NCBI GenBank assembly: GCA_021777225.1
Contig: JAJYDQ010000024.1
Span: forward strand, 4,506 to 44,930
DNA from: Deltaproteobacteria bacterium
GTDB taxonomy: Bacteria; Desulfobacterota; Desulfomonilia; Desulfomonilales; Desulfomonilaceae
Direction: 5' to 3'
Length of the DNA: 40,425 nucleotides
The position numbers were made by a program, and so were the translations under genes. Every line of letters starts with the position of its first letter. Position 1 is the first letter of the stretch. The notes beneath the pieces were generated by a model. That model saw only the letters and a list, made by a program, of their open reading frames with translations. It was not told the DNA's origin and did not search any database. This document shows, piece after piece, positions 1 to 40,425 of the stretch.

Positions 1-21
1 AAGTACAGAGCCTTTTAAGGA

Positions 22-1125
22 CTAGTCCGAGATTTCAGATTTTCTTTCCGTGTCCGTATACAGATATGATTTACGATAAGCCTCGATAGCGGAAACCAAC
101 AAGACCCTTGTTACTGCAGCCACAGGAATGGCGACAAGCATTCCGACAAATCCAAAGAGGTTAGCGCCAACGATCAAGACAAGGATATAAACGACAGGAT
201 TAAGCCCAACAGCTTGGCCTACAATTCGTGGTGTTAGAAAGTACGATTCAAACGATTGCGCCACGCCAATCCATAAGAGAACGTACCCAACATGCCAGAC
301 ATCTCCGAATTTGACAAAAGCCATTAAAGATCCACCAACAATTGCGACCAGCGTTCCGAGATACGGAACAACAAAAAGTACGCCGGAGAGGATCCCCAGC
401 ACGACGGGGAGATCAATTCCAATAATGATGAATCCAAAGCTGTAAAGAACCGCCAGAATTAGAGCAATTGTCAGTTGTCCCCTAACGAAAGCGGCAATAA
501 CTGTATCAATTTCTCGAAATTTGTTTACAATCGGTCCCCTGGTGTAGGCTGGAATCAGTTCTACAGCTCCACTGATTATGTTGTTGAACGATACCAGGAG
601 ATAATAGGCAATGATTGGCACAAGAACAATTTTGAAAATTGCGGATAGGACGCTTATAGTTGAAGCAAAAATCGACGAGATAATTGTTCCGGCAGCGTAA
701 GTTATTTTAGGTAATGATTCTTTGATCCTATCGAACGCCAGTTGAATCAGCTCATTCCAGTCCTGCGGCAAGTCTAGGGGCAGAGATTGAAAAATATTGC
801 CAGCGAATTCCTGAAGTTTTGAAAAATAACGAGGGGCGCGTTTGGAGAACGCGGCCAACTCTGAAAAAATCGCGGGCGCTACCAACAATACCAGCCCGGC
901 GCAGATTGCGAAAACAACACATAGAGCTATAAACGAGGCTATGGGTCGACCTAAACCTTTAGATTCAAGGCCTGTGGCCAGAGGATTAAGAATGTACGCC
1001 ATGAAAAAGGCCACAAGTAGTATCGTGGTCACTGATTCAAGCGCTAGCATCATCCACATCAGGAAAACTATGAAGAGCAGCCCGGCCGCAATCCTGACGA
1101 GAGTTTTCGTTGTGTCCGGATTCAT
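22..1125 (-). CDS. AI-2E family transporter (PerM/YdiK-like permease)
   Basis: This 367-residue polytopic membrane protein belongs to the AI-2E/PerM exporter family. Members are roughly 350-residue inner-membrane proteins, some linked to autoinducer-2 or Na+/H+ transport; the substrate here cannot be told. Hydrophobic segments lie near residues 10-75, 145-185 and 210-345, around a more polar central part (about 85-140). The late segment with PVVLGILSGVLFVVPYLGT and the C-terminal GLNPVVYIL...VGMLVAIPVAA stretch are characteristic of the family. The ATG at 1125 overlaps the TGA of lnt in an ATGA, and an AGGAG lies about 5 bases upstream, inside the end of lnt, so translation is probably coupled. 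It is the last gene of the corC-lnt operon. Only 21 bases follow it in the window, so no terminator can be judged. Confidence 0.9.
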   Translation of the reverse strand: MNPDTTKTLVRIAAGLLFIVFLMWMMLALESVTTILLVAFFMAYILNPLATGLESKGLGRPIASFIALCVVFAICAGLVLLVAPAIFSELAAFSKRAPRYFSKLQEFAGNIFQSLPLDLPQDWNELIQLAFDRIKESLPKITYAAGTIISSIFASTISVLSAIFKIVLVPIIAYYLLVSFNNIISGAVELIPAYTRGPIVNKFREIDTVIAAFVRGQLTIALILAVLYSFGFIIIGIDLPVVLGILSGVLFVVPYLGTLVAIVGGSLMAFVKFGDVWHVGYVLLWIGVAQSFESYFLTPRIVGQAVGLNPVVYILVLIVGANLFGFVGMLVAIPVAAVTRVLLVSAIEAYRKSYLYTDTERKSEISD

Positions 1126-2663
1126 ATGCGTCTCCTGAATGATGCCCGGAGAACAGGAAGATTGGCAAAAATCATTGTGGCGAGGAAACCAATCATAATC
1201 CAGGCAAAAATGTCCCCGTGACGGGTGTAAAATGAACCTGCGTCCGGATGCCTGGGAAGTCTATATACAAGCGCTCCCTGTTCCATGAGAGGCAAAGACG
1301 CCACCAGCCTTCCAGCGGGGTCATATACAGCGCTAATTCCAGTGTTAGCGGCCCTGAGGAGCCACACCCTGTTTTCAACTGACCTGAAGCCGGCCATTGC
1401 TAAATGCTGGTAAGGAGCGGCGCTGATTCCAAACCACCCATCATTGGTTATATTAACCAGCGTCTTCGCTCCGGAATTAACGGCGGCTCGCGCTAGATCA
1501 GGAAAGATTGCTTCATAGCAGATTAACACGCTAAATGGCGGGAATCCGTTTGGTCGCATCAGGGTAACTTGAGATCCAGCGGAGTAATCTTCTTCTCTGG
1601 CAGCGAGGCCTGGTCCCAAAGGTAGAATCCACGACAGAGGCATATACTCACCAAATGGGACGAGGTGTATTTTGTCGTATCGTTGTGTCAGTTTGCCATC
1701 TTCTACCAGAAATGCGCTGTTAAAGTAATTAACTTTTTCCCTATGTCGCGATTCAAATGGAGCGCCTATCAACATCGAGACCTTAAGTTTTTTTGAGATA
1801 TGCGTCGCGTATTTCCATGCTATGTCTGATCCACCTATGACAACCGGGACACTCGTTTCCGGCCAAATCATGAAGTTTGCTCCCTGTTTGAGAGCATTCT
1901 CAGCCAAGCGTTCATATCTAATAAAGGTCCTGGATCTAGAAGCGGGATCCCACTTTATATCTTGAGAGACATCTCCCTGTAGAATCCCGACGCCCACCGT
2001 TTCAATATCTTCAATTCCTCTCCGAAAGTGATCCAGCCTGTTGAATCCATAAGCTAGTACAACAATTAAACCAGACAAGCAGACGCATACATGAAAAACA
2101 TATCGTCGACTCCTGTTACTCAACATCTTCACAAATGACACAACGGAGACGTTGCCCATTAGGATTAAAAATGAAAGCCCATAGACCCCGGTTAGATCGC
2201 AAATCTGGATAAGTGGTAAACGATGCGCCTGCGAATAGCCAAGGCAATCCCAGGGAAAGCCGGTGAATATGTAGGTTCTGAAGTATTCAAGCGCTGTCCA
2301 TGTGATTGGAGCGACAAAAAAGATGTCAAAGCGCCGATTAACGAAGAAAACACTGAGGAGCGAGAAGACGCCCGGTATGATGGCCAGGGTAGAAACCATA
2401 GAAACGAAAACCAGGATCGCGACAATAGTAGAAAACTTCCCATAGGATATCATGGTTTCGGTGATCCATCTCAAGTCTACCAGGAAAAATGCAAATCCAA
2501 AAAAAAAGCCGCAAATAGCGGCTCTGTGCAGCGCATTTTCTCTCTGCATGGCTGTGAGCAATGGAGCAATCGCAATCCAGGCTACGAGATCGGCGTTCCA
2601 CGGTGGGAAAGCCAGCGACAGCAGCAAACCACTCGTGATGGATAGTAATAAGGACCCTGTCAT
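1122..2663 (-). CDS. lnt: apolipoprotein N-acyltransferase Lnt
   Basis: Lnt adds the third acyl chain to the N-terminal Cys of apolipoproteins in the inner membrane, the last step of lipoprotein maturation before Lol export. The 513-residue length is normal. Several membrane segments fill about residues 1-210 and one more lies near 485-505. Between them is a periplasmic nitrilase-fold domain with the expected triad: Glu269 (in MIWPETSVP), Lys331 (in YDKIHLVPFGEYMP) and Cys382 (in LICYEAIFPD). The ATG at 2663 overlaps the stop of corC in an ATGA, and its own stop overlaps the next start the same way. A corC-like gene directly upstream of lnt is also the arrangement in enterobacteria (ybeX-lnt). 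No anomaly is visible. Confidence 0.96.
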   Translation of the reverse strand: MTGSLLLSITSGLLLSLAFPPWNADLVAWIAIAPLLTAMQRENALHRAAICGFFFGFAFFLVDLRWITETMISYGKFSTIVAILVFVSMVSTLAIIPGVFSLLSVFFVNRRFDIFFVAPITWTALEYFRTYIFTGFPWDCLGYSQAHRLPLIQICDLTGVYGLSFLILMGNVSVVSFVKMLSNRSRRYVFHVCVCLSGLIVVLAYGFNRLDHFRRGIEDIETVGVGILQGDVSQDIKWDPASRSRTFIRYERLAENALKQGANFMIWPETSVPVVIGGSDIAWKYATHISKKLKVSMLIGAPFESRHREKVNYFNSAFLVEDGKLTQRYDKIHLVPFGEYMPLSWILPLGPGLAAREEDYSAGSQVTLMRPNGFPPFSVLICYEAIFPDLARAAVNSGAKTLVNITNDGWFGISAAPYQHLAMAGFRSVENRVWLLRAANTGISAVYDPAGRLVASLPLMEQGALVYRLPRHPDAGSFYTRHGDIFAWIMIGFLATMIFANLPVLRASFRRRI

Positions 2664-3526
2664 GCTGGGGATTCATCAGGTCCTGAACTGTCATATGTTT
2701 GGTTCGACTTTTCAGGCGTAACGAGAATTCGGGTTATCCTTTTGGGATCACTGCCGTGTATCCTCATGCGTAACCCTTCGAAGACGATTTCCTCTCCCTT
2801 TTTCGGGACTTTTCCCAAGAGGTGAATTATGAAACCGCCGACGGTGTCATATCCCTCTCGAGGGATTTTCACATTGAACAACTCTTCAAAATCATCGAGA
2901 TTTGCCCACGCGTAAACCAGACACGACCCATCATCTTGGGGCAAAAAAACATCTTCTTCCGCATCATGTTCATCTCTGATTTCTCCAATGATCTCCTCAA
3001 CGATATCCTCTATAGTTACCAGCCCGGATGTCCCGCCATATTCATCAACTATCACAGCGAGATGAGATTTTTTGCCTCTCAATTCGTTAAGCAGATCCTT
3101 TATTTTTTTCGTTTCCGGAACAAAAAAAGGCTCTCGTACAATTTTGGAGAGGTGGAACTCCTCTGTCTTATTCAGCCAAAATGGTATTAAGTCTTTGGTA
3201 TTCATTATGCCGATGATTTGGTCCACATTATCTTTAAACACTGGAATGCGGGAATGGCCGGACTCAATGACCGTCGACAAAATAGATTCCAAGGTTGCAT
3301 CCAATGACACTGCGACGATGTAAGTTCTTGGGATCATTATTTCTCTAGCTACGGTTTGCTTGAGATCAAAGATCCCCTCAATCATCTCCCCCTGTTCTTC
3401 GTCAATCAGACCTCGCTCTTCGCTTTCGTCAATTACCTGCTGAATTTCTTTCGGGACTCGTTCTAACCCCATTTTATTTTTCAGCCAGCGAACCAGAACA
3501 GACATTTGGGCTGGAGAGTCGTCCAA
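2660..3526 (-). CDS. corC: CBS-pair / CorC_HlyC domain protein (CorC/YbeX-like)
   Basis: This soluble protein has up to 288 residues, a CBS pair at about residues 60-190 (REIMIPRTYIVAVSLD, GHSRIPVFKDNVDQIIGIMNTKDLI, then VIVDEYGGTSGLVTIEDIVEEIIGEI) and a C-terminal CorC_HlyC domain at about 205-275. It lacks the N-terminal DUF21 membrane domain of the larger relatives, so it matches CorC/YbeX. Such proteins are linked to Mg2+/Co2+ efflux and, in E. coli, to ribosome physiology; the role here is inferred from family only. Two starts are possible: TTG at 3526, preceded by GAGGGTG about 11 bases upstream, or ATG at 3505 with no clear Shine-Dalgarno site. I kept the TTG. It is the first gene of the corC-lnt-permease operon and overlaps lnt by ATGA. 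Confidence 0.9.
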   Translation of the reverse strand: MDDSPAQMSVLVRWLKNKMGLERVPKEIQQVIDESEERGLIDEEQGEMIEGIFDLKQTVAREIMIPRTYIVAVSLDATLESILSTVIESGHSRIPVFKDNVDQIIGIMNTKDLIPFWLNKTEEFHLSKIVREPFFVPETKKIKDLLNELRGKKSHLAVIVDEYGGTSGLVTIEDIVEEIIGEIRDEHDAEEDVFLPQDDGSCLVYAWANLDDFEELFNVKIPREGYDTVGGFIIHLLGKVPKKGEEIVFEGLRMRIHGSDPKRITRILVTPEKSNQTYDSSGPDESPA

Positions 3527-3614
3527 TTAATCAAGCACCCTCTTTCAGAAGTAATAAATAGTCGAAAGAATGATCAAATATGCTTTTCGACAGCAAAACC
3601 CGAAACCGTTTCAA

Positions 3615-3643
3615 CAGATAACAATGAGAGAAAGAAGTGTCAA
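3615..3643 (-). promoter_or_regulatory. sigma70-type promoter of the corC-lnt operon
   Basis: On the minus strand, a perfect TTGACA (3638-3643) is followed after 17 bases by TATCTG (3615-3620). It points at corC, about 90 bases downstream. Assignment is by sequence match only. Confidence 0.55.
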
Positions 3644-3723
3644 GTAAACAGTAATAATGATTTCCAAGGCCCATCAAAGGGAAGAAAAACAATTCTGCAA
3701 CCGAGGGACATTTTTAATGTCAG

Positions 3724-4533
3724 TTAAAATTCGCAATCATCAGGAGGTATAGCAAGACCATGTCCTGGTATGAAAGGTATAGGCGCCACAGGATAACCTT
3801 TCAACCATCTGAATCCGCATCTTAAAACCGTTTTGACAGGAGCGGCTTCCAAAACTTGGTCGATATCGGAAAATTGGACCTCATCCTCCAGATTGGACGG
3901 GATTATTCGTATACAATGGCCTTTGTCTTTATCATAAACATAGAAATCACGTAGGTCCGGTGGAATATAGCCGGGATACTCATTCACCGTAAAATCTCGT
4001 TTTCCCTCTGCTGCTGTTTTCAATGCGTCAGATTGAACCATATCCCAAAGTGACGGTTTAGGATAGTTCTCAGCGCAAAAACCTGTTACCGCTCGATCAA
4101 ACTCGATTTCAGTCCATGGCGCTGTTCGATCAAATACCTTAACAAGGTACTCAAAAAATTTCTTGAATTCATTAGGAGCTTCAAGATAAGACCGCGTCCC
4201 TTGATCATCGCACAAATGAAATATTATATTGTCTTGCCTGGACATTTTGTCAAACAACAAAGGACCATTTGGAGCGTGATAGTTCCACCACACATCAAAT
4301 ATCTCACGGTCGTCGTTGTTTATTTTTAGTATGGTGAGCACCAGAAGGACATTTTTAAATTGGACAAGACCCCCTCGCTGTTGAATCTTCATAAGGTTCG
4401 GCATGTCTACCCGATCGTCAATTGGCCTTAGAAAGAAACCTATCTGTTGAGAACCCCCATTCACAGCGCGTGAAAGGGCCTTCACTGCCTGCCCTGGGAA
4501 AAGACGAATGTCCTCCGAGTGATATATTTCCAT
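3724..4533 (-). CDS. hypothetical protein, 269 aa
   Basis: I do not recognise this protein. It has no signal peptide or membrane segment, so it is probably cytoplasmic. It has many aromatic and acidic residues, a Phe/Leu-rich central core (FKNVLLVLTILKINNDDREIFDVWWNY, about 60-85, read as two adjoining strands) and a Pro-rich C-terminus (PVAPIPFIPGHGLAIPPDD). Its four Cys are scattered and form no metal motif. The ATG at 4533 has TGAGG about 8 bases upstream. It is transcribed alone: corC begins 198 bases downstream behind its own promoter, and the 63-residue/argS unit diverges upstream. The intact long frame, a good ribosome site and normal-looking composition argue that it is real. Nothing in its context suggests a function. 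Confidence 0.7.
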   Translation of the reverse strand: MEIYHSEDIRLFPGQAVKALSRAVNGGSQQIGFFLRPIDDRVDMPNLMKIQQRGGLVQFKNVLLVLTILKINNDDREIFDVWWNYHAPNGPLLFDKMSRQDNIIFHLCDDQGTRSYLEAPNEFKKFFEYLVKVFDRTAPWTEIEFDRAVTGFCAENYPKPSLWDMVQSDALKTAAEGKRDFTVNEYPGYIPPDLRDFYVYDKDKGHCIRIIPSNLEDEVQFSDIDQVLEAAPVKTVLRCGFRWLKGYPVAPIPFIPGHGLAIPPDDCEF

Positions 4534-4677
4534 ATGTAATCCTCAGAAAGAACGCATACCAAAATTTTGACCATCGGTCTATCCAATTGTCAACGACACA
4601 AAATATAAACAATAATCAAATATATTGATTCTAATTATATAAAATGATAAAACAAATTTATGTAAAATGGAGCACAA

Positions 4678-4869
4678 ATGGACGAACACAAAACAGTCTG
4701 TGTGACCTGCGCGTGGCGAGCGGCCTGCAACAAGAAGTTTCTCATGGACGGGACAACCACCACCAGATGCCTGGATTATACTCGTGACATCACTCTCGGT
4801 GTTCCTGATGATTCAACCGAAGATAAGATAGCGGACACGAAAGATCGAAAAAATGACCGACCTCGTTAA
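4678..4869 (+). CDS. small Cys-containing hypothetical protein, 63 aa, upstream of argS
   Basis: This 63-residue protein has a GGAG 5 bases before its ATG. The N-terminal half carries CVTCAWRAACNKKF and then TRCLDYTRDI, giving Cys at 8, 11, 17 and 31. That is a plausible small metal or Fe-S ligand set (CxxC-x5-C-x13-C), but the ligand role is inferred. The C-terminal third is charged and looks disordered. Its last 17 bases overlap the start of argS in another frame, so argS translation is likely coupled to it. It has no transmembrane segment. I do not know a named family. The ribosome site, overlap and ordered Cys pattern support a real gene. Confidence 0.7.
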   Translation: MDEHKTVCVTCAWRAACNKKFLMDGTTTTRCLDYTRDITLGVPDDSTEDKIADTKDRKNDRPR

Positions 4870-6535
4870 AGATTGTATCAAGGACCTTTTGTATGAATCC
4901 CTGGAGAAGGCGTTTCCATCGCTTTATGATGTTGATGGCGAAACATGCGAGAAAACTGTCGAAGTTTCAAGATCAAAAGATGTTCGGTTTGGTGACTACG
5001 CTACGAACGTCGCTATGACACTGTCAAAAAAACTTGGGCTAAAATCGAGAGATTTGGCCACAAAAATTTTAGGCGCTATGCCGTCGGCTACCGATTTTAT
5101 CGAACACTGCGAAATAGCGGGCCCTGGATTCATAAATTTTAAGATATCATCGTCATTCTGGAAACGAAAACTGACATCAGTACATGAAAAGAAGGACCTG
5201 TATGGACATGCTGACGCAGCGGACAAACCACCCGTACTGATCGAATTTGTGAGCGCCAACCCAACCGGGCCTTTACATGTGGGACATGGGCGCGGCGCGG
5301 CCGTAGGTGATTGCCTGGCGCGTCTAATGCGGTTCAGAGGCTATAAGGTAGAGACGGAATACTATGTGAATGACGCTGGAAACCAAATGAAGATCCTCGG
5401 CCGATCCTTGCTATTAAGGTATCAGGAACTTTTGGGGAAAAACATTGAATTTCCAGGGGACCACTATCAGGGAGATTACATAAAAGAACTCGCCCAAGAA
5501 CTTAAAGGAACCGCGTTGGCTAATAAGTTAGAGCGGCTTTCCTTTGATGAAGCGTTGCCTTTGGCCTCTGATTTTGCTTGTCGCCGCATTCTGGAGGGAA
5601 TCCAGGAGGACTTGAGAGTATTCGGCGTCAATTTTGACAGGTACTTCAGTGAAAAAAGCCTATATGACCAAGATTCCATAAAAATGGCGCTGGACGAACT
5701 CTCAATGCGTGACAAACTCGAAAATCGTGATGGCGCAATCTGGTTCAAAATGTCCGGGGACGAGGATGAAAAGGATAGGGTGTTAGTCCGTGCTTCGGGG
5801 GAACCTACGTATTTTGCGGCGGACATCGCATACCATAAAAACAAATTGGACCGAGGCTATGAAAATCTGGTCGACATTTGGGGATCTGACCACCACGGTT
5901 ATGTTCCTCGCGTAAAGGCCGGCATGGACGCTCTAGGGTATGCGCCAGACAAGCTCCGAGTAATGCTGGTTCAGTTCGTGAACCTGATCCGCGATGGAAA
6001 GAAAATTTCCATGTCAACCCGGTCCGGCGAATTTGTAACGCTCAGAGAAGTGATCGATGAAGTTGGAACTGACGCTGCAAGATTTTTCTTTCTCACCAAA
6101 CGCAGTGATAGTCACCTGGATTTTGATCTTGATCTTGCCAAACGTCAATCGAGAGACAATCCGGTATACTATGTCCAATATGTGCACGCCCGGATTGCGA
6201 GTATCTTCAGAATTGCGCTGGAACGCAATGTGGACGCCGACATTAGTGATCCTGATTTGTCAGCGTTGGATCTGCCTGAAGAAGAAGCAATCATGAAAAG
6301 TCTAGCTGATTTCCCGGACATGCTTGCTGAAGCGGCCGACACCATGGAGCCGCACAGGGTTACATTCTATCTTGTGGAACTTTCGGACCAGTTTCATTCT
6401 TATTATCATGATAACAAAGTCTTGACTCAAGATGATCGTGTTAGAAAAGCTAGACTATTCCTGGTTGAGGCGGTCCGACAGGTAATTTATAACGGGCTTT
6501 CCATTCTTGGGGTAACTGCGCCCGATCGGATGTGA
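4853..6535 (+). CDS. argS: arginyl-tRNA synthetase
   Basis: ArgRS charges tRNA-Arg in the cytoplasm. The 560 residues show the family's domains in order: an N-terminal Add-1 domain (about 1-115) with VRFGDYATNVAM, the class I catalytic core with SANPTGPLHVGHGRGAAVGD (HVGH as the HIGH motif), YYVNDAGNQM, YFAADIAYHKNK and WGSDHHGYV, the degenerate KMSKS region GKKISMSTRSGEFVTL, and a C-terminal DALR anticodon-binding domain ending in LSDQFHSYYHDNKVL and a short tail. A divergent KMSKS loop is normal for many ArgRS. The start is ATG at 4853, inside the end of the preceding small gene, with only a weak purine-rich site. Its TGA overlaps the GTG start of the SPOR gene. Confidence 0.97.
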   Translation: MTDLVKDCIKDLLYESLEKAFPSLYDVDGETCEKTVEVSRSKDVRFGDYATNVAMTLSKKLGLKSRDLATKILGAMPSATDFIEHCEIAGPGFINFKISSSFWKRKLTSVHEKKDLYGHADAADKPPVLIEFVSANPTGPLHVGHGRGAAVGDCLARLMRFRGYKVETEYYVNDAGNQMKILGRSLLLRYQELLGKNIEFPGDHYQGDYIKELAQELKGTALANKLERLSFDEALPLASDFACRRILEGIQEDLRVFGVNFDRYFSEKSLYDQDSIKMALDELSMRDKLENRDGAIWFKMSGDEDEKDRVLVRASGEPTYFAADIAYHKNKLDRGYENLVDIWGSDHHGYVPRVKAGMDALGYAPDKLRVMLVQFVNLIRDGKKISMSTRSGEFVTLREVIDEVGTDAARFFFLTKRSDSHLDFDLDLAKRQSRDNPVYYVQYVHARIASIFRIALERNVDADISDPDLSALDLPEEEAIMKSLADFPDMLAEAADTMEPHRVTFYLVELSDQFHSYYHDNKVLTQDDRVRKARLFLVEAVRQVIYNGLSILGVTAPDRM

Positions 6536-7317
6536 AAATTTTAATGCGAGCGCTCGGAAAGTTACAAAACCGGATTTTTGGAAGACGTCCTACGAAATCC
6601 CTCAGGAATACGCTTCGTCCATCGGAGAAACCGAAAAATGGACTTCTGATACTTGGCGTATTGGTTACTGTTACCATAATGGTGGGCCTGACAATCTTCA
6701 ACCTCAGATTGATTCGGGACCAGATCTGTGCGAACAAACAATTCGTTGAAGAATCAATTGCTAAGAAAGTCGTAACAATTGTTCCAGAGCATGCCACTGT
6801 CGATTCAAAGCCGGAAGATAAACCTTCTCATCCAAACACGGAGGTTACTTTTTACCAACAGTTAAAGTGTGAAGATGACGGAAAAGCCTCCAACAACTCG
6901 TCTTACAAACCGAAGCTCGCGGACACGGAGAACAAAAGTTCAATAAAAGAAAACGGCAGGCAGGAGCCAAAGAGCGCAAAAGACGAATCAGGATTCGCTG
7001 TACCGGCTTTATCAGGCAAACCCTGCACAGCACTCACAGAAACAAATGTTGGTTCGCCGACACCAAAAACCGGATCCAAAGTTTATTCGGTTCAGGTTGG
7101 TGTATTCAGTTATCCAAAGATTGCTCAGGAGTGGGCCGAAAAGTGGCGCTCAAAAGGATATCCCGTGGTCTTGAGACCAGTTGCCAGGCCGAACGCCGGC
7201 ATTCAATATCGACTATCGGTAGGTGAGTTCAATTCAGAACAAAAAGCTGATGAATTTGCTAGGCGACTCAAGACGAAAGAGGGTGTTTCTGGACTAACTC
7301 TTGTGATAAAAAACTGA
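6532..7317 (+). CDS. SPOR-domain membrane protein
   Basis: This 261-residue bitopic protein has a basic N-terminus (1-36), one membrane segment (about 37-59, GLLILGVLVTVTIMVGLTIF), a polar Lys/Ser/Pro-rich linker (about 70-180) and a C-terminal SPOR domain (about 183-260, starting KVYSVQVGVFSYPKIAQEW and including YRLSVGEFNSEQKADEFARRL). SPOR domains bind denuded peptidoglycan glycan strands at septa, so a role in cell division or envelope remodelling is likely, as in FtsN/DedD-type proteins. The start is GTG at 6532, overlapping the argS stop (GTGA); the first in-frame ATG is at codon 5. The argS-SPOR pairing makes it the last gene of this operon. Confidence 0.87.
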   Translation: MKILMRALGKLQNRIFGRRPTKSLRNTLRPSEKPKNGLLILGVLVTVTIMVGLTIFNLRLIRDQICANKQFVEESIAKKVVTIVPEHATVDSKPEDKPSHPNTEVTFYQQLKCEDDGKASNNSSYKPKLADTENKSSIKENGRQEPKSAKDESGFAVPALSGKPCTALTETNVGSPTPKTGSKVYSVQVGVFSYPKIAQEWAEKWRSKGYPVVLRPVARPNAGIQYRLSVGEFNSEQKADEFARRLKTKEGVSGLTLVIKN

Positions 7318-7345
7318 GCGAGCGGCTCATAGTCCGCTACCGGAT

Positions 7346-7391
7346 AAAAACAGTGTGGAGCCGCTAGCTTGGTGGACAGACTCCCACACTG
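7346..7391 (-). terminator. intrinsic terminator of the pspA-like operon
   Basis: On the minus strand, CAGTGTGGGAG (from 7391) pairs with CTCCACACTG (to 7351), with one bulged base and a loop of about 25 bases, followed directly by TTTTT (7346-7350). It lies just after the PspA-like gene and between convergent genes. The plus-strand reading has no U-run. Confidence 0.55.
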
Positions 7392-7409
7392 TGGTATGCA
7401 AAAACAAGC

Positions 7410-8195
7410 CTATTTGTTCTTCAGATTCGCAAGGCGATCAGACAATGATAGATTCTTTGTATCGGAAGAGCCTGCCACCTCCGCCAACGCAGCCTTGATA
7501 TTGTCATCTTGTCCTTCACGTTCCGTAGAGAGCAGTTTGGCTTTCATTTCCGAACCGGCGGCCGCCGCCCTTGCTTCATCGGCCTGACGATTCATTGCGG
7601 CGAGAGCGACCCCGAGACTGTTGGTGTCGTTTTTGAGCCCTGCCATTTTTTGCGCTTTCTCCGCTTTAACTTGTGCGCGTTGGCGTTCCAGTTCTGCCCG
7701 CTGCATATCTCTGCGGCCCTTTTCAAGCATATCTTTGGCCTTTTTTACTTTGTCTGCCGTTACTTCGGCGAGTTCCTTCAATTCTTCATAATAGGATTTC
7801 GCTTCTTCAGAATCCTGAAATTCCTTTTCAACATTGGGTTTCATTGACTCAAGTTCAGCCAATAGTTTGTTTAAGCTGTCAGAAAGTTCCTGAGCCTTTG
7901 AATGATCGCCCGAAGTCTGGGCTTCTTCGAGTCGTTTGTTCAAAAGTTCGGCGGCGGAAAGAAATTTGTCATAATTTTTTTGTGCGGATTCGGCTTCAGC
8001 CTTTTCCCGATCATAATCAGCTCGGGCTCTGCCCGCTTCAGTTGTTATTTTGTCCAGTTCACGGATCATCTCTTCAATCTCAGCTTGGGAAGCCGTCTCA
8101 GGGTCCCAAGAGACGATTTTCTGGGTAATACTTTCCCCTACCTTGCCAAGTTTCTCAGCTCCAAAACTTCTAAGGAATCCGAAAATTCCACCCAT
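7410..8195 (-). CDS. PspA/IM30 family coiled-coil protein (YjfJ-like)
   Basis: This 261-residue, highly charged protein is predicted to be almost all alpha-helix, with a long coiled coil over about residues 30-215 (rich in Glu, Lys, Ala and Gln, for example ELERQRAQVKAEKAQKMAGL). The N-terminus MGGIFGFLRSFGAEKLGKVGES is amphipathic, as in PspA/IM30 proteins that bind damaged inner membrane. The family call rests on this architecture and on the DUF2491 neighbour, as in the enterobacterial yjfJ-yjfK pair. It is longer than classical PspA (about 220 residues). The ATG at 8195 has a strong AGGAGG 8 bases upstream, and 25 bases separate it from the DUF2491 gene. The likely role is membrane-integrity maintenance; there is no PspF or PspBC nearby. 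Confidence 0.8.
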   Translation of the reverse strand: MGGIFGFLRSFGAEKLGKVGESITQKIVSWDPETASQAEIEEMIRELDKITTEAGRARADYDREKAEAESAQKNYDKFLSAAELLNKRLEEAQTSGDHSKAQELSDSLNKLLAELESMKPNVEKEFQDSEEAKSYYEELKELAEVTADKVKKAKDMLEKGRRDMQRAELERQRAQVKAEKAQKMAGLKNDTNSLGVALAAMNRQADEARAAAAGSEMKAKLLSTEREGQDDNIKAALAEVAGSSDTKNLSLSDRLANLKNK

Positions 8196-8220
8196 ATGTA
8201 GTCCTCCTGACCTTTTTTAG

Positions 8221-8958
8221 TTAAATGACTTTTATCGATGCCGGAGCCAGCTCTACGCCAACCATTATTTGAACCGAAGCTCCATCAGATTGATCCACCG
8301 CTGATACCATGAGGTATTCATCTACATTCTCGGTTACCTGTCTGCCATAAAGCATTGCATCATAAGTTATGGTTTCGGTTCTTTCTCCATAAGGGTCCAG
8401 ATAAATTTTCTCAATAAATCTCTCCGGCGGTATTCTATCAAGCTGGGCCCCAGACGCGTCCTTTTCTAAAACTCGAACATCGTCCGAATTTTCCCAGACC
8501 CTGAAAAAACGCACCGAAGTTTTGGTGTCGAAAATGTTCAGGCCAATGTATCCATCTTCTTCCGCCAGCCAGAATGCCCAATCATCGTCGCCAGAGGGAA
8601 ATACCTCATCATAGGGCATAAAAAGTTTACATTCTTCAACAACCTTTTTGCTATCTGCAACGATTTGAAGCATATAGGGGCCTGCCGACGAGTCCAAATA
8701 TAGGCGATAAGCCATGGAATCACCAACCGCAAATTTCCCTAATGAAGCCACGGAGCAATCCGAACCAGGGTACTTTATTAAAAGATCTGAACCAGCAAGA
8801 ATAAAGTCAACCTCAGGCAATTCCACCAGGCAGTTGAATCTCAATCCAAGGGGTAAATCTGCGTCAAGTCGATCCGAAAAGCCTTTCCCAAAAGATTCTT
8901 TGTATTCATCGACCTTTCTTTGTCCTATCTTTTTAAAGATATTCCATGTAGTCGCCAT
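8221..8958 (-). CDS. DUF2491 family protein (YjfK-like)
   Basis: From the ATG at 8958 this is a 245-residue soluble protein. The features I associate with DUF2491 are present: DADLPLGLRFNCLVELPEVDF near the N-terminus, a middle FAVGDSMAYRLYLDSSAGPYMLQIV, an acidic DDDWAFWLAEEDGYIGLNIFDTK, and a C-terminal region ending QIMVGVELAPASI. The biochemical function is unknown. The family co-occurs with PspA-like proteins (YjfJ-YjfK in E. coli), and that link holds here. An AGGGAGG lies about 12 bases before the ATG; a GTG 42 bases further upstream has no ribosome site, so I reject the longer frame. It lies between the TAXI fusion gene and the PspA-like gene, all minus strand and closely spaced. Confidence 0.78.
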   Translation of the reverse strand: MATTWNIFKKIGQRKVDEYKESFGKGFSDRLDADLPLGLRFNCLVELPEVDFILAGSDLLIKYPGSDCSVASLGKFAVGDSMAYRLYLDSSAGPYMLQIVADSKKVVEECKLFMPYDEVFPSGDDDWAFWLAEEDGYIGLNIFDTKTSVRFFRVWENSDDVRVLEKDASGAQLDRIPPERFIEKIYLDPYGERTETITYDAMLYGRQVTENVDEYLMVSAVDQSDGASVQIMVGVELAPASIKVI

Positions 8959-9034
8959 TTCGATGGCATTCCTCCCTGTATTTTTTAAAAATTCTCTCAC
9001 AATAAGTCGGAATGGCTAGCATTATAACTTTGTC

Positions 9035-10873
9035 CTATTTGTTTCCATTTACCAGTTTTGCAATTGCTGGACGAGCCTGATTTATTACCAGGGAAAGATC
9101 ATCCATTGCTGTAGGCCCATACTGTGAAGCCCATTCAGTGCGTAAAACTAGGACAGCATGCACGGCCAGCGTCTTGGTCTCATGGCTGAAGATCCATCCT
9201 TTCTCCAGGTATGGGTATATGTTCCCCGGTATTCCGACCATAGAGTAAATGGGATTGCCGTGCATATCCTTTTCGTCTTTTACACTGCGCTCATCGACTG
9301 TCACGAGGATCAGTTTTCCGGATTTCTTGGCGGCTTCTTCAGCTTTTTTCAGAAAATCACTATTTAATCCTCCCACAAAAAACATCAGCGCTCTAGGAGA
9401 TTTTTCAACCTCTTTCAAAGCGGTCATATAATCAGAGTTAATGGTCGGGATTTTCCTGTAAGCCTCTTTTTTTTCGCACAACGCCTCCCACGTAAGCGCT
9501 GACCCAGAACCCACAGGCCCAATATAAATAATGTTTTTCCTGGGATCGAGGTCGCTGATAGATTTTACGCCACCATCTTTGTTTGCTATCAATTGCAAAT
9601 ATTCAATAAAAAGTGAGGTTTGCTCTGATATTAGTTTTTTCCCCGGCAATTTTTTGTCCATTAGGGCTAGGACGTCCGACTGAACTATTCCAAGGTCCGC
9701 CTTGCCATCTGTAAGCATTTTAAGATTGTCTATTGATCCTGGTGAAGAAATTACCTTGACATCTAGACCTTGGGCGTCCTGCTTGAAAATATCGCCAAAT
9801 TTATAGTACCAGCCACCTTCCTGACCCGTAGCTAATTTTAATGGCGGATTTTCCGGTTTTTTCGCAGCGAGAACACCAGCGGCCAGAGCGACATCTGGTG
9901 GAACATCCTTGGGTAAATATCCAGGATCCTTGGGCGTCCCAGCCATCGAGTTAACCTGTTTATCGAGTTCGTTAAGTTTTGTTTTGAGGTCAGCATTGTC
10001 CTTGGAAAGGTTTTCAGCTTCCTGCCGCCATTTTTTGTAACCAGGATCGTCTGAATGGTTATAAGCGGTGGCGGCCACATTCCTGTTGCCAATATGATCA
10101 AGCATCCAGAACAGAAAAAGTGTATCAAACATACCGAAACTGGGAGCTGCGTTGTAAGCATAAGGCGGCGCCTGATATCCTTGGGATTTATAATAATTAT
10201 TTCTATTGTTGTAATAGGTGTTGTAATCGAATCCAGAATAAACCCTGCCTTTTTGGTAGAGCGGATTGGAGTCGAATTTGGATTGATCGACCTTGAAAGC
10301 CGGTTCCTTAAATTTCGCCTGTTCGGTTTGGTAAGTCCTCAGAGATTCCTGAGCCGTCCTTTTTCTCTGTTCCTGGATAGTCCGCTTGTCGAATTTCGAA
10401 CCACCTGAAAATCCCGCTGAGGAACCTGCAGCCCCTAAAGGCTTTTTGTAACCGGAGGAAGTCCTGTTTTCGGACCCGGTGGTTGTATCGCCGGACAGTG
10501 GTTTTGAATATCCTGCGCCGCTTGAGGGCTCGGCTTGGCGCTTGCCCCCCGGCTTAGAATACCCCGACCCAGTGGACGATCCTGAAGACAAAGGCTTTGA
10601 ATAAGGCGAAGAATGTGGAGTTGAAGGGGTAACAGATGGTTTTGAATAGCCTGAAGAGGACTCATGACCACCGAAGAAGCCCCCACCATTTCTGTTCCAC
10701 GTTCCACGAGTTGAAGACGACCAGGAAGAACTTCTGCCGAAGCTAAAGGATCCTGAACTCCTGAATCCGCCACCATATCTTCCGGCTAGAACTATGGAGT
10801 CACCAATAATAAAGACAAACAAAAAAAATATAACAGTTACGTTAAAAACCCGAAAGGCCCGATTCCTGGTCAT
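9035..10873 (-). CDS. exported TAXI-type binding domain fused to a Ser/Gly/Tyr-rich repeat N-terminus
   Basis: From the ATG at 10873 this is 612 residues. A signal sequence (about 1-30, hydrophobic core then VLA) leads into a Gly/Ser/Arg-rich tract with YSKP repeats at about 76, 91, 105 and 122 and a YKKP at 142. A Tyr/Asn-rich stretch follows, then a hydrophobic segment MFDTLFLFWMLDHI (about 248-261) and a short coiled coil (about 280-312). The C-terminal 265 residues are a TAXI-family solute-binding domain (LATGQEGGWYYKFGDIF, GSIDNLKMLTDGKADLGIVQSD). TAXI proteins normally deliver substrates to TRAP transporters, but no TRAP membrane subunit is nearby, so a sensing role is possible. GGGAG 8 bases upstream favours this ATG over one 15 bases earlier. 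It heads the DUF2491/PspA unit. Confidence 0.8.
   Translation of the reverse strand: MTRNRAFRVFNVTVIFFLFVFIIGDSIVLAGRYGGGFRSSGSFSFGRSSSWSSSTRGTWNRNGGGFFGGHESSSGYSKPSVTPSTPHSSPYSKPLSSGSSTGSGYSKPGGKRQAEPSSGAGYSKPLSGDTTTGSENRTSSGYKKPLGAAGSSAGFSGGSKFDKRTIQEQRKRTAQESLRTYQTEQAKFKEPAFKVDQSKFDSNPLYQKGRVYSGFDYNTYYNNRNNYYKSQGYQAPPYAYNAAPSFGMFDTLFLFWMLDHIGNRNVAATAYNHSDDPGYKKWRQEAENLSKDNADLKTKLNELDKQVNSMAGTPKDPGYLPKDVPPDVALAAGVLAAKKPENPPLKLATGQEGGWYYKFGDIFKQDAQGLDVKVISSPGSIDNLKMLTDGKADLGIVQSDVLALMDKKLPGKKLISEQTSLFIEYLQLIANKDGGVKSISDLDPRKNIIYIGPVGSGSALTWEALCEKKEAYRKIPTINSDYMTALKEVEKSPRALMFFVGGLNSDFLKKAEEAAKKSGKLILVTVDERSVKDEKDMHGNPIYSMVGIPGNIYPYLEKGWIFSHETKTLAVHAVLVLRTEWASQYGPTAMDDLSLVINQARPAIAKLVNGNK
10401..10646 (-). 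repeat. YSKP-type codon repeats in the TAXI fusion gene
   Basis: Within the N-terminal tract of the TAXI fusion gene, five degenerate units of the form (S/A)(G/P)Y(S/K)KP recur about every 14-20 codons. They are separated by Ser/Thr/Gly/Pro-rich spacers that differ in sequence, so this is a diverged protein repeat and not a recent DNA duplication. It probably forms a flexible, disordered periplasmic stalk. Confidence 0.6.
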
Positions 10874-11006
10874 GCGAAAATCTCCCATACGTCAATGACT
10901 GTTCTTCTCTCTGTCATGCCGACCAAGGGATGTCAAGCTATTCGACGGCGTTCGAACGTAAGCGTTGGCGATCACACTCAATGTTTATTTTGGTCTTCTC
11001 TTGTGT

Positions 11007-11012
11007 TATAAT
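11007..11012 (+). promoter_or_regulatory. candidate -10 box upstream of the 110-aa secreted protein
   Basis: A perfect TATAAT sits 30 bases before the GGAGG-ATG of the gene at 11043. The region about 17 bases upstream (TTTATT, 10984-10989) is a poor -35 match, so the promoter is weak or depends on an activator. A 10-base palindrome, CGTTCGAACG, lies further up at 10949-10958. Confidence 0.4.
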
Positions 11013-11042
11013 AAAATTGACCAATGATTTTGGAGGCTTTTC

Positions 11043-11375
11043 ATGAAAAATGTCTCATTATTTGTCGTATCTATGGTCTTTGTGCTCTGCACAGCCACAA
11101 TAGGAAGCTCTTCAGAGATCTACGACACATCCTATCAAGGTCCGATGAACGTCTATGGTCAGCCTGCCCTAATTATTCCACCTAACCAGCAAGGGCAAAA
11201 CGCGGTTAACAGTCGTCCGCAAGGTATCATTCCGATGGCGGCTGACGGTCTTTGGCAAATAGGAGACTATCTGTGGAGTTTTTTGCCCGCCCCGGTGAGA
11301 GGCGTGCAGTCTCCTTACGCCGTACCGCAAGGGTCCGGTCAGGTTACGACGAGCTTTGTGCCGGGCACGCCTTGA
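11043..11375 (+). CDS. small secreted hypothetical protein, 110 aa
   Basis: This short exported protein has a signal peptide of about 22-24 residues (KNVSLFVVSMVFVLCTATIGSS) followed by a mature part of about 85 residues rich in Gly, Pro and Gln (GPMNVYGQPALIIPPNQQGQ, GIIPMAADGLWQIGDYLWSF, VPQGSGQVTTSFVPGTP). It has no Cys in the mature region and no lipobox. The middle segment around WQIGDYLWSFLPAPVRGVQ could be a membrane-surface helix. GGAGG lies 7 bases before the ATG. It is 51 bases upstream of the thioredoxin-HEAT gene on the same strand, so they may share a transcript. I do not recognise a family. Confidence 0.7.
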   Translation: MKNVSLFVVSMVFVLCTATIGSSSEIYDTSYQGPMNVYGQPALIIPPNQQGQNAVNSRPQGIIPMAADGLWQIGDYLWSFLPAPVRGVQSPYAVPQGSGQVTTSFVPGTP

Positions 11376-11426
11376 AATACGAAGGCCTCATTAAAATTGA
11401 CATAACCTAATTAGGGTGAAATAGCC

Positions 11427-12419
11427 GTGCTCTCTGACAATGATCTGACTCGTGTTCAAGAAGTGAGTCGAAATATAAAGCGACCTGTTACACTTTGTGT
11501 GAACCTCACAGGCATTCAAGACGCTGTTGAGACCAATTTCGCCAATATAGCGCGGCAACTCCAAGGCGTTTCCCTAGACCGCATTAGAATAGAAGAAGGT
11601 GGGTTGACTCCGTTCCCTGGAAAACCGTCAATGGTTTTATCAAATGGGGAATATTCCAATATCAATTACATGGCTTTCCCTGAAGGTTCGGAATTTGGTC
11701 CATTCCTGGAGGCTATAGCCTGGTTAGGCGAAGCGTCGGCGCCCGCGGAATTTTCCAGGCAAGACACGATAAACGAGCTTCGGCTCCCCCAAAATGTTTT
11801 TACATTTGTGGCGGCAGGCTGTCCTCATTGTCCGGAAGCCGTCCGATCAGTTTTAATTGTGGCCTGCAGCAATCCCCAAGTTAATGTATCGATCATAGAC
11901 GCGTTGGTTTTTCCTGATATTTCAGAAAAATATAAGATCAAATCGACACCCGTCACAATTATAAATGATGGAATGACTATTATTGGCGGTATAAAACCCG
12001 ACGAACTGGCTGAATATTTGATTGAGGGGAACAACGGCGCTTCCCTTTCCGTTATATTGAAATCGATGATCTTGTCAGGTAGAGCTGAAGACGCCGCCAG
12101 TCTAGTATATGAAAAGGAAAGACCTGATGCTCTTCTCCCTATTTATGTGTCCCCGGAATTTTCTCAGCGAATGGGAGCCCTTTTGGTCATGGAAGAGGTT
12201 CTTGATCGGAATCCTGGCGCACTCGACCCAATCACCGATAAATTAATAGAGCTTCTCCAGTCCGACGATGTTGGGTTGAGGGGGGATACGGCCTCCCTGC
12301 TTGGACGAATGGGATCGCGGTCCGCTATCCCCGCTCTCAAAAAGGTCTCTGAAGACTCTAACGCAGACGTTAGGGACGCCGCTATTGAAGCGTTGGAAAG
12401 TTTTAAGGAGTGTATCTAG
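11427..12419 (+). CDS. thioredoxin-fold (CPHC) protein with C-terminal HEAT repeats
   Basis: This 330-residue cytoplasmic protein has three parts. The N-terminal about 110 residues look like a degenerate thioredoxin fold without a CxxC. The second domain (about 115-205) is a glutaredoxin/thioredoxin fold with Cys132-Pro-His-Cys135 and the cis-Pro loop STPV (Pro175). This tandem layout resembles the N-terminal region of AhpF and the archaeal protein disulfide oxidoreductases. The C-terminal part (about 210-328) is helical and ends in HEAT-type repeats (VGLRGDTASLLGRMGSRSAI, VRDAAIEALESF). A thiol-disulfide role with a protein-docking tail is inferred; the partner is unknown. The start is GTG at 11427 with AGGGTGA upstream. 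Confidence 0.8.
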   Translation: MLSDNDLTRVQEVSRNIKRPVTLCVNLTGIQDAVETNFANIARQLQGVSLDRIRIEEGGLTPFPGKPSMVLSNGEYSNINYMAFPEGSEFGPFLEAIAWLGEASAPAEFSRQDTINELRLPQNVFTFVAAGCPHCPEAVRSVLIVACSNPQVNVSIIDALVFPDISEKYKIKSTPVTIINDGMTIIGGIKPDELAEYLIEGNNGASLSVILKSMILSGRAEDAASLVYEKERPDALLPIYVSPEFSQRMGALLVMEEVLDRNPGALDPITDKLIELLQSDDVGLRGDTASLLGRMGSRSAIPALKKVSEDSNADVRDAAIEALESFKECI

Positions 12420-12468
12420 TCAAACTCACCTGGGAAAGACAAGATTGACTTAGATTGTCGGGGTTTCT

Positions 12469-13182
12469 TTGGCCGGAGTAAATCGTAATGTTGAAAAGGG
12501 CAATCGGCTCTGGTACAGGCTGGTGCTGTTCTTGGTACCACGTTTGGTCACTGGATATTTTCGCCTTGTGGACTTGACTTCCAGGAAGATATTCCTAAAC
12601 AGCGAATATGAAGACCAGGTTTGCAAGAAGCGCCCATTCGCTTGTTCCTGCTTCCATGGGACGATGCTGTTTCCTGTGTATTATTGCCGGAGATATCCCG
12701 GTGTGGTAATGGTAAGCCGGTCATGGGATGGAGAATTGATAGACCGGTCGATCCGTCGGATGGGGTACGACACTACACGTGGGTCATCTTCCAGGGGCGG
12801 GAAAGAAGCCCTTTGGGAGATGATAGACATTATCAAGGAACGCAAGTATTGTTCAGGCTTGGCTGTTGACGCTCCTCGAGGCCCTTCCCGTCAAGTCAAG
12901 ATAGGCATTGTGATGGTGGCAAAGGAAACCGGTCAACCAGTGGTGCCTTTTGTTAGCTGGGCGACTCGAAAAATTCAGTTTCACTCTTGGGATTCCATGA
13001 TACTTCCACTTCCTTTTAGCACAATTGTTATGGCGTTTGGTAAACCTACAGAAGTTCTCCCAGGTCTTAATAACGAACAATATGAGGATATTAGACAGGA
13101 AATAGAAAAAGAAATGTTACGGGTTCAAGAGCAGGTGGAAGAAAAAGTTAAGGAAATCCAGTCGGGCCGAAAGAGATCCTAG
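12469..13182 (+). CDS. DUF374 family lysophospholipid acyltransferase-like protein
   Basis: This 237-residue protein matches the DUF374 group of the LPLAT superfamily. Visible motifs are CFHGTMLFP (the catalytic His region), SRSWDGELIDRSIRRMGYDTTRGSSSRGG, AVDAPRGPSRQVKIGIVMVA (usually DGPRGP; here Gly is Ala) and SWDSMILPLPFSTIVMAFGKP. Family members are thought to acylate lipid A or phospholipid precursors at the inner membrane. The N-terminal hydrophobic stretch (about 14-35) would anchor it. The C-terminus is a charged helix. No ATG is available in the conserved frame, so I use TTG at 12469, preceded by GGGG; the start is uncertain. It ends just before a strong terminator and is downstream of the thioredoxin-HEAT gene. 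Confidence 0.85.
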   Translation: MAGVNRNVEKGNRLWYRLVLFLVPRLVTGYFRLVDLTSRKIFLNSEYEDQVCKKRPFACSCFHGTMLFPVYYCRRYPGVVMVSRSWDGELIDRSIRRMGYDTTRGSSSRGGKEALWEMIDIIKERKYCSGLAVDAPRGPSRQVKIGIVMVAKETGQPVVPFVSWATRKIQFHSWDSMILPLPFSTIVMAFGKPTEVLPGLNNEQYEDIRQEIEKEMLRVQEQVEEKVKEIQSGRKRS

Positions 13183-13202
13183 AAAGGTATCGACCAGCAA
13201 GT

Positions 13203-13241
13203 AAAAATGTAAGGGCGTCGTTTCGACGCCCTTACATTTTT
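13203..13241. terminator. bidirectional intrinsic terminator between the acyltransferase gene and lon
   Basis: A perfect 18-base inverted repeat (13203-13220 and 13224-13241) with a 3-base TTT loop. The inner part is GC-rich (GGGCGTCG/CGACGCCC) and the outer ends are A5/T5, so each strand reads as a stem with a U-run. It lies between convergent genes. Confidence 0.85.
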
Positions 13242-13285
13242 AAAGGGCAACACCGGGATCAATCATGTTGTCATTGGACGCCGGC

Positions 13286-15757
13286 TTATGTTTTCGAAGT
13301 GTGAACTTTTTTGGCCTTGGACTTCTTCCCCTGATCATCGACCTCTCCATGGACATTATCCATGTTTGGATAATCTTTAAGAGCGAGTCTTAAGACTTCA
13401 TCCATGTGCTTGACGAACTTGAACTCAAGTCTCCTTCTAATATGCTTTGGTATCTCGTCAAGGTCCTTTTGATTTTGTTCAGGGGCTATTATGGTATAGA
13501 TCCTAGCCCTGAGGGCAGCCAGCGATTTTTCCCTTAGTCCACCGATAGGCAACACGCGTCCCCTAAGTGTGATTTCACCTGTCATTGCAACATCTGAGCG
13601 TACCGGAATACCTGTTAGGGCGCTCACCAAAGCGGAAGCCATGGTTACTCCAGCTGACGGGCCATCCTTTGGAATTGCGCCGGCAGGGACATGAACGTGT
13701 ATGTCTTTGGAAAAATAAAAATTCTCCGACAGACCAAACTTGGCGGCTCGAGATCGGAAATACGACATTGCGGCCTGACCGGATTCTTTCATTACGTCGC
13801 CGAGTTGACCAGTCAACAGAAGATTGCCCTTTCCTTCCATGGGAGTGGCCTCGATGTATAGAACATCTCCGCCATAGGGTGTCCATGCAAGGCCGGTGGC
13901 TACGCCGACTTCATCCTTTCTGTTGTCATGGTCAGGAAGAATACGGGGGACGCCAAGGAATTTGTTCAAATTCTTAGCAGTAACCCTTGGAACCTTTTTT
14001 TCTCCTTCAGCGATCTTCCTGGCTATTTTACGGCAAACGTTTGCAATCTCTCGTTCCAGATTTCGGAGCCCGGCTTCTCTCGTGTAAAAGTTTATTATGT
14101 TCAGTATGGCCTCGTCGGTCAGATCCAGGTCATGCGCTTTCAAGCCGTTTTCCCTAATTTGTCTGGGAATGAGATACTGTCTGGCAATTTTTAGCTTTTC
14201 TTCGTCAATGTAGCCGGACAATTCTATTATCTCCATCCTGTCCTTCAACGCTGGTATTATCGGGTCCGCAAGGTTGGCTGTAGCAATGAACATAACCTTT
14301 GACAAATCGAATGGCACATTAAGATAATGGTCGCTGAACGCATGGTTCTGTTCCGGGTCCAATACTTCCAATAAAGCCGCGGACGGGTCACCCCGAAAGT
14401 CCGCTCCAACCTTGTCTATCTCGTCCAGCATGAAAACGGGATTGTTTGATCCGGCATTCTTCAATCCCTGGATTATTCTTCCGGGAAGGGCCCCGATGTA
14501 AGTTCGCCTATGGCCCCTGATCTCAGCTTCATCCCGCAGTCCACCGAGGGATATCCGTGTGAACTTACGTCCAAGCGCTCTTGCTATAGACTTGCCGAGG
14601 GAAGTTTTACCAACCCCAGGGGGCCCCACAAAACACAGGATTGGACCTTTCATCTGTTTGTTCAGTTTACGAACCCCAAGATATTCCAGGATCCTGTCTT
14701 TGATTTTTTCGAGGTCATAATGGTCTTCATCCAAAATTTGTTTGGCTCTTTTTATGTCAAGCTTGTCTCGAGTTGATTTCGACCAAGGCAGCTCAACAAT
14801 CCAGTCCAGATAGGTCCTTATTATTGACGCTTCCGCTGCGTCCGGATGCATTTGACCCAGGCGGCTAAGCTGTTTGTCCGCCTCTTTCTGAACTTCCGAC
14901 GGGATTTTAGCCTTGACAATTTTTGTTCGAAATTCTTCAATTTCTTTGGTCTTTTCATCAATCTCGCCGAGTTCACTCTGAATTGCTTTTAGCTGTTCAC
15001 GCAAAAAATACTCGCGGTGAGTTTTGCCCATTTCCTCTTTGGCTTGTGTCTGAATCTTTGCTTGCATAGCCGAGAGTTCGAGTTCTTTGGACAAAAGTTC
15101 GTTGACCTTTTTAAGTCGGGGCACAGGATCGATAATTTCAAGAATCTGCTGGGACTCTTCGACTCGAAGCTTCAGATTCGAAGCTACGAGGTCAGCTAAT
15201 CTACCCGGGTCCTCTATCGAATCCAGAATAGCCACCGCATCGGGAGACACAATACCTCGGAGTTGAAGTATTTTTTCAGAATTCTCTTTCACGGTTCTCA
15301 TTAAAGCTTCAATTTCAATGGTAATACCTTCAACCGTCGGTTCCTGTATCTTGTCGATCTGAACCATAAAATAATTGGCCGAGGAAAGGTATGAGACGAT
15401 CCGGCCTTTGGCCACCCCCTGAACCAGTATCTTGACGCGTCCGTCCGGCAATTTGAGCATCTTGACAACCATCGCCACAGTACCAGTGGAATAGATGTCA
15501 TCCGGGGAAGGATCTTCATCTGAGGAAGATTTTTGAGTAGCCAGGAATATGAGCCTATTACCTGAAACCGCCTGTTCTACTGCCCTGATCGATTTCTCAC
15601 GCCCGACCATTAGAGGCAAAATCATATATGAATAGATGACAACATCCCTAACTGGAAGTAGTGGAATTATGTCTGGTATATCATCGAAATTTACCGGTTG
15701 GGGCTTATGTTGGGTGTCATCTTCAAAATCGTCGCGTTTTTCGATATCGTCTGCCAT
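13286..15757 (-). CDS. lon: ATP-dependent protease La (Lon)
   Basis: Lon is the cytoplasmic AAA+ Ser-Lys protease that degrades misfolded and regulatory proteins. The 823 residues show an N-terminal substrate-binding LON domain (about 28-225), a coiled coil (about 225-300), the AAA+ module with Walker [10 protein letters not shown] (378-386) and Walker B VFMLDEID (441-448), and a C-terminal protease domain with catalytic Ser701 (PKDGPSAGV) and Lys744 ([10 protein letters not shown]). The Ser-Lys spacing of 43 equals that of E. coli Lon. A basic tail of about 25 residues after the protease domain looks disordered. The ATG at 15757 has AAGGAT about 9 bases upstream. A promoter lies about 110 bases upstream, and the gene ends at the shared terminator. 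Confidence 0.98.
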
Positions 15758-15869
15758 TTTTTGAATCCTTTTGACAACTAATATAGGGTTATTTAAGGTC
15801 TTTTAACTGGAAATCCTCGTTGAGAATGTAAATATAGGGGCATTTTAGTTCCAAAAAGCCCACACAATA

Positions 15870-15898
15870 TAGTTATAGTTAGCAGTGACCGCTGTCAA
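15870..15898 (-). promoter_or_regulatory. promoter of lon
   Basis: On the minus strand, a perfect TTGACA (15893-15898) is followed by TAACTA after 17 bases, or by TATAAC after 15. It is about 112 bases before the lon start. No CIRCE element or clear sigma32 box is seen. Further back, at 15914-15941, is a small imperfect hairpin, ACCAAT...ATTGGT. Confidence 0.5.
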
Positions 15899-16036
15899 GC
15901 GGGAACAGGTTCAACCAATAGAATGATTCTAGAACATTGGTGGAAAATTGCGCGGAATTAACATTCAGCCTCAAGGAAAGATGCGGCGCAATATTGTGAG
16001 GATGTCCCGGCAATGAAGCGTTGAAATTATTTGGTA

Positions 16037-18679
16037 CTAAAACTGATCCAAATCAGAACTGGAATAGTCCCAGGTTGAGCCGCCGATCGGTTTGGCAAGG
16101 GCTGGCGTCGCACAGCTACCAACTTTGAATATTTCCTGAAAACCATCACCAGAAGCGGTTAGTTGACCTGTCCGCGAATCAACACGTTTGAATTCAACAT
16201 TCGTAGGAGGAGCAAAATCCTTGACAGGAACGTTTTTCAAAGCCTGTTTCATAAAATATCCCCAGATAGGCGCCGCAGCTTTGCCGCCGGTTTCACCTTC
16301 ACCCATTGATACTTCATCATCAAATCCGACCCAGACTCCACAAGTATAATCAGGAGAGAACCCCATAAACCACGCGTCGACGTTTTCATTTGTTGTTCCT
16401 GTTTTACCTGCGATATCAGGCCTGTTCACGATTTTCTTTAAATTCGTAGCCGTGCCTTCCCGAATTACTCCCTGCATCAATGAAGTCATGATATAAGCGG
16501 TGGCGGGATCAATTCGACGCTGAGCTTGACCGGAGTTGCGTTCTGGTCGATCTGATTCAAGTGATATTCTCTGAACTGGCGCGTCTGCATCGTGCACTGG
16601 ATCATCCAAAAAAACCGGGGGTAAGTTTTCTTCCAATATCTTTCCAGTATGATCCAATATCTTTGTCACATAAATGTGCCGGGCAAGATAACCTCTGTTA
16701 GGAAACACTGAATAGGCCTGAAGTTGCTCCTCGAGAGATACGCCAGTAGAACCCAGAGCCATGGTTAGGTTTTCTGTCGGGGCAGAAGTATACCCCAGTT
16801 TTTTTGCGTAGTTTTTTGCGTAATCTATGCCTATCTGCTGGAGGATTTTTATTGTTGGAATATTTCTGGATTTTTCGAGGCAGTCTCTAAATGTAACCGG
16901 TCCGGCATACCCGCCACGATAATTCTTGGGTCGCCACACTTCACCAGTCCCTGGAACAGTAAGGGCCAGAGGGCTATCCATTATGATGTCCGAAGCGGTG
17001 AATCCCCTGTCCAGAGCAGCCGAGTATATAACGGGCTTAAACGAAGAGCCTGCTTGACGGCGGGATTGCACCGCCCGGTTATACTTGGATTCCGAAGAAC
17101 TATAGCCCCCAAGAAGGACGCGAACGTAGCCCGTTCGATTCTCTCTAAACATCAATGCGGACTGAACCACCGGCTCTTGTTCAGGTGCGAGAAGAAAATA
17201 GGGGGACATTTCCTCAGTATATTCTTTGTAGTTTTTCAGGTCCTGGTCTGTTTTGCCGAATTTCCGCACGTAAAGTTCACGACGTTTAGGGTTTGGATCC
17301 AGAATTCTAACCTGAATCAGGTCTCCTACCTGAAAAGGCAATTCCCCAGGAGCAAAGTTCCTTGTCCTTTGCTCAGCTCTTATGAACGGTTGTCGAACCC
17401 ACCACTTGGGATCGTTTTCTATCTTAATCTGGCCAAGGTATTCTTTCTTCAAACCATTCCCATGGTATGTTCCAAGTCGTACATATATGTTGTCGTGATC
17501 CAGATGGGTCACTACGCCTTCTGTGATGTCGCCGTACTTCAAAGGCGCTTCCATACCCTTTGATTTTTCATCGAGAAATTCCAGGACGCCCTTAACATTA
17601 AGGGATTTTATTGGACCACGATAGCCTTGTCTTTTGTCCAACTCTCTGAGGCCTGTGTCCATGGCGTCGCGTGCAGCTTTTGTAAGATCCAGGTCAACAG
17701 ATGTGTGGATCTGCAAACCCTTTTTGTATAATGCGTCGGAGCCGTATTTCCTTTCGACGTATCTCCGGACATATTCTACAAAATCGGCCGCTATTCTAGT
17801 GTTGGGATTACTTCCATGATAAATCTTGGGCTCTTCCTGATTGGCCTGTTCATACTGGGTTTCCGTGATGAAGCCGTCTTCAAACATACGCTTCAGAACA
17901 TAGCCGCGTCTTTCTAGGGCCTTTTTTAGATTTCGTTTAGGAGAATTGGTCGATGGCGCTTTTGCAAGACCTGCGAGCATGGCGCATTCGGCAATAGTGA
18001 GGTCTTTGGCATGCTTGTCAAAATAGGTCTGGGCTGCTGCGTCAACTCCATAAGCGGAACTACCCAGATAAATTTGATTGAGATAAAGATACAGGATTTG
18101 CTCTTTGGATAACGATTGTTCTATCCTTGTGGAGAGAATCGCTTCCTTGATCTTTCTGGTAAATTTTCTCTCTGGGGTCAGTAAAAAAGTTTTTGCCACC
18201 TGCTGAGTTATGGTACTAGCCCCCTCCTTCAGGGAACCAGACATCAAATTCTTTTTGATAGCTCTTAGAATGGCTTCTTTGTCTACCCCTGAGTGATGCC
18301 AGAAATTCTTGTCTTCGGCAGCTACAAAAGCATCCTGAAGGGCTTTTGGGATTTGTTCCATTGGAACAAGAAAACGCCTCTGGTACGCAAACTCTCCGAT
18401 CAGTTCACCCTTATCGGCGTAAACGCTTGTTACGACCGGTGGGTCGTATTTGCTAAGCTTTTCGACGTTTGGAACGCTCTGGGTGAAGTAAATGTAACCT
18501 TGAGCAGCCATACCGGCCAATCCTGATGCTGCTCCAATCACAATCAACATACTAAAGCGGGCCAACCCCCCAAAAAGAGACCATCTCTTTTTATCTCTTT
18601 TGTGAGGTTTAAATACATCCTGAAATGGGTCCGACGGCAGTGACTTTTTACTGGGTTCAATCAATCTGGGCCTCCTCAT
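16037..18679 (-). CDS. class A penicillin-binding protein 1A
   Basis: This bifunctional peptidoglycan glycosyltransferase/transpeptidase has 880 residues. A basic cytoplasmic tail and one membrane segment (about 40-65) anchor it. The GT51 domain (about 85-260) has the catalytic Glu122 (AAEDKNFWHHSGVD) and GASTITQQVAKTFLL. An inserted OB-like domain (about 385-475) is typical of PBP1A. The transpeptidase domain carries Ser545-x-x-Lys548 (GSSFKP), Ser604-Arg-Asn606 and Lys759-Thr-Gly761 (AGKTGTTNENVDAWF), so both active sites are intact. The ATG at 18679 has no good Shine-Dalgarno upstream (the GAGGAGG here falls inside the first codons), so translation initiation may be unusual. It is on the same strand as lon but separated by 279 bases. 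Confidence 0.95.
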   Translation of the reverse strand: MRRPRLIEPSKKSLPSDPFQDVFKPHKRDKKRWSLFGGLARFSMLIVIGAASGLAGMAAQGYIYFTQSVPNVEKLSKYDPPVVTSVYADKGELIGEFAYQRRFLVPMEQIPKALQDAFVAAEDKNFWHHSGVDKEAILRAIKKNLMSGSLKEGASTITQQVAKTFLLTPERKFTRKIKEAILSTRIEQSLSKEQILYLYLNQIYLGSSAYGVDAAAQTYFDKHAKDLTIAECAMLAGLAKAPSTNSPKRNLKKALERRGYVLKRMFEDGFITETQYEQANQEEPKIYHGSNPNTRIAADFVEYVRRYVERKYGSDALYKKGLQIHTSVDLDLTKAARDAMDTGLRELDKRQGYRGPIKSLNVKGVLEFLDEKSKGMEAPLKYGDITEGVVTHLDHDNIYVRLGTYHGNGLKKEYLGQIKIENDPKWWVRQPFIRAEQRTRNFAPGELPFQVGDLIQVRILDPNPKRRELYVRKFGKTDQDLKNYKEYTEEMSPYFLLAPEQEPVVQSALMFRENRTGYVRVLLGGYSSSESKYNRAVQSRRQAGSSFKPVIYSAALDRGFTASDIIMDSPLALTVPGTGEVWRPKNYRGGYAGPVTFRDCLEKSRNIPTIKILQQIGIDYAKNYAKKLGYTSAPTENLTMALGSTGVSLEEQLQAYSVFPNRGYLARHIYVTKILDHTGKILEENLPPVFLDDPVHDADAPVQRISLESDRPERNSGQAQRRIDPATAYIMTSLMQGVIREGTATNLKKIVNRPDIAGKTGTTNENVDAWFMGFSPDYTCGVWVGFDDEVSMGEGETGGKAAAPIWGYFMKQALKNVPVKDFAPPTNVEFKRVDSRTGQLTASGDGFQEIFKVGSCATPALAKPIGGSTWDYSSSDLDQF

Positions 18680-18723
18680 GAGGTTTTTGGAACGCTGAAG
18701 TCGCCAACCATGAGGTCTGTTAG

Positions 18724-18752
18724 GCTATATATAAATATAGAGATGATTTCAA
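18724..18752 (-). promoter_or_regulatory. candidate promoter of the PBP1A gene
   Basis: On the minus strand, TTGAAA (18747-18752), a 17-base spacer and TATAGC (18724-18729), about 45 bases before the start codon. The surrounding AT-rich DNA makes chance matches likely. Confidence 0.4.
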
Positions 18753-18881
18753 TATAATTTGTTCCAGACCTTAGATATAAAACATTAACTAAAATTGTAA
18801 GTGGACTAAATACTTCAGATGAAACCTGCACAGGTTAATGCCTGATGTTGGAGGTTATTTCCGGACGGACTGTCTAGATCC

Positions 18882-18911
18882 TTGACAAAAAGCGACATGA
18901 ACGGATATTCA
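18882..18911 (+). promoter_or_regulatory. promoter of xdhC
   Basis: A perfect TTGACA (18882-18887), an 18-base spacer and TATTCA (18906-18911), about 65 bases before the xdhC start. It diverges from the PBP1A promoter. Confidence 0.5.
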
Positions 18912-18976
18912 TAAATTTTCAACAAGTGTTATATGAAATTCTACCATGTGCAACGCGACAATGAGGTTTATACTCC

Positions 18977-20044
18977 ATGAGTTCAATATGGGAAGCCATT
19001 GTTCGACAATTTGAACAACAGAGAAAATTTGTTTTGGCGACCATTTTGTCCGTTCAAGGATCGTCTCCTCGCAAAGTGGGCGCAAAAGTGTTGATTTTAG
19101 ACAATGGCGATGTTGTAGGAACAATAGGAGGGGGATTATTCGAAGCAAATGTGCGTGACTTTGCGTTAAACGCCATAGAAGATCGCACAACCAGTCGACT
19201 GAGCTTCACTTTTCATGGACAAGACGCTGGAAGCGATCAGATGATTTGCGGGGGGTCTGTAGAGGTGTTGGTGGAGTTTGTTCATCCGGGTTCCAAGATT
19301 AAGGAACAGATTTACAGGAGGTTGGCCAACAGCATTCACGAACGTGTTTCGACGTTGCTGATAAAGCCGGTTCTTCTTGAACAGGGTCAAACGACCAAAG
19401 CGGAACTTGATTACATGTGCATTGATGAAAGTGGCGCCACGTTGGGTGATTTTGAAAACTCAGCTGTTTGCTTGAAGTCAATTCCTCCAAAAAGACTTCT
19501 AAAACCTGCCCAAATAATTTTCCCCTGGGAGACAGGTTCGCCGGTGTTGATTGAATGGGTTTATCCCAGAAGCATAGTCTATGTTTTAGGCGCCGGTCAT
19601 GTCGGAGCCTGTGTCTGCCATTTGGCGTCGTATGTGGATTTCATGGTGGTGGGGATTGATGATCGTCATGAATATGCCAATGTTGACAATTTGCCGGATG
19701 CTGATGAAATAGTGGTAACGCCTTTTGAAAACTCTTTCGAAAAACTTTGTGTCGACCGGAATAGCTTCATTGTAATAGTGACTCGTGGTCACGCTCACGA
19801 CAAAATTGCCCTGGCTCAAGCCCTAAAAACTGACGCTGCCTACATCGGCATGATAGGGTCGAAACGCAAAATAGGACTTATTTATGATTCGTTGATCGAT
19901 GAAGGTTTTAGCGAATCGGACATAGCCAGGGTTCACGCTCCTATAGGTTTGCCGATCGGGGGAGAAACGCCACACGAAATAGCCGTTTCGATTGTGGCTG
20001 AAATGATTCAGGAACGATTCAAAATCCTCAACATTCAGGTTTAA
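18977..20044 (+). CDS. XdhC/CoxI family protein (molybdenum-cofactor maturation)
   Basis: XdhC proteins bind molybdenum cofactor, help its sulfuration and deliver it to xanthine-dehydrogenase-type enzymes. The 355 residues contain the N-terminal XdhC_CoxI domain (QGSSPRKVGAKVLILDNGDVVGTIGGGLFE at about 26-55, then DQMICGGSVEVLVEF) and a C-terminal Rossmann domain (VYVLGAGHVGACVCHLASYV at about 197-215, YIGMIGSKRKIGLI, HAPIGLPIGGETPHEIAVSIVAEMI). Length and motifs are complete. No molybdoenzyme subunits are within the window, so its client lies elsewhere. The ATG has GAGG about 10 bases upstream. A GT2 glycosyltransferase follows after 10 bases, so the two are probably co-transcribed although their functions look unrelated. 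Confidence 0.92.
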   Translation: MSSIWEAIVRQFEQQRKFVLATILSVQGSSPRKVGAKVLILDNGDVVGTIGGGLFEANVRDFALNAIEDRTTSRLSFTFHGQDAGSDQMICGGSVEVLVEFVHPGSKIKEQIYRRLANSIHERVSTLLIKPVLLEQGQTTKAELDYMCIDESGATLGDFENSAVCLKSIPPKRLLKPAQIIFPWETGSPVLIEWVYPRSIVYVLGAGHVGACVCHLASYVDFMVVGIDDRHEYANVDNLPDADEIVVTPFENSFEKLCVDRNSFIVIVTRGHAHDKIALAQALKTDAAYIGMIGSKRKIGLIYDSLIDEGFSESDIARVHAPIGLPIGGETPHEIAVSIVAEMIQERFKILNIQV

Positions 20045-20054
20045 TTCTAGACAT

Positions 20055-20837
20055 ATGCTTAATGGAAAAAAGATCATAGTAGTTCTGCCCGCCTATAATG
20101 CGGAAAAGACCCTGGAACGAACTGTTTCCGAGTTGGATAGGCAAGTAGTGGACGAGATTCTTCTTGTTGACGACTACAGTAGGGACCACACTGTTAATTT
20201 GGCCCGATCAATGGGTATACGTTCATTCCTTCATGACAGGAACTATGGCTACGGTCGTAATCAGAAAACATGCTATGCAGAGGCCTTGAAATCTGGAGCC
20301 GACGTTATTGTGATGTTGCATCCCGATTATCAATATTCACCACGCCTCGTGCCAGCGATGGCTGCAATGATTGTTTCTGAAGAGTATGACCTGGTTATGG
20401 GGTCCAGGATTCTTGGCGGAAAAGCTAGAAAATCGGGTATGCCTCTTTATAAATATATCTCTAATCGGGCGCTGACATTCGTGGAAAATTTGTTATTGGG
20501 ATCTAAGCTGTCCGAGTTCCATACAGGATACCGTGCATTCTCAAAAGCAGTTCTTGAATGTCTACCGATGCACCAAAATTCAGATGATTTCATGTTTGAT
20601 AATGAAATGCTGGCGCAAGCCATCTTTTTTGATTTCAATGTGGGAGAGATTTCGTGTCCGACAAGATATTTTCGGGAAGCTTCATCAATTAATTTCCGAA
20701 GGTCCGTAATATATGGATTCGGGGTTTTGTGGACAGCGATAAGGTTCAAGCTTCAGAAAATGGGCATTGGCAATTTCCGCATATTTGACGGTTTATCTTC
20801 CAAGACACCACGTAGTTATTACACCGAAGTGGAATAG
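20055..20837 (+). CDS. GT2 family glycosyltransferase (dolichyl-phosphate-mannose-synthase-like)
   Basis: This 260-residue soluble or peripheral glycosyltransferase has a GT-A fold. The nucleotide-binding start is IIVVLPAYNAEKTLERTVSEL, followed by VDEILLVDDYSRDHTVNLAR (Asp-rich segment), ADVIVMLHPDYQYSPRL in place of the usual DxD region, LVMGSRILGG, and a C-terminal FHTGYRAFSKAVL plus CPTRYFREASSINFRRS. These match the DPM1/undecaprenyl-phosphate sugar transferase group, which charges a polyprenyl phosphate from a nucleotide sugar. It has no C-terminal membrane domain. It follows xdhC by 10 bases. The sugar and acceptor cannot be inferred. Confidence 0.88.
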   Translation: MLNGKKIIVVLPAYNAEKTLERTVSELDRQVVDEILLVDDYSRDHTVNLARSMGIRSFLHDRNYGYGRNQKTCYAEALKSGADVIVMLHPDYQYSPRLVPAMAAMIVSEEYDLVMGSRILGGKARKSGMPLYKYISNRALTFVENLLLGSKLSEFHTGYRAFSKAVLECLPMHQNSDDFMFDNEMLAQAIFFDFNVGEISCPTRYFREASSINFRRSVIYGFGVLWTAIRFKLQKMGIGNFRIFDGLSSKTPRSYYTEVE

Positions 20838-21129
20838 CTCAATTTCAACAATCAGATAAAGCATGCCATCGAAATAGCGTAAAACGGCTTATTTCAGTCT
20901 GGATAATTACTGGACTGACTAGCGGTTCTGTCATCAATTCGGCACTCCACGCCCTCCTGCAACTAAGTCATTATAAATCAATAACATATCGTGTCTAATT
21001 AAAGTTAAAGATCTGCCTGTCACTTATGGGGAATCGGAAGGGCTGATCAGCAATCTATACCTTCTGTCTTATAAGACTCGTAAAATTAAACTGTTAATAT
21101 ATATAGTTAATGTTATAGGAGGGCCAGGA

Positions 21130-21150
21130 ATGAGAAATAGCGCGTTATAA
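21130..21150 (+). CDS. possible 6-codon mini-ORF (MRNSAL)
   Basis: GGAGGG (21118-21123) precedes an ATG by 6 bases. Six codons (Met-Arg-Asn-Ser-Ala-Leu) then end in TAA. It lies about 180 bases before the OMP start and upstream of the OMP promoter, so it would belong to a separate transcript. No terminator hairpin follows. It may be chance or an eroded leader; expression is unproven. Confidence 0.2.
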   Translation: MRNSAL

Positions 21151-21247
21151 ACGACAATTTACTGATGATATTTTGGTTGATGCCACCATTTTATAAACAA
21201 TTTTCTAGATATTTTATATATCATACGGAATTACCTTTATATTTTAC

Positions 21248-21275
21248 TTGACAAAATGAAAAAACAAGCTAATCT
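21248..21275 (+). promoter_or_regulatory. promoter of the outer-membrane protein gene
   Basis: A perfect TTGACA (21248-21253), a 16-base spacer and TAATCT (21270-21275), about 38 bases before the start codon. A strong GAGGGAGGG ribosome site follows, which suggests high expression. Confidence 0.6.
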
Positions 21276-21313
21276 CCACCTTGCACTAAATAAGAACCCT
21301 GAGGGAGGGTGTT

Positions 21314-22315
21314 ATGCTAAGAAGGTGTATCAATTACTCGTGTATTTTGACTGTTTTGTTAATGGTAGGGGTCGCCGGCGCATTTGCTGAATCCACTCCG
21401 GGTGTTTTGGATTCTTACGCTGCAGCCAGTCTGGAGGCTTCTCCAAGTTACAAAGCAATTTCAAAGGTGAAACCATCTGAACCGGCGGTAACAAAAGTCA
21501 GGCCGGGATTCATGTCTAGGCTGGAGGGATTGTCAAGGTTCAATCCAGCTAACTGGGCAAGCGAATGTATCCTGCCTGCTCCGGCTCAAGGGCAATTCAC
21601 GGCAGGCCCAAGAGTCTGGTTCGGGAAGATTCAGGGTGAGGCCAGAAGATCCATCGGGACTGCGGCCGTGCCCGGCACTTCAGTCAATTTTCATGACAAT
21701 TTGGGTTTCGGCCAGAATTCCACAGCCATGTGGGGTTTTGAGGCCAAATATCAGCTCAGGCCCCGATTCGGTCTAAGATATTCTTTCATGCCCATGAAAA
21801 TGGAATCAAAATATACAAGCCCGGGTTCCTTTACGTTCGCCAATCAGTTATTTGCTTCGGGCGCACTTGTGGAGTCCAAATTGGAACGTTTCGAACACAG
21901 GGCCGGCGTAACCTTCAATCTAACCAGTAATGTGAGTTCACGAACAAGCATATTTGCCGAGTGGATGTACATTCAGAACAAACTTCAAATTGGCAGTGGA
22001 GTCGGAGCCATCTCGCCAGTAATATGGGACGACACTCGTAGCCTCGCTGTTGTAGGCGCAGAATTCGATAAGTGTCTGAAGAACTTTCGTGGCAACAGTC
22101 TCAACCTCAGTTGCAAGGCTGACGTTATGTTCCTTAACAATTGTTTCGGGTTTGATGCGGAAACAGCTCTGAGTTACATGATTCCGATCAAAACCGGTCG
22201 GTTCGGTTTTGTGAAAGGTGGATATAGGTATTCTTACTTTCAGAAAGACAACAACAAAGACCTCTTCGACATCTCTATAGGTGGTCCTTTTGTCCAGGTA
22301 GGCTTCCTATTCTGA
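21314..22315 (+). CDS. predicted outer-membrane beta-barrel protein
   Basis: This 333-residue exported protein has a signal peptide (about 1-26, CILTVLLMVGVAGAFAES). The mature part shows alternating hydrophobic/polar strands from about residue 95 onward (FTAGPRVWFGKIQGEARR, AMWGFEAKYQLRPRFGLRYSF, FEHRAGVTFNLTSNVSSRTS, FGFVKGGYRYSYF) and ends in Phe (VQVGFLF), the usual BAM recognition feature. I cannot name the family; an 8-12-strand structural barrel fits better than a large porin. It has its own promoter and a strong intrinsic terminator, so it is monocistronic. A GAGGGAGGG site sits a few bases before the ATG. Confidence 0.75.
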   Translation: MLRRCINYSCILTVLLMVGVAGAFAESTPGVLDSYAAASLEASPSYKAISKVKPSEPAVTKVRPGFMSRLEGLSRFNPANWASECILPAPAQGQFTAGPRVWFGKIQGEARRSIGTAAVPGTSVNFHDNLGFGQNSTAMWGFEAKYQLRPRFGLRYSFMPMKMESKYTSPGSFTFANQLFASGALVESKLERFEHRAGVTFNLTSNVSSRTSIFAEWMYIQNKLQIGSGVGAISPVIWDDTRSLAVVGAEFDKCLKNFRGNSLNLSCKADVMFLNNCFGFDAETALSYMIPIKTGRFGFVKGGYRYSYFQKDNNKDLFDISIGGPFVQVGFLF

Positions 22316-22386
22316 CACGCTGGTCCAGCCGGTTACGAGTCCCTAATTCCCCCGATATAACCCGACCGAAATTTTAATACCCTCCG

Positions 22387-22415
22387 AAGTCCGACCCAAA
22401 GTCGGACTTTTTTTT
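22387..22415 (+). terminator. intrinsic terminator of the OMP gene
   Basis: A perfect 9-base stem, AAGTCCGAC (22387-22395) and GTCGGACTT (22401-22409), a 5-base loop and a run of eight T (22408-22415), 72 bases after the OMP stop. Confidence 0.88.
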
Positions 22416-22450
22416 GAGGGAACAAAACCTTAAAAAAGTAAAATGACTTA

Positions 22451-24040
22451 TCAGGAGATCCAAATTGTTTCCAGATATGAAGTCGTCATATCCACGACCA
22501 TTCGAGGTTGATTGACTTCAAGGTCCCATGAAACAAATATCCCCGAAGGATCCACCAGGCTAAGATCATTTCCCTCAATGCAAGATTTCATTTTTTCATT
22601 AACTTTAGCTACAGTCCTGGTGACAATTCGTTCCAGTCCGAGATGGTCATTCAGTTCTTTTAGGGCCGGAGATGTATTGAGTTGCTCTACTGCTTCTTCC
22701 CAATGGATGCCTGGCACTTTTTTTCTCAGGATGTATCCGTTACCCCTGTCTCGAATTAAAAGCAGTGGTGGATTGAAATGAACCTTCGTATTCTTCACAA
22801 AGAAATGGGGCGATTTTTGTGACAGACCATTCAAAAAATCCCTCCTATTTTCCATTTTAGGCAACGCCCTGATAGGAGTACGTTCAAAGATTAAACTGGT
22901 CTCGTCAATTTGAATTTCTTTCAATCTGGTTGGATCAAACCCCAGATCCATAAGGTCTCCGAGGGTAAGAGAGTCCTGAGTGGTTTTACCATTTTTGCTC
23001 AACCAGGACATAAAACTAGGCCTTCTATAATTTGGTAAAGCTTCAATAAACCTTGCTGGATCTGATTTAAGCAATTCCGGCAGGTGTAGCCAGAGTTCCC
23101 TGTCGCCTGATAAAAAACAAGTCCTGTTATTAAGCTCCGCTGGCCCGTATGATTTTGCGGGCAGGTCCCGGATTGAGGCAGATAAAGGAATTTGGTCCAT
23201 GGATTCCCCACCGGTATAACCCAACAACTGCGATATCCTTCGTTTAAAACCAAGCAGTTTCGTAACGTAGCGAGTGAACATGAACCTCTTTAATGAGTCA
23301 TTTTCGTGAGATTCCTTCTGATCGCTGAAATAGGTCAGCAGGGCGCGATGGAGATCCTTGAACTCTTCTATGGTCCTTTGAACCATAATCTCATTGTCTC
23401 GCATGTCTATAGCGGGGCGTCTTCTTCTTATGTGATGAACCAGCCTAATGATTGAATCTGCTAAATCCTTTTCCGCATGTACTGGAGGAATGTAGATCAT
23501 GTAGGCGTCATCCTCATGCTTTCCCTGTCTACAAGCAATATCTCGAAATGGTTGCCAATCCAGCTTTCTGTAAATCTCAAAGGTGGGATCATCGGACGGT
23601 ATTATGTTGTCCAAAACTCCTATTGCAGACTTTTCGATCAAGAAATCCCGAAATTCTCTCAAGACCAAATTCCCCAAGCCCTTGTTCCGAAAGGGGGCCG
23701 CTACTTCCACATATACAAGATAAAAACAAGGGATAGGCTTGTTGAGATAAAGCATGTTCAGTCGGCCGAGGTTTTCCCCAATTTCGGAATTGATCTCAAA
23801 TGTCTTGAAACCCCTTGTGGATTTCCCTACGTTAAGCTTGTCAATCTTGGCGCCTGATACTGTGGAATCAACAAGGTCCCATAGTTCTTCATAAAGATCA
23901 GACGCTACAGGTGAATCATTGCTGCCATGCATGATACCGTCATGTATCAAACCAATTAAAGAGAGTCGATCAGTGGTGTTTAATCTCATAGCGCATGAAG
24001 AAGAGTTTGAAGGCCCTTTCACTGACAAATTTTCAAGCAT
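22451..24040 (-). CDS. GNAT acetyltransferase-domain protein with a large unknown C-terminal region
   Basis: This 529-residue cytoplasmic protein has a GNAT fold at about residues 75-190, with the acetyl-CoA pyrophosphate loop Arg118-Asn-Lys-Gly-Leu-Gly123 after the strand YLVYVEVAAPF and a following LREFRDFLIEKSAIGVLDNI. The remaining about 340 residues are not recognised. They contain a helical part with RLVHHIRRRRPAIDMRDNE and EEFKDLHRALLTYFSD, and later strands such as KTTQDSLTLGDLMDLGFDP and GNGYILRKKVPGIHWEEAVEQL. There is no signal or membrane segment. Length is about three times that of a single GNAT. The ATG at 24040 has AAGGG about 11 bases upstream. The gene sits right behind an intrinsic terminator and a leader-peptide frame, so it is probably controlled by attenuation. 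Confidence 0.75.
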   Translation of the reverse strand: MLENLSVKGPSNSSSCAMRLNTTDRLSLIGLIHDGIMHGSNDSPVASDLYEELWDLVDSTVSGAKIDKLNVGKSTRGFKTFEINSEIGENLGRLNMLYLNKPIPCFYLVYVEVAAPFRNKGLGNLVLREFRDFLIEKSAIGVLDNIIPSDDPTFEIYRKLDWQPFRDIACRQGKHEDDAYMIYIPPVHAEKDLADSIIRLVHHIRRRRPAIDMRDNEIMVQRTIEEFKDLHRALLTYFSDQKESHENDSLKRFMFTRYVTKLLGFKRRISQLLGYTGGESMDQIPLSASIRDLPAKSYGPAELNNRTCFLSGDRELWLHLPELLKSDPARFIEALPNYRRPSFMSWLSKNGKTTQDSLTLGDLMDLGFDPTRLKEIQIDETSLIFERTPIRALPKMENRRDFLNGLSQKSPHFFVKNTKVHFNPPLLLIRDRGNGYILRKKVPGIHWEEAVEQLNTSPALKELNDHLGLERIVTRTVAKVNEKMKSCIEGNDLSLVDPSGIFVSWDLEVNQPRMVVDMTTSYLETIWIS

Positions 24041-24085
24041 CTCAGAATTTCCCTTTCTATCTCGTGAAAAACAGAAGCCGACAAG

Positions 24086-24115
24086 AAAAAAAAAGCGGAG
24101 TCTTTGCTCCGCTTT
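24086..24115 (-). terminator. attenuator-like intrinsic terminator upstream of the GNAT gene
   Basis: On the minus strand, AAAGCGGAG (24107-24115) pairs perfectly with CTCCGCTTT (24092-24100) around a 6-base loop, followed by nine T in all (24086-24094). It lies 28 bases after the leader peptide stop and 46 bases before the GNAT start. There is no upstream minus-strand gene to end, so it makes sense as an attenuator. Confidence 0.8.
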
Positions 24116-24142
24116 GGTTCTCTGATGGATGTAACTCTATCC

Positions 24143-24205
24143 TCAGCGAAGACGCGACCCGCTCCTTCCTCTAAAATAAAAATATACTGCGGAAAAATTA
24201 CGCAT
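24143..24205 (-). CDS. putative 20-residue leader peptide rich in Phe/Tyr and Arg
   Basis: An ATG at 24205, with AGGAGG 5 bases upstream (24211-24216), opens a frame of 20 codons ending in TGA. The peptide is MRNFSAVYFYF followed by RGRSGSRLR. Codons 8-11 are Tyr-Phe-Tyr-Phe, codon 4 is Phe, and five Arg codons are present. Runs of one amino-acid class are typical of ribosome-mediated attenuation leaders such as those of phe and trp operons. Downstream RNA can form the classic alternatives: AGCGG (codons 15-16) with the CGCU at the peptide end; the GUCUUCGCU around codons 18-20 with the 5' arm of the terminator (AGCG...AAGAC, 5-base bulge); or the terminator itself. A ribosome at the stop codon would cover the middle segment and allow termination. 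Confidence 0.6.
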   Translation of the reverse strand: MRNFSAVYFYFRGRSGSRLR

Positions 24206-24224
24206 CGTATCCTCCTGTTAATAT

Positions 24225-24253
24225 TTTCTAATGTTTAGATGGAACTTTGTCAA
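24225..24253 (-). promoter_or_regulatory. promoter of the leader-GNAT transcript
   Basis: On the minus strand, a perfect TTGACA (24248-24253), a 17-base spacer and TAGAAA (24225-24230), about 20 bases before the leader ATG. This places the start of transcription just ahead of the leader's ribosome site, as expected for an attenuation leader. Confidence 0.6.
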
Positions 24254-24417
24254 CACTATTTGTTCAATAAATGTCTAATAGTTTAGATACGGTTGTGTGT
24301 GAACAATGCCCCACGGAGCGGGACCGAACGGCGCGGACCGGAATATGGATCGTTGGACTTGCTTATAAACAGCAGTATGGAATAATAAATATACAATCTG
24401 TTGGAGAGGATCACAAA

Positions 24418-25752
24418 ATGTCGGAATCCGTGAATATCGCAGAAGAGATTCTAAATAAGAGGGAACTGGATCAGTGGGAGATTTTCCTGCAGAAGTCGAG
24501 CAACTTTCGCGTTGAAACAAAACAAGGCGAAACGGATTTTGTACAAAAAGCAGAGATTTCGGGGCTTGCGGTACGCCTTATAAAGAATCAAAAAATGGGT
24601 TTCTCTTTCAGTTCCAATCTAGACTATGCCAGTTTAAAACAAACGGTAGACATGGCGGAGTCAGTTGCGGATGTGACGTTGGAGGACCCTGATTATAGTT
24701 TCGTGTCACCAGTAGAATCGACACGGGCTACAAATGGATTCTTTTGTCCTGAGATCGAAGAAACTAATGAACTTGACAAGATTTCAATAGCCAGGACCAT
24801 TGAAGAAACCGCCTTCTCGCATGATAAACGTGTGAGCGCTGTCCGATCCTCGGGGTATTCAGATTATATTCTTGAAGCGGAAATTCGAAATTCATTAGGA
24901 TTAAGAGTTCAGGCAAAGGCAGGACTAGCGCGTATATGGATAGAATTAATGGCCCAATCAGCAAGTGAACAGGAGATGAGCTATTGGAGTAGTCAGGCGC
25001 GAAACCCGAAAACGCTTGATCCGGTTAAACTTGGTCAGGTAGGCGCTGAGAGGGCCATCAACAGGCTGGGTGGAGTGGCGATGCAATCGACCAAGTGTCC
25101 CGTGCTTATCGAAAATACCGTAGCGGCCAGTCTCCTGGGGACATTATCGAATGCTTTCCTGGCAGAAAGCCATTATAAAAAAACTGTGTCGCCAAGGGTA
25201 TATGTCGGTTCGAAAGTTTTTGCTCCTACAATAAATGTATTTGATGGGGGACTGGAGCCCGAAGGAGCCCGAGCTTTTCCATTTGATGGAGAAGGAACGC
25301 CTTCGCAGTTAACGGCAATAGTTCTTGATGGCGAAGTAATGTCTCTACTTGCTGATAATTATTACAGCAGGAAACTGCAAACAAAACGCACTGCTAATTC
25401 CTGCCGTTCCAGTTTTGACAGCGCACCTTTCAATGGAGTGACCAACTTGTTCATAGAACGAGGAAATTCTACGCAATCTGAATTGATAAGAGATATTGGA
25501 TCAGGGATAATGATCACAGAAGTTATGGGGTTGCACACCGCAAATCCAATAAGTGGAGATTTTTCAGTAGGAGCCGCGGGGTTCAAAATTTCTGGTGGAC
25601 GCATCGATCACCCAATAAAAGGTATTGCCATTGCGGGGAACCTTATAGATCTTTTAGGGCTCGTAAGAAATGTTGGAGCTGATTTTCAATTCTTTGGCGC
25701 TTTCGGAGCGCCTTCCTTACTGGTGGAAAGCCTTTCAATCAGTGGAGAGTGA
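24418..25752 (+). CDS. TldD/PmbA family protein, PmbA (TldE) type
   Basis: From the ATG at 24418 this is 444 residues, the usual PmbA length. TldD/PmbA form a heteromeric metalloprotease that trims peptides such as microcin precursors and acts on some antitoxins. TldD carries the HExxxH zinc site and PmbA does not. This sequence has no HExxxH and shows PmbA-like segments: ISGLAVRLIKNQKMGFSFSS, a central CPVLIENTVAASLLGTLSNAFLAE, VFDGGLEPEGARAFPFDGEGTPSQ, RTANSCRSSF and ITEVMGLHTANPISGDFSVGAAGF. A longer frame from 24271 adds 49 residues that look unrelated to the family; the ATG at 24418 has GGAGAGGA upstream and I prefer it. No tldD is within the window. Confidence 0.85.
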   Translation: MSESVNIAEEILNKRELDQWEIFLQKSSNFRVETKQGETDFVQKAEISGLAVRLIKNQKMGFSFSSNLDYASLKQTVDMAESVADVTLEDPDYSFVSPVESTRATNGFFCPEIEETNELDKISIARTIEETAFSHDKRVSAVRSSGYSDYILEAEIRNSLGLRVQAKAGLARIWIELMAQSASEQEMSYWSSQARNPKTLDPVKLGQVGAERAINRLGGVAMQSTKCPVLIENTVAASLLGTLSNAFLAESHYKKTVSPRVYVGSKVFAPTINVFDGGLEPEGARAFPFDGEGTPSQLTAIVLDGEVMSLLADNYYSRKLQTKRTANSCRSSFDSAPFNGVTNLFIERGNSTQSELIRDIGSGIMITEVMGLHTANPISGDFSVGAAGFKISGGRIDHPIKGIAIAGNLIDLLGLVRNVGADFQFFGAFGAPSLLVESLSISGE

Positions 25753-25851
25753 TCATTGCCGCAATCGTCAGTCGAACAGGTGAACTTGTTAAATGGTGTC
25801 GCCATGCACGAACTTCAGGGCCCTACAAGTGGTAACTCAAAAAATAATTTA

Positions 25852-26661
25852 TCACCATAATCCAGGCGCTTTGGTATTGGGGAATCGCGTTGGTCCTCCG
25901 GATTTTTGTCTTTCAGCTTTTGGTGCCGATGAAAGTTGCTCGAGCATGTGATTAAGTTTGTTTTTCCATTCGGGGTTTTTCTCCAATTCAATAGCCTTTT
26001 TAAAACTTTCGGCCGCTTTGTCTTTTCTGCCCGACTGAGAATAAGCCATTCCCAGGTTCGCCCAAGCCTCGTGATCGTTGGGGTACCTTCTTAGGACCGA
26101 CTCATAGTCCTGAATGGCAAGGTCATAGCGCTCAAGGCCAACATAAGCCATGCCGCGCCCAAGAATCGCCGATCTCGAATTTGGAGCGAGACGCAACGCC
26201 CTGTTATAATCTTCGATCGCTGCCTTGTGATCCAGATTAAAATTGTTAGTGTCCGCTCTTTGGATGAAACCCTGAGGATCATGTGGTCGAAATTCCACAT
26301 ACCTAGTAAGGTCTTGCAGGGCCTTCATGGGAAGACCCATTTTATCAAAGGCCTCACCACGTAACAGATATGCCTCCACAGATCTTGGTGACTGTTTTAC
26401 GGCTTCTGTAAGGTATCGAATTGCGACTGGCAACTCATTCCTTTCGATCAAATCCTTGGCCCTGGAAATTAACGAATTCGCAGGAATCTTGGTCAAGGCG
26501 CTACGCGACGAGGATGGCTGCGCAAGTAAACTTAGCGCTGGAGCGGGCCATGATAGGACGATGACCACTACCGCCAATACTGGTTTCAGGCTTGAACAAA
26601 AAAAGGAAAGAAACTTTGCGCGGTTTGAAAAGCTCTTTTTTGTAAACAGAAAAGCCCTCAT
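25852..26661 (-). CDS. TPR-repeat protein with N-terminal membrane anchor/signal
   Basis: From the ATG at 26661 this is 269 residues. A basic N-terminus and hydrophobic segment (about 25-45, VLAVVVIVLSWPAPALSLLA) indicate export or membrane anchoring. About residues 65-235 contain five TPR units (for example AIRYLTEAVKQSPRSVEAYLLRGEAFDKMG, AIEDYNRALRLAPNSRSAILGRGMAYVGLE and AIQDYESVLRRYPNDHEAWANLGMAYSQSG). TPRs mediate protein-protein contacts; the partner is unknown. The C-terminal tail is Pro/Lys-rich. AAGGGA about 7 bases upstream supports this ATG over the TTG at 26688. It converges on pmbA with a 99-base gap and no clear hairpin terminator. Confidence 0.82.
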   Translation of the reverse strand: MRAFLFTKKSFSNRAKFLSFFCSSLKPVLAVVVIVLSWPAPALSLLAQPSSSRSALTKIPANSLISRAKDLIERNELPVAIRYLTEAVKQSPRSVEAYLLRGEAFDKMGLPMKALQDLTRYVEFRPHDPQGFIQRADTNNFNLDHKAAIEDYNRALRLAPNSRSAILGRGMAYVGLERYDLAIQDYESVLRRYPNDHEAWANLGMAYSQSGRKDKAAESFKKAIELEKNPEWKNKLNHMLEQLSSAPKAERQKSGGPTRFPNTKAPGLW

Positions 26662-26796
26662 TGCAATCCCTTGAGAAGCTGTCCACAAATCTGAAGATTT
26701 TCGTAGTATTCCTATTTGTGAAAAGGCATAACTTAACGATTCAAATCATAGCCCGCTCACGAATAATAAACAACCCTAGACTTTAGAGGAGGCACT

Positions 26797-27573
26797 ATGG
26801 AGTATAAAGACGTTCTAGTAAACGTAGTTGATTCAATAGGATCAATTACTTTGAATTCGCCACGCACAGCAAACGCGTTGTCCAAGAACATGATTCTCGA
26901 ATTAATTTGCGCTCTCAAATCATTCCGCGACGAATCTTCTGTAAAGGTCATAATCATAAAGGCAGCGGGAAAACATTTTTGTTCTGGTCATAATTTGAAC
27001 GAAATGCTTGATGGTGGTGTTACCGAATACAAGTTCATATTTAATCAATGTGCGGAGATGATGCTTCTAATCCATGAAATTCCACAGATTGTGATCGCTC
27101 AGATACATGGTGTCGCCACGGCAGCGGGTTGCCAGTTGGCTGCTCAGTGTGACCTGTCAGTCGCGTGCGATTCTTCGAAATTTGGGACTCCAGGGGTAAA
27201 GATAGGGCTTTTCTGCAGCACACCCATGGTTGCTCTTAGCAGAGCGATCGGTAGAAAACACGCTCTCGAAATGCTTTTGACCGGGCGACTGATCACAGCT
27301 CAAGAAGCCAAGAGTTATGGTCTGATCAACCACATTGTTTCAGAAAGTGATCTGGAAAAGGCGACTCTTGAACTAGCCGAGACTATATCCAAATCGAGTC
27401 CTCTTACACTCTCTATAGGAAAGAAGGCTTTTTATTCTCAAATTGACATGCCGGAAAACAAGGCTTATGCCCATGCCGTAGAAGTAATGACCCTTAACCT
27501 TATGGCGGAAGACGCCCAAAACGGTATCAAAGCTTTCCTGGAAAAGAGGATCCCTGTCTGGAAAGGTCGATAG
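26797..27573 (+). CDS. enoyl-CoA hydratase/isomerase family protein, ECHDC3-like
   Basis: This 258-residue crotonase-fold protein has oxyanion-hole segments KHFCSGHNLNEM (about 65-76) and HGVATAAGCQL (about 108-118). The two Glu that catalyse hydration in classical enoyl-CoA hydratase are absent: the first position is Gln (GCQLAAQCD) and the second is Gly (FGTPGVKIG). The GLFCSTPMVALSRAIGRKHALEMLLTGR block matches what I recall of the ECHDC3 group, which has the same substitutions. It therefore probably binds an acyl-CoA but may not be a hydratase. The ATG has AGGAGG 5-6 bases upstream. It stands alone, divergent from the TPR gene and convergent with the CMD gene. Confidence 0.88.
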   Translation: MEYKDVLVNVVDSIGSITLNSPRTANALSKNMILELICALKSFRDESSVKVIIIKAAGKHFCSGHNLNEMLDGGVTEYKFIFNQCAEMMLLIHEIPQIVIAQIHGVATAAGCQLAAQCDLSVACDSSKFGTPGVKIGLFCSTPMVALSRAIGRKHALEMLLTGRLITAQEAKSYGLINHIVSESDLEKATLELAETISKSSPLTLSIGKKAFYSQIDMPENKAYAHAVEVMTLNLMAEDAQNGIKAFLEKRIPVWKGR

Positions 27574-27623
27574 TAAAGTACCTGAAATCTTACTATATTA
27601 TGGATGCTAATTAACTCAGGGGG

Positions 27624-27944
27624 TCATTTGGCGTCGACATGCGAAATGACTTCCTCAACCCAGCCGTAAGCTGCAATCATTGCCGGAAATCCTATGACGG
27701 TCGCTGACAACAGGGTAGCTTGTAAAAGGTCGTCGTGGGAAGCCCCAGCCTCTAAAGCGCGTCTGGAATGTGACTTAACCCCACCCATCGAACCTGCGCC
27801 GATTGAAATTCCTAGTTGAATCAAGTGCTGAGTTTTGGTTTCAAGCTTCCCAGCTTTGGAACACAGATCACCAACTTCTTTGAATTTTCCGGCGATTTCT
27901 CCGTGGTGTTCTATGAATTTTTTGAATACTTCGGGTAAATACAT
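27624..27944 (-). CDS. carboxymuconolactone decarboxylase (CMD/AhpD-like) family protein lacking the CxxC
   Basis: From the ATG at 27944 this is a 106-residue all-helical CMD-fold protein: KTQHLIQLGISIGAGSMGGVKSHSRRALEAGASHDDLLQATLLSATVIGFPAMIAAY. In AhpD-type members the helix reads C-x-x-C-x-x-x-H; here the Cys positions are Ser and Gly (SMGGVKSH), so peroxidase or disulfide chemistry of AhpD is unlikely. The His is retained. The function is unknown; such Cys-less members are common in anaerobes, from general knowledge. AAAGGA is 6 bases before this ATG; the TTG 21 bases upstream is less likely. Nothing nearby explains its role. Confidence 0.85.
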   Translation of the reverse strand: MYLPEVFKKFIEHHGEIAGKFKEVGDLCSKAGKLETKTQHLIQLGISIGAGSMGGVKSHSRRALEAGASHDDLLQATLLSATVIGFPAMIAAYGWVEEVISHVDAK

Positions 27945-28192
27945 GTTGGTCCTTTCTTTTGTCAACCAATCGGATCAAAGTCCTGAAATAACCTCATAGA
28001 TTGATATATTAAGCCTAGAAATCATTTTGGAACATTTAAAAAATAAATCAATTTGGATCGTCCTACGCCCCAAATCAGAGTAAGCCCTAGACATAAATGC
28101 GCTGCCTGTTGACCATGCCATGGAATTATAGTAAACGGCTAGTAATTCGACAAATAAATCATATTTAAGCGCAGGCGCCTCGGAAAGGAGTC

Positions 28193-29164
28193 ATGAATTT
28201 GCGAGTTTTGTCTGGTATTCAACCAAGTGGAGCGCTTCATCTGGGAAACTACCTAGCGATGATGAAACCTATGATCTCTTACATGGACCGTAGCCAACTG
28301 TTCGTATTTGTAGTTAACATGCATGCAATGACAAGCGTTACAGACGGCGAGAAACTTGCCGAGGGAACGCTTGAAGCGGCGTCGGATTTCCTGGCCTTGG
28401 GATTGGACCCTCACCGATCAATCTTCTGGGTTCAGTCGGACGTGTCGGAGGTTGCAGAATTGGCGTGGATCCTGACTTGCATCACGCCAATGGGTTTGCT
28501 GGAACGTTGTCACTCGTATAAGGATAAAGTGGCTAAGGGTATTTCTCCCAATCATGGGCTTTTTGCCTACCCGGTGTTGATGGCTGCAGACATCCTTCTC
28601 TACCAGGCAAATGTTGTGCCGGTAGGTAAGGATCAAAAGCAGCATATCGAAGTCACCAGAGACATTGCGATCAAATTTAACAGTATTTACGGTGATACCT
28701 TTGTCATTCCTGAAGGTGAGATAAATGATCAGGTAGCTACTGTTCCCGGGATTGACGGACAAAAGATGTCCAAATCCTATGGAAACACGATAGAAATATT
28801 TCTGGATGAAAAGAGTCTTCGAAAAAAGGTGATGAGCGTTAAGACCGATTCGACACCTGTTGATCAGCCCAAAGATCCGGAAACCTGTAGCCTGTTCCAG
28901 ATTTATAGACATTTTGCTCCTCAAGAGCGTGTCGATGAAGTGAAACGTTTATATATCGAAGGAGGCGCGTCCTACGGGGTTATCAAAAAGGAGTTGTCGG
29001 AAATACTCTGGGAGCTTTTCCGCAAACCTCGGCAAGAGAAACAGAAACTTCTCAGTGATCCCGGCTATATAAGGTCAGTGTTGGCTGACGGGGCTAAAAA
29101 GGCCAGAGAAATTGCAACCCCCACCATCGAAGACGTTCGCAGGAAAATAGGCGTAAAATATTAG
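28193..29164 (+). CDS. trpS: tryptophanyl-tRNA synthetase
   Basis: TrpRS charges tRNA-Trp. The 323-residue class I enzyme has the N-terminal signature SGIQPSGALHLGNY (HLGN at 16-19), AADILLYQANVVPVGKDQKQHIE (134-153) in the Trp-binding region, and KMSKS at 191-195 (GIDGQKMSKSYGN). Length is normal for a bacterial TrpRS and no residue looks unusual. The ATG has AAAGGAG 5 bases upstream. A TTGACC at 28109 with TAAACG 17 bases later is a possible weak promoter. I found no T-box or leader peptide in the 248 bases before it. It is 32 bases upstream of nth, so the two may be co-transcribed. Confidence 0.97.
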   Translation: MNLRVLSGIQPSGALHLGNYLAMMKPMISYMDRSQLFVFVVNMHAMTSVTDGEKLAEGTLEAASDFLALGLDPHRSIFWVQSDVSEVAELAWILTCITPMGLLERCHSYKDKVAKGISPNHGLFAYPVLMAADILLYQANVVPVGKDQKQHIEVTRDIAIKFNSIYGDTFVIPEGEINDQVATVPGIDGQKMSKSYGNTIEIFLDEKSLRKKVMSVKTDSTPVDQPKDPETCSLFQIYRHFAPQERVDEVKRLYIEGGASYGVIKKELSEILWELFRKPRQEKQKLLSDPGYIRSVLADGAKKAREIATPTIEDVRRKIGVKY

Positions 29165-29196
29165 CGTTGTGAATATAAATTTAAACACTTAGGGAG

Positions 29197-29859
29197 ATGT
29201 GTTCCATAGAAGTTCAAATAGATAAGATCGTTGAAATACTCCATGAAGCGGTCACGGCAATGAGAGTCCCAATCGTAACCGAGATTTCTCAACATAGACG
29301 TTCTCCGTTTGAGGTCCTAATTGCAACAATTTTGTCACTAAGGACAAAAGATGAGGTGACACGTTCCGCATCGAAACGTTTATTTAAAGAAGCCAAAACT
29401 CCGTATGATCTCATCAAACTAAAAGAATCCCATATAGCCGAGCTAATATTTCCTGTAGGGTTCTATAAAACTAAAGCTAAGACCCTGATATCCCTTTGTA
29501 AAGTAATTATAGAAGACTATCAGGGAGAGGTCCCAAACGATTTGGATGAACTCTTGAAGCTCAAAGGTGTTGGTCGGAAGACTGCGAATCTAGTGATGAC
29601 ACTGGGATATGGAAAACTTGGTATCTGTGTAGATACCCACGTGCACAGGATAAGCAATAGACTCGGATATGTGAAAACCCAAAATCCTGACCAAACAGAG
29701 ATAGCTTTACGTGGAGAGTTACCGACGAAATACTGGATTGATTACAATGACCTATTGGTAACATGGGGTCAAAACATATGTAAACCTATATCGCCACTGT
29801 GTTCAAAATGCGCTATCAGCGACTATTGCAATCGGGTGGGAGTGACAAAGAGCAGATGA
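29197..29859 (+). CDS. nth: endonuclease III (DNA glycosylase/AP lyase)
   Basis: This 220-residue base-excision-repair enzyme removes oxidised pyrimidines and nicks AP sites. Visible features are the helix-hairpin-helix LLKLKGVGRKTANLVM with catalytic Lys128, catalytic Asp146 in VDTHVHR, and the C-terminal [4Fe-4S] loop Cys195-x6-Cys202-x2-Cys205-x5-Cys211. The N-terminal motif is LSLRTKD, a variant common in archaeal-type EndoIII, in place of E. coli LSAQATD. The only usable start in frame is ATG at 29197, with AGGGAG directly abutting it, an unusually tight spacing. It is 32 bases after trpS and converges with the DUF2062 gene 21 bases away. Confidence 0.96.
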   Translation: MCSIEVQIDKIVEILHEAVTAMRVPIVTEISQHRRSPFEVLIATILSLRTKDEVTRSASKRLFKEAKTPYDLIKLKESHIAELIFPVGFYKTKAKTLISLCKVIIEDYQGEVPNDLDELLKLKGVGRKTANLVMTLGYGKLGICVDTHVHRISNRLGYVKTQNPDQTEIALRGELPTKYWIDYNDLLVTWGQNICKPISPLCSKCAISDYCNRVGVTKSR

Positions 29860-29880
29860 CATTTTTCGGAAAATTAGTCT

Positions 29881-30465
29881 CTATTTATCTTCAATTGTTT
29901 GAGAACGCGCCGCATCTGAAGACAGAGCGTGAGATGATTTCTTAACAGCCCTGGATGTTTGGATCTTCAGACACAAAAAATAGCCGGCGAATCCTAAGGG
30001 TATGGCGACTACAAAAGACCCCACAGTCCATCGCAAAAGAATATCGCCACCAAGGGCCAAAAACTGAGCGGAAGCGTCGCCAAGATGTTTAGCATCTAAA
30101 ATCGGGCTTATCAAAAGGTAAAATTCATGGAAATCTCTAACCGGAGGTCTATTTAACAAGAGTGATCCTATAAGATAAAAGCCGTAGTACATGGGTCCCA
30201 CAGAGACAGGATTGTTAACCCATGTAAACGCAAAAGCGACTAAAAGGTTGAACGGCAAAATCAATCTTAATAAACCCATACAAATTGTTTGAGCGCCCAA
30301 CGGTACACCGGCTCCGATGAACAACCCCACAAAAACTCCCCTGGCGTCATACCATGGTGGGTTTTGGGACCGGACAAAAGGATCTACAAACACTCGCTTA
30401 ATCTTGACGGAGAGTTTCTTCAGATAACCTAAAAAAGTATGGAAACTGTTATGAACGGCTAACAA
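29881..30465 (-). CDS. DUF2062 family membrane protein
   Basis: This protein of up to 194 residues has the DUF2062 pattern: a basic N-terminus, a first hydrophobic segment ARGVFVGLFIGAGVPLGAQTICMGLLRLILPFN (about 41-74), the motif FTWVNNPVSVGPMYYGFYLIGSLLL (about 80-105) and a last membrane segment near 148-170 (VGSFVVAIPLGFAGYFLCL). Three to four membrane helices place it in the inner membrane. The function is unknown; the family often sits near envelope or LPS genes. No ATG is available at the start; TTG at 30465 is used with only a weak AGGT nearby, so the N-terminus is uncertain. It is downstream of a terminator that ends the WGQ-repeat gene. Confidence 0.8.
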   Translation of the reverse strand: MLAVHNSFHTFLGYLKKLSVKIKRVFVDPFVRSQNPPWYDARGVFVGLFIGAGVPLGAQTICMGLLRLILPFNLLVAFAFTWVNNPVSVGPMYYGFYLIGSLLLNRPPVRDFHEFYLLISPILDAKHLGDASAQFLALGGDILLRWTVGSFVVAIPLGFAGYFLCLKIQTSRAVKKSSHALSSDAARSQTIEDK

Positions 30466-30504
30466 GACCTATGTCCATTTAGATAAAGGGCCATTGTTCG
30501 GCCT

Positions 30505-30538
30505 AAAAAAGAACCGGCGTCTATCATAGAGACGCCGG
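30505..30538 (-). terminator. intrinsic terminator of the WGQ-repeat secreted protein gene
   Basis: The 9-base GC-rich stem CCGGCGTCT (30514-30522) and AGACGCCGG (30530-30538) has a 7-base loop. On the minus strand it is followed by TTC and then TTTTTT (30505-30510). It is about 80 bases after the gene that ends at 30616. Confidence 0.75.
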
Positions 30539-30615
30539 AAATATTTAAAGACATCCAAAAGGAAAAACCAGAAACCAATTTGCCTAAGGAATATTTACCA
30601 GGGATGAAGGTCTCG

Positions 30616-31197
30616 CTAGTCCTGTTGATTCTGTTTACCCCATTGAAATTTGGTCTGCGATTGCTCCGAGTTGGATTCTGTTTGTCCCCACTTCATCTTT
30701 TTGGTCGCCGGTCTGTCTTGATCATCTTGGTCTGTTGTGCTTGACCCCACATTGCCATTCACCGACGAGTTGGCATTGGTAGTGGGAGGTGTTGATCCAG
30801 GTGATGTCTCGGCGGGTTTTGGGGAAACTGACGGCGCTTTTTGTGATGGTGTCGACCGCTGTGTCGATGTAGGAACGCTGATGTTTGTCCTGATCGGGGG
30901 GGGAGCTGTACGAACAACCGGTTCAGGTTGAATAGGGGTGGATGACCGTATGGCCGGGCCTGCTTCTGGTTGAGCCTCAGAGGTCAGGTCCTTGGTTTTG
31001 TAAGTATCATAAATTTCTTGGTCTCCGAATGTCGGACTTTGTTGAGTTTTATCGAAATCTATAGAGAAATCCTTGTCAGTTATTTCAGCGCTGGTAGGAG
31101 GAGCTTGTCCCCAATACATCTCATCTTCAGCAATACTAAGCGCCGGAGGAGAGAGGGTCATAAATACCATCAAAAATGCGCCTACTATCTTTTTCAT
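30616..31197 (-). CDS. secreted Pro/Ser/Thr-rich hypothetical protein with WGQ motifs
   Basis: This 193-residue exported protein has a signal peptide (about 1-23, KKIVGAFLMVFMTLSPPALSIAE). The mature chain is low-complexity and probably disordered, with Pro/Thr/Ser-rich tracts at about 75-150. A short aromatic motif occurs near the N-terminus of the mature part (MYWGQAPP) and twice at the C-terminus (MKWGQTESN and FQWGKQNQ). There is no Cys and no lipobox. I do not recognise a family; a periplasmic or surface linker protein is one reading. The ATG has AAAGGAG 8 bases upstream. It has its own promoter and terminator and so stands alone. Confidence 0.7.
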   Translation of the reverse strand: MKKIVGAFLMVFMTLSPPALSIAEDEMYWGQAPPTSAEITDKDFSIDFDKTQQSPTFGDQEIYDTYKTKDLTSEAQPEAGPAIRSSTPIQPEPVVRTAPPPIRTNISVPTSTQRSTPSQKAPSVSPKPAETSPGSTPPTTNANSSVNGNVGSSTTDQDDQDRPATKKMKWGQTESNSEQSQTKFQWGKQNQQD

Positions 31198-31267
31198 GAA
31201 AAAACTCCTTTCGAGGTCGGGAACGTGGTTATAGGGGCTCTCCTAGCGATACTAATATTTTAAGAAT

Positions 31268-31297
31268 ATTATATAACAAAACTCTATAACTAGTCAA
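31268..31297 (-). promoter_or_regulatory. promoter of the WGQ-repeat secreted protein gene
   Basis: On the minus strand, TTGACT (31292-31297), an 18-base spacer and a perfect TATAAT (31268-31273), about 70 bases before the start codon. Confidence 0.6.
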
Positions 31298-31376
31298 CTT
31301 ATTACAAATATTTTATAAATAGTTCCACATTGGAAAACCTCGTAGCGAGAATGAATATTTCTGGAAACACTCATAA

Positions 31377-32018
31377 TTATACCCCCCTGAGTTCACCAGG
31401 CCATATGTGCTTGTGTAGCTGTAACTGAAGCCGGACCTCCAGTTTGTCCGAGAGCATCCAGGCAGCCAATTCACGAGGTGACAACATGCCAAACGCAGCG
31501 GACATCAAAATTTCGTCGCACGAGCCGATTAAGAACTTACGGTAAATTTCCACTGCCCAGTCGTAATCCCGCCGGTCGGTTAGGACAAATTTGACCTGGT
31601 CATCCCGCCTCAATCTCTCCAAATTGTTCCAATCCATCATATGGCTTTGTCCACTACCCGGGCATTTAATGTCCATGATGGAGATTGCCTTTTCGGGCAA
31701 GACAGATATATCCATTGAACCGTTAGTTTCCACCAGGACGATGCGCTGCTCCACCAAAAGGCGCTCTATAAGTTGCAATGCGCTAGGTTGGAGGAGCGGT
31801 TCCCCTCCAGTCACCAATACATGCTTCATCCCAAGTCTCTCGACTGCTAGTGCGGTGTCTCCTACACTGATTTGATCTCCTTCAGTCCACGCGTATTGAG
31901 TGTCACAATAGGAGCATCTAAGATTACAGCCGGTAAGTCTTACAATCGTGAACGGCAGTCCTGCGAAAGAGGATTCACCCTGTATACTTTTGAAAATTTC
32001 ACAAACTGTTAAATTCAT
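31377..32018 (-). CDS. queE: 7-carboxy-7-deazaguanine synthase (QueE)
   Basis: QueE is a radical-SAM enzyme that converts 6-carboxytetrahydropterin to 7-carboxy-7-deazaguanine on the way to queuosine. From the ATG at 32018 it has 213 residues and begins LTVCEIFKSIQGESSFAG, the usual QueE start. The cluster-binding Cys31-x3-Cys35-x2-Cys38 lies in GCNLRCSYCDTQYAW, followed by VLVTGGEPLLQPSALQLIE and VLVETNGSMDIS. The C-terminus has LQLQLHKHIWP. A TTG frame 90 bases upstream adds residues foreign to the family and is rejected, although the ATG has no strong Shine-Dalgarno site. No queC, queD or queF is in the window. Confidence 0.93.
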   Translation of the reverse strand: MNLTVCEIFKSIQGESSFAGLPFTIVRLTGCNLRCSYCDTQYAWTEGDQISVGDTALAVERLGMKHVLVTGGEPLLQPSALQLIERLLVEQRIVLVETNGSMDISVLPEKAISIMDIKCPGSGQSHMMDWNNLERLRRDDQVKFVLTDRRDYDWAVEIYRKFLIGSCDEILMSAAFGMLSPRELAAWMLSDKLEVRLQLQLHKHIWPGELRGV

Positions 32019-32208
32019 GTGTTGTGTCACGTCATTTAAATGAGATATTCTAAGACAACAATAGGATACAACAAGGAAATGCGTATTTAAACGTTTGTCA
32101 ACATGCAAGCCGGCCGTTAGATGATATTTCCGGAACCAGCGCTGGAAGGACCTCGGGTTCGATAATTGTTCTAATCTCTTGCGCTACATTCGTTATGGTG
32201 GAGTAATT

Positions 32209-34140
32209 ATGATTGAAAAAATCAAGGTTAAATTTCTTCCTGACAATATTACTGTTGAGACAATGGTCGGAGAATCATTACTCGACGCGGCTCTGGATGC
32301 CGGTGTGTTCATTCCCGCCGCTTGCGGAGGATCAGGGGCCTGCGCCCAATGTAAAGTCAAGGTCATTCAGGGAACAGTCAACGCTGAATCGACCGAAAAG
32401 ATTCGTCCCCAAGAACGGGACGAAGGCTTTGTGCTTGCCTGCCAGACCAAGTTGGTGGAAGATGTCACAATAGAAGTTCCAAAGGCTAAAGTTGGGCGAA
32501 AAGTTATACCCCGTGATGAAGCGGAACGTATGAAGACCATGGCCCGGCCTATGGAATCTCCTGTAATTCCTGAGCTGAATCCAATGACGATGACAGTGCT
32601 CATGAATCCGCAGTCTCCCCGGTTGGAGGACAATACCAGCGATTATGAGCGCATTATTAGGGAACTCAAAGTCGATCATGAGCTGTCCCCAGTCATTGCT
32701 TCACTAGATGTCCTGAAAGTCCTTCCAAGCGAAGTCCGTGAACAAGACTGGAATTTCACGGCGATACTAAAACCTGAGCGTCTTCCGGGGATTGACCCCT
32801 ATTACCGGCTGCTAAAAATTTCGGCGGGTAGGAAGCTTCCGTTGAGAACGGCGTTGGCTGTAGATATAGGTACTACGTCACTCTGGGCCGAGTTAATTAA
32901 CATCGAATCCGGAGAAGTCCTTGAAAGAGCATCCCGCTATAACCCTCAGATTTCAATGGGTGATGATGTGATAAGCAGAATTGTATTCGCATTGAAGAAA
33001 GAAGGGGCTGAGAAGCTGCAGCAGGCGGTGGTTCAGGGATTAAACCAAATAATTGACGAAGTACTGGAAAAAAGTGGGACCTCAAAAGATTCTGTCAATT
33101 ATATGGTGGCGGCAGGCAATACTGTCATGACTCATTTGTTCATGGGCTTGTATCCGAAATTCCTGCGACAAACCCCATATGTTCCAGTGGCTCAAAATAT
33201 TGAACCTGTTCCAGCCCGAAGCCTTGGTCTTGATATGCCTGAAGCGTCCTTTGCCTGCGTATTTCCAGGCGTAGCTTCGTATGTCGGCGGTGATATCGTT
33301 AGTGGTGTTTTGGCTAACGGAATGTGGGATTCCGACCTAATGACACTTTTTATAGACATCGGTACAAATGGGGAAATAGTGGCAGGCAACAGGGACATGC
33401 TAATGACGGCTTCATGTTCCGCAGGGCCGGCGTTTGAAGGCGGTGGTTTGCAGCATGGAATGAGGGCTGCTCCAGGAGCGATAGAAGGCGTTCTGATTGA
33501 TCCGGAAACGTTCGAGCCCATGATAAAGACAATCGACACCAAACCCGCTGTTGGTATTTGCGGTTCAGGCATCATAAACATTATTTCTCAAATGCTTCGA
33601 ATAGGTATCCTGAATCAAAACGCAAAGTTTGCTCAGAACTTGGGGACCGACAGAATAAGAAAGGGAGCAAGTGGCTTTGAATATGTTATTTGCAGGGCCG
33701 CTGAAAGCGGCTTGAACGAGGACATCATCCTCAGCGAGGTTGATCTGGATAACATCTTGCGCGCAAAAGCAGCCATGTTTTCAGGATATACGTGTTTGCT
33801 GGAAAAGGTCGGTCTGAGCGTTGAAGAACTCGACCGTGTAATAATCGCCGGAGCGTTTGGAAGTTTCATTAACCTGGATCATGCAGTGACTATCGGGCTG
33901 CTTCCTGACATTCCGAGAGAAAAATTTTCTTTTATAGGTAACTCATCGCTAAAAGGGGCTCGTTTAGCTGTTATGGATCGAGACCTGATGGAGAAATCGA
34001 GGGATATAGCCAGGGCCATGATGAATGTAGAGTTATCTGAGGACCATTCTTACATGGATAATTTTATGGCCGCTCTTTTTCTACCGCATACTCGCATGCA
34101 ATTATTTCCGTCGGTAAAGCTAGGCGCCTTCGGGCAATGA
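32209..34140 (+). CDS. RACo-like ASKHA-domain [2Fe-2S] ferredoxin, reductive activator of corrinoid proteins
   Basis: From the ATG at 32209 this is 643 residues. The N-terminus is a plant-type ferredoxin with Cys39, Cys45, Cys48 and Cys78 (AACGGSGACAQC, then LACQTK). A linker follows, and the large C-terminal ASKHA ATPase domain starts near TALAVDIGTTSLWAEL (about 213), with NTVMTHLFMGLYPKFLR, LFIDIGTNGEIV, SCSAGPAFEGGGL and VIIAGAFGSF. This is the architecture of RACo, which uses ATP to return oxidised Co(II) corrinoid proteins to the active Co(I) state, for example CoFeSP in the acetyl-CoA pathway. The target methyltransferase or corrinoid protein is not in the window. GGAG 5-6 bases upstream supports this start over ATG 32179. 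Confidence 0.9.
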   Translation: MIEKIKVKFLPDNITVETMVGESLLDAALDAGVFIPAACGGSGACAQCKVKVIQGTVNAESTEKIRPQERDEGFVLACQTKLVEDVTIEVPKAKVGRKVIPRDEAERMKTMARPMESPVIPELNPMTMTVLMNPQSPRLEDNTSDYERIIRELKVDHELSPVIASLDVLKVLPSEVREQDWNFTAILKPERLPGIDPYYRLLKISAGRKLPLRTALAVDIGTTSLWAELINIESGEVLERASRYNPQISMGDDVISRIVFALKKEGAEKLQQAVVQGLNQIIDEVLEKSGTSKDSVNYMVAAGNTVMTHLFMGLYPKFLRQTPYVPVAQNIEPVPARSLGLDMPEASFACVFPGVASYVGGDIVSGVLANGMWDSDLMTLFIDIGTNGEIVAGNRDMLMTASCSAGPAFEGGGLQHGMRAAPGAIEGVLIDPETFEPMIKTIDTKPAVGICGSGIINIISQMLRIGILNQNAKFAQNLGTDRIRKGASGFEYVICRAAESGLNEDIILSEVDLDNILRAKAAMFSGYTCLLEKVGLSVEELDRVIIAGAFGSFINLDHAVTIGLLPDIPREKFSFIGNSSLKGARLAVMDRDLMEKSRDIARAMMNVELSEDHSYMDNFMAALFLPHTRMQLFPSVKLGAFGQ

Positions 34141-34291
34141 CAGCGGCCCAACTGTCTTTACAATTTTGTTGCCTTGAAAGTCAAAGATTTGATAGACTTG
34201 TAAGTCTCTGCGTAGCACTTGGCATAATTGGGGTCTTGGAAATCCGGTAAAGTGAAAAAGTGTCATCATAACAGTCAACGTCTTTCCTAAA

Positions 34292-34320
34292 TTGGTAAGT
34301 CTCTTGAATATATGTATAAA
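34292..34320 (+). promoter_or_regulatory. promoter of ppdK
   Basis: TTGGTA (34292-34297), a 17-base spacer and TATAAA (34315-34320). The ribosome site GGAGAG begins about 10 bases after the -10 box, so the 5' UTR would be only about 14 bases. Confidence 0.5.
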
Positions 34321-34340
34321 ACATCAATACGGAGAGTAAG

Positions 34341-37136
34341 ATGAGCCACAAATATGTTTATTCATTCAAAGAAGGGGATGGAAAAAACAAAAAATTGCTG
34401 GGAGGTAAGGGCGCTGGTCTTTGCGAAATGACCCAAATAGGTTTGAATGTTCCACCCGGATTTGTGATTACCACAGATGCGTGCTTGGCATATCTTGATT
34501 CGGGGCAGTCCGAACTTCCTGCCGGTTTGATGGATGAAGTCAAAAAACATATGGCTGATGTTGAAGCGGCCACCGGGAGAAAATTTGGCGATACCAACAA
34601 TCCCCTCCTGGTTTCAGTGCGTTCCGGTTCGGCTCTGTCTATGCCTGGAATGATGGATACGATACTCAATCTTGGTCTCAATTCTTCAACCTTACATGGC
34701 TTGATCGCCCAAACCAACAATGAACGGTTCGCTTATGACGCGTATAGACGGTTTATCCAATTATATGGAAAGATTGCTATGGGTATTACCGACCAGTCTT
34801 TCGATGAGATCCTGGATGCGGTCAAAGTCAGGACCGGAGCAATCTCTGATGTAGATTTGACAACCGAAGACCTAAAGGAAGTCAGTGAATTGTTCCTCAA
34901 TGTGGTCGAAGAACAGACCTTCAGGCCTTTCCCTGAAGATGTTTATGATCAGTTGAATATTGCTATTAAGGCGGTTTTCAATTCCTGGATGGGAAAACGC
35001 GCTGTAGACTATCGTCGGGAATTCAATATTACTGCAGACAAAGCAAACGGAACAGCAGTCAATATCGTGACGATGGTCTTTGGAAATATGGGTAATGATA
35101 GCGGAACGGGCGTTGGTTTCACTCGAGACCCTGCAACCGGTGAGAATGTAATGTTCGGTGAATATCTGGTCAACGCCCAGGGAGAAGACGTTGTGGCCGG
35201 GATCAGAACCCCTAAACCGATCCAGGCGATGGGCGACGAAATGCCCAATCTTTACAAGCAACTGGAAAGTCTTAGAAACAAGCTGGAAAAACATTACAGA
35301 GAAGTTCAGGATTTCGAATTTACAATAGAACGCGGGATTCTCTACTGTCTTCAGACTCGCAATGGAAAGATGAACGCTACCGCAATGGTGAGGACTTCGG
35401 TAGAGATGGTGGCTGAAGGCCTTCTTACAAAAGAAGAGGCATTGCTAAGGATAAATCCCGAACATTTGGAACAGCTTCTTTATCCTGGTCTTGATCCGAA
35501 TTACCAGGCAATCCCTCTGGCGACAGGTTTGCCGGCTTCTCCGGGCGCCGCCTCTGGCAAGTGTATATTTGATGCTGACAGTGCGGAAACCCTCGGGAAA
35601 AACGGCGAGAAGGTAATTTTGGTGCGAGAAGAAACTAAACCGGAGGACATACACGGATTCTTCGCGTCCCAGGGGATTTTGACAAGTCGAGGAGGAAAAA
35701 CCTCCCACGCCGCGGTAGTGGCCCGTGGCATGGGTAAGCCATGTGTCGCCGGGGCTGAGGGTATTACCGTCCAGACTGAGCACAGACTGGCGATAGTTGG
35801 TGACAAAGTAATTCATGAAGGCGACGTCATCACAATCGACGGGGCTACAGGCAACGTTTATCTTGGTGAAATCCCGACGATAGAACCCGAGTTCAGCGAG
35901 CATCTGAACACCGTACTTGGATGGGCTGATGAAATAGCGAGATTAGGCGTAATGGCAAACGCCGACACCCCAGAAGACGCAGCCAAAGCCAGAGAATACG
36001 GAGCTGTAGGTATCGGACTATGTCGAACTGAAAGAATGTTTAACGCTGCCGATCGCCTACCTAAGGTCGTTGACATGATCCTTGCCGATACCCCCGAGGA
36101 TCGGGAAATCGCTCTTGGGAGACTCCTCCCGATACAAAAATCTGATTTTGTAGCCATATTCAAGGCAATGTCCCCCTATCCAGTAACAGTTCGTTTGCTT
36201 GACCCTCCGATACATGAATTCTTACCAAATGAAAATGAGCTGGTCAGACAACTTGATGAGCTAAGAGGCCTGAGATCCACGATTCGCTCAGCAGAACAGT
36301 TCCTTGAAGCCGTCAAGCTGGTTGATTCGGAGGCGCATGCCAGTTATGTGGATGGCCTGTCAAAATTACCCATAAACCTTTCTTCCCTGGATCCTGTAAT
36401 GGTGGACGCCGCTATAAGCAAAAGGGGACTGATGCTTCAACGGGTAAGAACACTGCGGGAAGTAAATCCAATGTTGGGACATAGGGGAGTACGACTCGGT
36501 ATAACATTCCCGGAAATTTACAAGATGCAGATTCAAGCCATTCTGGAGGCCACAGCGGAATGTATTAAAGAAGGAGTGGAAATTGCCCCCGAAATAATGA
36601 TTCCACAAGTCTGCTCAAATTCAGAACTCCAGTGGGTCAAGAATTACGTAGATGAAATTCGGAAATCGGTAGAAGAGTCATATTCCGTAAAGCTCAAATT
36701 TAAATTCGGAACAATGATCGAAGTGGTGCGAGCCTGCGTGACCGCTGACAAGTTAGCTGAAATAGCGGAGTTCTTCTCTTTCGGAACCAACGATCTGACA
36801 CAGGCGACTTTTTCTTTCAGTCGCGAAGACGCTGAAAACAAGTTCCTGCCATTTTACCAGGAAACAGGAATTCTTCCGGACAATCCCTTTGAATCTCTTG
36901 ATGTGGATGGGGTCGGCGTAATGATGGATATGGCTGTTAAGAAAGGAAGGATGGCGAGACCTGAGTTGAAAATTGGGATCTGTGGTGAGCACGGTGGCCA
37001 CCCGGCGTCGATAAGGTTCTGTCATAAAGTTGGACTCAACTATGTTTCATGTTCTGGACCTAGAGTTCCAATTGCACGACTGGCGGCGGCGCACGCAGCG
37101 CTTTTGGAAGAGAAAACCCATAAATTTGATGTGTAG
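34341..37136 (+). CDS. ppdK: pyruvate, phosphate dikinase
   Basis: PPDK interconverts pyruvate + ATP + Pi and PEP + AMP + PPi, often gluconeogenic from pyruvate in anaerobes. The 931 residues begin with an ATP-grasp domain (KNKKLLGGKGAGLCEMTQIGLNVPPGFVITT, VSVRSGSALSMPGMMDTILNLG), a swivelling phosphohistidine domain with His456 in SRGGKTSHAAVVARGMGKPCVAG, and a C-terminal PEP/pyruvate TIM barrel (FSFGTNDLTQATFSFSRED, then ICGEHGGHPASI with Cys881). The enzyme is complete and slightly longer than the usual 870-880 residues. The ATG has GGAG 7 bases upstream. It has its own promoter and terminator and is therefore monocistronic, although it follows the RACo gene on the same strand. Confidence 0.97.
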   Translation: MSHKYVYSFKEGDGKNKKLLGGKGAGLCEMTQIGLNVPPGFVITTDACLAYLDSGQSELPAGLMDEVKKHMADVEAATGRKFGDTNNPLLVSVRSGSALSMPGMMDTILNLGLNSSTLHGLIAQTNNERFAYDAYRRFIQLYGKIAMGITDQSFDEILDAVKVRTGAISDVDLTTEDLKEVSELFLNVVEEQTFRPFPEDVYDQLNIAIKAVFNSWMGKRAVDYRREFNITADKANGTAVNIVTMVFGNMGNDSGTGVGFTRDPATGENVMFGEYLVNAQGEDVVAGIRTPKPIQAMGDEMPNLYKQLESLRNKLEKHYREVQDFEFTIERGILYCLQTRNGKMNATAMVRTSVEMVAEGLLTKEEALLRINPEHLEQLLYPGLDPNYQAIPLATGLPASPGAASGKCIFDADSAETLGKNGEKVILVREETKPEDIHGFFASQGILTSRGGKTSHAAVVARGMGKPCVAGAEGITVQTEHRLAIVGDKVIHEGDVITIDGATGNVYLGEIPTIEPEFSEHLNTVLGWADEIARLGVMANADTPEDAAKAREYGAVGIGLCRTERMFNAADRLPKVVDMILADTPEDREIALGRLLPIQKSDFVAIFKAMSPYPVTVRLLDPPIHEFLPNENELVRQLDELRGLRSTIRSAEQFLEAVKLVDSEAHASYVDGLSKLPINLSSLDPVMVDAAISKRGLMLQRVRTLREVNPMLGHRGVRLGITFPEIYKMQIQAILEATAECIKEGVEIAPEIMIPQVCSNSELQWVKNYVDEIRKSVEESYSVKLKFKFGTMIEVVRACVTADKLAEIAEFFSFGTNDLTQATFSFSREDAENKFLPFYQETGILPDNPFESLDVDGVGVMMDMAVKKGRMARPELKIGICGEHGGHPASIRFCHKVGLNYVSCSGPRVPIARLAAAHAALLEEKTHKFDV

Positions 37137-37154
37137 AAATTGATAGTAGCAATA

Positions 37155-37190
37155 AAAAAGGCGGCCATCTTGTGGACCGCCTTTTTATTT
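37155..37190 (+). terminator. intrinsic terminator of ppdK
   Basis: AAAAAGGCGG (37155-37164) pairs with CCGCCTTTTT (37177-37186), with a further CC/GG inside. The T-run is part of the 3' arm. It is 19 bases after the ppdK stop. Confidence 0.85.
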
Positions 37191-37267
37191 CTTAAAAGGA
37201 ATTCTACAAAGAGTAGAAAATGCCCATTTCAATTTTGAACTATTACTTTTCCCCAGGCGCCGAAACA

Positions 37268-37297
37268 TTGACACCTGACATTATAAAATGTTAACAT
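37268..37297 (+). promoter_or_regulatory. candidate promoter of the Cys-rich secreted protein gene
   Basis: A perfect TTGACA (37268-37273) is followed after 18 bases by TAACAT (37292-37297), 57 bases before the start codon. Confidence 0.45.
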
Positions 37298-37353
37298 ATT
37301 ACATGAATAGATTGACTAATCTAACAGATCTTATTGGTAATTGAGGCTAAAAT

Positions 37354-37722
37354 ATGTCACACTACATGAAACTGATCGTATTTTTGGCGCTGGTTTTTTC
37401 TTTTGGAGTTGCCTCGTCGGCGCTGTGCGCAGATTGCAGCCCTGCGCGTCAATGCATGCCGGATTGTCCTGTTCCGCCAGAGTCTATCGGTTGCATGAGT
37501 CTCCCCTTTGATATTCCTATTTGGCCAACAATGATAAAGACCGAGTTTCATATCTTGCCATGGGTAAGTTTGAACAAATTTTCAGTCTGCCTGCCGGGAA
37601 GGTGTCAGGCCTTAGAATTCAGGTTCCCATGTCTTTCATTAAAGCCGGTCCCTGTATGGTTTCCCTGGTTAAAACCTTTGGACGCTGAATGCAAGAACTC
37701 GGAAGTTTACCCTATTCCGTGA
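37354..37722 (+). CDS. small secreted Cys-rich hypothetical protein, 122 aa
   Basis: This exported protein has a signal peptide (about 1-26, KLIVFLALVFSFGVASSALCA). The mature part of about 96 residues has eight further Cys in a spaced pattern (DCSPARQCMPDCPVPPESIGC, then VCLPGRC, PCLSLKP and ECKNSE) and many Pro and Trp. The Cys could form disulfides in the periplasm or bind metal. No family is recognised. GAGG about 8 bases before the ATG and the promoter upstream support expression. It stands between ppdK and the GTPase gene with 120 bases before the latter and no clear terminator. Confidence 0.68.
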   Translation: MSHYMKLIVFLALVFSFGVASSALCADCSPARQCMPDCPVPPESIGCMSLPFDIPIWPTMIKTEFHILPWVSLNKFSVCLPGRCQALEFRFPCLSLKPVPVWFPWLKPLDAECKNSEVYPIP

Positions 37723-37842
37723 TCTGAATTTTTCGGAATTCTGATTCCAGAACTTATAAGCCTGAACTATTTTGGTTCATTGCTCTGAGAAGTTTTTCCC
37801 GAATGTAATACTACGAATCTTCTTTTCTGATAGTGTGCCAAT

Positions 37843-39570
37843 TTGGCGTATTTTAGCGAACTAGCGCTGCTCATTAATACAATATCCCAATTCTTGGACG
37901 AATACGGCGCCGGTTTCTTTAGCGAGGACCGGCTGAACTTTTTTCAGAAAATGGTTCAGAAACTGTCTGAAAAGGCCAACAGTGATTGTGAGGCTTTTTA
38001 TTTGGGATTGATAGGTGGGTCAGGGGTCGGCAAATCCACCTTGATCAACGCGATTGCGGGCAAAGAAATTTCTAGCCCGTCTGATCGTCGTCCTTTCACA
38101 AACAAGATCGTCGCTTACCGGCACGAGGAGCAAGACCGCGGATTGGCGAAGCTATCGGATTTATTCCGGGACCCCGATACGGTTCACGAAAATGATAAAC
38201 TCAAGCCGGTTGTAATTTTTGATCTGCCGGACATAGACAGTCTGGAATCATCTAATCGAAATACAGTCACACAAATTCTTCCATATCTTGACGCTGTAAT
38301 ATGGATTGCAAGCCCGGAGAAATATGCGGATTCGGCATTATACAGCTTCGTTGGGATGTCTTTAATCCACCAAAAGAACTTCATCTTTTTGTTGAACAAG
38401 ATGGATCAGCTTTTTGACAAACAGGGCGCTGACCCACATTTGAAGATGAAAAATGTTGCGGACGCTTTTGCGTTTTATCTCAAGCAGGAAGCGGAATTGA
38501 TAAATCCCAAATTGTTTTGTATTTCATCAAAATGGGAATTTGAACAAAACTACACAGACTATTTTGTCTCGCACGAATTTAGGCGATTAAGAGAGTCTCT
38601 GGCCAGTAAGATAGATTCGAAACAAATTCGATCAGCTAAGCGGAACAACCTGATTCAGGAGACAAACAATCTGTTGAGACTGTTGGAACAGTACATTGAT
38701 CCCCAGAACAAAACCAGGGCGCTTGAATCAATACAGATACATGGGAAGGCCGAATTCCATTCCAGCTTTTGTGAATCCGATTTTGAGATGTTAAAGGAAT
38801 CATTGATCCTGAGGTCTACTGAATTTCTAGCTACAAGAGACAGATCGGTTCGACCGATAGTATTTGTAATTACAAAGTTGCTCTTGAGACGTAAAAAGGT
38901 CGACGCTGCTGAGTTATATGACTTAAAATCAATCATAAACACGCAAACCGTTGAAATTGCGCAACCAAGGCTCCTAAAGCTCGAGAGGGCTCAAAGCGAA
39001 ATTGAGGCGATGATCCTATTCTCGACTGGGGTCAAGTATTATGGAAACAATACTATAAAAGTTGACGCAATCTATACCGGTTGTTCGAACAATGCTTTTG
39101 AAATCCTAAAAGGGAGACTGGAGAATTGGGTTGAGTCCAGAGACGGAATAGCGTCGAAAATAGCCAGAGCAACTCAATGTTTGATATTATTCCTGCCTGT
39201 AACACTCATGGTTCTCAAACTTTCCGGCTTACATTCATTTTCCTGTATCTTCCGAAACACGAACTGGTTAAGCATTCCTGATTACGTACTTGGATTTCTC
39301 CTTTCACTTTTCAGTTTGGACGGTTTAGTGGCGATTGTTTCCATGCTGATAATGCAGTTTCTGCTCATAACTTTCTTAGGGCTAAGACGCTTAAAGAAGA
39401 TAGAGAAGCTAGCCAAAAAAAATTCTGACGAAGTTGTCAAAAACCTTGTGTTGTGTTTGAATAATTCAATTAAGTCCATGTTTGAACAGAGTCTGTTATT
39501 GGTAGACAAGATAGGAAATGGGGTTAACAAATTTTCTGAAATTGTCAGGGCTTTCGCAAAGGTTGTTTAG
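37843..39570 (+). CDS. dynamin-like/Era-type GTPase with C-terminal membrane segments
   Basis: This 575-residue P-loop GTPase has G1 GGSGVGKST (58-66), G3 DLPD (127-130) in VVIFDLPDIDSLES, and G4 NKMD (185-188). A Thr in RRPFTNK (about 86) may serve as G2. After the G domain (about 50-245) comes a long helical region (about 250-430) and then two hydrophobic zones (about 443-462 and 480-518, with YVLGFLLSLFSLDGLVAIVSML), and finally a short amphipathic helix. This order resembles bacterial dynamin-like proteins that tubulate or fuse membranes. The only in-frame start near the N-terminus is TTG at 37843 with no good ribosome site, so the start is uncertain. An ABC permease gene starts 40 bases downstream, so they are probably co-transcribed. 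Confidence 0.8.
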   Translation: MAYFSELALLINTISQFLDEYGAGFFSEDRLNFFQKMVQKLSEKANSDCEAFYLGLIGGSGVGKSTLINAIAGKEISSPSDRRPFTNKIVAYRHEEQDRGLAKLSDLFRDPDTVHENDKLKPVVIFDLPDIDSLESSNRNTVTQILPYLDAVIWIASPEKYADSALYSFVGMSLIHQKNFIFLLNKMDQLFDKQGADPHLKMKNVADAFAFYLKQEAELINPKLFCISSKWEFEQNYTDYFVSHEFRRLRESLASKIDSKQIRSAKRNNLIQETNNLLRLLEQYIDPQNKTRALESIQIHGKAEFHSSFCESDFEMLKESLILRSTEFLATRDRSVRPIVFVITKLLLRRKKVDAAELYDLKSIINTQTVEIAQPRLLKLERAQSEIEAMILFSTGVKYYGNNTIKVDAIYTGCSNNAFEILKGRLENWVESRDGIASKIARATQCLILFLPVTLMVLKLSGLHSFSCIFRNTNWLSIPDYVLGFLLSLFSLDGLVAIVSMLIMQFLLITFLGLRRLKKIEKLAKKNSDEVVKNLVLCLNNSIKSMFEQSLLLVDKIGNGVNKFSEIVRAFAKVV

Positions 39571-39610
39571 TGATTGTTTAAGTGTAGACTCTAATTTGGT
39601 GTAAAATATC

Positions 39611-40425
39611 TTGCTAAAACTTGTCTTCCGTAATGTCTTCAGACACCGTCTCCGTTCAATATTAACTCTATCAGGACTGGCTATCGCAATGCTGGCGTTT
39701 GGAATTTTGAGGACCTTGGTAGGGGCCTGGTATATTGGTGTAGAGTCTTCATCGGCTAACAGACTGGTCACTAGAAACAAAATATCCCTAGTTTACATGC
39801 TACCCCTAGCGTACAAAAACAGAATTCTTCAGGTCAATGGAGTAAGCGGGTTGGGCTTTGGGATCTGGTACGGAGGGGTGTACCAGGACAAGAAAAACTT
39901 TTTCCCTCAATTTGCTATCAGTGGTCTTGATTACTTGAATCTGTATCCCGAATTTCTCTTGCCTGAGGCCCAAAAGAAGGCCTTTGAAACTGATAGAAAT
40001 TCTGCGATTGTCGGCAGATCTACGGCGGAAAGATTCGGTTGGAAAATTGGTGATGTGATTCCAATCCAGGGAACTATTTATCCTGGTGTAATAGAACTTA
40101 CCCTTAGGGGCGTTTACAAGGGGGCGCAGCAAAATACTGACGAGACGGCCCTCTTTTTTCACTACGATTATCTAAATGAAAAGCTTAAAAAAAACTCGCC
40201 GGACCGGGCGGACAAAGCGGGGTGGTTCCTGGTCCGGATCAAGGACGCTGGAGAGGCTCCTCGGATATCTGAAGAAATAGACGCTGTTTTCAATAATTCC
40301 CTCGCTGAGACCCTCACCGAAACCGAAAAGGCTTTTCAGATGGGTTTTGTAGCAATGACTGAAACTATCCTGACGGTTGTTAAAGTAATTTCCCTCGTGG
40401 TTATAGGTATAATCCTCATAGATCG
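39611..40425 (+). CDS. ABC transporter permease, MacB/FtsX type (partial, runs off the right edge)
   Basis: An open frame begins at TTG 39611 and continues to the window end (271 codons). It starts LLKLVFRNVFRHRLRSILTLSGLAIAMLAFGIL, the classical FtsX/MacB permease N-terminus with a first membrane helix. A large periplasmic domain follows (about 45-245, including AFETDRNSAIVGRSTAERFGWKIGDVIPIQGTIYPG, the MacB-PCD style), and the start of a second membrane helix is at the edge (VVKVISLVVIGIIL). Such permeases move lipoproteins, lipids or peptides, or signal across the envelope. No ribosome site is obvious and the start may be one of a few nearby codons. It follows the GTPase gene by 40 bases; an ATPase partner would be expected just beyond. 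Confidence 0.8.
   Translation, partial: MLKLVFRNVFRHRLRSILTLSGLAIAMLAFGILRTLVGAWYIGVESSSANRLVTRNKISLVYMLPLAYKNRILQVNGVSGLGFGIWYGGVYQDKKNFFPQFAISGLDYLNLYPEFLLPEAQKKAFETDRNSAIVGRSTAERFGWKIGDVIPIQGTIYPGVIELTLRGVYKGAQQNTDETALFFHYDYLNEKLKKNSPDRADKAGWFLVRIKDAGEAPRISEEIDAVFNNSLAETLTETEKAFQMGFVAMTETILTVVKVISLVVIGIILID

Follow-up and report, generated by a model that had tools for sequence, protein, structure and literature searches.

Ribosome-mediated transcription attenuators of the phe/trp type are represented by the pheA, pheST and trp leaders of E. coli. The locus described here raises the question of why a leader of this kind, rich in phenylalanine and tyrosine codons, would stand before a gene whose product carries a GNAT domain. 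We consider this question in the window, meaning the whole analyzed stretch of 40,425 nucleotides, where the leader and its gene comprise the following features:

24225..24253, minus strand: Sigma-70-like promoter, with TTGACA at 24253-24248, a 17-nt spacer and a -10-like TAGAAA at 24230-24225, read from the sequence.
24211..24216, minus strand: Shine-Dalgarno sequence AGGAGG of the leader peptide, from sequence reading and the minimum-free-energy fold.
24143..24205, minus strand: leader peptide open reading frame of 20 codons, MRNFSAVYFYFRGRSGSRLR, followed by a stop; an equivalent frame occurs in 24/24 distinct leaders of this type.
24173..24184, minus strand: regulatory codons Tyr8-Phe9-Tyr10-Phe11 (TAT TTT TAT TTT), matched by runs of 4-7 Tyr/Phe codons in all homologous leaders.
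24188..24217, minus strand: segment 1, from the Shine-Dalgarno sequence to about codon 6, the anti-antiterminator partner of segment 2 (swap test and fold).
24145..24153, minus strand: segment 2, GUCUUCGCU, the antiterminator 5' strand (swap test).
24100..24113, minus strand: segment 3, AGCGGAGCAAAGAC, comprising the 5' arm and loop of the terminator, with which segment 2 can pair instead.
24086..24115, minus strand: intrinsic terminator, a 9-bp stem AAAGCGGAG/CUCCGCUUU at 24115-24092 with a U tract at 24094-24086.
22451..24040, minus strand: regulated gene, encoding the 529-aa protein P0001, with a GNAT domain at about residues 72-210 and a C-terminal domain of unplaced fold at about 280-529.

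The initial annotation had described a promoter, an AGGAGG, a 20-codon peptide and a 9-bp hairpin with nine U, and all of these parts are present on the minus strand where it had put them. The short frame is translatable, with a ribosome-binding site directly after the promoter, and an intrinsic terminator lies between it and the gene, as expected of an attenuator. A generic promoter consensus scan did not list the TTGACA/TAGAAA promoter because TAGAAA lacks the final T; TTGACA with an AT-rich -10 stands in front of nearly every relative's leader. The encoded peptide contains Phe4, the run Tyr8-Phe9-Tyr10-Phe11 and five Arg, and segment 2 overlaps its last codons together with the first base of the stop codon. 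The terminator, whose U tract is made up of nine T with three of them within the stem, is the stronger of two minus-strand sites in the 4 kb scanned, and a gap of 46 nt separates it from the gene start at 24040. The 137-nt leader RNA is predicted to fold at -46.7 kcal/mol, compared with -29.4 +/- 3.7 kcal/mol for shuffled sequences (z -4.67; 0/200 shuffles as good), and in the minimum-free-energy fold of the untranslated RNA, segment 1, to which the AGGAGG belongs, is paired with segment 2. Searching Rfam with the leader at gathering and permissive thresholds returned nothing, no family reaching its gathering score.

Sixteen genomes of the window's family hold an orthologue of the 529-aa protein, as do further members of the Desulfobacterota. 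Reading upstream of each orthologue's start codon, we found the leader, with its Tyr/Phe run and terminator, in all of the gene-holding family genomes (16/16) and in eight additional genomes that share this type of leader. The 24 distinct leaders obtained are built alike, with a TTGACA promoter, a Shine-Dalgarno sequence, a short frame, a Tyr/Phe run, a stop codon, a GCGGAG-loop-CUCCGC terminator and a U tract. The frame is about 20-25 codons long (longer in L027 if the most upstream start is used), and 24-34 nt separate its stop codon from the terminator (more in L029). Each of the 24 leaders contains 4-7 Tyr/Phe codons in a row (YFYF, YYYFYF, FYYYFYF, FFYFFYF and others); the flanks of this run vary between species in both sequence and length, while the run itself is never lost. 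Among the closest relatives, leader and gene travel together while their neighbours change, and the gene neighbourhood there is of little information. These comparisons argue that the attenuator is real, far beyond chance, and evolutionarily maintained, and the comparison with orthologous loci that the initial annotation had suggested thus strongly supports its claim of Phe/Tyr attenuation before a GNAT-domain gene.

The five Arg codons of the window's peptide had also suggested arginine as the sensed residue, and an attenuator responding to arginine, or to translation in general, would be compatible with that single peptide. Across relatives, however, the Arg count ranges from 1 to 5, whereas each leader has at least two Phe and at least two Tyr codons, and therefore Arg is not the conserved signal; partner genes, in addition, have Phe-only or Tyr-rich leaders. 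We consider sensing of arginine or of general translation the least probable of the alternatives, and hardly credible. Codon choice in the leaders is also distinctive, with Phe codons at TTT 71 to TTC 5, compared with 192 to 286 in the genes behind them (Fisher P 6e-20), and Tyr codons at TAT 57 to TAC 17, compared with 171 to 173 (P 2e-5). The TTT bias could partly reflect avoided RNA pairing instead of codon sensing.

The alternative pairings of the leader provide a further line of evidence. The terminator stem is nearly invariant, with the core GCGGAG/CUCCG in 24/24 sequences and double changes in 3/9 pairs. The antiterminator strand differs much by clade (GUCUUCGCU, GCUGCUGCGCU or GUGUGUG), and the terminator loop and arm vary in step with it (GCAAAGAC, GAGCAGC or GCACACA). 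We used an alignment-free swap test, in which segments are exchanged between species and duplex energies compared; the resulting P values are indicative rather than exact, because the permutations ran on related sequences. Region 2 pairs with its own terminator arm at -15.5 kcal/mol, compared with -13.2 kcal/mol for foreign arms (z -4.7, P 5e-5), and the leader start, before the Tyr/Phe run, pairs with its own region 2 at -18.5 kcal/mol, compared with -14.7 kcal/mol for foreign ones (z -5.1, P 5e-5). Both effects persist with one sequence per terminator-loop type (P 0.0007 and 0.002), and the negative control, the pairing of leader start with terminator, gave no coevolution signal (P 0.34).

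The mutually exclusive pairings of the initial annotation thus hold in one part, the coevolving contact of region 2 with the terminator arm (P 5e-5), and fail in another. It had assigned to the stalled ribosome the covering of AGCGG, which follows the Tyr/Phe run; as a partner of region 2 this AGCGG is not conserved and was rejected in the swap test (P 0.34), and the conserved anti-antiterminator is instead the Shine-Dalgarno and early-codon segment. Since the swap tests are positive for both other pairings and negative for AGCGG, the conserved architecture is segment 1, segment 2 and terminator 5' arm, and mutually exclusive antiterminator and anti-antiterminator pairings are maintained in evolution.

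This pattern also bears on whether the short frame might encode a small functional protein, with the hairpin as its ordinary terminator, forming a separate small gene that has no part in attenuation. The good Shine-Dalgarno sequence and conserved position of the frame would suit such a gene, but only the Tyr/Phe run is conserved in the peptide, its flanks change in step with the RNA pairing, and the leader always precedes the GNAT-family gene, its partners or aro genes despite changing neighbourhoods. A small-protein gene is therefore highly improbable, and we conclude that the element is very probably a ribosome-mediated transcription attenuator responding to charged tRNA-Phe and tRNA-Tyr, its target being a GNAT-domain member of a Phe/Tyr regulon in a set of Desulfobacterota.

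For the working of this attenuator, established examples suggest the stalling logic, the kinetics and the direction of the response. RNA polymerase would start near 24218, and a ribosome would translate the 20-codon leader. When tRNA-Phe or tRNA-Tyr is uncharged, the ribosome would stall at Tyr-Phe-Tyr-Phe and cover segment 1, such that segment 2 is freed to pair with the terminator 5' arm and loop; no terminator would then form, and the gene would be transcribed. After translation of the whole peptide, the ribosome would instead occupy segment 2, at the stop codon, and allow the terminator to form. The terminator would also form without translation, as segment 1 would then pair with segment 2. 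The net effect would be a gene that is on when the cell is short of phenylalanine or tyrosine.

The regulated protein itself lends only part of itself to classification. A structure model of P0001 (pLDDT 78.7) places a GNAT fold at residues 72-210 (VIA Z up to 9.9; Foldseek E 9e-4), with an R-N-K-G-L-G CoA loop and a conserved Tyr157; R118 and G123 are invariant in relatives, and G121 is nearly so. Pfam Acetyltransf_1 (PF00583) matches 18/22 relatives (E <= 0.1; best 3e-7); for P0001 itself, neither Pfam nor NCBIfam gave a family at E <= 0.001, and a PDB sequence-profile search for it returned no match. By modelled fold, CoA loop and conserved Tyr, P0001 resembles the GNAT superfamily acyltransferases, with putative acyl transfer activity, but it differs from them in its length of 529 aa, its extra N-terminal helices and its C-terminal domain of unplaced fold. 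Modelled alone, this last domain reaches a pLDDT of 87.5, and fold searches return weak kinase-lobe-like matches (Foldseek E 7e-4 to IRE1 at a TM-score of about 0.3; best VIA Z 7.0), which were kept out of the function assignment. In one draft genome (L014/L019, G006:C4:11720-13320) the GNAT gene is split into two overlapping frames, by assembly error or frameshift. The neighbours of the gene in the window are a divergent pmbA upstream and a convergent gene for an outer-membrane-type protein (21314-22315) downstream, and a strong terminator-like hairpin of 10 bp with a T tract follows the latter at 22386-22410 (plus strand).

More widely, the protein family is present in 30/395 phylum genomes from about nine families. 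Tyr/Phe-rich leaders are also found in several distant families, but their terminators are unrelated; one such leader is MIRRKGWFNFYYFYYYSFRDRSAFLCQIT, accompanied by CCATGGGC-type hairpins, and another, MVTFDRQSGLFFYFRRWTVPMG, precedes a fusion of the gene to a metallo-beta-lactamase (MBL) domain. One family includes three genomes where the gene is located directly behind pheA. At L110, L111 and L112, the GNAT-family gene directly follows pheA in aromatic operons that include archaeal-type ADTH synthase, dehydroquinate synthase II or both. The operon of one of the three genomes begins with the leader MDQLHHLNFSSGFYFYWFFYAGICPLPRADH and continues through ADTH synthase, dehydroquinate synthase II, dehydroquinase-like, shikimate dehydrogenase-like, aroA, aroK, aroC, pheA and GNAT-family genes, with trpE-trpG further on; in L110, the "-like" names, ADTH synthase and dehydroquinate synthase II were read from the sequence and from identified L111 homologues rather than from profile searches of those frames.

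In two further families (L115, L124) a Tyr/Phe leader is followed by the gene and an overlapping downstream CoA-transferase III gene, the latter identified by a profile match made for L124; in L121 the overlap is with an MBL-fold gene, and the leader is a Phe leader. Fusion to an MBL domain occurs in G087, G219 and G359. No Tyr/Phe leader was visible near the gene in G050, G122, G180 or the MBL-fused copy of G087, and for G133 and G310 only weak candidates were seen. In one family (L094, L096, L098) the gene is situated immediately after a tRNA-like sequence whose anticodon is CAT; two of the three loci show a terminator-like hairpin but no Tyr/Phe leader. The window's own genome and its close relatives contained no MBL partner at E <= 1e-40, in a set run without a positive control, and at E <= 1e-120 the CoA-transferase partner was absent from the window's own genome and present in two searched family genomes.

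Searching 60 related genomes and 395 phylum genomes with a covariance model of the leader yielded only a handful of matches, and those inspected precede GNAT-family, CoA-transferase III, MBL or shikimate/aro genes. In G304 and G376, both outside the set from which the model was built, the leader was recovered before the gene at E 3.5e-18 and 3e-12. Two other matches (L053, L054) were weak, partial and chance-like. In several genomes of the window's family, a CoA-transferase family III gene is preceded by an attenuator-like leader with Phe only, such as MIHISCPFFFFSFRRYKRAG (L055, L056, L058-L060, around 1501-1645); the last run in these leaders consists of Phe, and two of them have a single Tyr further on. 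Phe/Tyr(/Trp) leaders precede DAHP synthase at L063, L065 and L139, with prephenate dehydrogenase next in L065; the first of these, with the leader MINGFQISAVNRFFMFYYFVPPGG, lies in the window's own genome (G000:C69:23829-23989). A Phe/Tyr leader also precedes shikimate kinase-chorismate synthase genes at L137 (G323:C21:28885-29030), and at L138 (G292:C65:4286-4440) the Tyr-rich leader MTANQSRAYLYYYYYYTKRRGLLMD precedes an MBL-fold gene that stands by itself; relatives of this gene are fused to, or in operons with, the GNAT family. When 530 kb around these genes was scanned for short Tyr/Phe-rich frames with a Shine-Dalgarno sequence and a terminator, at a threshold of 5 Tyr/Phe in 7 that excludes the window's own YFYF, 21 of the 22 matches headed the gene or its operon, a result that speaks to position and not to frequency, because the loci were chosen for holding the gene.

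These operon links also serve to weigh the possibility that the attenuator is real but controls an acetyltransferase of general stress or protein modification, which captured an aro-type leader and has no aromatic role. GNAT enzymes are functionally diverse, and the window gene stands alone between pmbA and the outer-membrane protein gene, so that a captured leader would be conceivable here; it is nonetheless unlikely, as several families again show Tyr/Phe control, though with unrelated hairpins, three genomes have the gene directly behind pheA, in one of them inside a complete shikimate-pheA operon, and the partners linked to the gene are in some cases themselves preceded by Phe or Tyr leaders. 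From the pheA and shikimate operons, and from the Tyr/Phe leaders on divergent relatives and partners, it follows that the target is best placed in a Phe/Tyr regulon, probably as part of aromatic amino-acid metabolism. The suggestion of the initial annotation that the enzyme touches aromatic amino acids thereby gains independent support from these operons and from the co-regulated partners.

Our results place the element within the described class of ribosome-mediated attenuators (PMC1183508). It shares with phe/trp-type attenuators a promoter, a translated short leader rich in the regulated residue, exclusive antiterminator and terminator structures and a U tract. It differs from them in mixing Tyr and Phe codons in one run, in a three-segment layout where the Shine-Dalgarno sequence and early codons form the anti-antiterminator, and in a target that is a GNAT-domain gene and not a known biosynthetic or synthetase gene. 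In Desulfovibrio vulgaris, a putative attenuator was predicted earlier before the aroA'-aroB'-pheA-aroF-tyrA-trp supraoperon (PMC1173090, Table 7), likewise a case of attenuation of aromatic genes in Deltaproteobacteria, to which the aro leaders found here, including L063, are comparable; its target, unlike ours, is a biosynthetic operon, and no GNAT-family target is reported there (PMC1173090). In the literature searched, which lay outside subscription journals, we found no paper that connects a GNAT gene with Phe/Tyr attenuation. The regulatory mechanism is thus already known, and it is the regulated family and its partners that are apparently undescribed.

Attenuator codons report which metabolite a gene serves, and here they tie an unannotated protein family to phenylalanine and tyrosine supply. 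Most likely, the GNAT-domain protein helps to supply or salvage aromatic amino acids, and we hypothesize that it does so possibly through an aryl-CoA intermediate made by the CoA-transferase III partner. More tentatively, in some anaerobic Desulfobacterota the GNAT-domain protein, CoA-transferase III and the MBL-fold protein may constitute an undescribed accessory route for making or salvaging phenylalanine and tyrosine, with aryl acids, taken through aryl-CoA, as one example of a starting point; uncharged tRNA-Phe/Tyr would switch this route on. The same amino-acid control has been kept, or re-acquired, with unrelated RNA hairpins, and the operon and fusion partners, some with Phe or Tyr leaders of their own, provide a testable candidate for a missing or alternative step of aromatic amino-acid metabolism in anaerobic bacteria.
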